Shown: one piece after another, positions 1 to 47,069 of the stretch
How the letters are laid out: each line of letters opens with the position of its first letter
Numbering within the stretch: the stretch's first letter is position 1
Assembly (NCBI GenBank): GCA_902806175.1
Contig: CADCVQ010000152.1
Location: forward strand, 1 to 47,069
Length of the DNA stretch: 47,069 nucleotides
From: an uncultured Solirubrobacteraceae bacterium
GTDB lineage: Bacteria; Actinomycetota; Thermoleophilia; Solirubrobacterales; Solirubrobacteraceae
Reading direction: 5' to 3'
The notes under the pieces: generated by a model
Told to the model about the DNA's origin: nothing
Database searches by the model: none
Seen by the model: the letters and a program-made list of their open reading frames with translations, nothing else
Program-made: the position numbers and the translations under genes

Positions 1-1134
1 GGTGGCAGGCGTCGTGGTGGCCCCCGCGCGCGCGGCCGCGGCCTCGCGTCTGCGCTTCGCGCGGGCGCGCTCGCGCGCCTTGGCGGACTCGACGTCGTCG
101 GGGCGCGCCTGCTTGGCGCCCGGCACGACGACGACGTCGGCAGGTCTGCTCTGCGCCGGGACCTCGGCGGGAACGTCGACGCGTGAGCTCGAGGCCGGAT
201 CGTCGCCGCCGACCACGCCGGCGGCGAAGAGCGCCGCAAGCAGCCCGAGCAGTACGACCGCGATCGGCAGGACGATCGGCAGCGGGAGGGCCCTGGCGGA
301 CTGCGACCCCCTGGCCCTGCGCGATGGCGAGCCGGCGCCGTCGAGCGCGAGGACGCTTGCCGGGAGGGCCCTGCCCGGCGGCGCAGATGGGGGGCGCCGG
401 ACGCGCGGGATGTGCGAGCCGATCGCCCCACGCGGCGCGCGGCGTGCGCGCGACCGGGCCGGCGCGATCGCCCTGCTGCTCGTTGCGACCGGCACGGCAG
501 CGGGATCGGGCTCGAACTCGTTGGTCGTCTGGAGCTCCGTCGTCGGCTGAGCGGGCGCGGTGGCCGTCGTATCGGCTTCTTCGGCGGCGTCCACAGCGCC
601 CGCGCCGTTGGTCGGGGCAGCGTGCGCCGCTGCGCCGCCGGTCGGTGCCACCGCGGCCATCGCGGCGATGACGGCGACGATGATCGCCGGGTCCATCGAC
701 GGATCGGGCGGATCACGGTAGGCGCGCTCGGCTGCCTCGAATCGCGCGACCGGGGCGCGGCAGGCCCAGCAGGTTTCGAGATGCTGCTCGAGAAGCTCGC
801 GCTCGCCGGCCGAGATCGTCTTGTCGGCGCGCGCCGCCAGCAGCAACGAAACGACGGCGCAGACGCCCAGGGGCGCGCGCGCGGCACGGCTTGCGGCCGC
901 CCGGCGGGTGGCGCTGATCAACAGTGCCTCGGGATCGAGATTCGCCAGGTCGGTCGTCTCGACGACGGTCGCGCGAAAGCTCGCGAAGGCCTCGGCGGCG
1001 CCGTCGCCCGCGGCGGCGTCACCCGCCACGTGGCGGCAGTACGCCAGCACCGACGGGCCGCGCGCCGCGCAGAGCCCTGCGAGCGCAGCGGGGTCGCCGT
1101 CGCGCACGCCGGACGGTGTGACTGCGGCGGGCAT
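1..1134 (-). CDS. Sigma-region-2-like / zinc anti-sigma-like membrane protein, 3' incomplete
   Basis: Open for 378 codons from ATG (1134-1132) to the window edge with no stop, so the C-terminus lies outside. Residues about 8-55 (VRDGDPAALAGLC, then SVLAYCRHVAGD and AEAFASFRATV) read like region 2 of ECF sigma factors. Residues about 90-112 carry EQHLETCWACR, the H-x3-C-x2-C zinc motif of anti-sigma (ZAS / zf-HC2) domains. A long Ala/Pro/Thr/Arg-rich linker follows, then one hydrophobic segment (LPLPIVLPIAVVLLGLLAAL) near residue 300 and a charged Lys/Arg/Ala tail. The predicted form is a single-pass membrane protein with a cytoplasmic sigma-like and zinc module. Seen: motifs and the membrane segment. 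Inferred: a regulatory role in a sigma/anti-sigma circuit. No separate sigma gene lies beside it in this window, but the other side is off the edge. The start fits the beginning of the region-2-like segment. Confidence 0.75.
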   Translation of the reverse strand, partial: MPAAVTPSGVRDGDPAALAGLCAARGPSVLAYCRHVAGDAAAGDGAAEAFASFRATVVETTDLANLDPEALLISATRRAAASRAARAPLGVCAVVSLLLAARADKTISAGERELLEQHLETCWACRAPVARFEAAERAYRDPPDPSMDPAIIVAVIAAMAAVAPTGGAAAHAAPTNGAGAVDAAEEADTTATAPAQPTTELQTTNEFEPDPAAVPVATSSRAIAPARSRARRAPRGAIGSHIPRVRRPPSAPPGRALPASVLALDGAGSPSRRARGSQSARALPLPIVLPIAVVLLGLLAALFAAGVVGGDDPASSSRVDVPAEVPAQSRPADVVVVPGAKQARPDDVESAKARERARAKRRREAAAARAGATTTPAT

Positions 1135-1293
1135 CGCACCTCAGGCTACCGTCAGTCGCTGACGGTGCGCGCCCGAATCCTCGGCGTCGCCAAGGCTCTA
1201 CAGTCGGGCGCACGTGCACCGGATCACAGCCCACGGGGCGCGCCGGACGGCGGCGAGAACGCGATCGCGGCCATCCGCGGCCCCGGCCTGACG

Positions 1294-2457
1294 ATGCGGC
1301 TGCTGTTCGTCCTGGACCACTGGCCGGAGCTGTCGGAGACGTTCGTCGTCAACGAGCTGCAGGCCCTGCGCCGCATGGGCCACGAGGTCCGGGTGCAGGC
1401 GGCTGCGCGCGCGGCGCACCCCAACCCGGAGGCGCCGCCCGACGTCGACGTCCACGTCCTCGCCGAGGACGACGCGCGGCGGGCGGCCCGCGATCTGCTG
1501 TGGCTCCTGCGGCGCCGTCCGCTGGCCTGCGCGCGCGACGCGGTCGGGCGCCGCCGCTGGGGGCGCGCGGAATGGACACGGCCGCTGCGCGCGCTCGCCC
1601 CGGCGGCGCGGGCGATCGTCGAGCGCGGCGACGAGCACCTGCACGCCCATTTCGCAAGCGGCGCGGCGCTGGACGCGATGCGCTTGGCGGCGCTGACGAA
1701 GCGGCCCTTCAGCGTCACCGCGCACGCCTACGACATCTTCCTGACGCCGCGCAACCTGCACGAGAAGCTCGTCCGCGCCGACGCGGTATTCACCGGCTGT
1801 GAGTACAACATGCGCCACCTGCGCGGCCTCGCGCCGCAGGCGAACCTGCACAAGGTGGTCATGGGCGTCGACGCCGCCACCTTCCAACGCTGCGGCGCGC
1901 TGCCCGGCGCCACCACGATCCTGGCGGTCGGCCGGCTCGTCGAGAAGAAGGGTTTTCATGTGCTGATCGACGCGGTCGCGCAGCTGCCGCACGTGCGGGC
2001 GCGGATCGTCGGCGACGGGCCGCTGCGCGCCGCCCTCGAGGAGCAGGCGGCCCGCTGCGGCGCGGCGGCGCGGATCGAGTTTGCCGGCAGCCTCGCGCCG
2101 ACCGACGTGCGCGCGGCGCTCGAGGCGGCCGACGTGCTCGCGATGCCCTGCGTCGTCGCCCGTGACGGCGACCGCGACTCGATGCCGGTCGTCGTCAAGG
2201 AGGCGATGGCGATGGAGCTGCTCGTCGTCGCCAGCGACGAGGTCGGCCTGCCCGAATGCGTGCTCGCCCCGTGGGGCGTGCTGGCCGCGCCGGGCGACGC
2301 CGACGCGCTGGCGGCGGGGCTGCGCGAGATGCTGGCGCTCGCGCCTGAGAAGCGGGCGCAGGCCGGCCGCGCGGCGCGGGAATGGGTTCTCGCACACGCC
2401 GACGTCGATGCCGAGACGGCGCGGATGGCGGCCGTCCTGCAGAGGCTCGGCCGGTAG
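1294..2457 (+). CDS. GT4-like (GT-B fold) glycosyltransferase
   Basis: 387 residues starting MRLLFVLDHWPELSETFV. The open frame runs far upstream, but this ATG is where family similarity begins. The N-terminal half contains SETFVVNELQALRRMGHEV, typical of colanic-acid/WcaL-type glycosyltransferases, and HLHAHFASGAA plus TAHAYDIF for the acceptor side. The C-terminal half has the GT-B nucleotide-sugar domain: TILAVGRLVEKKGFHVLIDA, then RIVGDGPLRAALEE, and the E-x7-E-like region around PVVVKEAMAMELLVVASDEVGLPE. It would transfer a sugar from a nucleotide donor onto a growing lipid-linked saccharide at the inner face of the membrane. The nearby GT-C, flippase, GT2, acetyltransferase and methyltransferase genes support a surface-polysaccharide role. 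Donor and acceptor cannot be told from sequence. Confidence 0.88.
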   Translation: MRLLFVLDHWPELSETFVVNELQALRRMGHEVRVQAAARAAHPNPEAPPDVDVHVLAEDDARRAARDLLWLLRRRPLACARDAVGRRRWGRAEWTRPLRALAPAARAIVERGDEHLHAHFASGAALDAMRLAALTKRPFSVTAHAYDIFLTPRNLHEKLVRADAVFTGCEYNMRHLRGLAPQANLHKVVMGVDAATFQRCGALPGATTILAVGRLVEKKGFHVLIDAVAQLPHVRARIVGDGPLRAALEEQAARCGAAARIEFAGSLAPTDVRAALEAADVLAMPCVVARDGDRDSMPVVVKEAMAMELLVVASDEVGLPECVLAPWGVLAAPGDADALAAGLREMLALAPEKRAQAGRAAREWVLAHADVDAETARMAAVLQRLGR

Positions 2458-2539
2458 CGCGGGCGCCGCTCCCTGAGCTCGGAGCGACGTGCTCTTCGAG
2501 ATCAAGGGCTGCCGACGGTTGCGCGATGGGTTCCGCAGG

Positions 2540-2556
2540 CGCTCGCGGTGCGAGCG
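2540..2556. terminator. Candidate bidirectional terminator hairpin
   Basis: CGCTCGC-ggt-GCGAGCG is a perfect 7-bp stem with a 3-nt loop. It lies in the 194-bp gap between the convergent glycosyltransferase and RibD-like genes. No T-run follows on either strand, so the call rests on position and stem alone. Nothing else recognisable was seen in this gap. Confidence 0.35.
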
Positions 2557-2651
2557 TCGGTTCCGGGTTGCATGGAAAGCACTGGGGCGCCGCGACCGGT
2601 GCGGGACTACACCACTCTTCGCACAACCCAGCAGTGACGCCTTGCGCCGGC

Positions 2652-3251
2652 TCAACTCGCGCCACTCGCGCCCCGCTCGACCTCGTAGGTGAGGTGGGTG
2701 ACCAGCGGGGTTGCGGTTGCGGCGGTTGCAACGAGGCCGAGGTCCGAGCGCGCCCCGTCGAGCAGGCGCGCGCCGCCGCCCAGGGCCGCGGGCACCAGAT
2801 GCAGACGAACCTCGTCAACCAGCCTTGCGTGGAGGAACTGACGGTTGATCTCTCCACCACCGTTGACGAGTACGTCCCGGGACCCTGCGGCGTCCTGCGC
2901 CCGGCGCAGTGCCTCGGTCACCCCGCCGGTAACGAAGGTGTAGGAAGTGCCGCCATTCTTCACGATCATCTCGGCGGGGCGATGGGTGACCACGAAGCAC
3001 GGTGCATGAAACACCGGCTCCTCGCCCCAGCGCCCGATCCCGAGATCGACCATTCGGCGCCCCATGATCACCGCGCCGACGCCGCTGAAGTGCTTCGTCT
3101 GCCACGCCTTGGACTCGGCTGGCGATCGGCCGGCGAACATCCACTCGTGCAGGACCTCGCCGCCACGCCCCATCGGCTCCTCGTCGCTGACGTCGGGGCC
3201 GGTGACGTATCCGTCGAGCGACATGCTCATCTCCAGCAGGACCCGCCTCAT
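2652..3251 (-). CDS. Dihydrofolate reductase / RibD C-terminal family protein
   Basis: 199 residues. The N-terminus MRRVLLEMSMSLDGYVTGPD matches the RibD_C/DHFR-like family signature (strand, then SLDGY/F). The later GGGEINRQFLHARLVDEV and VLVNGGG stretches resemble the NADPH-binding and C-terminal parts of the fold. Such proteins are usually annotated as dihydrofolate reductase family oxidoreductases, and the substrate is generally unknown. The ATG at 3251 forms TGATG with the stop of the upstream GNAT gene and has a GGAG ribosome site about 6 nt before it. An in-frame GTG at 3254 is an alternative start. The two genes are probably one transcript. A second member of the family lies at 20900. 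Confidence 0.82.
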   Translation of the reverse strand: MRRVLLEMSMSLDGYVTGPDVSDEEPMGRGGEVLHEWMFAGRSPAESKAWQTKHFSGVGAVIMGRRMVDLGIGRWGEEPVFHAPCFVVTHRPAEMIVKNGGTSYTFVTGGVTEALRRAQDAAGSRDVLVNGGGEINRQFLHARLVDEVRLHLVPAALGGGARLLDGARSDLGLVATAATATPLVTHLTYEVERGASGAS

Positions 3252-3721
3252 CACACTCTCCTCTCCTGGCGAAGCAGGAACCAGTAGTTGAGCGTCGGCC
3301 CTTGGGCGGCGAGACCGCCGCCGAGCGCTTCGTACAGCCGCCGGGCGGGCTCATTTGCGCGCGCGGTCGACAGGAACATCTTCGTCGCGCCGGCGGCCTT
3401 GCCGGCCGCCATGAAGGCATCGAGCAGGGCGCGACCGTGACCGTGCCGGCGATGCTCTTCGGCGACCTCGAGCTCGTGGAGGTACAGCATCGGGGGCGCG
3501 TCGGGCCGCACAAGGTGATACCCCCAGCACCAGCCGATGACGTCGCCCGCGTCCTCGACGGCCACGAACGCGAGTGCGCCGGGCGCCTCCACGAACGGCG
3601 TGACGCGCTCTTCGCCGCGGAAACGCAGCGCGGCCTCGCGCAGCAGATCGACACGCGCGACGCACGATACGTCCAGGATCATCGTGGCATCCAACCACGA
3701 GGCGACCGCTGACGTCGCCAT
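3251..3721 (-). CDS. GNAT-family N-acetyltransferase
   Basis: Up to 156 residues. The core LYLHELEVAEEHRRHGHGRA is the GNAT motif A with the acetyl-CoA pyrophosphate loop (R/Q-x-x-G-x-G/A). It is followed by FLSTARANEPARRLYEALGG, the usual motif B. The overall layout, including IGWCWGYHLVRPDAPPMLYL, resembles aminoglycoside 3-N-acetyltransferase type I relatives. That does not establish aminoglycoside activity; many chromosomal homologues have other or unknown acceptors. An internal ATG at 3682 (MILDVSCVARVDLL) may be the true start, which would shorten the protein to 143 residues. It overlaps the downstream RibD-like gene by one base. Confidence 0.82.
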   Translation of the reverse strand: MATSAVASWLDATMILDVSCVARVDLLREAALRFRGEERVTPFVEAPGALAFVAVEDAGDVIGWCWGYHLVRPDAPPMLYLHELEVAEEHRRHGHGRALLDAFMAAGKAAGATKMFLSTARANEPARRLYEALGGGLAAQGPTLNYWFLLRQERRV

Positions 3722-3831
3722 CCAGGTCGTCGTGCTTGGCAGCTGCGGGCGGCACTACCGCAATGGACGAGGACCGGCAGTCCGCGGCCATCCCGTGAGA
3801 GCGCTGGTCACGAACTCCGGCTGGCCTTGGG

Positions 3832-4110
3832 TCAGAACGTCTCGACGATATGGGCCTCGAAGACCTCCGGTTGACCTGTGAGCTCGATGCCGGCCTCCTC
3901 CAGCCTCGGTCGTAGCTTCTCGCCGAACGCGTCGAGTTGCTCCTGCGACTCCCAGACCTCACTCACACGGATGTCTTGCTCGTCGCCGAAGCAGACGTGA
4001 AACCGGCATCCTGCGGGCGGCCAGTCGCCGGACTCGTTGAGCGCACTGCGGACGGCGTCGTACTGCTGCTTGGTCACGTTCGAGGGCGCGAACCGGACAA
4101 CGATGCTCAT
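3832..4110 (-). CDS. Small ABM-like (dimeric alpha/beta-barrel) protein
   Basis: 92 residues, MSIVVRFAPSNVTKQQYDAV at the start and RVSEVWESQEQLDAFGEKL in the middle. This beta-alpha-beta pattern, with a VWES-type strand followed by an acidic helix, is typical of antibiotic-biosynthesis-monooxygenase-like ferredoxin-fold dimers. The function of most stand-alone members is unknown; some act on quinones or haem, others have no known catalysis. A TGGAGG ribosome site lies 6 nt before the ATG. An inverted repeat lies just upstream. Confidence 0.75.
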   Translation of the reverse strand: MSIVVRFAPSNVTKQQYDAVRSALNESGDWPPAGCRFHVCFGDEQDIRVSEVWESQEQLDAFGEKLRPRLEEAGIELTGQPEVFEAHIVETF

Positions 4111-4122
4111 CGTGGGCCTCCA

Positions 4123-4149
4123 GAGTTAGATCTCCCGCGACCTTAACTC
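4123..4149 (-). promoter_or_regulatory. Inverted repeat upstream of the ABM-like gene
   Basis: GAGTTA at 4123-4128 is inverted as TAACTC at 4144-4149, with 15 bp between. It starts immediately beyond the ribosome site of the gene at 3832-4110. It could be an operator or a 5' hairpin. No regulator is adjacent, so this is position plus symmetry only. Confidence 0.35.
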
Positions 4150-4323
4150 CCCCCGCAGAGGCCCGCAACGCCGGCTCGAACGATTCGGCGGTCTCGGTGC
4201 CGCCCCGAGCGGGCGGCTGGTCGGCTCTTTGCGTGCTATGGAGCGGCAGGCGGCGTTGCGCGGCGCTTCCCCCTTGGACGAAACGCAGCAGCCAACGGCC
4301 TGTCACTCCTCATCGACGCGCCT

Positions 4324-6387
4324 TCAGCTGCCTGACGGCGGCGGCACGAGCACGCGCAGCCGCGCCGTCAGCGAGATCGTGCGCCAGCCTGCGTCGATCG
4401 CCCAGCGCTGCTCCGGCGTCGCCTCCGGTGGATAGAAGCCGCGGCCGACGACGAGCACGTCGTAGCGCCCGCGGCGCAGCGCCGCCTGGAAGCTGCGCTC
4501 GTCGCCCCAGGGCGTGAGGAAGCCGTCGACGAAACGGCCCATGAACTCGACCTCGTTGTCGATCGTCGTCCCGAACGCGGGCCAGATGGGGGACAGGCCG
4601 GCGACCGTCCAGTCCGCCGCCAGCGCCACGCGCTGGCCCCCGGGCGCGGCGCGGAGCATCGCGTCGACGCCGGGATCGATGTTGCGGTAGCGCCCGTCGT
4701 TGATGCGATCCTGCATCCGGTTGGCCGCCGCCAGCCCGAGCAGCAGCGATGCGACCGCGGCACCGGCGAGCACCATGCGACGGTCGCGCAGACGCCACAG
4801 CACCCACGTCACGCCCGCGAGCACGACGAGCGCCGCCGCGGCGAGCACGAGGTCGCGCAGCTGGACCTCATAGCCATACCAGGCGCCGAACAGCGCGCCG
4901 ACGGCGAGCGCGCCCTCCAGCACGAGCGCCGGCATGCGTGGCAGCCGGCCCGCCGCCCACGCGAGCGCGGGAACCGCGAGCAGCAGCGCGGGAACCGCGT
5001 AGCGCGTGTTGGAGTTCGCAAGCGACGGGTCGCCGCGCAGCCCGAGCGCGGTCGCCGGGGTCACCGTGTACAGCAGCCCGAGGACGACCGCGCCTGCCGC
5101 GAGGACGAGGATGCGCGGATCCGGCGCCCGACCGCGCCGGCGCGCGAGCAATACCGCGACGACGAGGCCGATCGCGCAGACGATCGGCGCGCTGCCGATC
5201 CCCTCGACGATCTCGCCCGCGAGCTGGCGCAGCACGTCGAGGTCCCCCGCGTAGTCGGCGATCGTCCAGCCCGCCTGGTCACGGATGACGTCCGGCGGGG
5301 CGTCGAAGATCGTGATGCCAAACGGCTTGACCTGAAGCGGAAAGACCGGGTTGCCCGACAGCGCGAGGTTGCGCACGAGCCACAGCGCGGTCCCGAGGAA
5401 CGCCAGGCCGCCGACGAGGACGCCCTCGCCGAGCGCGCGCTTCAGCGCCCCCGGCTGGGCGGCGCGGCGCGCGGCGAGCAGCCGCGCGACGAGCCAGATG
5501 CCGATCACGACGGGTACGGAGCTGACGCCGTACCACTTCGTTCCGCAGGCGATCGCGAGCGCGACCCCGGCGACGACGAGGTCTGACCGTCGTCGCGTAC
5601 GCGCGTGGCGCAGGAGGAAGAGCACGCCGCAGGTGTACGTCGCCCACATGAGCGAGTCCGGCAGTGCGCGCGGGATCGTCGCCAGCCCGACGACCGGCAT
5701 CGACACGACGACGGCGGCCGCGAGCGCCGACGCCGCGCGCGTCGCGCCCAGCTCGCGCGCGACGGCGAACACCGCGACCGCCAGCGCGACGAGGTAGAAC
5801 GTGATCGGCAGGCGCACGAGGAAGTCGTTGTGCCAGGGCAGCACGGTGCTCAGCAGCAGGGCGTCGCCGTTGTGCGGGTAGTTGCCCTGCGCGAGCAGCG
5901 GGACGAACTGGTCGATCTGCCAGACGGTCCCGGTCTGGATCCAGCGCGCCACGTTGGGCAGGTGAAACGTCAGCGGGTCGACGCCGATCAGCTCGTCACC
6001 CGCCCAGCGCCCGAGATCGGCGAGCGCGGCCGCCGTGGCGAAGGCGCCCGCGCCCGCAGCGAGCGCCCATGAGACGCGGCTGCTGGGCGGCGCCGGTGGG
6101 TTTGGCTCGTCGTGCCGCAGATCGGCCGCGGGCCGCACCAGCGCCGCGAGGACGACCGCGAGCGCCGCGGCCGCCAGCACCGTGCCGCGCGCGAGGATCC
6201 CGAGCACGAGCGGCAGCAGATGCACCCCGATCAGCACGGCGGTGCCGACGACGACGCTCGCCAGCCCGAGCTCGAGGCGGTCCAGGTGGCGCAGGCGGCG
6301 GCGCACGATCAGCGCGGTGGCGATCGCCACCGCCGCGAGCATCGCCCCGAACAGCGCGGCGCCGATCAGGAAGTCGTCCAGGGGCAT
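4324..6387 (-). CDS. GT-C-type membrane glycosyltransferase (ArnT/PMT-like topology)
   Basis: 687 residues from ATG 6387; a more upstream in-frame start exists but adds only a non-hydrophobic leader. About a dozen hydrophobic segments fill the first 560 residues. After the third segment comes a large first outer loop with GRWAGDELIGVDPLTFHLPN, whose acidic residues match where GT-C enzymes keep their catalytic Asp/Glu. A soluble C-terminal tail of about 130 residues follows (AAGGQRVALAADWTVAGLSP, then DVLVVGRGFYPPEATPEQRW). GT-C enzymes use polyprenyl-phosphate sugars on the outer face of the membrane. The divergent flippase gene 75 bp away supports a part in exporting or decorating a cell-surface glycan. 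The acceptor is unknown. Confidence 0.72.
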   Translation of the reverse strand: MPLDDFLIGAALFGAMLAAVAIATALIVRRRLRHLDRLELGLASVVVGTAVLIGVHLLPLVLGILARGTVLAAAALAVVLAALVRPAADLRHDEPNPPAPPSSRVSWALAAGAGAFATAAALADLGRWAGDELIGVDPLTFHLPNVARWIQTGTVWQIDQFVPLLAQGNYPHNGDALLLSTVLPWHNDFLVRLPITFYLVALAVAVFAVARELGATRAASALAAAVVVSMPVVGLATIPRALPDSLMWATYTCGVLFLLRHARTRRRSDLVVAGVALAIACGTKWYGVSSVPVVIGIWLVARLLAARRAAQPGALKRALGEGVLVGGLAFLGTALWLVRNLALSGNPVFPLQVKPFGITIFDAPPDVIRDQAGWTIADYAGDLDVLRQLAGEIVEGIGSAPIVCAIGLVVAVLLARRRGRAPDPRILVLAAGAVVLGLLYTVTPATALGLRGDPSLANSNTRYAVPALLLAVPALAWAAGRLPRMPALVLEGALAVGALFGAWYGYEVQLRDLVLAAAALVVLAGVTWVLWRLRDRRMVLAGAAVASLLLGLAAANRMQDRINDGRYRNIDPGVDAMLRAAPGGQRVALAADWTVAGLSPIWPAFGTTIDNEVEFMGRFVDGFLTPWGDERSFQAALRRGRYDVLVVGRGFYPPEATPEQRWAIDAGWRTISLTARLRVLVPPPSGS

Positions 6388-6462
6388 GACCGCGCGAGAG
6401 GCTAAAGCGTCGCCGCGATGGCGGCTGAGCCTCACGGCTGACGCGGCCCCTATCGTGACGTC

Positions 6463-7971
6463 GTGCAGCCGAGCGACAGCGAGCCCGCGATCGATCCCGC
6501 GCGCCCGCGCCCGCAGGCGGGGTCGGGCCTGCGGATCCGCGCGGCGCGCGGCACGATCGTCAACGCCGCCTTCCTCGTCGGCGTCAACACGCTCAACCTG
6601 CTGCGCGGCTTCCTCGTCGCGGCGTTCCTGACGACGACCGAGTACGGCGTCTGGGGCGTCGTCCTCGTCGTCCTGTTCACGCTGATGTTCCTGCGCCAGG
6701 TCGGGATCGGCGAGAAGTACATCCAGCAGGACGAGCCCGATCAGGAGCTCGCGTTTCGCAAGGCGATGACGTTCGAGCTCGCGCTCGCCGGCGTCGTGCT
6801 CGCGGCGGGCGTCGCGCTCGTGCCCGCGCTGGCGGCGATCTTCGACGAGCCGGGGATCATCGCGCCGGCGCTCGTCTCGCTGCTCGTCGTGCCCGCGCAG
6901 GCCCTGCAGGCGCCGCTGTGGATCTTCTATCGCGACATGGACTTCGTGCGCCAGCGCAAGCTGCAGATCCTCGACCCGGTGACGGGCTTCGTGATCGCCG
7001 TCGGGCTGCTGATCGCGGGCTGGAACTACTGGGCCCTGATCGTCGGCGTCGTCGCGGGCGGCTGGGTCGGCGCGCTCGTGTCGCTGCGCGCTTCGCCCTA
7101 CCGCTTCCGCTGGACCTGGGATCGGGTGACGCTGCGCTCCTACGCCTCGTTCTCGTGGCCGCTGTTCTTCGCCGGGATGTCGGGCATCGTCGTCGGTCAG
7201 GGCCTGCTGATCGTCGGTGAGGCCAAGCTCGGGCTGGCCGGCGTCGGCATCATCGCGCTCGCGTCGACGATCTCGCAGTACTCAGACCGCGCCGACCAGG
7301 CGATCTCACAGACGATCTACCCGACGATCTGCGCGGTGAAGGACCGCGCGGACCTGCTCTACGAGGCGTTCGTGAAGTCCAACCGGCTGGCGCTCATGTG
7401 GGGCGCGCCCTTCGGCCTAGGTCTCGCGGTCTTCGCCGAGGATCTCGTGCAGTTCGGCATCGGCGAGCGCTGGCGCCCCGGGATCGGGCTCATGCAGGCG
7501 ATCGGCGTCGCCGTCGCCGTGCATCAGATCGGCTTCAACTGGGACGCGTTCTACCGCGCGCGGGCGGACACGAAGCCGATCGCGATCGCCGCCGCGATCT
7601 CGATCGTCGCCTTTCTCGCGATCGGGCTGCCGCTGCTGGCGACGGAGGGCCTGCGCGGACTCGCGATCGCGACGGTGCTGGTCGAAGTCGTGAACTTCAC
7701 GATCCGGATGGTCTTCCTGCGTCGCCTGTTCCCGGATTTCCGCTTTCTGCGCCACGCCGCGCGTGCGCTGCTGCCGAGCCTGCCCGCGGTCGCGCTGGTC
7801 GGCGCGCTGCGCCTGGCGTTTGGCGAGGAGGGGACGCTGGCGGCGGCGCTGGCGGTCTTCGCCCTGTACGTCGTCACGACGCTCGCCGCCACCGCGCTGA
7901 TCGAGCGGCGGCTGCTGCGCGAGATGTTCGCCTACCTGCGCCGCCGCCCGGCCGCGGGCGCGCCGGCCTGA
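6463..7971 (+). CDS. Wzx-like polysaccharide/lipid-linked oligosaccharide flippase (MOP superfamily)
   Basis: 502 residues with a GTG start. There are 12-14 predicted membrane segments and an N-terminal cytoplasmic leader of about 35 residues. The pattern TTTEYGVWGVVLVVLFTLMF and LRQVGIGEKYIQQDEPDQEL after the second helix is typical of the Polysacc_synt_3 group, as is LQAPLWIFYRDMDFVRQRKL further on. Members move undecaprenyl-linked repeat units from the inner to the outer leaflet. It is divergent from the GT-C gene and convergent with the M14 peptidase gene. The surrounding glycosyltransferase and methyltransferase genes fit this role. Confidence 0.88.
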   Translation: MQPSDSEPAIDPARPRPQAGSGLRIRAARGTIVNAAFLVGVNTLNLLRGFLVAAFLTTTEYGVWGVVLVVLFTLMFLRQVGIGEKYIQQDEPDQELAFRKAMTFELALAGVVLAAGVALVPALAAIFDEPGIIAPALVSLLVVPAQALQAPLWIFYRDMDFVRQRKLQILDPVTGFVIAVGLLIAGWNYWALIVGVVAGGWVGALVSLRASPYRFRWTWDRVTLRSYASFSWPLFFAGMSGIVVGQGLLIVGEAKLGLAGVGIIALASTISQYSDRADQAISQTIYPTICAVKDRADLLYEAFVKSNRLALMWGAPFGLGLAVFAEDLVQFGIGERWRPGIGLMQAIGVAVAVHQIGFNWDAFYRARADTKPIAIAAAISIVAFLAIGLPLLATEGLRGLAIATVLVEVVNFTIRMVFLRRLFPDFRFLRHAARALLPSLPAVALVGALRLAFGEEGTLAAALAVFALYVVTTLAATALIERRLLREMFAYLRRRPAAGAPA

Positions 7972-7989
7972 CGCGGGGCCGCGCCGGGC

Positions 7990-9147
7990 TCAGCCCGCTG
8001 CGGCGAGCAGGAACGCCATGAGCGAGAGGTGCACCTCGCGCTCGATCTTCGGGAAGATCGCCGGCACCGGCTGAAAGCCGCCCTCGCCGTCGGCGTCGCT
8101 GCCGATCTCCAGCGTGTAGGCGATGACCCGCGGCGCCGGCGGATCGCGCTGGAATTGCAGGCTCGCCGCGAAGTCCGACGCGGTGCCGGTCGTCGGATAC
8201 AGGGCGAGGCCGGGCTCGACGTCGTACTGCGAGCGGGCCTGGGCGCGCGCATCGCCGCCGGCCGCGTCGAGGATGGCGTCGTGCATCGCGCGGCCGATGC
8301 GCACGTGCTCGTCGAGCAGCGCCGACGGGATGAACTCGCCGTAGCGCCCGCCGGGCCCGCCGTCGCGGCGGCCGTCCCATGCGGGGTTGCGGAAGTTCTG
8401 CTCGCGATCGCGCACCTGGTTGTCGTCCATGCCCCACGGATAGAGGATCTTGCGGCTGAAGGAGTGGACATCGACGTAGAACTCGATCCGCCGGTCGCGC
8501 AGGATCGCGGCGACGGTGCGCGATTCGGGCTCCGAGGCTGCGGCCGAGCCGATGTAGACCTGCGGATCGCACGGGTCCTTGGAGGCGGACACGGCGACGT
8601 CGCCGGCGTCGTCGTAGTAGCGCTCGAAGTCCCAGGCGATGTCGTAGTTGCGGTTGAGGTCGACGCCCATGCACGACGAGCCGGGACGTGGCGGGCGGCG
8701 GTTCTTGCGCCACATCGCGTTGGTCGCGGCGGACTGGGAGAACGCGCGGCCGTCGGGGTTGATGAGCGCGAGTACGTTGAGCTCGACGCGCTCGACGATC
8801 CGCTTGACGTCGGCGGCCGCGAACGACGCCGCCGGATAGACGATGTCGCCCGCCGGGGCGCGGTCGGTGAACTCCGGCACGACGAAGTCCGCGCCCTCCT
8901 CGTAGGCGCGCAGCAGCCGGGCGAGCATGCTCAGCAGCGCGTCGGGCGGCGCCCACTCGCGGGCATGCGCGCCACCGGTCAGCAGCACGGGGCGGCCGCC
9001 CTCGTTGGCGCTGATCGTCACGTAGGACACGCTGCGGCCCTCGTGGGTGCGGTTCGCCGCGACGGTGCGCGTGACCAGCTGCGGGTGGTCGGCGGCGAGC
9101 CGCCCGAGCTCGGCCTCGATCGCGCCGACGGTCGACGGGTAGGCCAC
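7990..9147 (-). CDS. M14-family zinc carboxypeptidase
   Basis: 385 residues, GTG start. GGAHAREWAPPD (residues 58-69) gives the first two zinc ligands (H61, E64 of HxxE). GVDLNRNYDIAWDF carries the substrate-binding Asn-Arg pair. FYVDVHSFSRKILYPWG supplies the third zinc ligand His, and YTLEIGSD near residue 335 holds the catalytic Glu. All the residues of the carboxypeptidase A/B fold are therefore present. No signal peptide is visible, whereas many relatives are secreted. The start codon overlaps the stop of an 88-codon gene by one base (TAGTG), suggesting coupled translation. Substrate unknown. Confidence 0.9.
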   Translation of the reverse strand: MAYPSTVGAIEAELGRLAADHPQLVTRTVAANRTHEGRSVSYVTISANEGGRPVLLTGGAHAREWAPPDALLSMLARLLRAYEEGADFVVPEFTDRAPAGDIVYPAASFAAADVKRIVERVELNVLALINPDGRAFSQSAATNAMWRKNRRPPRPGSSCMGVDLNRNYDIAWDFERYYDDAGDVAVSASKDPCDPQVYIGSAAASEPESRTVAAILRDRRIEFYVDVHSFSRKILYPWGMDDNQVRDREQNFRNPAWDGRRDGGPGGRYGEFIPSALLDEHVRIGRAMHDAILDAAGGDARAQARSQYDVEPGLALYPTTGTASDFAASLQFQRDPPAPRVIAYTLEIGSDADGEGGFQPVPAIFPKIEREVHLSLMAFLLAAAG

Positions 9148-9413
9148 TACTCCCGCGCCTCGTTGGCCTGCGCGGCCCGCAGCTGCGTGAAGAGCACGTC
9201 GCGCTCCTCCTCGAGCGCGTCGGGCTCGACCACGGCCTCGATCTCGAGGCCGCGCTCGCGCAGCGTGGCGAGCGCGTCGTCGGTCGCGTAGCCCGAGACC
9301 TGCCAGCGATCGCCGTCCAGGCGGCGCGCGCTCGTGCGCTCGAAGTCCAGCCCGTCGACCTCCGCCAGGCGGCGCATCGGCTCGGTCGGCCCGGCTATGC
9401 GGATGAGCTGCAC
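9147..9413 (-). CDS. Small protein coupled to the M14 carboxypeptidase
   Basis: 88 residues from GTG 9413. The frame stays open upstream, but that stretch reads as low-complexity shadow of other genes. The sequence has two halves, IRIAGPTEPMRRLAEVDGLD and VSGYATDDALATLRERGLEI, with a Glu-rich end. The second half resembles the small beta-alpha-beta segments that precede M14 domains in some fused secreted carboxypeptidases, where they may act as an N-terminal pro-segment. I have no firm family. Its stop overlaps the M14 start by one base, so the two products are probably made together. An activation-domain-like or inhibitor-like role is a guess from this arrangement. Confidence 0.65.
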   Translation of the reverse strand: MQLIRIAGPTEPMRRLAEVDGLDFERTSARRLDGDRWQVSGYATDDALATLRERGLEIEAVVEPDALEEERDVLFTQLRAAQANEARE

Positions 9414-9453
9414 GATTGGTGTCCTTCCCCCCGCGGGGTCTATCTCACACCCG

Positions 9454-10449
9454 CTATCCCGCAGCGGTCGAGTCGCCCCCGCCCAAGCCAGAGCGAGAGC
9501 CGGCGCGAGCTCCCGGCACCACGCCAGGCAGCCGGAGCAGTGCCTGCACCTCGGTCGCGGACACCACCCGCCGCGCCTGGATCGCGCGGCGCTCGCGAAG
9601 CGCCCGCGGCAGGCCCGCGAGGCCCGCGAGGCGCCCGGCGACCTCGGCCACCACAAACCGCCGCGGCCGGTTGGCGCGCAGCTCGGCGAGCCAGCGGCGA
9701 ACGAGCACCCGCACGGGCAGCTCGGGGAGGCAGCGCACGGCGCACCACATGCTGTTGCGAGCGACGTAGAAGCGCAGCCGTGCCATCGAGCGCGTCGTAG
9801 CGCCGAGCCGATGCGTGACGCGCGCCGACGGGACGAGCAGCGCGTGGTAGCCCGCCAGCGCGGCGCGAAATGCGAGGTCGACGTCCTCGTAGTACAGAAA
9901 GAAGCGCTCCTCGTAGCCGCCGAGCAGATCGAACACGCGCCGCCGGAAGACCGGCGCCGCCCCCGGCGCGGCGAACACGCGGTAGGGATCGGGCGGCAGG
10001 TCCGCGAGCGGCCGCTCGCGCAGCAGCTTGTGCGAGTAGCCCGCGGGGGCGTACGCGTCGCCGGCGCTCTCGATCAGCCCCGTCGCCGCGCTCACGAGCA
10101 CGCTTCCCAGCGCCCACGTGAGCTCGCCGCGCGGCGCGGCGACGAGCGCGGCGAGCCAGTCGGGCTGCGGCGTCGCGTCGGAGTTCAGCACGCAGACCCA
10201 GGGCGCCGTCGTCGCCTGCACGCCGCGGTTCGCGCCGCCCGCGAAGCCGTGGTTGCGGCCGAGCTCGAGCGCGCGGACGGCGGGGTGATGTGCGTGCAGC
10301 AGCGCCAGCGAGCCGTCGCGCGAGCCGTTGTCGGCGACGACGATCTCGTCGGGCGCGAGCGTCTGTGCGGCGAGTGCGGCGAGGCAGTCGGGCAGCAGGC
10401 TCTCGCCGTTGTAGTTGACGATGACGACGGCGACGCCCGAGGCGGTCAC
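9454..10449 (-). CDS. GT2-family (rhamnosyltransferase-like) glycosyltransferase
   Basis: 331 residues from GTG 10449, which overlaps the stop of the upstream acetyltransferase gene as GTGA. AVVIVNYNGESLLPDCLAAL opens the GT-A fold. IVVADNGSRDGS holds the nucleotide-binding Asp, NHGFAGGANRGVQ follows, and CVLNSDATPQPDWL supplies the DxD-like metal site. GYEERFFLYYEDVDLAFRAA is the acceptor-side ED motif seen in rhamnosyl/galactofuranosyl transferases. It is cytoplasmic or membrane-associated. With the acetyltransferase it likely builds and decorates a surface glycan. The donor sugar is not determinable. Confidence 0.88.
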   Translation of the reverse strand: MTASGVAVVIVNYNGESLLPDCLAALAAQTLAPDEIVVADNGSRDGSLALLHAHHPAVRALELGRNHGFAGGANRGVQATTAPWVCVLNSDATPQPDWLAALVAAPRGELTWALGSVLVSAATGLIESAGDAYAPAGYSHKLLRERPLADLPPDPYRVFAAPGAAPVFRRRVFDLLGGYEERFFLYYEDVDLAFRAALAGYHALLVPSARVTHRLGATTRSMARLRFYVARNSMWCAVRCLPELPVRVLVRRWLAELRANRPRRFVVAEVAGRLAGLAGLPRALRERRAIQARRVVSATEVQALLRLPGVVPGARAGSRSGLGGGDSTAAG

Positions 10450-11150
10450 GTCGCGCTGGCGCCGGCGGCGGGATCGAAGCGCGCGATGAAGGCGTCGACG
10501 TCCGGGCTGCAGATGAGCTCGACGTGCTGCTTGACCTGCTCGGTGGGCCAGTCCCACCACCTGATCCGCAGCAGCGCGTCGACCTGCTCGTCGCTGAAGC
10601 GCCGCCGGATCTCGCGCGCCGGGTTGCCGACGACGATCGCGTACGGACGCACGTCCTTGGCGACGACCGCCTTGGTCCCGACGACGGCGCCGTCGCCGAT
10701 CGTCACGCCCGACATGACCGTGCAGCCGTTCGTGACCCACGTGTCGCTGCCGACGACGATGTCGCCGCGGCCGTGCGTGAAGCCGTCCTCGTGCGCGCCC
10801 GGCAGGTCGAGCATCGCGCGCATGCCGTACTGCGAGACCCACTCGGTGCGGTGCAGGCCGCCGACGTAGAAGTCCGCGTCCGGCGCGACGGACGCGAAGT
10901 TGCCGATGATCACGCGGCCGGCGTCGCCCTCGTACTTCACGACGTTCGGCGCGTAGTAGCTCATGTTGCCCATGACGAGCGTGCCGTCGGCGAGATGCGC
11001 CTGCGCGCGCTCCTGCATGGCGACAGAGCTCTCGGCGCGGTTCAGCGAGCGGCGCAGGCGCTCGATCGAGTCGCGGCGCGCCTTGACCTCGCGCGCCTTG
11101 TAAACCACGCGCCGGGCCTGCTGGGCAGCGCGTCGGACCGGGCTCGCCAT
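10446..11150 (-). CDS. Left-handed beta-helix acyltransferase (CatB/xenobiotic acetyltransferase-like)
   Basis: 234 residues from ATG 11150; an upstream in-frame start would overlap the divergent methyltransferase promoter. Hexapeptide-type repeats run through VIIGNFASVAPDADFYVGG and IVVGSDTWVTNGCTVMSG, then VTIGDGAVVGTKAVVAKDV. HGRGDIVVGSD and YAIVVGNPAREIRRRF are the hallmark pieces of the CatB/VatD group. The start is a basic amphipathic helix. In polysaccharide clusters such enzymes O- or N-acetylate sugars, and the 4-bp overlap with a GT2 gene supports that here. Drug acetylation is possible for the family but not suggested by this context. Confidence 0.85.
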   Translation of the reverse strand: MASPVRRAAQQARRVVYKAREVKARRDSIERLRRSLNRAESSVAMQERAQAHLADGTLVMGNMSYYAPNVVKYEGDAGRVIIGNFASVAPDADFYVGGLHRTEWVSQYGMRAMLDLPGAHEDGFTHGRGDIVVGSDTWVTNGCTVMSGVTIGDGAVVGTKAVVAKDVRPYAIVVGNPAREIRRRFSDEQVDALLRIRWWDWPTEQVKQHVELICSPDVDAFIARFDPAAGASAT

Positions 11151-11196
11151 CGCGCGCAGTGTAGATGGCGCTGCGCGCGGCGGTACGCTCGCGTGC

Positions 11197-11919
11197 ATGG
11201 CCGGCGACCAAGCCCTCGCGGACCTCTACGAGGCCAAGGCGCAGACGTATGCGGCCTTCGGCAACGGCGCGATCGCCGCCCATGCACGGCGGCTGCTGCC
11301 ACCCGGCGGGCGGGTGCTCGACATCGGCTGCGCCTCGGGCGGTCTGCTCGCGCTGCTGCGCCCCGGCGCGGGCCATCTCGCCGGCCTGGAGCTGTCGCCG
11401 ACGGCCGCCCGCGCGGCGGCGCAGATCGGCGACGAGGTCATCTGCGGCGCGCTGGAGGACGATCGGCTGCCGTTCCAGGCGAGATCGTTCGATCTGGTCG
11501 TGCTCGCCGACGTGCTCGAGCATCTCGCCGACCCTGCGGCCGGCCTGGGGCGGGCGATCGCCTGGTGCCGGCCGGGCGGCGCGATCCTCGTCAGCGTCCC
11601 GAATGTCGCGCACTGGAAGGCGCGGATGACGCTGCTGCGCGGCCGCTGGCCGCAGACCGACAGCGGCACCTTCGATGCCGGCCACCTGCGCTGGTTCACG
11701 CGCAACTCGCTGCGCGCCCTGCTGACGGGCGCCGGCCTGCGCGACGTCGAGCTGGATGCGATCGTGCCGGCGCTGCGCAACCAGCTCGGGCCGGCGCGGC
11801 CCGTGCGGCGCATCGAGCCCGCCTGGCAGGCGCTGGGGCGCCGCGCACCGGGGCTGCTCGGCTATCAGCTCGTGGGGATCGGCCGTGCGCGTAGCACTTG
11901 TGCCACGGTCGCCTCGTGA
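11197..11919 (+). CDS. Class I SAM-dependent methyltransferase
   Basis: 240 residues. GGRVLDIGCASGGLLALL (residues about 38-55) is the SAM-binding motif I. LAGLELSPTAARAA is motif II, and FDLVVLADVLEHLADP is the post-II/III region with the acidic cluster and His. PNVAHWKARMTLLRG and GHLRWFTRNSLRALL match ubiquinone/menaquinone-like and sugar methyltransferases found beside glycosyltransferases. It diverges from the acetyltransferase gene with 46 bp between starts. A role in methylating a glycan is inferred from position. Substrate unknown. Confidence 0.83.
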   Translation: MAGDQALADLYEAKAQTYAAFGNGAIAAHARRLLPPGGRVLDIGCASGGLLALLRPGAGHLAGLELSPTAARAAAQIGDEVICGALEDDRLPFQARSFDLVVLADVLEHLADPAAGLGRAIAWCRPGGAILVSVPNVAHWKARMTLLRGRWPQTDSGTFDAGHLRWFTRNSLRALLTGAGLRDVELDAIVPALRNQLGPARPVRRIEPAWQALGRRAPGLLGYQLVGIGRARSTCATVAS

Positions 11920-12030
11920 CGACGATCCCGCAGCGCGACCACCGACGAGCGCCAGGCCGCGCTGCCGCTGGTCCGCACGAAGCTCGTCGCTGCGCAGAGC
12001 TGAAGTTCGGACCACTAGGCTGCCGCGTCG

Positions 12031-12702
12031 ATGGGCCTGCGCGAAGTCCGCTACGACATCAACCACGGCGCCTCGCGGCGGCTGCTGATGCCCACGCTGC
12101 AACGCTGGGCCGCGTCGCATCCACCCGACGCGGAGGTCCTCGAGGTCGGCGCGGGGCACTACGACCACCGTCCGTTCTTTGCCTGCACCCTGACGAAGTT
12201 CGACGCCGACACGTCGCAGCGCCCCGACATCGTCGGCGATGCGCACGCGATGCCGATGGACGACGGTCGCTTCGACGGCGCGCTGGCGATCAGCGTGCTC
12301 GAGCATGTCGAAGACCCCTACCAGGTCGTGCGCGAGATGTTCCGCGTGCTGAAGCCCGGCGCGCCGGTGCTCGCCTGGATCCCGTTCACCTTCGGCGTCC
12401 ACGGCTTTCCCGAGGACGTCAGCCGCTTCACGACGTTCGGCATGCGCCGGCTCTTCGAGCGCGCGGGCTTTGAGATCACGCGGATCGACGAGAAGCCGTA
12501 CTCCGGTGCGTTTCTGCAGCTCTCGAACCTCGTCCACTTCGTGCTGCCGCGCACCGACCACCGCCGCTGGGTGCGGCCGCTGAACAAGACGCTCTTCTTC
12601 GTCGCGCGGATGGGCTACCCGCTCGACGAGCGCTTCTCCAAGCTCAAGCTCAAGACGCTCTACACCGGCGCGGAGATCGAGGCGCGCAAGCCTGCAGCGT
12701 GA
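12031..12702 (+). CDS. Methyltransferase-domain protein (Methyltransf_11-like)
   Basis: 223 residues. EVLEVGAGHYDHRPFF replaces the usual E/DxGxGxG loop with a degenerate GAGHYD, and the second SAM-binding strand is TKFDADTSQRPDIVGD. FDGALAISVLEHVEDPYQVV and VLKPGAPVLAWIPFTFGVHG are clear Methyltransf_11 features. The region FPEDVSRFTTFGMRRLFERA matches a group common in glycan clusters. It follows the other methyltransferase in the same direction after 111 bp and could share its transcript. Methylation of a glycan or lipid carrier is inferred. Confidence 0.78.
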   Translation: MGLREVRYDINHGASRRLLMPTLQRWAASHPPDAEVLEVGAGHYDHRPFFACTLTKFDADTSQRPDIVGDAHAMPMDDGRFDGALAISVLEHVEDPYQVVREMFRVLKPGAPVLAWIPFTFGVHGFPEDVSRFTTFGMRRLFERAGFEITRIDEKPYSGAFLQLSNLVHFVLPRTDHRRWVRPLNKTLFFVARMGYPLDERFSKLKLKTLYTGAEIEARKPAA

Positions 12703-12705
12703 CCG

Positions 12706-14133
12706 TCAGCCGCCGAGCAGTCGGCTGACGCGCTGCAGCAGAAACGGTCCGAGCGTGCCCGCGAACAGCGACGTGATGTGCGTCGTGTCCTTGTGGACGA
12801 GGACGCCTCCGACGACCGGAAAGCACACGCGCTTTCCGCACATGAAGTCGTTGAGGTCCACGACATGCGTACGGCGCGAGCCGTCGCGGCGCGCGGCGAC
12901 TGCGGCGGCGTCGCGGCGCACGGCGCTGCGGCGGCTGAGCGCGCACGCGGTTGCGGCGGATCGGCGCTGCCTGATCGCGCGCTCGACGCAGAACGGTGAG
13001 TCCTTCGTGCTGTACGGCGTGTCGCGCAGGACGATGATCCGCCGCACGCTGCGGGGAAGCCGGCGCCAGGCGCGCATGTAGCCCTGGATCTTGTATGTCT
13101 CGCGATGTCTGCCGCGGGGCGCGCGGACGCCGGCGCTGGCGAGCTGGGAGACGAAGACCGTCTGCACCTGCGGATGGCGGACGAGCCACTGCCGCACGGC
13201 GCGCCGCCATTCCTCACAGCTGCGGCGCCGCGCCGCAGGGAGGTCCGGCGCGGCGGTCGAGTACGGGCAGCCGCTGCGCGTCAGCGAGAAGCCGCGCCAC
13301 GAGCGCGCCTGCGCGACGACCTCGGTCGCGCCGCGCCAATGCGCCGCGTGGCTGTCGCCGATGAGTGCGATCGTGCGGTTGGCGATCGCCGCGCGCACGC
13401 CGAACTGGCACGTGTACGGCAAGCGGGTCGACACGATCGTGCAGCGCGCGTTCGGCGACAGCGCAGCCACCTCCGGGGTTGGGATGACCGCGCCGCGCAG
13501 TTCGTCGTTGCGGCAGCGGTAACGGGGGTTGCGCGACGCCGCGCCGAGGCAGCGCGGCTCGGCCAAGGGTCTGATCTGCGCGCGGACGACGCCGTTGTCG
13601 GGCGACAGGTCGTTGCACGTGGCTGGTCCCGTGCAAGACCACGTCGACTGCGCCTGCCAGGAGTACGGGCCCTGGCGCAGGTTGATCGACGACGGCTCGA
13701 GCAGTGCCTCCACCGAGCGCTTGTCGCGGCGAAAGACGGTCGCCCCGATGATCCGGTTCTCGACCGGCTGGCCGAACGGATCCAGCCGCGAATACGTCAG
13801 CCCCGGCTCGTCGGCGCCCTTGTCATAGACGCAGACGACGCCGCGCGGCGTGCGCAGCGCGCCGTAGAAGATCTTCACGCACAGCGCGCGCCCCTCGATC
13901 GAGGACAGCTGCGCGAGCTCCCATTCGCCCGCCGTCGCGATGCGCAGGACCAACTCGGTTCCGCGCTGGCCGAACGCGACCGAGCGCAGGTCCAGCGGAC
14001 TGTCGGACACGTCGGCCTCGTCGGCGTGCGGGAGCGGCTCACGGTTGGGTGCTGCCGCAGCGCTCGCAGCCGTCAGAAAGACTGCAAGCAATGCAGATGA
14101 GAAGATGCTGAGGATTCGGCCGGCGGCGATCAC
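12706..14133 (-). CDS. Secreted SGNH-domain protein
   Basis: 475 residues, GTG start, with a signal peptide over about 28 residues (hydrophobic IFSSALLAVFLTAASA then AAA). The first 230 residues form a Cys-containing region I do not recognise. ALIGDSHAAHWRGATEVV near residue 255 is the SGNH block I with the nucleophile Ser. HKDTTHITSLFAGTLGPFL near the C-terminus is the block V Asp-x-x-His pair. This is the C-terminal SGNH domain usually fused to OafA/YrhL acyltransferases, here without the membrane acyltransferase half. It could act as an esterase or acetyl transferase on exported glycan outside the membrane. The family assignment is good; the role is inferred. Confidence 0.8.
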   Translation of the reverse strand: MIAAGRILSIFSSALLAVFLTAASAAAAPNREPLPHADEADVSDSPLDLRSVAFGQRGTELVLRIATAGEWELAQLSSIEGRALCVKIFYGALRTPRGVVCVYDKGADEPGLTYSRLDPFGQPVENRIIGATVFRRDKRSVEALLEPSSINLRQGPYSWQAQSTWSCTGPATCNDLSPDNGVVRAQIRPLAEPRCLGAASRNPRYRCRNDELRGAVIPTPEVAALSPNARCTIVSTRLPYTCQFGVRAAIANRTIALIGDSHAAHWRGATEVVAQARSWRGFSLTRSGCPYSTAAPDLPAARRRSCEEWRRAVRQWLVRHPQVQTVFVSQLASAGVRAPRGRHRETYKIQGYMRAWRRLPRSVRRIIVLRDTPYSTKDSPFCVERAIRQRRSAATACALSRRSAVRRDAAAVAARRDGSRRTHVVDLNDFMCGKRVCFPVVGGVLVHKDTTHITSLFAGTLGPFLLQRVSRLLGG

Positions 14134-14216
14134 GGTCCGACATCATGGTCGATCGCCCCGACGCCTCGGCGCAGTACGCCGGAAGGTTTCCCCCAGTACT
14201 CCGCGAAGGAGAAGTC

Positions 14217-14630
14217 ATGACGCTGTCCCGCATTCCCCGTGTGCTCATGCCGCTTGCCGTCCTGAGCTGCCTTGCCGCTTCTGCATTCGGTGCCTCTCCG
14301 GCGAGCGCAGCGACGACCCGCACGTGCAACCAGTCGAGTTTCTCCGGCGGCTACTTCACGCAGGTCCGCGCGACGGGGCTGAGCTGCACGTCGGCGCGCA
14401 GGGTCATGGTCGCGTACAACTCGTGCAGAATCGCGGCCGGCGGCAAGCGCGGCAATTGCAACGGCAAGACGATCAGGCCGCGGATCGGCTCGCGCCGAAT
14501 CAGCTTCCGGTGCAGCGAGTCGCGCCCGCCCGAGCTGCAGATCCCGACGCAGGTCAACGCGTCGGTCACCTGCAGGCGCAGCTCCGGCACCACGAAGGTC
14601 CGCTTCAAGTATCAGCAGAACCTCGACTAG
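14217..14630 (+). CDS. Small secreted Cys-containing protein, unknown function
   Basis: 137 residues. AAGGAG lies 5-6 nt before ATG 14217 and is among the best ribosome sites in the window, which fixes the start over an upstream in-frame ATG. The signal peptide ends around ASAFGASPASA-ATT. The mature part of about 107 residues has six Cys (TRTCNQSS, GLSCTSA, YNSCRIAA, GNCNGK, SFRCSES, SVTCRRSS), consistent with disulfides, and ends in a basic strand KVRFKYQQNLD. No family recognised. It diverges from the SGNH gene. Confidence 0.72.
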   Translation: MTLSRIPRVLMPLAVLSCLAASAFGASPASAATTRTCNQSSFSGGYFTQVRATGLSCTSARRVMVAYNSCRIAAGGKRGNCNGKTIRPRIGSRRISFRCSESRPPELQIPTQVNASVTCRRSSGTTKVRFKYQQNLD

Positions 14631-14638
14631 CGGACGCG

Positions 14639-15661
14639 TCACGCGGCGGCGAAGCGCACGAGCTCGCCGTCGCGCTGCTCGACGACATGGCCCGCCGCGG
14701 CGAGCAGGTCGACGTGGCCGAGGACCTCTGACAGCGTCAGGTAGGCCTGCGTGACGGCGACGTTGCCCCACAGCGACTGCGCGAGCTCATAGGCGGTGCT
14801 CGGCGCGGTGGCGATCAGCTGGCGGATCTTCTCCGCGCGGCGCTCGTGCAGCCGGAAGCGCTCGTCGATCAGCGCGACGTGGTCGGTCACGGGCGCGCCG
14901 TGGCCGGCGAGCACGATGTCGACGTTCTGCATCGCCCGCGTCGCGCGCAGGGAACGGATGTAGATCTCCAGCGCGTGCGGGCGCTCGGGCGGGCCGTCGC
15001 CGTCGTTGAGGCCGGCTTCGAGCGGGCGCGAGATCAGCGGGTTGGAGGAGATGTGCTTGATGAGGTGATCGGCGCCCAGCACGATCCGGCGCTCCTCGTC
15101 GTGGAAGATCGTGTCCGAGGGTGAATGGCCGGGGCGGTGCAGCACGCGCAGCGTGCGGTCGCGCAGCTTGAGCTCCGACCCGGCCGCCAGCGGGCGCGTG
15201 ACCTTCGCCGAGCCGCCCCACGCGCGGTAGCTCTGCGAGACGGCGAGCAGCGCGAAGCGCACGTCCTGCGGGATCCCATGCTCGGCCATGACCTGCTCGG
15301 CGAAGGCGTCGTCGTCGTCCATCCCCTCCTGCCAGTGCTCGACGCGCGGCGCGAGCAGGTCCAGCGCCGCGACCTCGGCGCCCGAGCGGCGCGCCAGGAT
15401 CGCCGCCAGCCCGAGGTGGTCGATGTGCTGGTGGGAGATGACGAGCAGCTCGAGGTCCTCGACGCGATGGCCGCGCGCCGCGAGCGCGCGCTCGAGCTCG
15501 TCGAGTGCCGTGCCCGAGTTCGGGCCGCTGTCGACGAGCGTGAGCGGGTCGTCCTCGATGAGGTACGTGTTGACGCGGCCGACCTGAAACGGCGTCGGGA
15601 TCGCGAGGCAGTGGATCCCGGCCTCGGCAGCCCGCTGCAGCGCCGCCTGCGCCTCGCTCAT
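14639..15661 (-). CDS. Metallo-beta-lactamase-fold hydrolase with C-terminal winged helix
   Basis: 340 residues. LLVISHQHIDHLGLAA is the HxHxDH zinc motif, RVLHRPGHSPSDTIFHD provides the next His, and VLGADHLIKH the bridging Asp. IVLAGHGAPVTDH gives the last His. The final 70 residues (RRAEKIRQLIATAP to EVLGHVDLLAAAGH) form the winged-helix domain seen in MBL hydrolases of the LACTB2/glyoxalase II-like group. These act on thioesters, nucleic acid ends or other esters. Start ATG 15661 overlaps the stop of the phosphomannomutase gene by 4 bp (ATGA), so the two are co-translated. Substrate unknown. Confidence 0.86.
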   Translation of the reverse strand: MSEAQAALQRAAEAGIHCLAIPTPFQVGRVNTYLIEDDPLTLVDSGPNSGTALDELERALAARGHRVEDLELLVISHQHIDHLGLAAILARRSGAEVAALDLLAPRVEHWQEGMDDDDAFAEQVMAEHGIPQDVRFALLAVSQSYRAWGGSAKVTRPLAAGSELKLRDRTLRVLHRPGHSPSDTIFHDEERRIVLGADHLIKHISSNPLISRPLEAGLNDGDGPPERPHALEIYIRSLRATRAMQNVDIVLAGHGAPVTDHVALIDERFRLHERRAEKIRQLIATAPSTAYELAQSLWGNVAVTQAYLTLSEVLGHVDLLAAAGHVVEQRDGELVRFAAA

Positions 15662-17028
15662 GCGCGGATGATGGCGAGCACCTCGTCGCGGCGGCGCTCC
15701 ATCTCCTCGACGGAGACCAGCGATTCCAGGCACAGTCGCATGAGCGGCTCGGTGTTGGAGGTGCGCACGTTGAAGTGCCAGTCGTCGTAGTCGACCGAGA
15801 CGCCGTCGAGGTGGCCGATCTTCGCGTCGTCGTAGCGCTCCTCGATCTCGGCGAGCTTGGCCGGCCCGTCCTGCACCGTCGAGTTGATCTCGCCCGAGAT
15901 GAAGTACGTGGCGTGGTAGCGGTCAAGCAGCTCGGAGAGCTTGGACTCCTCGACGCTCAGCAGCTCGAGGATCAGCAGCGCCGGGATGGTCCCGCTGTCG
16001 GCGCAGTAGAAGTCGCGGAAGTAGTAATGGCCGGAGACCTCGCCGCCGAACATCGCGCCCTCGTCGCGCATCCGCGTCTTGAAGAACGCGTGGCCGACGC
16101 GGTTGGGATATGCGCTGCCGCCGGCCTGCTGGACGGTGTCGGCGACCGCGCGGCTTGCGCGGACGTCATAGAGGATCGCCTCGCCGGGCGACTTGCGCAG
16201 CAGCGACTCGGCGAGCAGCGCCGTGAGGAAGTCGCCGTCGACGAAGCGGCCGCGGTCGTCGATGAAGAAGCAGCGGTCGGCGTCGCCGTCCCAGGCGATC
16301 CCGAGGTCGGCCTGCTCCTCGACGACCTTGCACATGATGAACTCGCGGTTCTCGGGCAGCAGCGGGTTGGGCTCGTGGTCGGGAAACTCGCCGTCGGGGG
16401 TCCAGTAGGCGGTGACGAGGTCGAGGCCGAGGCGCTCGAGCAGCGGGCCGACCATCGGGCCCGCCATCCCGTTGCCGCCGTCGACGACGACGCGCAGCGG
16501 CTTGATGGCGTCCGGATCGATGAACTTCAGGGCGTCGGCCTGGAAGTCCTCGTAGATCTCGACCTCCTCGACGCTGCCGCCGCCGGGAGGGTTCTCGTCC
16601 AGGCCCTCCGCGATCCGCCGGCGGACATCCTGGATGCCGGCGTCCCCGCTCAGCGCGATCGCGCCCTCGCGGACGAGCTTGGCGCCCGTGTACGGCTTCG
16701 GGTTGTGCGACGCGGTGCACATCAGCCCGCCGTCGAGCTCGCGCGCGCCGACGAGCCAGTAGAGCATCTCGCTGCCGACCATCCCGGCGTCCACGACGGT
16801 CGCCCCCTCGCTGATCATCCCCTCGCGGTAGCGGCCGGCGAGTTCGGGCGCGCTGAGGCGCATGTCGCGGCCCAGCCCGATCCGCAGCTCGTTCGTCTGC
16901 GTGCCGCCGAGGTCGGACAGGACGTGCACGAAGGCGCGGCCGACGGCCTGCGCGACGTCGCCGTCGATCTGCTCGCCGTACAGGCCGCGGATGTCGTAGG
17001 CCTTGAAGATCTCGTCTGGAACTTGCAC
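15658..17028 (-). CDS. Phosphomannomutase / phosphoglucomutase
   Basis: 456 residues from GTG 17028 (VQVPDEIFKAYDIRGLYGEQ), the usual length for the bacterial PMM/PGM family. CTASHNPKPYTGAK holds the phosphoserine, WDGDADRCFFIDD is the Mg-binding loop (DGDADR), GGEVSGHYYFRDFY is the sugar-binding loop and VRTSNTEPLMRL the phosphate-binding loop. All four active-site pieces are intact. It interconverts mannose-6-P/mannose-1-P or glucose-6-P/glucose-1-P, feeding GDP-mannose or UDP-glucose for the glycosyltransferases nearby. Sugar preference cannot be read from the sequence. The downstream MBL gene overlaps its stop. It diverges from yebC. Confidence 0.93.
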   Translation of the reverse strand: MQVPDEIFKAYDIRGLYGEQIDGDVAQAVGRAFVHVLSDLGGTQTNELRIGLGRDMRLSAPELAGRYREGMISEGATVVDAGMVGSEMLYWLVGARELDGGLMCTASHNPKPYTGAKLVREGAIALSGDAGIQDVRRRIAEGLDENPPGGGSVEEVEIYEDFQADALKFIDPDAIKPLRVVVDGGNGMAGPMVGPLLERLGLDLVTAYWTPDGEFPDHEPNPLLPENREFIMCKVVEEQADLGIAWDGDADRCFFIDDRGRFVDGDFLTALLAESLLRKSPGEAILYDVRASRAVADTVQQAGGSAYPNRVGHAFFKTRMRDEGAMFGGEVSGHYYFRDFYCADSGTIPALLILELLSVEESKLSELLDRYHATYFISGEINSTVQDGPAKLAEIEERYDDAKIGHLDGVSVDYDDWHFNVRTSNTEPLMRLCLESLVSVEEMERRRDEVLAIIRA

Positions 17029-17142
17029 GGGCGGAAGGGTAGTTGGCCGTGTCTGCGGGCGGGACGGGGCGGGGCGGGATGCCACAGGACGCTGAGCCGC
17101 GACGCCGCGACCGCCACCGGCCGCGCCTCTACAATCCCCGCC

Positions 17143-17895
17143 ATGTCCGGCCATTCGAAGTGGGCGTCGATCAAGCACAAGAAGGCGATCGTCGACTCCC
17201 GCCGCGGAAAGCTCTTCACGAAGCTCGCGCGATCGATCACGACCGCCGCGCGTGACGGCGGGGGAGAGCTCGAGGGCAACCCGGCGCTGCAGCTGGCCGT
17301 TCAGAAGGCGCGCGACGCCTCGATGCCCAAGGACAACATCGAGCGCGCGATCGCCAAGGGCACCGGCGCGGGCGCGGACGCCGCTCAGATCCAGGACGTC
17401 ATGTACGAGGGCTACGGGCCCGGCGGCGTCGCGCTGCTGATCGAGGCGATGACCGAGAACCGCAACCGGACCGGCGCCGACGTGCGCCACGTGCTCGGCA
17501 AGCACGGCGGCAGCCTCGGCGAGCCCGGCTCCGTCGCCTACCTCTTCGACAAGCGCGGCCTGATCGTCGTCGACTCCGCGCGCTACGGCGAGGACGACCT
17601 GATGCCGGCGATCGAGGCCGGTGCCGAGGACATCTCCGAGGACGCCGGGATCTTCGAGGTGCTCACCGCGCCCGCGGACCTGACCGCCGTGCGCGCCGCG
17701 CTCGAGGAGGTTGAGATCGAGATCCAATCGGCCGACATCGCCTGGCTGCCGAAGGCGCGCGTCGCGATCGAGGAGGACGACGCGGCGAAGGTCATGCGGC
17801 TCATCGACGCCCTCGAGGACAACGACGACGTCGACGCCGTGCACGCGAACTTCGACGTCGACGCCGACGTGCTCGAGCGCGTCGCGGCCGGCTGA
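17143..17895 (+). CDS. yebC: YebC/PmpR-family protein
   Basis: 250 residues, full length. The start MSGHSKWASIKHKKAIVDSR is the invariant YebC N-terminus. MPKDNIERAIAKGTG and YEGYGPGGVALLIE are the other family blocks. Members were described as DNA-binding regulators and more recently as ribosome-associated factors easing translation of difficult peptide stretches. yebC is commonly found upstream of ruvCAB in Actinobacteria; here about 4 kb separates them. It has its own promoter region of about 110 bp shared with the divergent phosphomannomutase gene. Confidence 0.95.
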   Translation: MSGHSKWASIKHKKAIVDSRRGKLFTKLARSITTAARDGGGELEGNPALQLAVQKARDASMPKDNIERAIAKGTGAGADAAQIQDVMYEGYGPGGVALLIEAMTENRNRTGADVRHVLGKHGGSLGEPGSVAYLFDKRGLIVVDSARYGEDDLMPAIEAGAEDISEDAGIFEVLTAPADLTAVRAALEEVEIEIQSADIAWLPKARVAIEEDDAAKVMRLIDALEDNDDVDAVHANFDVDADVLERVAAG

Positions 17896-17910
17896 CGTCG
17901 CGCCGCCGCC

Positions 17911-17927
17911 CGGACCTGCGCCGTCCG
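17911..17927. terminator. Candidate hairpin between convergent yebC and SOD-like genes
   Basis: CGGAC-ctgcgcc-GTCCG forms a 5-bp stem in the 33-bp gap between the two stop codons. No T-tract. Position between convergent genes is the main support. Confidence 0.3.
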
Positions 17928-17928
17928 A

Positions 17929-18486
17929 TCAGCCCGGCGCGATCCTGCCGCAGGCGACGCGCGCCCCGCTGTCGCCGGTGTCCAGCGTCTCCTGGTCGGG
18001 CCCGTTGGGGGCATAGCGCGGCGGGATGTTCGCGAAGTTGTCGGGACCCGCGTGGACCATCACGGCGCTGCCGTCGCGGTCGCGCAGGTCGCCGAACGTG
18101 AAGCCGTCGGTCGTCAGGCGCAGCGACGCCATCCGGTTGCGCTTGACGAGCAGCGACGGCATGTCGCCGTCGTGCGCGCCGTGCGGCTCGCCGGCCGCCT
18201 TGAGGTGACCCATGGCCGACTTGAAGTCCGGGCCCTCGCACTTGCCGACGGCATGGACGTGGAAGCCGTGGAAGCCCGGCTTCAGGCGGGCGCTGACGCG
18301 GACGTCGACCGCGCTGCGGGCGGACGCGGCGGTCATCCGGACGGTGCCGACGGACTTGCCGTCGGCGTCGCGCAGCTTGACGGTCAGCGAGCGTGAGTCG
18401 TCGCCGCGCTGCGCGAAGCCGGTGACGGCGAGTGCGCAGCATGCGGCGACGGCCGCCGCGAGAGCAGTGAAGAGACGTAGGCGCAT
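17929..18486 (-). CDS. Secreted Cu/Zn superoxide dismutase-like protein
   Basis: 185 residues with a signal peptide of about 25 residues ending near VTGFAQ. HGFHVHAVGKCEG supplies the first two Cu ligands (HxH) and a Cys able to form the intrachain disulfide with the Cys in ARVACGRI. AMGHLK, EPHG and AHDGDMP match the bridging His, zinc His residues and zinc Asp. AVMVHAGPDNF supplies the last Cu ligand. All metal ligands appear present in order. The product would dismutate superoxide outside the membrane. It is convergent with yebC and upstream of the dikinase gene in the same direction, 70 bp away. Confidence 0.88.
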   Translation of the reverse strand: MRLRLFTALAAAVAACCALAVTGFAQRGDDSRSLTVKLRDADGKSVGTVRMTAASARSAVDVRVSARLKPGFHGFHVHAVGKCEGPDFKSAMGHLKAAGEPHGAHDGDMPSLLVKRNRMASLRLTTDGFTFGDLRDRDGSAVMVHAGPDNFANIPPRYAPNGPDQETLDTGDSGARVACGRIAPG

Positions 18487-18556
18487 GGCTGCGCGCTACC
18501 CGGCGCCGCGGCGCGCCGAACAGCGGTTGGCGCGCTGACCGCTCACCCCCGGCGAA

Positions 18557-20467
18557 TTACTCGACCCAGGGCCGCGCCTGCTTGACGACGAGGCCGCCGT
18601 CGGCGCCGAACTTGAACTCCACATCCATCGCGAAACCCTCGTCGTCCTGCTTGTCGTAGACGACCTTGAAGCGCTCCTGGATCGTCTCCAGGGCCGCCGT
18701 CAGCACCGCGAGCTGCTGCGCCGACAGGACGGGCCGGCCGTCCTGCGTCAGCGTCGAGCGCCGGATGTACTGCGTCTCGTACTCGCCGCGCGGCCCGATC
18801 GCCGAGACGAGCAGCTCGTCGGGCGTCGCGTTGGGGTCCGGGTTCGTCACGAGCGACTCCCCGACCTGGACGTTGACGTAGAACCCCGGCCAGTTGGGGT
18901 CGTAGGGGTTCTTGGTCACCGCCACGCCGTTGGCCGCTTCGTCGTCGAAGTTCGGGTGCACGAGCACGCCCATCGCCGCGCTGAGGTGGTCGATACGGTG
19001 AAACTCGCGCTCGTCGTAGGCGCGGAAGTTCCACAGCGACGCCCACACCTGCTTGACGGTCTTCGACAGCGCGCCCTCGTCGGGCCGGTGCGTATAGGAG
19101 TCATACAGGCCCGCGCCGTTGAAGCCCTCGAGGTCCTCGTTGTTCGTCGACGAGCGGCAGCGGATCCCGGTCGCGCCTGCTGGGAAGCGCGCGTGCAGAT
19201 CGGCGATCTGCTGCTCGAGCCCGCCGGCCAGTTCGGCCTTCTTCATCTTCTTGCGCAGCTGCGCGAGCGCCTCGTCGCGCCGCTGCGGGTCCGCCGCGAG
19301 CCCGGCATCCTCGACGATCGCGCGCGCGGCATCGTAGAAGCCGCACTCGGACATGAAGCGGTCATAGAACGAGAACGGGATCGCGTAGCCGTCGGGGACG
19401 ACGCCGGCGGGCAGCATCGTGCGCAGCTCGGCGACGTTCGCCGCCTTGGCGCCGACGCGCAGCACGTCCGCATGGCGCACGTCGTCGAGGTCGACGATCT
19501 GCGTCGCGCTGAGGTCGCGCGGCGGCGTCTGCGGCTGCCGCGGGCGGATCTGCTCCAACCAGGCAGCAACCTCCTGCGCCGTCGCGGGGGCGAGCGTGAA
19601 GTCCTCGGGCGTGACCTCGTAGCGCACGACCTGGCCGAGCAGCGGCGCGATCCGCTCGTGCGTCAGCGCGTCGCGGACGTAGGCGTTGGGCGTGTCGTTC
19701 TGCTTGGCCTTGAGGTTGATGTGCGACAGGGGCGTCTGCGGCGTCGCGCTGATGACGCCCGCGACGTGGCCGAGGTCGTTGGGCAGCGTCGTGAACACGG
19801 GAACGTCGCGGATCGTCGGCGGGCGGCCGGACGTCGGATCGACGGAGCTGAGCACGCCGAAGCCCGCACCCGCGTTCAGCGCGACGTAGGAGACGTTCGC
19901 GTAGAGCTCCTTCGTCGAGATCGAGCGCACCCCGTGCCGCTGCAGCTCGGCGGCATCCTTCGCGAACAGCGCCTCCTGCGTGTCGCCCGCCGGGTGGTAG
20001 GCGAGCTTGGCCGCGGCGAACGCCATCGCCGCGCCGACGAGCTCGAACGCGAGCGCTACGAGGCGCGCGGGAACCGGGTCGGTCGGCCAGAACTCGAGCG
20101 CGTAGAGACCCTGCTCCCGGCCGCCGCCGACCGGTTCGAAGCGGTCGTGGGCGATGATCGTCCCGGCGAGGTTCGAGCGATCGTCGCGGAAGTACGTCAC
20201 CGCGTTGAACTGCGCGAGCGGTGACCGCACACCGAGGACGCGCGCCGCGAAGTCGTAATGAAACGCGAACTGCTTGGTGTTGAGGAAGTACAACTGCGGG
20301 CGCGGCGAGTCGACGCCGAGGATGAGCAGCTTGCACTCCTCGGCGGCGAGCTGGCCGGGAACGTCGTCACGACGCGCAAGCGTCTCGAACGTCGCGCGGT
20401 CGGGCACGCTGCGGGCGCCGTGCGAGAGCGGCAGCTCTCTTGCTGCCAAGAGATCGGTCGTCGTCAT
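18557..20467 (-). CDS. PEP/pyruvate-binding-domain dikinase with GWD-like domain order
   Basis: 636 residues from ATG 20467, preceded by GGAGG about 11 nt upstream. Residues 1-200 form an N-terminal domain I do not recognise (LLILGVDSPRPQLYFLNTKQ, then FHYDFAARVLGV). Next comes TPLSHINLKAKQNDTPNAY with H249, resembling the phosphohistidine swivelling-domain motif (LSHxxxxAR). Then GAKAANVAELRTMLP and GIRCRSSTNNEDLEGFNG, with GAGLYDSYTHRP, form the ATP-binding PEP/pyruvate-kinase domain. The last strand DVEFKFGADGGLVVKQARPW closes the ATP-grasp fold. The order, His domain before the ATP domain and no PEP-binding TIM barrel, is that of glucan water dikinases rather than PEP synthase or PPDK. 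The acceptor is unknown and no carbohydrate-binding module is recognisable. Phosphorylation of glycogen or another glycan is inference. Confidence 0.78.
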   Translation of the reverse strand: MTTTDLLAARELPLSHGARSVPDRATFETLARRDDVPGQLAAEECKLLILGVDSPRPQLYFLNTKQFAFHYDFAARVLGVRSPLAQFNAVTYFRDDRSNLAGTIIAHDRFEPVGGGREQGLYALEFWPTDPVPARLVALAFELVGAAMAFAAAKLAYHPAGDTQEALFAKDAAELQRHGVRSISTKELYANVSYVALNAGAGFGVLSSVDPTSGRPPTIRDVPVFTTLPNDLGHVAGVISATPQTPLSHINLKAKQNDTPNAYVRDALTHERIAPLLGQVVRYEVTPEDFTLAPATAQEVAAWLEQIRPRQPQTPPRDLSATQIVDLDDVRHADVLRVGAKAANVAELRTMLPAGVVPDGYAIPFSFYDRFMSECGFYDAARAIVEDAGLAADPQRRDEALAQLRKKMKKAELAGGLEQQIADLHARFPAGATGIRCRSSTNNEDLEGFNGAGLYDSYTHRPDEGALSKTVKQVWASLWNFRAYDEREFHRIDHLSAAMGVLVHPNFDDEAANGVAVTKNPYDPNWPGFYVNVQVGESLVTNPDPNATPDELLVSAIGPRGEYETQYIRRSTLTQDGRPVLSAQQLAVLTAALETIQERFKVVYDKQDDEGFAMDVEFKFGADGGLVVKQARPWVE

Positions 20468-20899
20468 CGGATGCTCGCCTCCGCGTTGGAGATCGGTCTG
20501 TGTACGGCCGACTGTACGCCCGGCGAGGACGGATGTGTGATGACTTCGCGCGCAACGTCGCGGGAGCCCGCGCGCTGAGCTCATGTGACGTATGCGCCCT
20601 TCATCCGCGCCGAGGGTCGCGTTCGAGCACCGCGGCCCTTCGTTCTTCGGCGACCATAACGAGTTCGCTCGCCGTCGAGAAGGCCGTCTTTGTCGGCCGA
20701 TCTCAACGCCCCTGCGTAGGACCCGCAAACTTGACCTCGACCCAAGGTTGAGCTGTCGCTCAGCGACCGTATGCGCCGCTGTCGAGGTCGGCTTGGCGCA
20801 GGCTGCTGCGGCCGGTGCACCCGCGGCGTCTACCCGTGGGGCACGGCCGTTGCCGCATTGCAGGCGCAGGCCTTCGCGCGTTAGCGTCCCGGACCACAT
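20468..20899. promoter_or_regulatory. 432-bp divergent intergenic region with two possible operators
   Basis: No convincing gene here. Near the dikinase start, TGTACG occurs twice 12 bp apart (20501-20506 and 20513-20518). Farther out, CTCGACC-CAA-GGTTGAG at 20736-20752 is a 17-bp dyad with one mismatch and is close in style to MerR-family sites. TTGACC overlaps its left arm at 20731-20736. The rest of the stretch is less regular than neighbouring coding DNA and may contain decayed sequence. Confidence 0.35.
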
Positions 20900-21463
20900 A
20901 TGCGCAAGCTGATCTACTCGATGAGCGTCACGCTCGACGGCTGCATCGCGGGCCGTGCGGGCGAGATCGACTGGTCGGGCCCCGACCTGGAGTTGCACCA
21001 GTTCCACAACGACCGGGTCCGCGACCTCGGCGTGCACCTGCTCGGCCGGCGGCTCTACGAGACGATGACCTACTGGGAGACCGCCGAACAGCAGCCGGCG
21101 ATCACGGATGTCGAGCGCGAGTTCGCCGGCATCTGGAAGGCGCTGCCAAAGATCGTGTTCTCAAAGACGCTCGAGAGCGTCGAAGCCAACACGACGCTGC
21201 AGCGAGACGGCCTCGTCGAGGAGGTCGTGAGGCTCAAGCAGCAGCCCGGCAAGGACCTCGCCGTGGGCGGCGCAGAGCTGGCGTCCGAACTGATCCGCGA
21301 GAACCTCGTCGACGACTACCAACTGTTCGTCAGCCCGGTGATCCTGGGCGGCGGCACGCCGTTCTTCCCCACGCTCGACGAGCGGATCGAGCTCGAGCTC
21401 GTCGAGACGCGGACGTTCAGCTCGCGCGTGATCTACCTGCGCTACGAGCGCGCCGCGGCGTAG
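20900..21463 (+). CDS. Dihydrofolate reductase / RibD C-terminal family protein (second copy)
   Basis: 187 residues. MRKLIYSMSVTLDGCIAGRA is the family N-terminal signature. LGRRLYETMTYWE, KIVFSKTLES and DLAVGGAELASELIRENLVD are the usual NADPH-binding and helix motifs. DDYQLFVSPVILGGGTPFFP is the conserved C-terminal block. It is more canonical than the copy at 2652. Stand-alone members are NADPH-dependent reductases of unknown substrate; it is not a biosynthetic RibD because the deaminase half is missing. It has a long upstream region with a MerR-like dyad that may regulate it. Confidence 0.87.
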   Translation: MRKLIYSMSVTLDGCIAGRAGEIDWSGPDLELHQFHNDRVRDLGVHLLGRRLYETMTYWETAEQQPAITDVEREFAGIWKALPKIVFSKTLESVEANTTLQRDGLVEEVVRLKQQPGKDLAVGGAELASELIRENLVDDYQLFVSPVILGGGTPFFPTLDERIELELVETRTFSSRVIYLRYERAAA

Positions 21464-21470
21464 CCGGCGC

Positions 21471-21651
21471 TCACGATGCGAGCTCGCGGATGCAGTAGTA
21501 GCCCGACTCGCAGGTGTACGGGCCGCAGCCGCAGTAGGTGGCCGATGTCATAGCCGGTGCCGCTGAGGTAGACGTCGAGCTTTGGCATCCGGCCGCAGTC
21601 GTCGCAGCGCGGCGCGGCGCCGTCGCTGATCGTCTCGCCGGGGAGGCTCAT
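21471..21651 (-). pseudogene. Small Cys-rich protein with a probable frameshift
   Basis: From ATG 21651 the frame reads MSLPGETISDGAAPRCDDCG and on to SGTGYDIGH, then turns into LLRLRPVHLRVGLLLH and runs 22 bp into the end of the neighbouring RibD-like gene. In the next frame, from about 21540, the same DNA reads TYCGCGPYTCESGYYCIREL and stops at 21471, clear of the neighbour. Dropping one base in the CACC run near 21535-21541 joins the two into a product of about 60 residues with eight Cys (CDDC, then CGC, C, C), suggestive of a zinc-binding or disulfide-rich protein. The shift may be a true mutation, a sequencing error or recoding. A separate ATG inside could also start a 24-residue peptide in the second frame. 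Confidence 0.55.
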
Positions 21652-21676
21652 CGGTCGTCCTCGGCGGCGGCTGCGG

Positions 21677-21976
21677 TTACGAGGTGATCGCAGCCAGCCG
21701 GCGGCGGATGATGACGTCGCCGACGATCGACCCCAGCGGGCCGCCGGTGACGACGGTGATCGCCGGAAACCACCAGCCCCACAGGTTGTCCAGCGCGCCC
21801 TTCGCGCAGAGCCCGACGAGCGCGATGAACAGCAGCCCGTGCGTCATGCCGACCGGAAACACCGGGATGTCGAGGTCCGCGAAGCGGTGCAGCAGCAGCG
21901 GCACGAGCAGAACCGCGTCGATGATCGCCAGCACGAGGATGATGTTCAGGCGGCGGGTGGTGTCGGCGGCGGTCAC
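21677..21976 (-). CDS. DUF3817-like small membrane protein
   Basis: 99 residues from GTG 21976 (VTAADTTRRLNIILVLAIID). There are three hydrophobic segments: NIILVLAIIDAVLLVPLLL, then VGMTHGLLFIALVGLCAK and FPAITVVTGGPLGSIVGDVI. The MTHGLLF stretch in the second segment and the short basic tail RRRLAAITS match the DUF3817 layout of three helices with a conserved His-Gly. Function is unknown for the family. It diverges from ruvC with 126 bp between starts. The far longer open frame upstream is not supported by any recognisable content. Confidence 0.72.
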   Translation of the reverse strand: MTAADTTRRLNIILVLAIIDAVLLVPLLLHRFADLDIPVFPVGMTHGLLFIALVGLCAKGALDNLWGWWFPAITVVTGGPLGSIVGDVIIRRRLAAITS

Positions 21977-22102
21977 GGCGGCGGATCGTAGAGGACCGGT
22001 CCCGCCCGCGAGGCGGCGGAGCGCGTGTAGCGCGCCGCCAAGCGCGCCTGCCGGGCCACGCGCGCGGGAGGCATCCGGTCCGAGGCGCAGAATCTTGAGC
22101 GC

Positions 22103-22699
22103 ATGATCGTCCTCGGCATCGATCCAGGCACCGCAAACACCGGCTACGGCATCGTCGAGCGACGCGGTGGTCGACTCGTCGCGCTCGATGGCGGCGTCAT
22201 CACCACACGCGCCGAAGCACCGATGCAGATCCGCTTGTCGAACATCCACCGGCGCGTCTGCGAGCTGCTCGACGAGCACGGCGTCGCCGTCCTCTCGATG
22301 GAGGACCTCTACTTCGGGCGCAACGCATCCAGCGCCTTCGCGGTCGGACAGGCGCGCGGCGTCGTGATGCTCGCGGCCGGCCAGCGCCGGCTGCCGTGCT
22401 TCTCCTACACGCCACAGCAGGTGAAGCACTCCGTCTGCGGCTCGGGCCGCGCCGCGAAGGACCAGGTCGGCCGCATGGTGCAGATGCTGCTCTCGCTCGA
22501 GGCGGTGCCGCGGCCCGACCACGCCGCCGACGCGCTGGCGATCGCGATCTGTCACGCCTCCGGCGCGCCGCATGCGGCGGCGGTCGCCGAGAGCTCGGCC
22601 GTTTCGGGCGGCGCCGGCGCCGGCGCGCTCGACGAGCTCGAGCAGATCGACGACGCCTCAAGCCTCCAGGACATCCAGGTCTACCGAGGCCACGCGTGA
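22103..22699 (+). CDS. ruvC: Crossover junction endodeoxyribonuclease RuvC
   Basis: 198 residues. MIVLGIDPGTANTGYGIVER contains catalytic Asp7. VLSMEDLYFGRNASSAFAVG has the second acidic residue and the substrate-recognition aromatic. PRPDHAADALAIAICH supplies the last acidic cluster. All four acidic catalytic residues are in place. It resolves Holliday junctions in partnership with RuvAB. A tail of about 40 residues beyond the fold is Ala/Ser/Glu-rich. Its stop overlaps the ruvA GTG start by 4 bp (GTGA). Confidence 0.96.
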   Translation: MIVLGIDPGTANTGYGIVERRGGRLVALDGGVITTRAEAPMQIRLSNIHRRVCELLDEHGVAVLSMEDLYFGRNASSAFAVGQARGVVMLAAGQRRLPCFSYTPQQVKHSVCGSGRAAKDQVGRMVQMLLSLEAVPRPDHAADALAIAICHASGAPHAAAVAESSAVSGGAGAGALDELEQIDDASSLQDIQVYRGHA

Positions 22700-23277
22700 T
22701 CGCGCTCGTCCGCGGCGAGGTCGCCGTCCGCCGCGCCGACCACGTCGTCGTCCTCACGGGCGGGGTCGGCTACCGGCTCGCGGTCTCGGCCGAGACGCTG
22801 CGCCAGGTTCCGGCAATCGGAAAGCTGGTCACGCTGCACAGCCATCTCGTCGTGCGCGACGACGCGATCGCGCTCTTCGGCTTCGCGACCGAGGAGGAGC
22901 GCGATCTGTTTCTGGCGCTGATCGGCGTGCAGTCGGTCGGTCCGAAGGTCGCGCTTGCCGTCCTCAGCGGCGGTACGCCGCGCGAGCTGGTCAAGGCGCT
23001 CGCGGCGGGCGACGTCGCGCGGCTGCAGGCCGTGCCCGGGATCGGCAAGCGCACGGCCGAGCGGATCATCGTCGAGCTGCGCGAGAAGGTCGGCGGCGTG
23101 CAGGTCGAGGACGAGATCGTGATCTCGCGCGGCGACGATCCGCGCCGGCTGGCCCGTGACGGGCTCGTCGAGCTGGGCTTCAGCGTCGTCGAGGCCGACG
23201 AGCTGCTGCGCGACGCGCCCGACGACACGCCCGAGGCGCTCATCGCCGGCGCCCTGCGCACGGCGCGCGAGCCGTGA
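22696..23277 (+). CDS. ruvA: Holliday junction branch migration protein RuvA
   Basis: 193 residues, GTG start. Domain I is an OB fold ([20 protein letters not shown]). Domain II has paired helix-hairpin-helix motifs: [20 protein letters not shown] and [20 protein letters not shown]. Domain III, the RuvB-contacting three-helix bundle, is [20 protein letters not shown]. It binds the four-way junction as a tetramer and loads RuvB. It overlaps ruvC and ruvB by 4 bp each, so the three are translationally coupled. Confidence 0.96.
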
Positions 23278-24296
23278 GCGGCGCACCGCGCATCCAGACC
23301 CCCGAGCGCCTGGCCGAGGACGAGCTCGATCGCTCGCTGCGCCCGCGCCGGCTGGAGGACTTCGTCGGTCAGCCCTCGCTGAAGGAGCAGCTGGCGATCT
23401 CGATCGAGGCCGCGCAGGCGCGCGGCGAGGCGCTCGACCACGTCTTGCTGGCCGGCCCGCCCGGCCTGGGCAAGACGACCCTCGCGCAGATCGTCGCCGC
23501 CGAGCTCGAGGTTCCGTTCGTGCAGACGGCCGGCCCCGCGCTGGAGCGCAAGGCCGACATCGCCGCCTTCCTCACCGCGCTGCAGCCGCGCAGCGTCTTC
23601 TTCGTCGACGAGATCCACCGCCTGCAGCGCGCGCTCGAGGAGACGTTCTATCCCGCGATGGAGGACGGTCAGCTGCCGATCACGGTCGGCGTGGGCGCCG
23701 GCGCCCGCGTCGTGACGCTCGACCTGCCGCCGTTCACGCTGATCGGCGCGACGACGCGCACCGGGCTGCTGACGGCGCCGCTGCGCGACCGCTTCGGCCT
23801 GCAGCACCGCCTCGAGCACTACGCGCTCGACGATCTGGCGATGATCGTCACGCGCTCGGCGCAGATCCTCGACGTCGCGCTCGAGCGCGAGGGCGCGATC
23901 GCGATCGCGGGGCGCAGCCGCGGCACGCCGCGCGTCGCCAACCGCCTGCTCAAGCGCGTGCGCGACTACGCCGAGGTGCGCTGCGCCGGGGTCGTGAGCG
24001 CGGCCGCCGCCGATGCCGCGCTGGCGATGCTCGAGATCGACGACCTCGGCCTGGATCGCCTGGACCGCGAGCTGCTGCGGGCGCTGTGTGAGAAGTTCGA
24101 GGGCGAGGCGGTCGGTCTGTCGACGCTCGCCGTGACGGTGGGGGAGGAGCAGGACACGATCGAGGACGTCTACGAGCCCTACCTGCTGCAATGCGGCCTG
24201 CTCAAGCGCACGCCGCGCGGGCGGATGGCGACGCGGCGCGCCTTTGAGCACATCGGCCTCGAGCCGCCCGCGGGCGCGGCGGCGAGCCTGTTCTAG
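23274..24296 (+). CDS. ruvB: Holliday junction branch migration ATPase RuvB
   Basis: 340 residues, GTG start in a GTGA overlap. [20 protein letters not shown] is Walker [17 protein letters not shown] is Walker [19 protein letters not shown] is sensor I with the arginine finger, and [19 protein letters not shown] is sensor II. The C-terminal winged helix ([20 protein letters not shown]) contacts DNA. Length and all motifs are standard for RuvB. Confidence 0.97.
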
Positions 24297-24360
24297 CAGC
24301 CCGTTAGGGTTCGTCCGCACACGACGAGGGAGGGGGGTCGCTCTGCGACCGAACGGGAAG

Positions 24361-24855
24361 ATGCTCACGGGCGGCGCGCTCGTCGCGGCGGTGGCGGTTG
24401 CGGCCGCGCCTGCCAGCGGCGCGACGCCGCCGCGCCACCTCGGCGCGCAGGCGGCCGCGAGCGCCAAGGCGCCGCGCGGCCTCGTGTTCGGCGGCATCAC
24501 GCCGCAGAACTGGCCGGTCGTCGTGGCGCTCAACAAGGCACGCAACCGCGTCGATCAGGTCGTCATCGGGTTGGACATGACGTGCACCTCCGGCGACAGC
24601 TTCGGCACCAGCGACGGCTTTCGGGCACTCAAGCTCTCAAAGAACGGGCGCTTTGGCACGACCTTCGGCCCGGAGCGGATCGACGCGGGCGGCGTTCCCG
24701 CCGACGTCGAGAGCAAGGTCATCGGCCGGATGTCCCGCGAGCGCGGGTCGATGCGCGGGATCTGGAGCCTGAAGATCACGATCTACGACGCGACGGGAAC
24801 GAACGTCCTGGACACCTGCGAGTCGGGCGTCGTGAGCTGGACTGCGGGTCAGTAG
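24361..24855 (+). CDS. Secreted protein of unknown function between ruvB and the zinc-ribbon/PAS gene
   Basis: 164 residues from ATG 24361. A CTG at 24343 lies 5 nt after a strong GGGAGGGG stretch and may be the real start, adding LRPNGK. The signal peptide is the Ala-rich segment GALVAAVAVAAAPASGA. The mature part has two Cys (DMTCTSGD and LDTCESG), a pattern of beta strands (VVVALNKARNRVDQVVIGLD, then GIWSLKITIYDATG), and looks like a small extracellular beta-sandwich. I know no family. It follows ruvB in the same direction after 64 bp. Confidence 0.68.
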   Translation: MLTGGALVAAVAVAAAPASGATPPRHLGAQAAASAKAPRGLVFGGITPQNWPVVVALNKARNRVDQVVIGLDMTCTSGDSFGTSDGFRALKLSKNGRFGTTFGPERIDAGGVPADVESKVIGRMSRERGSMRGIWSLKITIYDATGTNVLDTCESGVVSWTAGQ

Positions 24856-24911
24856 GCACAACGCCGCCTTCACCTGGTGTTTATAGGAGCTTCTCTAGGC
24901 TTGTAAGAGCA

Positions 24912-25361
24912 ATGGCCCATCTGTTCATCTGCCCAAGCTGCGGTACACGCAGCTCCGAGTCTGACCGTACCGCCGGCTTCTCCCGCCAGGCGAAAGGGTG
25001 CTCGAAGTGCGGCTTCGGCTTTCTCTTCGAGCTCCTCGACGACTACTACCCCGCGCCCAACGCCGCCTTCTTCGTCTGCGACCAGCAGGGGCGCGTGATC
25101 GGCTGCGGCCGCGGATCCTTCGAGCTCACCGGCCTCAACGACGAGCGCGTCATCGGCCGTGACGCCAACGAGGTGCTCGGCCTGAAGTTCGACGACGGCT
25201 CAGACCACGTCGGGACCGTCCTGGAATGGGGTGTGCGCGCGCTTGCCAAGCCCGTGCAGGTCAACGCCGAGGGCGACCTGCCCGCGACGGCGACCGCCGA
25301 TCTCTTTCCCGCGTACGACGACGACGGCGGATTGCTCCTCGTCCTAACGCCCGCCAAGTAA
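24912..25361 (+). CDS. Zinc-ribbon / PAS-domain protein upstream of secDF
   Basis: 149 residues. The N-terminus has two Cys pairs (CPSC at 7-10, CSKC at 30-33), a zinc ribbon. From about residue 45 a PAS-like domain follows: PAPNAAFFVCDQQGRVIGCG, then GSFELTGLNDERVIGRDANE and VLEWGVRALAKPVQ, ending LFPAYDDDGGLLLVLTPAK, which has the five-strand PAS ending. No output domain is attached. It lies 18 bp before secDF, where many bacteria keep yajC. An A/T-richer stretch just upstream (TTTATAGGAGC, CTTGTAAGAG) may hold its promoter. A sensor or adaptor for the secretion operon is conceivable but unproven. Confidence 0.75.
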   Translation: MAHLFICPSCGTRSSESDRTAGFSRQAKGCSKCGFGFLFELLDDYYPAPNAAFFVCDQQGRVIGCGRGSFELTGLNDERVIGRDANEVLGLKFDDGSDHVGTVLEWGVRALAKPVQVNAEGDLPATATADLFPAYDDDGGLLLVLTPAK

Positions 25362-25379
25362 CCTGCCGAAGAAGTCCTC

Positions 25380-28352
25380 GTGAGCGATCGTCAGCGCAAC
25401 CTCTTCGTCCTGCTTCTCGTCGCCGGGATGCTGATCGCCTCTGTGGTGGTCATCTCGTCGAAGGAGACGAAGCTCGGCCTGGACCTGCAGGGCGGCGTCG
25501 AGCTCGTCTACGAGGTCAAGCCGCGTGCCGGGCAGCCGCCGCCCGGCCCCGACGCGATCCAGCGCGCGATCGACGTCATGCGCGAGCGCGTCGACCAGCT
25601 CGGCGTCGCCGAGCCCGAGATCCAGCAGTCCGGCAAGAACCAGATCAACGTCGCCCTGCCCGACGTCGCCAACCTGGACGAGGCGGTCCGGCAGGTCGGC
25701 ACCGTCGCGCAGCTCGCCTTCTATGACTGGGAAGTCAACGTCATCGGGCCCAACGGCAAGCCCGATCCGACGAACCCCGCCGTGACGGGCGGCCCCGCGG
25801 GCGGTGACGCCACCAGCCCGGCGGCGCTGTCGCTCTACGACGCGCTGCAGCGGGCCAAGCAGCGGCCGGCCAAGGCCGAGCCCAACAACTCGCGCGACGG
25901 CAGCCTCTTCTATGCCGTCGACCCGGAGGCCAAGAAGGTCTTCGGCCTCGGCGAGGAATCACCCGCAGAGGCACGCCAGAACGTGCCCGCCGCGCAGCGC
26001 GAGAAGGCCGACATCGTCGAGATCAAGCCCGACACGGTCATCGTCCGCGCCGAGAACCGCGCCGGTACGGCCAAGGCCGACAAGTGGTTCGTGCTCAAGG
26101 ACGACGTCGCGCTGGAGGGCAAGGAGCTCAAGGACCCCGAGCAGAACTTCGACCAGGGCGCGGCCGGCTCGGGCCAGCCGATCGTCACGTTCAAGTTCAG
26201 CGACAAGGGCCGCGAGACCTGGGAGCGCGTGACGAAGCGGATCGCCGAGCGCGGCCAGGAGAGCGTCGGCATCCTGCCCAACCAGTCGGCGGGAGACGTC
26301 GCCCAGCACTTCGCGATCGTGCTCGACAACGAGCTCGTCTCGACGCCGTTCATCGACTTCCAGCAGAACCCCGAGGGCATCGACGCCCGCAACGGGTCGC
26401 AGATCGAGGGCGGCTTCACGATCAAGACCGCCCAGGAGCTCGCAAACGTCCTCAAGACCGGCGCGCTGCCGGTCCAGCTCGAGCTCATCTCGAGCTCGCA
26501 GGTCTCCGCCACGCTGGGTAAGCAGGCGCTGAACCAGGGCCTGATCGCGGGCATCGCCGGCTTCGTGATCGTGGCACTGTTCCTGCTGATCGTCTATCGC
26601 GTGCTGGGCATGATCGCGGTCGCCGCGCTCGGCATCTACGGCCTGTACTTCTTCGCGCTCATCAAGCTCATCCCGGTCGTCCTGACGCTGCCGGGCATCG
26701 CCGGCCTGATCCTGACGCTGGGGGTGGCCGCCGACGCGAACATCGTCATCTTCGAGCGCGTCAAGGAGGAGATCCGCGGCGGCAGATCGGTCATGGCCGG
26801 CATCGCGACGGGCTACAAGAAGGGCCTGACGGCGATCATCGACGCGAACGTCGTCACGATCATGGTCGCGTTCATCCTGTTCGTGCTGGCGACGTCGGGG
26901 GTCAAGGGCTTCGCGCTCACGCTCGGTCTCGGCGTCATCGTCTCGCTGTTCACGGCCGTCCTGGCCACGCAGGCGATCCTCGGCACGATGGGCAAGTCGC
27001 GGGTCATCAACAAGCCGTCGGCGCTCGGCGCCGGCAAGCCCAAGGGCGACAAGCTGCGCCTGGACTACATGGGCTACTCCAAGTGGTTCTTCAGCGCGTC
27101 GGGCCTGATCTTGCTCGTCTGCGCGCTGGCGCTCGGCTCCAAGGGGATCAACTTCGGCATCGACTTCGAGTCGGGCACGCGGATCAACGTCGCGCTCGAG
27201 CAGAACCTCGACGAGGACGCCGTGCGCGACGTGATCGCCGAGGAGGGCCTCGGCGACGCCGAGATCCAGCGCGTGACGGGTGACGAGGGCGCCAAGGGCG
27301 CCAGCCAGTTCCAGATCTCGACCGACAACCTCGCGCCGCCGGAGGTCAGCAGGGTCACCCAGGCGCTCGAGGCGGAGTACGACCTCGCCGACGACCCCAG
27401 CTCGACCTCGATCGGGCCGACGTTCGGGGAGACCGTCGCCAACTCGGCGATCATCGCGATCATCGCGTCGCTGATCGTGATCTCGGCGTACATCGCGCTG
27501 CGATTCGAGCCCAAGTACGCGGTACCGGTGCTGATCGCCGTGATGCACGACATCCTCATCACAGCGGGCGTGTACGCGCTCGTCGGCCAGGAGGTGTCAA
27601 CGGCGACGGTCGCGGCGTTGCTGACCGTCTTGGGCTTCTCGCTGTACGACACGATCATCGTGTTCGACCGGATCCGCGAGAACGTGCCGCGCATGCCGCG
27701 GGCGGCGTTCTCGCAGATCGTCAACCGCTCGATGTCCGAGGTCATCGTGCGCTCGCTGGCGACGAGCTTCTGCTCGGTCCTGCCCGTGCTCGCGCTGTTG
27801 CTGTTCGGCGGCGAGACGCTGCAGGCGTTCGCGTTCGCGCTGCTGATCGGCACGATCTCCGGCACCTACTCGTCGGTGTTCATCGCAGGCCCGGTGCTGA
27901 CGGCATGGAAGGAGCGCGAGCCCGTCTACCGCCGCCGCCACGCAAGCATCGCCGCCGAGAACAACGGCCTCGTGCCCGCGTACGCGACCGGCGCGGCGAA
28001 CGAGCAGGTCGAGCACGACAAGCGGCGCCGCCTCAAGCGCGGGGAGCGCCTGACGGCGCCCGACGATCCCGAGAACGTCTCGCGCGAGGAGTTCGAGGAC
28101 CTGGTGCGCGACCTGCACGTCGATCCCGCACCGCGTCGTACGGCCGTCGCCGATCGCGCCGCGCCGAAGGCCAAGGCCGTCGCGCCCAAGCCCGCTCCCA
28201 AGCCCGTGGCGCCGCCGGTCGACGACTCCGCCGATGCGCTGCCCGAGGACACGGTGATGCCGGCGCGGCCCGCTGACGGCGCGGCAGCGAAGCCGCCGAA
28301 GCGCAACTCTGCCGCCGCGAAGCGGCGCGGCAAGCACGGGAGGCCTCGCTGA
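25380..28352 (+). CDS. secDF: Fused protein translocase subunit SecDF with long C-terminal tail
   Basis: 990 residues, GTG start. The SecD part opens with one helix and the signature GLDLQGGVELVYEV, followed by the large external P1 domain (residues about 50-360). The first five-helix bundle has GIAGLILTLGVAADANIVIF and ERVKEEIRGGRSVMAGI. The SecF part begins YSKWFFSASGLILLVCALAL with GIDFESGTRINVAL, and its second bundle has TVLGFSLYDTIIVFDRIREN. SecDF uses the proton gradient to help pull exported proteins through SecYEG. From about residue 843 a 148-residue hydrophilic tail follows, first charged, then rich in Ala-Pro-Lys, ending KRNSAAAKRRGKHGRPR; this is far beyond the usual end. The next gene starts inside its stop (TGATG). 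Confidence 0.95.
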   Translation: MSDRQRNLFVLLLVAGMLIASVVVISSKETKLGLDLQGGVELVYEVKPRAGQPPPGPDAIQRAIDVMRERVDQLGVAEPEIQQSGKNQINVALPDVANLDEAVRQVGTVAQLAFYDWEVNVIGPNGKPDPTNPAVTGGPAGGDATSPAALSLYDALQRAKQRPAKAEPNNSRDGSLFYAVDPEAKKVFGLGEESPAEARQNVPAAQREKADIVEIKPDTVIVRAENRAGTAKADKWFVLKDDVALEGKELKDPEQNFDQGAAGSGQPIVTFKFSDKGRETWERVTKRIAERGQESVGILPNQSAGDVAQHFAIVLDNELVSTPFIDFQQNPEGIDARNGSQIEGGFTIKTAQELANVLKTGALPVQLELISSSQVSATLGKQALNQGLIAGIAGFVIVALFLLIVYRVLGMIAVAALGIYGLYFFALIKLIPVVLTLPGIAGLILTLGVAADANIVIFERVKEEIRGGRSVMAGIATGYKKGLTAIIDANVVTIMVAFILFVLATSGVKGFALTLGLGVIVSLFTAVLATQAILGTMGKSRVINKPSALGAGKPKGDKLRLDYMGYSKWFFSASGLILLVCALALGSKGINFGIDFESGTRINVALEQNLDEDAVRDVIAEEGLGDAEIQRVTGDEGAKGASQFQISTDNLAPPEVSRVTQALEAEYDLADDPSSTSIGPTFGETVANSAIIAIIASLIVISAYIALRFEPKYAVPVLIAVMHDILITAGVYALVGQEVSTATVAALLTVLGFSLYDTIIVFDRIRENVPRMPRAAFSQIVNRSMSEVIVRSLATSFCSVLPVLALLLFGGETLQAFAFALLIGTISGTYSSVFIAGPVLTAWKEREPVYRRRHASIAAENNGLVPAYATGAANEQVEHDKRRRLKRGERLTAPDDPENVSREEFEDLVRDLHVDPAPRRTAVADRAAPKAKAVAPKPAPKPVAPPVDDSADALPEDTVMPARPADGAAAKPPKRNSAAAKRRGKHGRPR

Positions 28353-28639
28353 TGGGCGCGCTCGCCTGGACCATGATGGGCCTCGCCCTCTGGCACTTCA
28401 CGATCTTCCTGCCCGATCGCTGCTGGGGCGGGATCATCGGTGCGTTTCTGGGCTGCATCTTCGGGGCGATCCTCTTCGGCCTGGTGATCCACGGCTTCAA
28501 CGTTCCCGGCCAGGACGCCACCGACATCGTCACGACGCTCGAGGCGGTGCCGGGCGCACTGCTGGGCTATGGGTTCTTCTACTGGCTCGGGATGCGCCAG
28601 GAGGCGCGCGGGGCGGACGGCGAGTTGCTGGCCACATAG
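28352..28639 (+). CDS. Small membrane protein overlapping secDF
   Basis: 95 residues, three hydrophobic segments (ALAWTMMGLALWHFTIFL, then GIIGAFLGCIFGAILFGLVI and ALLGYGFFYWLGM). The start ATG shares one base with the secDF stop, so translation is probably coupled. A small glycine-rich motif (GGIIGAFLGCIFGA) in the second helix suggests tight helix packing. No family recognised with certainty. Cotranscription with secDF hints at a role near the translocon or simply a shared transcript. Confidence 0.7.
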   Translation: MGALAWTMMGLALWHFTIFLPDRCWGGIIGAFLGCIFGAILFGLVIHGFNVPGQDATDIVTTLEAVPGALLGYGFFYWLGMRQEARGADGELLAT

Positions 28640-28699
28640 GGCTGCCGGCGTGATGTGCACGTTTGCGCAGGGGTGCTTCGCGCTGCGTCTGGTCCGAGC

Positions 28700-28730
28700 G
28701 CCGGCCGTCTTGAACAGCATCACTGAGAGG
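28700..28730 (+). repeat. Block A, copy 1
   Basis: 31 bp beginning GCCGGCCGTCTTGAACAGCA; 28 of 31 positions match the copy at 29076-29106. It opens the first composite unit. Confidence 0.75.
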
Positions 28731-28875
28731 TGTGGGGCGGGTTCGGCCGCGCGGCGCTCAGCGGGGCGGGCGCGGCGGCTCGCGCGTCCTGATCGGCGGT
28801 CGTGGCGCCTGTGCTGCGCCATGCGCGGCTTTGCCGCCATGACCGGCGGCATGCGGGCGGTCGTGGGCGCCGGTG

Positions 28876-28894
28876 TGCTGCGCCATACGCAGCA
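28876..28894. repeat. Block I hairpin, unit 1
   Basis: TGCTGCG-CCATA-CGCAGCA, perfect 7-bp stem with a 5-nt loop. An imperfect copy lies 64 bp upstream at 28812-28830. Confidence 0.75.
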
Positions 28895-28910
28895 ATGACG
28901 CGATGATGAT

Positions 28911-29034
28911 GGTGCGCGCGCCTGCGGTCGTGGCGCGCGAAGGGGGCGCTATCGCGCTTGCCGCGTCATGACGGTGCGCGCGCCTGCGGTCGTGGCGCGC
29001 GCAGAGGTGCTTTCAGCACCCGCCGCGCCACGAC
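28911..29034. repeat. 62-bp tandem duplication carrying two Block II hairpins
   Basis: 28911-28972 and 28973-29034 are two head-to-tail copies of 62 bp. The first 29 bp are identical (starting GGTGCGCGCGCCTGCGGTCG). The last 33 bp differ yet are equal in length and both fold. Hairpins: 28927-28972 (outer stem with two G-T pairs) and 28989-29034 (perfect outer stem GTCGTGGCGC/GCGCCACGAC with inner GGTGCT-ttc-AGCACC). Confidence 0.8.
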
Positions 29035-29075
29035 GTGCGCGTGGTCTTGATGGCTTCGCGCGTGGGTGGTTGGGT

Positions 29076-29106
29076 GCCGGCCGGCTTGAACAGCATCATC
29101 GAGAGG
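29076..29106 (+). repeat. Block A, copy 2
   Basis: 31 bp beginning GCCGGCCGGCTTGAACAGCA; three mismatches to copy 1. Similarity continues weakly through CGCTCAGCGG and into the next Block I hairpin. Confidence 0.75.
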
Positions 29107-29179
29107 CAAAGGGTGTCCTCGACCGCGCCGCGCTCAGCGGCGCCGGGCCGCGCCTCCCGATCGACGATCATGGCGCCTG

Positions 29180-29198
29180 TGCTGCGTTCTACGCGGCA
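29180..29198. repeat. Block I hairpin, unit 2 first copy
   Basis: TGCTGCG-TTCTA-CGCGGCA; 7-bp stem with one T-G pair and a different loop from the other copies. Confidence 0.7.
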
Positions 29199-29240
29199 AT
29201 GACGCCATGACCGGCCGCACGCCGGGGGTCGTGGCGCCGG

Positions 29241-29259
29241 TGCTGCGCCAAGCGCAGCA
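29241..29259. repeat. Block I hairpin, unit 2 second copy
   Basis: TGCTGCG-CCAAG-CGCAGCA, perfect 7-bp stem. The Block II hairpin begins 48 bp downstream. Confidence 0.75.
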
Positions 29260-29288
29260 ATATCGCCACGGTGGCCGCCCGCCCGTGC

Positions 29289-29334
29289 GTCGTGGCACCG
29301 GAAGGGGCGCTATCCGCACCTGCCACGCCACGAC
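29289..29334. repeat. Block II hairpin, unit 2
   Basis: 46 bp, outer stem GTCGTGGC paired with GCCACGAC allowing one inner interruption. The interior GGGGCGCTATC is shared with the unit-1 copy and ATCCGCACCT with the unit-3 copy. Confidence 0.7.
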
Positions 29335-29508
29335 CGCGAGCGCGCGTGCCCGGCCCACGGCCGCGGCGCCGCAGACCGACCCTCTCATCGATGCGGCTGC
29401 CCGAAGGAGCGCCGTCACCAGTTCGCCCAGCCCGGCCGAGAGGCAAGCCCCGCAAGCGGCGACACAAGGGCGCAGGTCGGGCCGGTCGCCGCTGAGGTCA
29501 TCGCGCCT

Positions 29509-29529
29509 GTGCTGCTCCATACGCAGCAC
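29509..29529. repeat. Block I hairpin, unit 3
   Basis: GTGCTGC-TCCATAC-GCAGCAC, perfect 7-bp stem shifted by one base relative to the other copies. Block II follows 52 bp downstream. Confidence 0.75.
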
Positions 29530-29560
29530 GATCGTCACGATCGAAGCCGCCGCGCCGCGG

Positions 29561-29606
29561 GTCGTGTCGCTTCACCGGGCAACATCCGCACCTCGCGCGA
29601 CACGAT
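29561..29606. repeat. Block II hairpin, unit 3
   Basis: 46 bp, outer stem GTCGTGTCGC paired with GCGACACGAT. Stem position 7 is T-A here and G-C in the copies at 28989 and 29289, a compensatory change. Confidence 0.72.
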
Positions 29607-29668
29607 CCACCGACCCTCAGACACGACGGCGCGGCAGGGATCGCGCCCGCGCGCTCGTATCTGCACCC

Positions 29669-30175
29669 ATGTCGCGCAACGGGGCCGGAACGCAGCGCAT
29701 CCTCGTCCTCGACACGGCCGAACAGCCGCAACCGCACGCCAGCGATCCGCCGCTCGAGCGTGAGGTGCATCCGCGCCGGGAACTGCCTGTGAAGAAGCCC
29801 GCGATGCAGCAGACCGGCTGGACACCACGACGGTTGACGATCGCCGGCGCCCTCGGCGTCGGCGCGACGCTGCTGGGCGGCGTGGTGTTCATCTCGAAGT
29901 TCGGCGTCCTCGGCGGAGCCGACAGCCCTCTGCTCGCGATGGGCTTCGGCCTCTTCGTGATCGGGATGATCGTGTTCTGTGCCGCCCTGATCGCCCTGCT
30001 CGGCCTGGGGATCAGCATCCTCGGCGAGCGCGGCGGCTCGCCGGCCGCGGCCGCCGCCGTGTTCGCGCCGCTGGCGCTGATCTGGGCGCTCTACGGTCTG
30101 GGCGCCGTCGGCTACGCGATCCCTGCCGTGATCTCGCTCGTGCTGATCGCGGGGCTCGTCGTCGCGCTGAAGTAG
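29669..30175 (+). CDS. Four-helix membrane protein of unknown function
   Basis: 168 residues from ATG 29669. GTG 29789 or ATG 29804 could start a shorter form that keeps all helices. The first 50 residues are hydrophilic. Four hydrophobic segments follow: TIAGALGVGATLLGGVVFIS, then AMGFGLFVIGMIVFCAALIA, AAAAVFAPLALIWALYGLG and YAIPAVISLVLIAGLVVALK. No family recognised. It lies between the repeat array and recJ, 44 bp before the recJ start, and may share the recJ transcript. Confidence 0.62.
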   Translation: MSRNGAGTQRILVLDTAEQPQPHASDPPLEREVHPRRELPVKKPAMQQTGWTPRRLTIAGALGVGATLLGGVVFISKFGVLGGADSPLLAMGFGLFVIGMIVFCAALIALLGLGISILGERGGSPAAAAAVFAPLALIWALYGLGAVGYAIPAVISLVLIAGLVVALK

Positions 30176-30219
30176 TCGCGCGCCACGGTTCCATCTGGCG
30201 GCGCACATACCTTCCGTGC

Positions 30220-32634
30220 GTGCCGCCCGCGCCCGCCCAGCTGCAGATCGCCCCCTGCGACACCGACCGCGTCTTCGCGCTGGAGCGCGAGCTCGCCATC
30301 AGCCACGCGCTGGCGCAGGTGCTCGTGCGCCGCGGCCTCGCCGACGCCGCGGCCGCGCGCGCCTGGCTGCAGGCCGACGAGCGCCACGATCCGTCGGCCT
30401 TCGCCGGTATCGACGTCGCCACCACGCTCGTGCTCGATCACGTCCAGGCCGGCCGCAGGATCACGATCCACGGCGACTACGACGTCGACGGCGTCGCGTC
30501 CACGGCGATCCTCGTCGGCGTGCTGCGCACGCTCGGCGCCGATGTCGACTGGTTTCTGCCCAGCCGCGCCGAAGACGGCTACGGCCTCTGCGCCGCGACG
30601 GTGCAGCGCCTGGCCGCCCGCGGCACGCGCCTGCTGATCACCGCCGACTGCGCGATCACCGCGGTCGAGGAGGTCGCCGCCGCGCGCGCCGCCGGAATCG
30701 ACGTCCTCGTCACCGACCACCACAGCCCGCGCGCCGACGGCACGCTGCCGGACGCCCCGATCGTGCACCCCGCGGTCTGCGGCTACCCATGCGGCGACCT
30801 GTGCGCGGCCGGCGTGGCCTACAAGCTCGCCGGCGCCCTGCTCAGCGCCGCCGGCCAGGATCCGGCGCAGGCCGACCGCGACCTCGACCTCGTCGCGCTG
30901 GCGACGATCGCCGACTGCGTCCCGCTGCGCGGCGAGAACCGGCGCCTGGTGCGCGCCGGCCTGCGCGCGCTCGCCGCGACGAAGCGGCCGGGGCTCAGAG
31001 CGCTCATGCGCGTGTCGCGCGCCGACCCCTCGCGGATCGACGCGCGCGCCGTCGGATTTCGCCTCGCCCCGCGGATCAACGCCGCGGGCCGCCTGGAACG
31101 CGCCGACGCCGGCCTGGAACTGCTGCTCACCGCCGACGAGATCCGCGCCGCGCAGATCGCCGACGAGCTCGACCGCCTGAACGCCGAGCGTCGCCACACC
31201 GAGACGCGGATCCTCTTCGAGGCGGAGGCGCTCGTGGCGCAGGCCGGCGAGCGCGCGGCCTACGTGCTGGCCGGGGAGGGCTGGCACAAGGGCGTGATCG
31301 GGATCGTCGCGTCACGGATCGCCGAACGCCATCACCGCCCCACGGTGCTCGTCGCGCTTGACTCGGGACGCGGCACCGGCTCGGGCCGCTCGATCCCCGG
31401 CTTCGATCTGCTCGCCGGCCTGGATGCCGCAGCCGCGCACCTCGCCCGCCACGGCGGCCATCGCGCCGCCGCCGGCTGCGAGGTCGAGGGGACGCAGATC
31501 GACGCGTTCCGTGCCGCCTTCGAGGCCCACGCGGCCGCGGCGCTGACGCCCGACGACCTCATTCCCAAACAGCGCGTCGACGCCGTCGTCGCAGGCGACG
31601 AGCTCGGCCTGCGCCTCGCCGACGAGCTCGAGCGCCTGGCGCCCTTCGGGATCGGCAACCCCGGCGTCTCGCTGCTGCTGCCCGCGGCGCGCTGCAGCGA
31701 CCCCAAGCTCATGGGGGAGGACGGCAAGCACGTGCGCTTCACGGTCGCCGCCGGCGGCACTCGCGCGAGGGCGGTCGCCTTCGGCACGACGAAGATCGAC
31801 TGCGACAGCGCGCTCGACGCGACGTTCTCGCTGGAGCTCAACGAGTACAACGGCAGCGTCGAGCCACGCCTCGTGCTCAAGGACGCGCGACCCAGCACAC
31901 CCGCACCGATCACGCTCGTCGGCGAGCCGCAGGACTACCTCGCGGCCGCGCTCGCCGAGCTCGGGCGCCCGTTGCGCGAGATCGCGGCCGGTTCGCTCGA
32001 CCTGCGCGCGCCGGTGCGCGACCGCCGCGGCAACGGGATCGCCGGCACGATCGGCGCGCTCGTGCACTCCGGCGAACCCGTGCTCGTCGTCGCCGCCGAT
32101 GCGACCCTGCGCCTGCGCCACCTGCAGCCGATCCTCGGCGGTTTTGACCTGTGCTCGCACGAGGCGCTCGCGCGCGACCCGTCGCTGGCCGCCCTGCACG
32201 GCAGCGCCGCGCACGTCGTCATGCTCGACCCGCCGGCGGGGCCGCTGCGCACGCACGGGCGGATGACGCATCTGGCGTGGGGTGAACCTGAGCTACGCTT
32301 CGCGGAGCAGATACATGAGCGCGAGTACGCACTTCGTGCTTCGCTCACCGCGACGTACCGGGCCCTGCGGGCCGCGGGCGAAGCGGCGGGCGAGGAGCTC
32401 GAGATGCTGCTTCGCGGCGACGCGAAGGCGCCACGGCCGGCGGCACTGGCCGGCCGCGTCCTCAGGGTCCTCGCGGAGCTGCAGCTCGTCAGCCTCGACC
32501 CGGAAGGCAGGGCCCTGACCGTTCCGCCCGCCGAGCGCACGACGCTCGAGGGCTCCGCGGCATTCAGGGCATACCAGCAGCGCTACGAGGACGGCCAGAG
32601 ATTTCTCAGCGAGGTGACAGCACAGGCGGCGTGA
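30220..32634 (+). CDS. recJ: Single-stranded-DNA-specific exonuclease RecJ, extended
   Basis: 804 residues, GTG start. ITIHGDYDVDGVASTAIL is motif I with metal-binding Asp residues. LLITADCAITAVEE is motif II, VLVTDHHSPRADGTLP is the DHH motif and CAAGVAYKLAGALL motif IV. The DHHA1 region carries LAGEGWHKGVIGIVASRIAE and GSGRSIPGFDLLAGLDAAAA with GGHRAAAGCEV. An OB-like domain follows (FTVAAGGTRARAVAFGTTKI). The last 200 or so residues are an extra domain not found in E. coli RecJ (about 577 residues) but seen in several Gram-positive groups. RecJ degrades 5' single-stranded ends in recombination and repair. Its stop overlaps the rel start (GTGA). Confidence 0.93.
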   Translation: MPPAPAQLQIAPCDTDRVFALERELAISHALAQVLVRRGLADAAAARAWLQADERHDPSAFAGIDVATTLVLDHVQAGRRITIHGDYDVDGVASTAILVGVLRTLGADVDWFLPSRAEDGYGLCAATVQRLAARGTRLLITADCAITAVEEVAAARAAGIDVLVTDHHSPRADGTLPDAPIVHPAVCGYPCGDLCAAGVAYKLAGALLSAAGQDPAQADRDLDLVALATIADCVPLRGENRRLVRAGLRALAATKRPGLRALMRVSRADPSRIDARAVGFRLAPRINAAGRLERADAGLELLLTADEIRAAQIADELDRLNAERRHTETRILFEAEALVAQAGERAAYVLAGEGWHKGVIGIVASRIAERHHRPTVLVALDSGRGTGSGRSIPGFDLLAGLDAAAAHLARHGGHRAAAGCEVEGTQIDAFRAAFEAHAAAALTPDDLIPKQRVDAVVAGDELGLRLADELERLAPFGIGNPGVSLLLPAARCSDPKLMGEDGKHVRFTVAAGGTRARAVAFGTTKIDCDSALDATFSLELNEYNGSVEPRLVLKDARPSTPAPITLVGEPQDYLAAALAELGRPLREIAAGSLDLRAPVRDRRGNGIAGTIGALVHSGEPVLVVAADATLRLRHLQPILGGFDLCSHEALARDPSLAALHGSAAHVVMLDPPAGPLRTHGRMTHLAWGEPELRFAEQIHEREYALRASLTATYRALRAAGEAAGEELEMLLRGDAKAPRPAALAGRVLRVLAELQLVSLDPEGRALTVPPAERTTLEGSAAFRAYQQRYEDGQRFLSEVTAQAA

Positions 32635-34958
32635 GGGCTCCGGCCCGGCAGCGGGTCGCTGCCGGCGCGCGGCGCGCGCCGGTCGACGCCGTCAGCGCCG
32701 AGCGCCATCCGCCGGTCGACCGCGCCGATCTCACCGAGCTCGAGCGCGGCCTGCTGTCGGACGTCTTCGCGATCGTCGAGGAGCACGCCGACACGTCGGC
32801 TGTGAAGATCGATCGCTCGCGCGTCGAGGCCGCCTTCGTCTTCGCCTGCGAGCACCACGCCGATCAGCGCCGCATGTCCGGCGAGGAGTTCATCGTCCAC
32901 CCGGTCGGCGTCGCAAAGATCTGCGCCGGCATGCGCCTGGACACGGAGACGCTGTGCGCCGCGCTGCTGCATGACACCGTCGAGGACACCTCCGCGTCGC
33001 TGGCCGAGGTGCGCAGCGCCTTTGGTGACGAGATCGCCAACCTCGTCGACGGGGTCACGAAGCTGACCGGCATCACGTTCCACTCGCGCGACCAGGCGCA
33101 GGCCGAGAACTACCGCAAGATGATGATGGCGATGGCCAACGACGGTCGGGTCATCCTCATCAAGCTCGCCGACCGCCTGCACAACATGCGCACGATCGGC
33201 GCCATGTCGAAGCAGAAGCAGATCGACAAGGCCAAGGAGACCCTCGAGATCTACGCGCCGATCGCCCACCGCCTGGGCATCCACGCGATCAAGTGGGAGC
33301 TCGAGGATCTCGCGTTCCAGGCACTGCACCCGCGCAAGTACGCCGAGATCAAGGGCCTCGTCAACCAGCAGCGCGACGAGCGCGAGCAGTACGTCGAGAA
33401 GGCCGGCGCGTACCTGCGGCGCGAGCTCGAGGCGGGCCGCATCGAGGCCGACATCTCGGGGCGCGCCAAGCACTTCTACTCCATCTATTCCAAGATGACC
33501 AAGAAGGGCAAGGAGTTCAACGAGATCAACGACCTGACCGCGATGCGCGTGGTCGTCGACTCGGTGAAGGACTGCTACGGCGCCGTCGGCGTCGTGCACT
33601 CGCTGTGGAAGCCGATGCCGGCGCGCTTCAAGGACTTCATCGCGATGCCGAAGTTCAACATGTACCAGTCGCTGCACACGACGGTGATCGGGCCGGAGGG
33701 GCTGCCGCTCGAGATCCAGATCCGCACGCGCGAGATGCAGGACATGGCCGAGTTCGGAGTCGCCGCGCACTGGATCTACAAGGACGGGGGCGACGGCAAG
33801 GCCGGGCCGGGGGCGGCCGGCGAGGCCAAGCTGAAGTGGCTGCGCTCGATGCTCGAGTGGCAGCAGGACACGTCCGATCCCAAGGAGTTCATGGACGCGC
33901 TGAAGGTCGACCTCATCGAGGACGAGGTCTACGTCTTCACGCCCAAGGGGGAGGTCAAGTCGCTGGCGGCGGGCGCGACGCCGCTGGACTTCGCCTACGA
34001 GGTCCACACCGACGTCGGCCACCGCTGCGTCGGCGCGAAGGTCAACGGCAAGCTCGTGCCGCTGCACTACGAGCTGAAGTCCGGCGACATCGTCGAGGTG
34101 ATGACGTCAAACCGCGAACGCGGCCCGTCGCGCGACTGGCTCGCCGTCGTGAAGACGACGCGCGCGCGCAACAAGATCAAGCAGTGGTTCAAGGCCGAGT
34201 CGCGCGACGACACCGAGCACACCGGCCGCGAGATCCTCCAAGAGCAGCTCAAGAAGCATGGCTTCCCCGCGCAGAAGATCGTCTCCTCGCCGCTGCTGGC
34301 GGACGTCATCCGCGAGATGGGCTTCAAGAAGGCCGATGACTTCTACGTCGCGCTCGGCGGGGCCAAGATCTCGGCGAAGGTCGTCGTCAACAAGGTCACG
34401 CAGCGCCTCAAGCAGGGCGAGGCCGCCGAGGGCGAGCCCCGCACGATGGCCGAGGACCTGCTCTCCACGCGCCGCCAGCGCCGCCAGCCGACGAGCAGCT
34501 CATCGCAGTACGGCATCGCCGTGGAGGGCGTCGACGACGTCATGCTGCGCATGGCCAAGTGCTGCCGGCCCGTTCCCGGCGACCCGATCGTCGGCTACAT
34601 CTCACTTGGCCGCGGGATCACGATCCACCGCGAGGACTGCCCGAACGCCGTGCAGCTGCGCAAGGATCCCGACCGCTTCACGCCCGTGCAGTGGGAGGGC
34701 GACCACGAGACGTCGTTCAAGGTCGAGCTGCAGGTCGACGCGTGGGACCGCCATCGCCTGCTCGAGGACCTGTCGCGGACCTTCGCCGAGGCCGGCATCA
34801 ACATCGTCGAGGCGCGCTGCGTCGTCTCACACCCGATGGTCCAGAACTGGTTCGTCGTCGAGGTCGGTGACCTGCAGGTGCTGAAGGCGGCGATCAATCG
34901 CCTGAGGAACATCGACTCGGTGTTCGACGCCTATCGCGTCACGCCGGGCGGCGGCTGA
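32631..34958 (+). CDS. rel: Bifunctional (p)ppGpp synthetase/hydrolase (Rsh family)
   Basis: 775 residues, GTG start. The HD hydrolase domain carries EEFIVHPVGVAKICA and CAALLHDTVEDTSASL, with intact HD and ED residues. The synthetase domain has EINDLTAMRVVVDSVKDCYG, RFKDFIAMPKFNMYQSLHTT and EIQIRTREMQDMAEFG. The RFKD form is typical of bifunctional enzymes, unlike the EFDD form of RelA. TGS follows (YVFTPKGEVKSLAAGATPLD), then a zinc-finger/conserved-Cys region (MAKCCRPVPGDPIVGYIS) and a C-terminal ACT domain. It makes and destroys the stringent-response alarmone at the ribosome. The recJ-rel order without apt between is noted. Confidence 0.95.
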   Translation: MRAPARQRVAAGARRAPVDAVSAERHPPVDRADLTELERGLLSDVFAIVEEHADTSAVKIDRSRVEAAFVFACEHHADQRRMSGEEFIVHPVGVAKICAGMRLDTETLCAALLHDTVEDTSASLAEVRSAFGDEIANLVDGVTKLTGITFHSRDQAQAENYRKMMMAMANDGRVILIKLADRLHNMRTIGAMSKQKQIDKAKETLEIYAPIAHRLGIHAIKWELEDLAFQALHPRKYAEIKGLVNQQRDEREQYVEKAGAYLRRELEAGRIEADISGRAKHFYSIYSKMTKKGKEFNEINDLTAMRVVVDSVKDCYGAVGVVHSLWKPMPARFKDFIAMPKFNMYQSLHTTVIGPEGLPLEIQIRTREMQDMAEFGVAAHWIYKDGGDGKAGPGAAGEAKLKWLRSMLEWQQDTSDPKEFMDALKVDLIEDEVYVFTPKGEVKSLAAGATPLDFAYEVHTDVGHRCVGAKVNGKLVPLHYELKSGDIVEVMTSNRERGPSRDWLAVVKTTRARNKIKQWFKAESRDDTEHTGREILQEQLKKHGFPAQKIVSSPLLADVIREMGFKKADDFYVALGGAKISAKVVVNKVTQRLKQGEAAEGEPRTMAEDLLSTRRQRRQPTSSSSQYGIAVEGVDDVMLRMAKCCRPVPGDPIVGYISLGRGITIHREDCPNAVQLRKDPDRFTPVQWEGDHETSFKVELQVDAWDRHRLLEDLSRTFAEAGINIVEARCVVSHPMVQNWFVVEVGDLQVLKAAINRLRNIDSVFDAYRVTPGGG

Positions 34959-34984
34959 GCCTTCGTCGTCGCCCGGCGCGGTCG

Positions 34985-35206
34985 CTACAGGCGCGTGCTC
35001 GCGCAGCGCGCGTGCACGCTCGTACCGTGGATCGTGGTGAGGCGCTGGCCGGCGCGGATCGCGTCACCGCAGCATGCGCAGCGCCGCGTCTTGGTCGCAG
35101 GGCTGTCGGCGGCCGCGAGCCCCTCTTGGACACGGCTCAGCAGCGTTCGGTGCGTGCCATCCGCGAAGCGGCCGTCCGAGGCCGCTGCACTTCGGTCCGT
35201 CAACAT
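34985..35206 (-). CDS. Small zinc-finger-like protein
   Basis: 73 residues from ATG 35206, preceded by GGGAGAG at good distance, which favours it over a longer frame. The C-terminal half reads RRCACCGDAIRAGQRLTTIH and SVHARCAS. This gives CxxC followed by an H/C pair 17-21 residues later, a treble-clef or LIM-like zinc site. The N-terminal half is polar. It is convergent with rel. Function unknown. Confidence 0.62.
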   Translation of the reverse strand: MLTDRSAAASDGRFADGTHRTLLSRVQEGLAAADSPATKTRRCACCGDAIRAGQRLTTIHGTSVHARCASTRL

Positions 35207-35392
35207 CGTCTCTCCCGTCGTCCGTCGCTGCTCGGGCCACGCGCATCGCCCCATGGCGGGCCCTTCATTCCGGTGGCGGCATACCCGGTCGCGTGCGGCG
35301 GGCACTTCGGATTTCGCAGCGGGCGCGCCTGAACGCAGTGACCGGGCTCTACGACACGCGTGTACGGCCCGCCGGCCCGCGCGGCGTGGGCC

Positions 35393-36268
35393 TCAGGGAA
35401 CCGCGATGAACGTGATCGGCGGCGCGCTGCAGGTGTCGATCAGCTGCTTCTGCGCGTTTCCAACCTTGCTCGACACCGTCGCGATGCCGCTCGCCACGCC
35501 GTTGACGATCCGCGCGCTGAGGTTGTACGAGCTGTAGTTGTACGTGCCCAGCGGGATGGCGGCAGTGGCGCCGAGGACCGGCACGAAGCCGCCGCTCGTG
35601 TTTCCGGACTTCGCGTAGACCCCGGGCGTGGTCATCGGGATCGTGAGCCGCGGCACGGGCTGCGTCGCCCCCAGCGCGGTGCAGTTGAGCGTCGTCCATA
35701 TCTCGAGGGGGACCAGTGCGCTCGAGTCTGGTGCCGGCCGGATCAGGAGCGGCAGGCCCTGCGACGTCACGCCGTAGAAGGGTCCGCGCACCCGTGCAGT
35801 GCGTCCTGCGGCCGGGTTGCGCGCCCGAAACGGGCGGTTGAGGCCCTTGCAGGTGTTCACCTTGGCGCCGGTGGCCGCCGGGAAGCGCACCCGCACGGAC
35901 GCCCGACCGCTCGCGACGCCGCTTCGGGCGCGAACGGTCCCGCTCACCCGGTAGCTGCCGCGGGCGACACCGCCCGCGATGATGTAGGCAAACGTTCCGC
36001 TCGTGCGAAAGCGGCCCCGCCGCAGCCGCGTGGGCCGGGAGAGAAAGCGCCCGAAGCCGGGGCGGCCGTTGCTGCAGGGGCCGCCCGAGAAGCCGAGCAC
36101 GCTGACGCGCCCGCGATCGACGGCCACCAGGAACAGCGGAACGGGCTCGGTGCTGCCGCGCGGCACGCTGCCGCCTCCGTAGAGGGTGGCGGCTTGCGCC
36201 CGCGCCGTCCCCAGGGCGCCCAGCAGGACGGCCACCGTCGCGACGAGCACCAGCAGGCGCGCTGTCAT
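35393..36268 (-). CDS. Secreted beta-rich protein, unknown function
   Basis: 291 residues. The signal peptide is MTARLLVLVATVAVLLGALG followed by TARAQA. The mature protein has four Cys (GGPCSNG, VNTCKGL, TLNCTALG, IDTCSAP) and repeated beta patterns such as RGSYRVSGTVRARSGVASGR and SYNLSARIVNGVASGIATVS. Both carry a VASG-ATV-like core, suggesting two similar beta domains. No known family. A GC-rich inverted repeat lies right after the stop (35369-35395) and may terminate transcription. The 186-bp gap on its 3' side holds nothing else I can identify. Confidence 0.7.
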   Translation of the reverse strand: MTARLLVLVATVAVLLGALGTARAQAATLYGGGSVPRGSTEPVPLFLVAVDRGRVSVLGFSGGPCSNGRPGFGRFLSRPTRLRRGRFRTSGTFAYIIAGGVARGSYRVSGTVRARSGVASGRASVRVRFPAATGAKVNTCKGLNRPFRARNPAAGRTARVRGPFYGVTSQGLPLLIRPAPDSSALVPLEIWTTLNCTALGATQPVPRLTIPMTTPGVYAKSGNTSGGFVPVLGATAAIPLGTYNYSSYNLSARIVNGVASGIATVSSKVGNAQKQLIDTCSAPPITFIAVP

Positions 36269-36289
36269 ATGGCCTCCCTACCCCCGCGG

Positions 36290-37270
36290 TCAGGAGACGA
36301 CGCCCAGCGCGCCCGGCATGACGCCGAACACCGCCTCGCTGACGTCGCCGATGTGGTCGCCGTCGACGTGCAGCGGGATCGCGCGACCGTCGGCCGACAC
36401 GCAGCGCAGCTCGCGCACGTCGCTGAACCCGAGGATCTGGCGATGACCCACGATCGAGCGCTTGGAGGACAGCAGGCGCAGCGCGATGCCGGGGATGTCC
36501 TGCGGCATGACGCCGCGCAGCGCCACGCCGGCGAGCGTGCCGGTGTCAAGGCCCGCGCCCTCGGCGATGTAGATCGGCTTGTCGTCGAGGTAGGTGAACT
36601 GCTCGCCGTTCTGCACGAGCGTCGTGATCGCCTCGTCGACGCGCCCCTGGAGGTGGACCTTCATGCGCGGCGGGTTGCGCACGTAGTGGCGCAGGACCGT
36701 CTCGACGGCGGCGTAGACGAAGAAGTACTCGCGCAGCTTGTGGCGCTTGAGCCCCGGCGACTGCTCGATGCGCTTGACGACGCTCGCGTCCAGGCCGAAG
36801 CCGCTGGAGTACGTGAACGCCCGGCCGTTGGCGCTGCCGAGGTCGATCCGCCGCGGGCTGAAGTGGTCGGCCATCGTCAGCAGGTGCTCCGTCGCGTCGA
36901 CGATGTCACCGGGGATGCCGAGCATCTTGCACAGGACGTTCGTCGCGCCGCCGGGCAGGCAGGTCAGCGGCGTCGCGCAGCCGGCGAGCCCGTTGGCGAC
37001 CTCGTTGACCGTCCCGTCGCCGCCGAAGGAGACGATCACGTCGTAGCCCTCCTGCGCCGCCTCGCGCGACAGCTCGGTGGCGTGGCCGCGGGCGTGCGTG
37101 TCCACCGCGTCGACCTCGTAGCGGCCGTGCAGCGCCGCGACGACGAGGTTGCGCAGCCGCGCGGACATCGTCGCGGCGTACGGGTTGGCGACGACGAGCA
37201 TCCGCTTGCGCTGCACCGGCGCGCCGAGTGCAGCGGTCTCGGCGAGGCGTTCGAGCGGTTCGAGCGTCAC
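36290..37270 (-). CDS. Diacylglycerol/lipid kinase family protein (DAGK catalytic domain)
   Basis: 326 residues, GTG start. RMLVVANPYAATMSARLRNL opens the domain, IVSFGGDGTVNEVANGLAGC is the GGDGT nucleotide-binding motif, and CLPGGATNVLCKMLGIPGDI is the second family motif (usually PxGTxNDxA; here GGATNVLCK). FTYSSGFGLDASVVKRIE follows. Such enzymes phosphorylate diacylglycerol or related lipids, or attach a modified headgroup. Cytoplasmic, membrane-associated. It lies 25 bp downstream of corA in the same direction. Confidence 0.86.
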   Translation of the reverse strand: MTLEPLERLAETAALGAPVQRKRMLVVANPYAATMSARLRNLVVAALHGRYEVDAVDTHARGHATELSREAAQEGYDVIVSFGGDGTVNEVANGLAGCATPLTCLPGGATNVLCKMLGIPGDIVDATEHLLTMADHFSPRRIDLGSANGRAFTYSSGFGLDASVVKRIEQSPGLKRHKLREYFFVYAAVETVLRHYVRNPPRMKVHLQGRVDEAITTLVQNGEQFTYLDDKPIYIAEGAGLDTGTLAGVALRGVMPQDIPGIALRLLSSKRSIVGHRQILGFSDVRELRCVSADGRAIPLHVDGDHIGDVSEAVFGVMPGALGVVS

Positions 37271-37295
37271 GCCCGCGACCCTAGTGGGTTGCCCA

Positions 37296-38294
37296 CTAGA
37301 GCCAGCCGCGCTTGCGGAAGAACCAGAGCATGGCGGCCAGCAGCGCGACCATCGACACGACGACGATCCAGAACGCGTGGAGCGAGCCTTCGCCCGGCAC
37401 CCGGACGTTCATCCCGAAGATGCTCGCGACGAGCGTCAGCGGCAGGACGACGACGCTGATCGCCGTCAGAGCACGCAGGACGTCGTTGACGCGATGTGAG
37501 AGCACCGACTCGTTCGTCGACTCGAGGCCCTCGACGACCTCCTTGAAGTTCTCGAGCATGTCCCAGATGCGCTCGGAGGCGTCGTTGATGTCGTCGAAGT
37601 AGATGTCCAGCCCCTCGGGGATGTAGCGCTTCGTGCGCTCGAGGTCCCGCAGCGCGGCGCGCTGCGGGCGGACGATCTTGCGGAAGTTGATGATCTCCTG
37701 CTTGACGTTTGAGATGTCGCGCACGATCTCCGCCGAGCGGCCCTCGAAGATCTCGTCCTCGAGCACCTCGAGCTTGTTGCCCATCTTCGCGAGCATCGGA
37801 AAGGACGCGTCGACGCAGTCGTCGACGATCTTGTAGAGCAGGTAGCCGGGGCCCTTGGCGAACAGCGAGTCGCGCACGTCGGCGCGCGTGCGGCAACGCT
37901 CGAAGAGGTACTCCAGCGGCTGGATCGGCTCGTTGGGCAGCGTGATGACGAAGTCCGGCCCGACGAAGATGTCGAGCTCGGCGGCGTTCAGGCGCCCGAC
38001 CGCCTTGTCGAAGCGCGGGAAGTGCAGGACGACGAAGAGGTAGTCGTCGTACTCGTCGACCTTCGGGCGCTGGTTGCGCGAGTAGACGTCCTCGTAGTCG
38101 AGGTGATGAAACTCGAAGTGCTCCTCCAGCCACGTGCGGTCGGCGGGGCGCGGGCGCTCGATGTGGATCCAGCGCAGCCCCTCGGCCTCCACGATCTCGA
38201 TGTTCGGCGTCTCGGTCTCGGCCTCCGGGGGGCCGGACGCGCGCCCGCGACCACGCACCGGGAGTCCGAACCGTGGCTTTGGAAGGTTGGGCAT
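37296..38294 (-). CDS. corA: CorA-family magnesium/divalent cation channel
   Basis: 332 residues. The N-terminal cytoplasmic domain ends in long helices (ERIWDMLENFKEVVEGLEST, then SVLSHRVNDVLRALTAISVV). Two membrane helices follow, with the selectivity-filter sequence FGMNVRVPGEGS between them. The protein ends FRKRGWL, a usual basic CorA tail. It forms a pentameric channel for Mg2+ (or Co2+/Ni2+). Its start is divergent from the riboswitch-controlled gene. Confidence 0.93.
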   Translation of the reverse strand: MPNLPKPRFGLPVRGRGRASGPPEAETETPNIEIVEAEGLRWIHIERPRPADRTWLEEHFEFHHLDYEDVYSRNQRPKVDEYDDYLFVVLHFPRFDKAVGRLNAAELDIFVGPDFVITLPNEPIQPLEYLFERCRTRADVRDSLFAKGPGYLLYKIVDDCVDASFPMLAKMGNKLEVLEDEIFEGRSAEIVRDISNVKQEIINFRKIVRPQRAALRDLERTKRYIPEGLDIYFDDINDASERIWDMLENFKEVVEGLESTNESVLSHRVNDVLRALTAISVVVLPLTLVASIFGMNVRVPGEGSLHAFWIVVVSMVALLAAMLWFFRKRGWL

Positions 38295-38323
38295 GGTTGA
38301 TATTGTGGCGCGCCAGAGCTGGA

Positions 38324-38414
38324 CACATCCAGAGGGGTGGAGGGACAGGCCCTATGAAGCCCCGGCAACCAACCCGCTGTTCGCGGGAAACGGTGCCAAT
38401 TCCTGTCAGATGTG
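38324..38414 (+). promoter_or_regulatory. SAM-I (S-box) riboswitch aptamer
   Basis: P1 is closed by CACATC (38324-38329) with GATGTG (38409-38414). Between them run the conserved S-box core pieces: AGAGGGGTGGAGGGACAGGC, then CCCTATGAAGCCCCGGCAAC including the kink-turn side, a P3 stem CCCGC-tgttc-GCGGG, and GGTGCCAATTCCTGTC. The match to the SAM-I consensus is nearly complete. It sits on the strand of, and 52 bp before, the threonine-synthase-like gene. SAM-I aptamers usually shut off methionine and SAM synthesis genes. Confidence 0.93.
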
Positions 38415-38462
38415 GCACAGGCCGCGAAGCCTTCGCCACAGAACACGTACGGCGAACGGGAG
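38409..38462 (+). promoter_or_regulatory. Putative riboswitch expression platform (translation-level switch)
   Basis: TTCGCC (38432-38437) can pair with GGCGAA (38451-38456), which ends just before the GGGAG ribosome site (38458-38462). The competing pairing is TGTGGC (38411-38416), part of the P1 3' strand, with GCCACA (38435-38440). With SAM bound, P1 would hold TGTG and let the ribosome-site hairpin form, giving an OFF switch. Pairings are seen; the mechanism is inferred. Confidence 0.55.
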
Positions 38463-38466
38463 TCTC

Positions 38467-39711
38467 ATGGCGGCCAAGCAGCTGAAGTGCAGGGAATGCG
38501 GCACCGAGTATCCGTTGGAGGCACGCTATGTGTGCTCCAAGTGCTTCGGGCCCCTCGAGGTCGGCTACGACCACGAACACATCACGGATGTCAGCGAGAT
38601 GCGCCGGCGCATCCAGGGCGGGCCGCAGAACATCTGGCGCTATCACGACTTCCTGCCGCTGGAGGGCCCGCAGCCGCGCACGCGCACCGGCCTTCCCGCC
38701 GGCTGCACGCCGCTGATCCGCGCCGACCGCCTCGCGGAGCGCCTCGGCCTGGGGGAGGTCTGGGTCAAGAACGACGCGGCGAACCCGACGCACTCCTTCA
38801 AGGACCGCGTCGTCTCGGTCGCCGCGACGCGCGCCCGCGAGCTGGGCTTCGACACGCTCGCCTGCGCGTCGACCGGCAACCTCGCCAACTCCGTCGCGGC
38901 GCACGGCGCCGCCCTCGGCATGGCGTCCTACGTGCTGATCCCGGCCGACCTCGAAGAGCAGAAGGTGCTCGCGACGGGGGTCTACGGCACGAACCTCGTC
39001 AAGGTCCGCGGCAACTACGACGACGTCAACCGGCTCTGCACGGAGCTGTCGGGCGACCGCGAGAACTGGGCCTTCGTGAACATCAACATGCGCCCGTACT
39101 ACGCCGAGGGATCGAAGACCGTCTCCTACGAGATCGCCGAGCAGCTCGGCTGGGAGATCCCGGACCGCGTCGTCGTGCCGATCGCGTCGGGCTCGCTGTT
39201 CACGAAGATCGGCAAGGGCTTTCAGGAGTTCATCGACGTCGGCCTGATCGACGGCGACGTGCCGATCATGAACGGTGCGCAGGCGACGGGCTGCTCGCCG
39301 GTAGCGGCGGCATTTCGCGACGGCCAGGACTTCTGCCGCCCGGTCAAGCCGCACACGATCGCCAAGTCGCTGGCGATCGGCAACCCCGCCGACGGGCCCT
39401 ACGCGCTGGACCTCGCGCGCGCCACCGCCGGCTCGATCGACTCGGTCAACGACCAGGAGATCCGCGCCGGCATCCGCCTGCTCGCCGAGACGACGGGTGT
39501 CTTCACGGAGACCGCGGGCGGTGTGACGACCGCGGTGTTGCAGAAGCTCGCCGAGACCGGGGCGATCGGCTCCGACGAGCGCGTCGTGATCGTCATCACC
39601 GGCGAGGGTCTGAAGACGCTGGATGCGGTGCGCCACTCCTTCATGGACTACGAGGTCGATCCGACGATCGAGTCCTTCGAGCAGGCGTTCGCCGGCGCGG
39701 TTCAGGTCTGA
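38467..39711 (+). CDS. thrC: Threonine-synthase-family PLP enzyme under a SAM riboswitch
   Basis: 414 residues from ATG 38467; a far longer frame is open upstream, but it would run through the riboswitch. A zinc ribbon (C8, C11, C23, C26) precedes the PLP fold-type II domain. NPTHSFKDRVVSVAA holds the PLP lysine K112, ACASTGNLANSVAAHGAALG is the phosphate-binding loop, and PIASGSLFTKIGKGFQEF is the glycine-rich loop region. Overall it is closest to bacterial ThrC, converting O-phosphohomoserine to threonine. The SAM riboswitch and the overlapping CysO-like gene (TGATG) are unexpected for threonine synthesis. An alternative is a gamma-replacement with a protein thiocarboxylate to give homocysteine. 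The family call is firm; the reaction is open. Confidence 0.85.
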   Translation: MAAKQLKCRECGTEYPLEARYVCSKCFGPLEVGYDHEHITDVSEMRRRIQGGPQNIWRYHDFLPLEGPQPRTRTGLPAGCTPLIRADRLAERLGLGEVWVKNDAANPTHSFKDRVVSVAATRARELGFDTLACASTGNLANSVAAHGAALGMASYVLIPADLEEQKVLATGVYGTNLVKVRGNYDDVNRLCTELSGDRENWAFVNINMRPYYAEGSKTVSYEIAEQLGWEIPDRVVVPIASGSLFTKIGKGFQEFIDVGLIDGDVPIMNGAQATGCSPVAAAFRDGQDFCRPVKPHTIAKSLAIGNPADGPYALDLARATAGSIDSVNDQEIRAGIRLLAETTGVFTETAGGVTTAVLQKLAETGAIGSDERVVIVITGEGLKTLDAVRHSFMDYEVDPTIESFEQAFAGAVQV

Positions 39712-39986
39712 TGGCGATCACCGTGAAGCTCCCGACGCAACTACGCGAGACGGTCGGCGGCGTCGCGTCGCTGCAGGCCGAGGGCGCGACGGTCGGCGAG
39801 GCGCTGGAGTCGGTCTTCGCGTCGCACGGCGAGCTGCGCGACCGGCTCTACCAGGACGGCGACCTGCGGCGGTTCGTCAACGTCTATCTCGGCGGCGAGG
39901 ACATCCGCTTCCTCGACGGTCTGAAGACGGCGCTGCCCGAGGGTGCGGAGCTGACGATCCTGCCGGCGGTCGCCGGCGGCTGCTAG
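39711..39986 (+). CDS. CysO/MoaD/ThiS-family ubiquitin-like sulfur-carrier protein ending in Gly-Gly-Cys
   Basis: 91 residues, start sharing one base with the stop of the threonine-synthase-like gene. MAITVKLPTQLRETVGG is the first beta strand and loop. DLRRFVNVYLGGEDIRFLDG and LPEGAELTILPAVAGGC closely resemble the corresponding parts of mycobacterial CysO, whose C-terminus is PAVAGG. Here one extra Cys follows Gly-Gly. Sulfur carriers form a C-terminal Gly thiocarboxylate; some (HcyS of Wolinella, QbsE) need trailing residues removed by a JAMM protease first. No E1-like (MoeB/ThiF) or JAMM gene lies in the window. Pairing with a PLP fold-type II enzyme parallels CysO with CysM. Confidence 0.87.
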   Translation: MAITVKLPTQLRETVGGVASLQAEGATVGEALESVFASHGELRDRLYQDGDLRRFVNVYLGGEDIRFLDGLKTALPEGAELTILPAVAGGC

Positions 39987-40162
39987 CACCCCGCGAGCGC
40001 TCGCAGCCGGTCCGCCGTCGCGGCGTCGGCGCAAAAGAACGGCTCGATCGACAGCTCGGACACACCGGCCTTGAGCGCGAGGTCGAGCTGGCTCATGTGC
40101 CGGCGCGTGCGCCATTGGCGCAGCAGCGATCCGATTGTGGGGCGGTCGATGACGTGGTTCAT
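39983..40162 (-). pseudogene. Internal-deletion remnant of an MmyB-like XRE regulator
   Basis: 59 codons from ATG 40162. IGSLLRQWRTRRHMSQLDLA then LKAGVS is the first two helices of the XRE/MmyB-type HTH. It jumps directly to ELSIEPFFCADAATADRLRA, which in full-length relatives (about 270-290 residues) is the extreme C-terminus. Some 200 residues are missing with the frame kept. The product lacks the rest of the HTH and the PAS-like ligand domain, so it is unlikely to be a working regulator. Its stop overlaps the stop of the sulfur-carrier gene (CTAG). Confidence 0.7.
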
Positions 40163-40413
40163 CGCGATCGAGCAGTATTGCCGTCCGCGCCACCGCCGGC
40201 GCGGCGCTGGGGCGGACGGCGAGGCCGTCAACGCCGCAGCGCCGCCGCCTGAAGCTCGGCGAAGCCGGCGACGACGAGCGCCTGGGCCACGATCCAGACC
40301 GTGCCGCTCTCCGAGGCCGCGACGCGGATCCATTACCTGTCAGGTAGTGGGGTGTGCGAAGACTCCACCTGGGGTGGCCCCCGGCGGGAAGCGGGCGGGT
40401 GCACCATGACGTC
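40163..40413. promoter_or_regulatory. Intergenic region with palindrome TACCTG-T-CAGGTA
   Basis: 40334-40346 is a perfect 13-bp palindrome with a 1-nt centre, extending to a near-perfect 19 bp (40331-40349). It lies about 170 bp before the MmyB-like remnant and 70 bp before the secreted protein gene, so it could be an operator of either, perhaps a leftover autoregulatory site. On the minus strand, 40230-40325 reads TVWIVAQALVVAGFAELQAA and stops, possibly the tail of another decayed gene. Nothing else was identified. Confidence 0.45.
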
Positions 40414-41376
40414 ATGACCAGATTGCGCTCATTCCTCTTCACCGCCGCCGTCGCCGGCGCGGTGCTGGCGCCCGCCGCCACGGCACAGGGCGCCGCGACA
40501 ACGCTTGCCGTCGAAGCCGCGCCCACGCGCGTCGCCGCCTGGAACGGCACCGTGATGTGGTCGCGCTTCGATCCCGTGACCCAGCTGTACACGCTCGTGA
40601 AGTCCGTCGGCGGCGCCGCACCGGTGCCGGTCGGCGTCGCGCCGCGCCGCGGAGCGCCGTTTGACGTCGACCTCGGCACGAACCGCTCGGGCGCGACGTA
40701 CGCCGTCTACACCCGCAGCGACGGCGACATCTACCGCCTGAACGTCGCCACGGGCGCCGAGACGAAGGTCGACAAGCTCAGCTCACCGGTCCTCGTCGAG
40801 CGCGACCCGACGATCCAGCGCGGCGAGATCGCGTTCGTGCGCCGCAGCGCCGGCCGCGAAGAGCTGCGCATCGGCAACACGACGAGCGCCTCCAAGGGCT
40901 CGCGGCTGCTCGTCCGCAACCGCTCGATCCTGAAGCCCGAGCTCGGCTCGCAGCACATCGCCTACGTCGTCACCGGTCCCGGGCCGATCAGCGACGAGGG
41001 CGCACAGTACCTCCGCGTCCGCAACCTTCGCACGAGCGCCGACCGGCAGGTGTACCGCGCCGTGTCGGGCGGCGCGAACTTCGCCAACATCACCCGTCCG
41101 ACCTGGATGGCTGAGCCGGCGGGCTTCTTCTGGGCGCGCACGAACCAGGGCTCCGGCCGGGGCAATCGCCTGATCCGCTACACGCTGCGCGGCTCGCGGC
41201 TGTCCTACGCGAAGGGCTCGGCGATGCTGAACTCGACCGCCTGGGCCGGTGCCGGCCTCGGCGCCGTGATGACCTCGTCGCTGACCGGCGACGTGTCGTC
41301 GCAGGGCTGCGCCGAGGCCGCCAACCTCTGCAGGGTCGAGGTCACCGGGCCGCTGCAGTTCAACCTCGGGCCGTAG
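40414..41376 (+). CDS. Secreted beta-propeller-like protein
   Basis: 320 residues from ATG 40414. Signal peptide RLRSFLFTAAVAGAVLAP then AATAQG. The mature protein shows repeated WD/TolB-like beta blades: RVAAWNGTVMWSRFDPVTQL, TYAVYTRSDGDIYRLNVATG, PTIQRGEIAFVRRSAGREEL and SQHIAYVVTGPG. It has two Cys near the C-terminus (SQGCAEAANLCRVE). Such proteins may bind glycans or peptides outside the cell. No family named with certainty. Confidence 0.68.
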   Translation: MTRLRSFLFTAAVAGAVLAPAATAQGAATTLAVEAAPTRVAAWNGTVMWSRFDPVTQLYTLVKSVGGAAPVPVGVAPRRGAPFDVDLGTNRSGATYAVYTRSDGDIYRLNVATGAETKVDKLSSPVLVERDPTIQRGEIAFVRRSAGREELRIGNTTSASKGSRLLVRNRSILKPELGSQHIAYVVTGPGPISDEGAQYLRVRNLRTSADRQVYRAVSGGANFANITRPTWMAEPAGFFWARTNQGSGRGNRLIRYTLRGSRLSYAKGSAMLNSTAWAGAGLGAVMTSSLTGDVSSQGCAEAANLCRVEVTGPLQFNLGP

Positions 41377-41399
41377 CCGACACGCCGGGCGGGCACACT

Positions 41400-43784
41400 G
41401 TGGGTGTGCCCGCCCGCGACCGGCTCGACGAGTACAAGCGCAAGCGCGACCCGCAGCGCACCCCTGAGCCCTACGACGGCGACGGCGCGATCCCCGCAGA
41501 GGACGCGCCTCGCTTCGTCGTCCAGGAGCACCACGCAACGCGCCTGCACTGGGACCTGCGCCTCGAGCACGAGGGCGTCGCCGCGTCGTGGGCGATCCCC
41601 AACGGCATCCCGGAGGACCCCAAGGAGAACCGCCTCGCGGTGCACACGGAGGACCATCCGCTCGAGTACCTCGAGTTCGAGGGCGACATCCCCAAGGGCG
41701 AGTACGGCGCCGGCAAGATGCGCATCTGGGACCGCGGCACGTACGAGACGCACAAGTTCGACGACGACAAGGTCGAGGTCACGTTCCACGGCGAGCGCCT
41801 GCGCGGGCGCTACGGGCTCTTTCCGCTCGAGAAGAAGAAGGGCGAGCCGGCGGGCAAGGACTGGATGATCCACCGGATGGATCCCGCCGAGGATCCGACG
41901 CGCCAGCCGATGCCGCCGCGGATCTTCCCGATGCTCGCCAAGGCGTCCAAGGGGCTGCCGCCCGACGACGGGAACTGGGCCTATGAGATCAAGTGGGACG
42001 GCGTTCGCGCGATCGCCTACTCCGAGCCGGGCCGGATCCGCTTCGAGAGCCGCAACAGCAACGACATCAGCCACTCCTATCCGGAGCTCAAGGCGTTCAA
42101 CCGGGCGCTCAGCTCACACCACGCGATCCTCGACGGCGAGATCGTCGCGTTCGAGATATCCGATTCCCACCCACCCCGGCCGAGCTTCTCGCGCCTGCAG
42201 GGCCGCATGCACGTGGCGTCCGAGGCCGCGGCGCGGCGCCGCGTGAAGGACACGCCCGTCGTCTACGTCGTCTTCGACCTGCTGTGGCTGAACGGCCACT
42301 CGCTCATGGACCTGCCCTACGAGGAGCGCCGCGTGCGCCTGCGGGAGCTCGAGCTGCAGGGCCCGCACTGGCAGACGCCCGACCACGTCGTCGGAAGCGG
42401 AGCCGCCGTGCTCGAGGCCAGCCGCGCGAGCGGGCTGGAGGGCGTGATCGCCAAGCGCCTGGACAGCCCGTATCTGCCGGGGCGGCGCTCGCCGTGCTGG
42501 CTGAAGGCCAAGAACGTGCTGCGCGAGGACGTCGTCGTCGGCGGCTGGCTGCCGGGGGAGGGCAAGCGCCGCGACCGCATCGGGGCGCTGCTCGTCGGCG
42601 TCCCCGAGGCCGGGCGGCTGCGCTACGCGGGCCGCGTCGGCACAGGCTTCACCGAGATCGAGCTGACGCGCCTGGCGAAGGTCCTCGAGGAGCGGCCCGA
42701 CTCGCCGTTCAGCGGCGAGCCCAAGCCGCCACGCGGCGCGTTCTTCGTCGAGCCGACGCGCGTGGCGGAGGTCGAGTTCACGGAGTGGACGACGGACGGC
42801 GTGCTGCGCCACCCGTCCTACAAGGGGCTGCGCGAGGAGGCGCCTCCCGCGGCGTTCCTGGACGCCGGCACGCCCGTCCGCGACGGCCTCGAGGTGCGCG
42901 TCGGCGAGCGCGCGCTGAAGGTCACGAACCTCGACAAGGTCCTCTATCCCAAGGCCGGGTTCTCCAAGCGCGACATCATCGACTACTACGTCGCGATCGC
43001 GCCCGCGATCCTGCCGCATCTCGAGGGGCGGCCGCTGACGCGCGTGCGCTTTCCCAACGGGGTGGAGGGCAAGAGCTTCTTTGAGAAGAACTGCCCGTCG
43101 CACCGGCCCGACTGGGTCCCGACGGCATCGGTCCCGCTGTCGGACAAGACCGTCGAGTTCTGCCTCTGCAACGAGCTTGCGACGCTCGTGTGGCTGGCGA
43201 ACCTGGCCGCGCTGGAGCTGCACACGCAGATGCACCGCGCCGAGCAGCTCGGCCAGCCGACGATGATGGTCTTCGACCTCGACCCGGGGCCGCCGGCGAC
43301 GATCGTCGAGTGCTGCCGCGTCGGCCTGTGGCTGCACGGGATGTTCGAGAACCTCGGCCTGCAGGCGTTCGCGAAGACCTCGGGATCCAAGGGGCTGCAG
43401 GTCTACGTGCCGCTCAATGCGCCGGGCGTCACCTACAAGCAGACGAAGGGGTTCGCGTTCGCGGTCGCGGAGCTGCTCGAGGCCTCCGAGCCGACGCTCG
43501 TCGTCTCGCGCATGAAGAAGGAGCTGCGCAAGGGCAAGGTCTTCATCGACTACAGCCAGAACGACGAGCACAAGACGACCGTCTGCGTGTACTCGCTGCG
43601 CGCCCGCGACCGCCCGACCGTCTCGACGCCTGTCACGTGGGACGAGGTGCGCTCCTGCCTGGACAGCGGCGATCCCGCAGACCTCGTCTTCGATGCGCGT
43701 CAGGTCGTCGAGCGCTTCGCCGAGCACGGCGACCTGTACGCGCCCGTTCTCTCGATCGTGCAGGAGATCCCGTCGCTGGGCTAG
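41400..43784 (+). CDS. ligD: Multifunctional DNA ligase D (phosphoesterase-ligase-polymerase)
   Basis: 794 residues from GTG 41400; GTG 41406 is an equally good start. Residues about 35-165 are the 3'-phosphoesterase (QEHHATRLHWDLRLEHEG, then PKGEYGAGKMRIWDRGTYE). Residues about 185-480 are the ATP-dependent ligase with YEIKWDGVRAIAY (lysine near 198), LDGEIVAFE and AKRLDSPYLPGRRSPCWLKA. Residues about 495-790 are the primase-like polymerase with PKAGFSKRDIIDYYVAIAPA, MMVFDLDPGPP (metal DxD) and KTSGSKGLQVYVPL. The order is that of Pseudomonas LigD, not of Mycobacterium (Pol first). It acts with Ku in end joining; no ku gene is in the window. Confidence 0.95.
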   Translation: MGVPARDRLDEYKRKRDPQRTPEPYDGDGAIPAEDAPRFVVQEHHATRLHWDLRLEHEGVAASWAIPNGIPEDPKENRLAVHTEDHPLEYLEFEGDIPKGEYGAGKMRIWDRGTYETHKFDDDKVEVTFHGERLRGRYGLFPLEKKKGEPAGKDWMIHRMDPAEDPTRQPMPPRIFPMLAKASKGLPPDDGNWAYEIKWDGVRAIAYSEPGRIRFESRNSNDISHSYPELKAFNRALSSHHAILDGEIVAFEISDSHPPRPSFSRLQGRMHVASEAAARRRVKDTPVVYVVFDLLWLNGHSLMDLPYEERRVRLRELELQGPHWQTPDHVVGSGAAVLEASRASGLEGVIAKRLDSPYLPGRRSPCWLKAKNVLREDVVVGGWLPGEGKRRDRIGALLVGVPEAGRLRYAGRVGTGFTEIELTRLAKVLEERPDSPFSGEPKPPRGAFFVEPTRVAEVEFTEWTTDGVLRHPSYKGLREEAPPAAFLDAGTPVRDGLEVRVGERALKVTNLDKVLYPKAGFSKRDIIDYYVAIAPAILPHLEGRPLTRVRFPNGVEGKSFFEKNCPSHRPDWVPTASVPLSDKTVEFCLCNELATLVWLANLAALELHTQMHRAEQLGQPTMMVFDLDPGPPATIVECCRVGLWLHGMFENLGLQAFAKTSGSKGLQVYVPLNAPGVTYKQTKGFAFAVAELLEASEPTLVVSRMKKELRKGKVFIDYSQNDEHKTTVCVYSLRARDRPTVSTPVTWDEVRSCLDSGDPADLVFDARQVVERFAEHGDLYAPVLSIVQEIPSLG

Positions 43785-43795
43785 ATTCCGGGTGC

Positions 43796-44179
43796 ATGGA
43801 TCCAGACCGGCTCAAGGCGATTCCCGTCTTCGCCCCGCTCGACGACGAGACGCTGCGCGCCGTCGCGACGTTCGCCACGGAAACCTCGGTGCCCGCCGGT
43901 AAGAGCCTCGTCACGGAGGGCGACTATGCCTACGAGTTCATGGCGATCGAGGAGGGCGAGGCCGACGTCGTCCGCGCGGGCGAGAAGGTCGCGACGCTCG
44001 GGCCCGGCGACTTCTTCGGCGAGATCGCGGTGCTGGAGAAGACGCTGCGGACCGCGTCGGTCGTGGCGACGACGCCGATGCGCCTCGTGACGCTCTCGCA
44101 CTGGGACCTCAGGCGGGTCGGTGATGCGATGGAGCAGATCCGTGCCACGCTCGAGGAGCGCAAGCGGCGCGACTCCTGA
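43796..44179 (+). CDS. Single-domain cyclic-nucleotide-binding protein
   Basis: 127 residues: one CNB domain and a short basic tail. MDPDRLKAIPVFAPLDDETL opens as usual. GDYAYEFMAIEEGEADVVRA and LGPGDFFGEIAVLEKTLRTA form the beta-barrel and phosphate-binding cassette with the conserved Glu and Arg (FGE, then R). No HTH or kinase domain. It could bind cAMP or cGMP and act on a partner; many stand-alone members have no known partner. It follows ligD by 11 bp in the same direction. Confidence 0.85.
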   Translation: MDPDRLKAIPVFAPLDDETLRAVATFATETSVPAGKSLVTEGDYAYEFMAIEEGEADVVRAGEKVATLGPGDFFGEIAVLEKTLRTASVVATTPMRLVTLSHWDLRRVGDAMEQIRATLEERKRRDS

Positions 44180-44196
44180 GGTAGCGTGCGCGGGCA

Positions 44197-45108
44197 GTGG
44201 CCCAACCCGACATGCCAGCGCTCGAGGGGGTCGAGCACCGCTATCTCGACGTCCGCGGCGCCCGGCTGCACGTCGCCGAGCTCGGCGACCCGGGCGGCTC
44301 GCCCGTGCTGCTGCTGCACGGCTGGCCGCAGCACTGGTGGTCGTGGCGCTCGCTGATGCCGCTGCTGGCCGACCGCCATCGCGTGCTCGCGCTGGACCTG
44401 CGCGGCTTCGGCTGGAGCGAGGCGACGCCGCGCGGCTATCGCAAGGCGCAGCTCGCCGACGACGTGGCAGGCGTCCTCGACGCGCTGCAGATCGACCGCG
44501 TCAACCTCGTCGGCCACGACTGGGGCGGCGTCGTCGGCTTCCTCGTCTGCCTCGACCACACGGCGCGCGTCGAGCGCTTCGTGCCGATGAACACCGGCCA
44601 CGTGTGGCCGACGCTCGGCCTCAAGGGCGTGCCGAAGCAACTCGGCGCGATCGCCTATCAGGGGGTGCTCGCGAGCCCGGGGATCGGGCGACGCGTCAAC
44701 GCCTCGCCGCGCGTCGTCGGCAAGGTCGTGGGCGCGATCTCGGCGCAGACGGACAGCGTCCTGCCGCAGTACCAGGAGCATTTCGCGCCGCGCTTCAGCG
44801 ACAAGGCGCGCGCGCAGGCCGCCGCGCAGGTCTACCGCACGTTTGTGCTCTACGAGTATCCGAAATGGGTGCGCGGCCTGTACCGCGATCGCCGACTGAC
44901 GACGCCGACGCTGTGGCTGCACGGCCTCGGCGACCCGTTCTTCAAGCCGGGGATGTTCAAGGACATCGTCGACCATGCCGACGACGTGCGGATCGAGTAC
45001 CTCGAGGGCTGCGGCCACTTCCCGGCAGAGGAGTGCCCGCAGATGGTCGCGAAGCACCTGCGCGCGTTCTTGACCTATGGCGGCGGCCGTCCCGCTCGCC
45101 ACGAGTGA
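44197..45108 (+). CDS. Alpha/beta hydrolase (epoxide hydrolase / haloalkane dehalogenase-like)
   Basis: 303 residues with a GTG start; ATG 44212 is an alternative. VLLLHGWPQHWWSWRSLMPL contains the HGWP oxyanion-hole motif. NLVGHDWGGVVGFLVC holds the nucleophile Asp (HDWGG), typical of epoxide hydrolases and dehalogenases rather than serine esterases. GCGHFPAEECPQMV supplies the catalytic His. LWLHGLGDPFFKPGMFKDI is the usual acid-containing strand region. Substrate unknown. It may be transcribed with the CNB gene 17 bp upstream. Confidence 0.86.
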   Translation: MAQPDMPALEGVEHRYLDVRGARLHVAELGDPGGSPVLLLHGWPQHWWSWRSLMPLLADRHRVLALDLRGFGWSEATPRGYRKAQLADDVAGVLDALQIDRVNLVGHDWGGVVGFLVCLDHTARVERFVPMNTGHVWPTLGLKGVPKQLGAIAYQGVLASPGIGRRVNASPRVVGKVVGAISAQTDSVLPQYQEHFAPRFSDKARAQAAAQVYRTFVLYEYPKWVRGLYRDRRLTTPTLWLHGLGDPFFKPGMFKDIVDHADDVRIEYLEGCGHFPAEECPQMVAKHLRAFLTYGGGRPARHE

Positions 45109-45143
45109 TCGGGCCCCGCGCGCCCGAGCGCGCCGCGCGGCCG

Positions 45144-45731
45144 TCAGCCGCCGGAACAGCGGACCGGCCGCAGGACGATGTCCTCGACGCAGCTGTCGTT
45201 GCGCATCGGGGCGCGGCGACTGCGGATCCTGAAGCTCGTGAACTTGCCGGTCCGTCCCGCGCGAACCACGTAGACGCGCAGCAGGACGCCGGCGCGGAAG
45301 GAGCGCTCGAAGGCGCGCACGTGGATCGTCCGGATCTGGCCGCGCGTGCCGCGGATGCGGGTGATGCGCTGCCTGTAGGGGCAGCGTCCGGACGCTCCGA
45401 GGCAGCGGCTCACGACGTCGCTGCCGACCACCGCGCGCACCGTCAGGCGCGTGATCTTCGCGCCGCGCCTGCTCGTGCGACCGACGATGCGGACGATCGG
45501 AAACGGCGTGAGCAGCGGCAGCCGGGACGCCGCGGGGGGTGGTGGCGGCGCCACGGTCGGAGGCGCCACGGTCGGAGGCGCAGCCGTCGGCACGGGGTAC
45601 TGCTGACCGCCGGCGCCCGCCGGGACGATCGCCCACGCCAGCAGCGCCCCGGCGCACGCGATCAACACCAGCCGTGTCACGGAGCCGACCCCGCCCCGAG
45701 CGCGGCTCCTACTCTTGCCTCGCGCATCCAT
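45144..45731 (-). CDS. Proline-rich secreted protein
   Basis: 195 residues from ATG 45731; GTG 45680 could also start it. Hydrophobic TRLVLIACAGALLAWAIVP is the signal peptide. A Pro/Val repeat follows (TAAPPTVAPPTVAPPPPPAA), likely spanning the cell wall. The mature domain of about 130 residues has four Cys (SRCLGASGRCPYR, DSCVED, RPVRCSGG) and basic strands such as RVYVVRAGRTGKFTSFRIRS. No known family. It resembles other small secreted Cys proteins in this window in composition. It is convergent with the alpha/beta hydrolase gene. Confidence 0.65.
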   Translation of the reverse strand: MDARGKSRSRARGGVGSVTRLVLIACAGALLAWAIVPAGAGGQQYPVPTAAPPTVAPPTVAPPPPPAASRLPLLTPFPIVRIVGRTSRRGAKITRLTVRAVVGSDVVSRCLGASGRCPYRQRITRIRGTRGQIRTIHVRAFERSFRAGVLLRVYVVRAGRTGKFTSFRIRSRRAPMRNDSCVEDIVLRPVRCSGG

Positions 45732-45791
45732 TCGCGCCACCAGCCTAGCCTTTTCTAACCCCGAGCGCGCCGGCACGCCGGGGGTCTGCAG

Positions 45792-45865
45792 CGCGCCCGA
45801 CAGGATTCGAACCTGTGACCTCCGCCTCCGGAGGGCGGCGCTCTATCCAGCTGAGCTACGGGCGC
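45792..45865 (-). tRNA. tRNA-Arg (anticodon CCG)
   Basis: Reading the minus strand: acceptor GCGCCCG pairs with CGGGCGC, D arm GCTC-AGCTGGATA-GAGC, anticodon arm CCGCC-CTCCGGA-GGCGG with CCG at the centre of the 7-nt loop, and T arm ACAGG-TTCGAAT-CCTGT. All stems are complete. No CCA is encoded. It reads codon CGG. Confidence 0.97.
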
Positions 45866-45879
45866 GTGCGCGACGAAGG

Positions 45880-47069
45880 CTACAAGGCCGCAAGCAGTCG
45901 GTGGTGACGCGCGGGGCGGTGGTGGCGGCGCAGGGCGAGCGTCACGCGGATGCCTTCCAGTGAGATCCGCAACGTCATCTTCGAGGCGCCGGCCACGCGC
46001 TCGGAGAACACGAACGGCACCTCCTCGATGCGCGCGCCGGCGAGGTGGGCGAGCTGTGTCGTCTCGACCTGGAACGCGTAGCCCGTGCTGAGCAGCTCGT
46101 CCATGTCGATTGCCGCCAGGCACTCGGCGCGCCACATCTTCAAGCCGCCGCTGAGGTCGCTGAACGGCAGGCCGAGCGCGAGGCGCGACGCGTTGCAGCC
46201 CACGCGACTGAGCGCGAGGCGGGTCGTGCTCCAGCCGTCCGTCCCGCCGCCCGGCAGGTAGCGCGAGCCCAGCACGAGCCCCGCCTCGCGCTGCAGCAGC
46301 GTCGCGCGCATCTCGACAAGCTTCTCGGGCGGGTGCGAGAGATCGCAGTCCATCTGGCCGATGACCTCGAAGTCGCGCTCCAGACACCAGGCGAAGCCGG
46401 CGCGGTAGGCCATCCCGAGGCCGTCCTTCTCGGCGCGGTGCAGCACGTGCATCCACGGCCGTGTCGCGGCGAGCTCGTCGGCGAGCTCGCCGGTCCCGTC
46501 GGGTGAGCTGTCGTCGACGATCAGCAGCTCCATGCCGGTCGGCGCGAAGCGCTCCAGCAGCAGCGGCAGCGAATCTCGCTCCTCGTAGGTCGGGACGACG
46601 ACAATCGTGCGGGCGTCCGGCGCGAGCGCCCGGTAGGGCGTGCGCCCCGCGCCATGGCCCACCGGCTCGGCGTGCCGCTCGCGCCGTGCGCGCAGCAGCG
46701 CCACCACCTCCGCGACCGCGACCGCGACCATCTCGCCCGTGAACGACACCGCGCGCAGCGCGATCGTCAGCAGCGCCGCGGTGCCGGGGCCGACCACCGG
46801 CGCCAGCGCGAGCGCGAGGGCAGCGTCGCGCGGGCCGATCCCCGCGGGCAGCAGCGGCACGAGCGCGCCGACGGTCAGCGACAGCGCGAAGGCGCCGAGC
46901 AGCACGAATGCGCTCGGTGCGGCCGCGCCGAGCAGCCCGTCCGCGAGCAGCGCCACGCCGCAGCCGGTGGCGACCCAGCCGGCGCCGTTGATCGCGACGA
47001 GCAGCGCGAGCGTGCGGCCGCGCATGGGGCCGGCGACGGCGACGCCGCGGCGCGCGAGCCAGCGGGCGA
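45880..47069 (-). CDS. Membrane flippase-like / GT2 (DPM1-like) fusion, 5' incomplete
   Basis: The frame is open past ATG 47025 to the window edge (ARWLARRGVAVAGP precedes it), so the true start lies outside. The N-terminal part has several helices (TLALLVAINGAGWVATGCGV, FVLLGAFALSLTVGALVPLL, then PAGIGPRDAALALALAPVVG), matching the C-terminal half of the lysylphosphatidylglycerol-synthase-like / UPF0104 membrane domain. A GT2 domain follows: TIVVVPTYEERDSLPLLLER, ELLIVDDSSPDGTGEL, VIGQMDCDLSHPPEKLVEMR (metal site) and LSGGLKMWRAE. This is the dolichol/polyprenyl-phosphate mannose synthase type. The protein could make a polyprenyl-phosphate sugar for GT-C enzymes and assist its flipping. Confidence 0.83.
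   Translation of the reverse strand, partial: ARWLARRGVAVAGPMRGRTLALLVAINGAGWVATGCGVALLADGLLGAAAPSAFVLLGAFALSLTVGALVPLLPAGIGPRDAALALALAPVVGPGTAALLTIALRAVSFTGEMVAVAVAEVVALLRARRERHAEPVGHGAGRTPYRALAPDARTIVVVPTYEERDSLPLLLERFAPTGMELLIVDDSSPDGTGELADELAATRPWMHVLHRAEKDGLGMAYRAGFAWCLERDFEVIGQMDCDLSHPPEKLVEMRATLLQREAGLVLGSRYLPGGGTDGWSTTRLALSRVGCNASRLALGLPFSDLSGGLKMWRAECLAAIDMDELLSTGYAFQVETTQLAHLAGARIEEVPFVFSERVAGASKMTLRISLEGIRVTLALRRHHRPARHHRLLAAL

What the first reader, a model, noticed from the sequence alone, without database searches (positions are those of the whole stretch)
18557..20467. Bacterial dikinase with glucan-water-dikinase-like domain order
The phosphohistidine-type motif (LSHINLKAK, H249) comes before the ATP-binding domain, and the motif SSTNNEDLEGFNGAGLYDS resembles the GWD/PWD version more than PPDK. 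No PEP-binding barrel follows. The N-terminal 200 residues are unfamiliar and might bind the acceptor. A bacterial glycan (glycogen-like) dikinase would be notable; the acceptor is unproven.
Basis: partly seen in the sequence, partly recalled or inferred. Interest (0 to 1): 0.7.

Follow-up and report, generated by a model that had tools for sequence, protein, structure and literature searches.

The report
Bacterial His-first dikinase, acceptor unknown
This gene encodes a bacterial enzyme predicted to move phosphate from ATP through a histidine on a swinging domain to an unknown target, with its domains ordered as in plant starch-phosphorylating enzymes; many relatives in other bacteria appear to be exported from the cell, which is unexpected for an ATP-using enzyme.

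Summary
Window 18557-20467, minus strand, is a real 636-residue gene with no PEP-binding barrel. The order is N-domain (13-192), swivelling phosphohistidine domain (193-299, H249), ATP-grasp domain (320-636). H249 and the ATP-site residues K341, R438, E617, Q630 and R632 are invariant in 41 homologues. AlphaFold2 (mean pLDDT 90) places 320-636 on rifampin phosphotransferase and PEP synthase ATP-grasp domains (Z 29-30) and 193-299 on known swivel domains (Z 10.7). The isolated N-domain (pLDDT 95) finds no fold match in the PDB.

The GWD-like domain order is supported. The glycogen or glycan acceptor is not: no Pfam starch-binding module, no recurrent glycan-metabolism neighbours, and no member reaches Pfam's cut-off for the GWD phosphohistidine domain (best 25.2 of 27 bits). 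About 23 of 40 homologues carry likely signal peptides, so those could not reach cytoplasmic glycogen. A distant Streptomyces relative of the same layout sits between an ATP-grasp protein and an MFS transporter.

Best reading: a dikinase (ATP to His to acceptor, giving AMP) whose N-domain binds an unknown hydroxyl acceptor, from a widespread, apparently undescribed bacterial family with cytoplasmic and apparently exported branches.

The parts
18557..20467 (-). Dikinase gene, 636 aa, start ATG at 20467
20478..20482 (-). Ribosome-binding site GGAGG, 10 bases upstream of the ATG
   Evidence: CAACGCGGAGGCGAGCATCCGATG
19892..20431 (-). N-domain, residues 13-192; proposed acceptor-binding domain; polar residues K46, H70, R97, E125 and D130 invariant
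   Evidence: invariance; pLDDT 95; no fold match; acceptor role inferred
19571..19891 (-). Swivelling phosphohistidine domain, residues 193-299
   Evidence: Z 10.7 to S. aureus pyruvate kinase C-terminal domain and to the RPH swivel; GWD1_pHisD
19721..19723 (-). Codon of H249, proposed phosphate carrier
   Evidence: invariant; position
18560..19510 (-). ATP-grasp domain, residues 320-636, with K341, R438, E444, E617, Q630, R632
   Evidence: PPDK_N; Z 29-30; invariance
17929..18486 (-). sodC (Cu/Zn superoxide dismutase), 70 bp downstream; neighbour only, not conserved next to the dikinase

Best explanation
A three-domain dikinase. The C-terminal ATP-grasp domain binds ATP and phosphorylates H249 on the middle swivelling domain, with AMP and phosphate as final by-products. 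The swivel domain then moves to the N-domain, which holds a hydroxyl-bearing acceptor, and hands over the phosphate. Shown here (by sequence and prediction): the gene, the domain order, the two catalytic domain folds, the invariance of the catalytic residues. Inferred: that the N-domain binds the acceptor, that AMP is produced, and that the acceptor is more likely a small molecule or another hydroxyl compound than glycogen.
For: ATP-grasp fold matches RPH 5hv1 (Z 30.0, rmsd 2.6, 292 residues) and PEPS 2ols (Z 29.0), and the swivel fold matches over 193-299 (Z 10.7). H249, K341, R438, E617, Q630, R632 invariant over 41 homologues and over nine deeply divergent relatives. The equivalent domain of longer relatives is recognised as the PEP-utilizer mobile domain (L121, E 9.4e-6). 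The N-domain holds invariant polar residues typical of an active site. RPH and HpeHI work with one ATP domain, one acceptor domain and one swivel domain (PMC4844700, PMC12167813). A relative with the same layout lies in a Streptomyces operon-like row with an ATP-grasp protein and an MFS transporter, which suggests a small-molecule acceptor there.
Against: No assay exists. The N-domain has no known fold to support acceptor binding. The Streptomyces relative is only about 26-30% identical, so its substrate need not be the same. Exported homologues keep the whole ATP site although little ATP is expected outside the cytoplasm, which this mechanism does not explain.
Confidence: 0.72

Rival explanations
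1. A true bacterial glucan dikinase: same chemistry, with glycogen or a related alpha-glucan as acceptor, and a prokaryotic relative of plant GWD/PWD.
For: Same domain order as GWD/PWD; GWD1_pHisD is the Pfam model that hits the H-domain in 14 of 41 members; ATP-loop wording close to GWD's as recalled from memory (a lead only).
Against: No starch-binding module; all GWD1_pHisD scores below the cut-off of 27 bits; no recurrent glycan-metabolism family among the neighbours shown; homologues with signal peptides could not meet cytoplasmic glycogen.
Confidence: 0.1
2. A ligase-like enzyme that uses the phosphohistidine relay to activate an acid or hydroxyl for condensation, as in the prodigiosin ligases PigC and RedH, so that the phosphate does not stay on the product.
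For: PigC and RedH models hit the ATP domain (E 4.7e-15 and 2.1e-13, far below cut-off). The Streptomyces relative is adjacent to an ATP-grasp ligase-like protein and an MFS transporter.
Against: PEPS and RPH models score higher on the same region, so this is the shared ATP domain only. No second substrate domain is recognised.
Confidence: 0.12
3. A regulatory or structural protein that kept the fold but lost catalysis (pseudoenzyme).
For: Exported members would meet little ATP outside the cytoplasm.
Against: ATP-site residues and H249 are invariant across exported and non-exported members alike.
Confidence: 0.06

Closest known systems
[quoted passage not shown]
   Same: Phosphohistidine domain ahead of a C-terminal ATP domain; H-domain is detected weakly by Pfam GWD1_pHisD
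   Different: No CBM45/CBM20 or other starch-binding module, much shorter, below the GWD1_pHisD cut-off, N-domain without a fold match, exported relatives; no GWD structure exists for comparison (PMC12892837)
Rifampin phosphotransferase (RPH)
   Same: ATP-grasp and swivel folds, proposed one-acceptor-domain dikinase mechanism (PMC4844700)
   Different: RPH order is ATP, acceptor, His; here acceptor, His, ATP. NCBIfam score 64 against a cut-off of 999
PEP synthase and pyruvate phosphate dikinase
   Same: ATP-grasp domain (Z 29 to 2ols) and swivel domain
   Different: Order ATP, His, PEP barrel in those enzymes; no barrel here; NCBIfam score 89 against 598; separate clade in the ATP-domain tree
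Two-component aromatic dikinases HpeHI, CreHI, PpsAB
   Same: ATP-grasp component HpeI matches residues 320-636 (Z 23.7); His relay to a small acceptor (PMC12167813)
   Different: Split into two proteins, with a different acceptor domain

Membership tests
GWD/PWD | Phosphohistidine domain located N-terminal to the ATP domain | tested here: met
   H249 domain 193-299, ATP domain 320-636
GWD/PWD | Phosphohistidine domain above the Pfam GWD1_pHisD cut-off (27 bits) | tested here: not met
   13.8 bits for the window protein's segment, best member 25.2
GWD/PWD | Starch-binding module (CBM45 or CBM20) at the N-terminus (an N-terminal carbohydrate-binding domain is missing also in some red-algal GWDs, PMC8703398) | tested here: not met
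   No Pfam match in residues 1-182; none in 41 members
GWD/PWD | ATP domain groups with GWD/PWD in a tree | not testable with these tools
   No real GWD/PWD sequence could be fetched
GWD/PWD | Transfers the beta-phosphate of ATP to alpha-glucan | not testable with these tools
   Needs an assay
PEP synthase / PPDK | C-terminal PEP/pyruvate-binding barrel and order ATP, His, barrel | tested here: not met
   Protein ends three residues after the PPDK_N match
Rifampin phosphotransferase | Order ATP, rifampin-binding, His; NCBIfam equivalog cut-off | tested here: not met
   64.1 bits against 999; order differs
Dikinase superfamily (ATP-grasp plus swivelling phosphohistidine domain) | ATP-grasp fold of PPDK_N type with intact catalytic residues | tested here: met
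Dikinase superfamily (ATP-grasp plus swivelling phosphohistidine domain) | Swivel-domain fold with an invariant histidine | tested here: met
   Z 10.7 over 193-299; H249 invariant

The most novel reading that the evidence does not exclude
A previously undescribed bacterial dikinase family with an acceptor domain of a new fold, one large branch of which is exported and carries out ATP-dependent phosphorylation outside the cytoplasm; its architecture may also mark the prokaryotic stock from which plant GWD/PWD arose.
Probability: 0.3. Interest if true: 0.8.

Novelty: new variant of a known kind. Interest (0 to 1): 0.58.

Why it matters
GWD and PWD start starch breakdown in plants, and no clear homologue was found in the cyanobacterium closest to plastids (PMC6805951). 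A bacterial family with the same domain order makes the origin of GWD testable. The enzyme that puts phosphate on glycogen is unknown (PMC13011383), so a bacterial candidate is worth an assay even at low odds. The apparently exported homologues raise a sharper question: what a complete ATP-dependent phosphotransferase does outside the cytoplasm.

Tried and rejected
Glycan context: scanned 107 neighbouring proteins from diverse loci; the commonest family occurs three times and none of the 25 shown is a glycogen enzyme (families beyond the first 25 not seen). Partnership with sodC: absent beside the orthologue in a sister species. Partnership with CotH kinase: adjacent in Akkermansiaceae, but CotH occurs 27 to 77 times in several such genomes, so adjacency means little. 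Phage or defence link: no viral contig, no PADLOC match. Fold of the N-domain: Foldseek best E 0.68 and VIA Z at most 4.9, top rows being polyphosphate kinase 1; this neither shows nor excludes a new fold. The ATP-loop resemblance to GWD beyond the Pfam test rests on memory and is kept as a lead only.

Full report
The gene. The ORF at 18557-20467 on the minus strand is real. It has a Shine-Dalgarno sequence, high third-position GC, and third-position-weighted divergence from two sister species. A scan finds 77 related loci in Solirubrobacteraceae, Myxococcota, Planctomycetota, Verrucomicrobiota, Chlamydiota, Pseudomonadota and a cyanobacterium. The distribution is patchy: full-length copies in three of seven genomes of the window's genus, three of 396 Actinomycetota including two remote ones, and three of 194 genomes in the phylum of a Verrucomicrobiota member.

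Anatomy. Pfam sees only PPDK_N at 337-633. AlphaFold2 with 41 sequences gives mean pLDDT 90.3 and pTM 0.87. Residues 320-636 superpose on RPH (5hv1, Z 30.0), PEPS (2ols, Z 29.0), HpeI (9goj, Z 23.7) and PPDK (1dik, Z 22.0). Residues 193-299 superpose on the C-terminal phosphohistidine-like domain of S. aureus pyruvate kinase (3t05, Z 10.7, 98 residues), and a stretch within 109-295 on the RPH swivel (5fbu, Z 10.7). H249 starts the helix 249-256, as expected for this domain. The N-domain 13-192 folded alone has pLDDT 95 and matches nothing convincingly in the PDB.

Conservation. Over 41 sequences H249, K341, R438, E444, E617, Q630 and R632 are invariant. By family knowledge K341, R438, E617, Q630 and R632 correspond to the ATP-site residues K22, R92, E323, Q335 and R337 of PPDK; this mapping is from motif position, not from a superposition that I could inspect. 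The N-domain has invariant K46, H70, Y92, R97, E125, W127 and D130. Nine deeply divergent sequences still share H249 and the ATP-site set.

Relation to GWD. The H-domain is hit by Pfam GWD1_pHisD in 14 of 41 members (best E 9.8e-5) and by PEP-utilizers (PF00391) in none. No member reaches the GWD1_pHisD cut-off, and longer relatives with the same layout hit PF00391 instead, so the domain lies between the two models. A quick tree of ATP domains gives the family as one side of a branch (support 90), apart from 12 PEPS-like proteins. Long branches limit what can be said about the other relatives, and no GWD or PWD sequence could be included. The protein therefore is ordered like GWD/PWD and probably works like them in its chemistry, but I do not file it as a member.

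Export. Twenty-three of 40 homologues have a likely signal peptide by a simple hydropathy rule. The rule fired in 0 of 161 internal segments and in 80 of 800 codon-shuffled upstream regions. These members lie in Verrucomicrobiota, Planctomycetota and gammaproteobacteria, mostly methanotrophs. A planctomycete member carries a proprotein-convertase P-domain ahead of the dikinase (E 3e-19), and others have DTDGDG linkers, with a very weak TSP3_bac hit in two. The window protein, its sisters and the Myxococcota members show no signal peptide. No dedicated predictor was available. One Verrucomicrobiota genome has at least seven near-full-length paralogues.

Context. In the window the gene is followed by sodC at 70 bp and faces a RibD_C-type reductase. 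In a sister species it sits at the same YebC-RuvC position without sodC; in another it is elsewhere, followed by what looks by eye like an aminotransferase gene. No conserved neighbour was found in the wider family. Two Streptomyces plasmids carry a relative of the same layout between an ATP-grasp protein and an MFS transporter, with a divergent PAS regulator.

Literature. No paper found describes this family. RPH work describes a large unexplored group of small-molecule dikinases (PMC4844700), and HpeHI shows that acceptor domains vary (PMC12167813). The held part of a 2024 review on prokaryotic alpha-glucan enzymes does not mention a dikinase.

Verdict. The domain-order finding is right and the protein is very likely a working dikinase. 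A glycan acceptor is unsupported and somewhat disfavoured. The unexpected part is the wide family with an acceptor domain that matches no solved fold and an apparently exported branch that keeps its ATP site.

Noticed in passing
L011, L014, L024, L027, L046, L059 (N-termini): Homologues carry signal peptides and, in L011, an extracellular-type P-domain, yet keep all ATP-site residues: apparently exported dikinases.
   Followed up: partly
genome G049 (that of L074), loci L112, L118, L126, L129, L131, L133: One Verrucomicrobiota genome holds at least seven near-full-length paralogues of this dikinase, and 77 CotH kinase matches.
   Followed up: partly
L138 10505-15185 and L139 10499-15326: Streptomyces plasmids: conserved row of ATP-grasp protein, same-layout dikinase and MFS transporter, with a divergent PAS regulator; looks like a small-molecule pathway.
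   Followed up: partly
L024 1416-5543: Lamin-tail plus CotH kinase gene directly upstream of the dikinase in Akkermansiaceae: two apparently exported phosphotransferases side by side.
   Followed up: partly
L069 3357-5717: The dikinase of a gammaproteobacterium carries an insertion of over 100 residues in its ATP domain, after the position of window residue 375.
   Followed up: no
window 12706-14133: SGNH-domain protein (E 2.8e-30) of the kind usually fused to acyltransferases, here alone.
   Followed up: no

Follow-up and report, generated by a model that had tools for sequence, protein, structure and literature searches.

The nine hairpins that lie within about 1 kb of the window, by which we mean the whole 47,069-nt stretch of uncultured Solirubrobacteraceae DNA analysed here, probably belong to a genus-specific family of short, non-coding, modular and mobile-like elements with a build resembling that of MITEs or of pneumococcal BOX elements. 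Five of the hairpins are of class I and four of class II (45-48 nt), and they are accompanied by end blocks, termed Block A. The evidence for this reading comes from the anatomy of the array, the dispersal of its hairpins through the genome, an empty site in congeners, the inverted ends of the elements, their placement behind genes and the covariation observed in hairpin classes II and III.

Anatomy of the array in the window

The original prediction, made from the DNA letters alone, had described three units in which blocks A, I and II recur in a fixed order. Covariance models for class I (R1) and class II (R2), which define the hairpin coordinates in Table 1, reproduced the five Block I and four Block II hairpins and their order, I-I-II-II, I-I-II and I-II. 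Block A had been placed in every unit; two forward copies with starts 376 bp apart (28700 and 29076) were indeed recovered, whereas the third unit has no detectable forward copy and an inverted one, Block A' at 29353-29394, instead closes the second unit. A Block A profile detected two forward modules, at 28707-28746 and 29083-29144, and one inverted module at 29353-29394, so that one element in the window is complete and two further parts lack one end or both. The array is a stack in which a complete A-I-I-II-A' element (29083-29394) lies between an A-I-I-II-II part and a I-II part. A degenerate A' at 29612-29630, considered as the outer end of a nested element, was not supported by the profile.

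Two measurements differ from what had been predicted. The distance from Block I to Block II, given as 48-52 bp, is 61-67 bp from start to start, with 16-19 nt between the hairpins, and the inserted stretch is larger than proposed, extending from about 28640 to 29631. The array folds better than dinucleotide-shuffled sequences on both strands (z of -3.3 and -4.1; 0 of 20 shuffles as good). The claim that it belongs to no known family holds for Rfam, where the array had no match at the gathering score and related elements had no relevant match even at E<=1. Elsewhere in the window, at 38322-38416 on the forward strand, there is a SAM riboswitch (Rfam RF00162, 74.1 bits).

Table 1. Coordinates of the array, its modules and its borders in the window
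Feature	Position	Strand	Evidence
Whole lineage-specific insertion (array)	28640..29631		stop codon at left, conserved upstream region of next gene at right; congener alignment
Block A copy 1 (inverted end module of element family)	28700..28746	+	direct repeat D4; other-species profile E 1e-4 at 28707-28746
Class I hairpin 1	28799..28843	+	R1, 58.7 bits
Class I hairpin 2 (48 nt, degenerate)	28860..28907	+	R1, 34.6 bits
Class II hairpin 1	28927..28972	+	R2, 50.5 bits
Class II hairpin 2	28989..29034	+	R2, 59.5 bits
Block A copy 2, left end of complete element A-I-I-II-A'	29076..29144	+	D4; profile E 1.5e-3 at 29083-29144
Class I hairpin 3	29167..29211	+	R1, 52.6 bits
Class I hairpin 4	29228..29272	+	R1, 58.3 bits
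Class II hairpin 3	29289..29334	+	R2, 63.7 bits
Block A' (inverted copy), right end of complete element	29353..29400	-	profile E 1.8e-3 at 29353-29394; motif scan 15/17 at 29381
Class I hairpin 5	29497..29541	+	R1, 32.1 bits
Class II hairpin 4 (GTCGTGTCG/CGACACGAT subtype)	29561..29606	+	R2, 57.2 bits
Upstream flanking gene, 95 aa, conserved in congeners; stop codon is left border	28352..28639	+	tblastn 67-89% identity, five congeners
Conserved sequence CGGCAGGGATC... ahead of next gene, right border	29632..29669	+	alignable in G005, G002, G003

Hairpin classes and covariation

The hairpin modules are double stems with an internal loop, about 45 nt long. Class I, the Block I of the original prediction, follows the pattern GTCGTGGCG-nnnn-TGCWGCG-CCATR-CGCAGCA-nnnn-CGCCACGAC (about 45 nt), and class II, its Block II, has the same outer stem and a different inner one (about 46 nt). 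Class III, found in congeners, reads GGTGTGKCGRATnnn...ATYCGMCACACC. Five elements of congener G002 (L298, L310, L312, L324 and L334) carry further hairpin cargo between Block A modules, GGTCTGGTCG...TTCATGTnGGGCATGAACAA...CGACCAGACC, possibly an extra hairpin class.

It had been claimed that the copies differ in sequence yet keep their stems. Within this genome we looked for covariation between class I copies and found none, as expected of recent sequence copies, and the claim stands at the level of species and classes. Across species, pair 7-40 of class II was seen as A-U, U-A or G-C, and pair 5-37 of class III was U-A in 13 cases and G-C in 11, and never a mismatch. Class II had 13 double-changed cells against 4.4 in shuffled alignments and class III had 35 against 16.4, with none of 500 shuffles as high in either case, in a control that leaves relatedness in and, for class III, on a set chosen by a pattern that fixes part of the outer stem. 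The covariation of class II across species and of class III is thus strong, though not final, evidence that stems are kept.

Inverted Block A modules enclose hairpins in sister species

The Block A core, GAACNGCATCNNTGAGRG, was found 52 times in G002, 11 times in G005, five times in the window's own genome and 0-2 times in each of the other four congeners, with no match for a reversed-pattern control. G002 and G005 together hold twenty inverted A...A' pairs, 155-350 bp apart, with several hairpin classes between them. Most pairs are spaced either 155-173 bp, with one hairpin, or 211-244 bp, often with two, a correspondence that is approximate since the automatic finder recovered a single hairpin or none in some pairs of 211-244 bp; the window pair, at 293 bp, encloses three. 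Counted by eye, the arrangement is A-(hairpin)n-A' with n from 1 to 3. Of 34 cases measured, 29 have Block A at a distance of 13-96 nt downstream of a stop codon.

A profile built from the other species found Block A in the window and at about six other loci of the same genome, with no shuffled match below E 1. Since a recognisable Block A is left at only about 7 of the 46 hairpin loci described below, we infer the element origin of the rest.

Dispersal through the genome and placement behind genes

The window's genome is a draft of 183 contigs, 97% complete. Compared with it by blastn, the array gave 89 matches on many contigs, and R1 and R2 gave 110 and 70 matches, respectively, with both strands counted. 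After merging by place and filtering, about 93 hairpins (58 of class I, 35 of class II) remained at 46 intergenic loci, intergenic status being judged with a codon-based gene caller purpose-built for the genome, with one excluded case that does not lie between genes. The covariance search, proposed together with the original prediction as the analysis that could refute it, thus revealed many further copies across the genome.

At the 41 loci where both neighbouring genes were called, 21 gene pairs are convergent, 19 codirectional and only one divergent, against a background of 33, 99 and 29; for these loci versus the background pairs, the convergent excess has a Fisher p of 2.5e-4 and the divergent deficit a p of 0.012. 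One class I hairpin (L141, contig C164, 2071-2115) stands directly behind a tRNA gene, of serine type by its sequence, and G001 has unrelated DNA there. This locus was considered as a 61-nt single-unit insertion and rejected, as the DNA in G001 is other DNA and the border is not clean.

Empty sites and distribution in relatives

Where the window has about 1 kb, congeners G001, G005, G002 and G003 have 36-74 nt. The absence of the whole stretch in four of five aligned congeners indicates that the array was gained. In G006, too, class I is missing at this place, and the interval is filled by other, unaligned sequence. Further loci of the window's genome show insertions of about 170-700 nt relative to congeners, such as L131, where about 300 nt of extra DNA surround two hairpins. 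The extra DNA exceeds the hairpins alone, as expected if they arrived inside larger elements. The suggestion that the array might derive from a mobile element is therefore supported by the dispersed copies, the empty site in congeners and Block A as inverted ends around hairpins of sister species. A step of 60-61 nt was seen again in G002 and G003, including at L265.

As far as tested, the family is confined to one genus. Class I is almost limited to the window's genome; for class II, many copies occur in G002 and G003 and few in G001, G004, G005 and G006; class III is present in G001, G002, G003, G005 and G006, with no copy in the window's genome or in 54 genomes outside the genus. Element number is high in the window's genome, G002 and G003 and low in G001 and G006. 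The strict class I pattern had no match among 84,980 species scanned, a relaxed one gave 31 single matches in unrelated species, which we regard as chance, and viral contigs had no match for class I or Block A. In most genomes, a scan of congener loci for architecture alone barely exceeded the shuffles, and it was set aside. Another family of the same order carries dispersed 37-nt palindromes, TGGCGACTTTGTGGCGCTATGCGCCACAAAGTCGCCA, of similar double-stem shape (G038 L063, L069, L071, L074 and L075; G032 L067); these share only a short stem core with the hairpins described here and are not counted as members of the element family.

At one intergenic site between a recG-like and an rsmD-like gene (names inferred from sequence), Block A or a variant of it is accompanied by a hairpin in each of G001, G002, G003 and G005, and the sequences differ. 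The site can be an old insertion in which the stem was kept or the result of repeated insertion.

Mechanism and alternative explanations

In the element family that we favour, Block A and its inverse A' would flank from one to four hairpin modules, each about 45 nt long and separated by 16 or 26 nt, and hairpin classes of unrelated sequence and similar build would fill the same place, I and II here and II, III and others in sister species. The elements would insert immediately downstream of stop codons, an enzyme probably moving them in trans, and the number of hairpins would then change through gain or loss of units of roughly 61 nt. Decay of the end modules would leave bare hairpin arrays, and the hairpins may mildly affect the 3' ends of transcripts. 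Against this order of events, hairpins at the same place in several species, at the recG-rsmD and ftsH loci, could reflect a maintained function and not decay after insertion.

It is conceivable, but on balance doubtful, that the family represents a cassette-type element, with conserved ends and exchangeable hairpin cassettes, constant in length and in phase (about 61 or 71 nt), that are swapped between lineages without sequence homology. Such an element would spread by neither Y1/RAYT nor a known insertion sequence and would in part have been recruited as a 3'-end structure of genes.

That the hairpins are functional RNA structures (terminators, attenuators or stabilisers), selected at gene ends with their sequence turning over freely, seems unlikely to us. 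The covariation of classes II and III, the location behind stop codons, the near absence from divergent regions and the finding that several species have hairpins of differing sequence at shared intergenic positions (recG-rsmD and ftsH) would all agree with it, and to that extent a role as structured RNAs, as considered in the original prediction, is conceivable. However, hairpin direction is random with respect to transcription in the window's genome (at codirectional loci 9 with it and 11 against it), the hairpins are not followed by a U-tract, most orthologous congener sites have no hairpin, and copy number is patchy, about 93 here compared with few class I or II hairpins in G001, G004, G005 and G006.

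We consider it improbable that the family is a REP/BIME system, in which a REP-associated tyrosine (Y1 HUH) transposase copies REP-type palindromes. The extragenic palindromes here are dispersed and have an internal loop, the composite arrays combine two classes at fixed spacing, and convergent and unidirectional gene pairs are preferred, as published for REPs (PMC3733652, PMC2817692). Nevertheless, the family is not a canonical REP/RAYT system, as the enzyme is missing: the RAYT/TnpA-type gene raised with the original prediction, represented by PF01797, had no match at E<=10 in any of the seven genomes of the genus, the window's own included, while 10 of 14 control genomes were positive. The hairpins, moreover, are 45 nt long and mostly head-to-tail, with no evident GTAG or CGTC tag, and the arrays are enclosed by unrelated inverted ends.

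Other marks of mobilisation were sought as well. By clustering alone, no transposase was found beside the elements, and the genes that recur there are ordinary orthologues only. In the loci examined, only one inverted Block A pair, spanning 1.2 kb, surrounds a gene large enough for a transposase, and that gene looks ordinary. In the flanks of 20 elements, direct repeats were no more frequent than in a mismatched-flank control, giving no sign of consistent target-site duplication. A single long flanking repeat, 26 bp (TAGGTCCGGTCAGCCGGCCGTGCGCT), was seen by eye around an element behind a stop codon in G002 (L310, around 1501). The window's genome also carries a 167-bp imperfect palindrome (TGGACGCGTCCG...CGGACGCGCCCA) at L143:1816-1982 (contig C9:39415-39581) and about 40 other places. 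About 20 copies share 97-100% identity, many of them lie at the ends of contigs, and CTAG stands on both sides; they form a MITE-like family, recently active and unrelated to Block A.

The regular spacing could also be read as that of a chromosome-organising array, in which a protein would bind the hairpins on one face of the DNA and the gaps of 16 or 26 nt would thus differ by one helical turn. Among 45 gaps between neighbouring hairpins, 27 measure 14-17 nt (20 of them exactly 16) and 13 measure 24-27 nt, the other five being 19, 19, 20, 33 and 43 nt. These modes, about 10 nt apart, are alike for I-I, II-II and mostly for I-II neighbours (16-19 nt between different classes), and the 3' arm of class I is the more conserved one (1.83 versus 1.60 bits), both of which would suit a binding protein. 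Yet mixed arrays run I then II wherever the orientation of class I is clear (that of near-symmetric class II copies is uncertain), so that descent from a shared composite can account for part of the spacing, and the window itself has 19-nt gaps; we regard a binding array as highly improbable, and the chromosome-organising site suggested in the original prediction found no direct support.

A local degenerate tandem duplication of no wider meaning, to which the higher identity of neighbouring than of distant hairpins (0.81 versus 0.71) might have pointed, deserves practically no credence and is refuted by the genome-wide search, which placed the same hairpins at 46 loci and the end block in sister species, and chance or low complexity is ruled out by the genome-wide copies and the shuffle controls.

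Comparison with known systems

If the element family that we favour is real, modular repeats of the BOX/REP type would reach into a high-G+C lineage, and the sister species would offer a natural series in which one element frame holds different covarying hairpins. Movement without a Y1 transposase would become testable, as would the question of whether hairpin shape and spacing or the sequence is kept.

With MITEs, the elements share their shortness, non-coding nature, intergenic location, inverted ends (20 Block A pairs in G002 and G005, plus that of the window) and empty sites in relatives (for the window locus, G001, G005, G002 and G003). They differ in that target duplication (20 elements against mismatched flanks) and, in the loci examined, a parent transposase were not found, and in that the interior consists of countable hairpin modules.

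The likeness to REP/BIME/REPIN systems and their RAYTs lies in many short extragenic palindromes, two classes in regularly spaced composites, the position behind genes and species-specific sequences (PMC2817692, PMC3116915, PMC3733652); the 93 hairpins are high-copy, extragenic and mainly between convergent or unidirectional genes. CGTC REPs are also without a known transposase (PMC2817692, PMC3116915, PMC3733652). Here, in contrast, no Y1 transposase occurs in the genus, the modules are 45 nt and not 20-40 nt long, they stand mostly head-to-tail and not alternating or head-to-head, and inverted Block A ends enclose them; no common tetranucleotide of the GTAG or CGTC kind was evident by eye in the listed hairpin flanks.

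BOX elements of Streptococcus pneumoniae and S. suis have the form boxA - n x boxB - boxC, with boxD and boxE/boxF types in S. suis (PMC3049150). As in the elements described here, end modules surround a variable number of tandem central modules, hairpins are predicted, the location is extragenic, module types share one frame, and the elements are non-coding and assumed to move in trans (PMC3049150). The present family belongs to another phylum of very high G+C, and the likeness drawn here is one of build; its central modules are autonomous double-stem hairpins of several unrelated sequences with fixed gaps of 16 or 26 nt, and its ends are inverted copies of one block. By its build, the family would thus fit closest to pneumococcal BOX, with hairpin modules that resemble REPs (PMC3049150, PMC3733652, PMC2817692).
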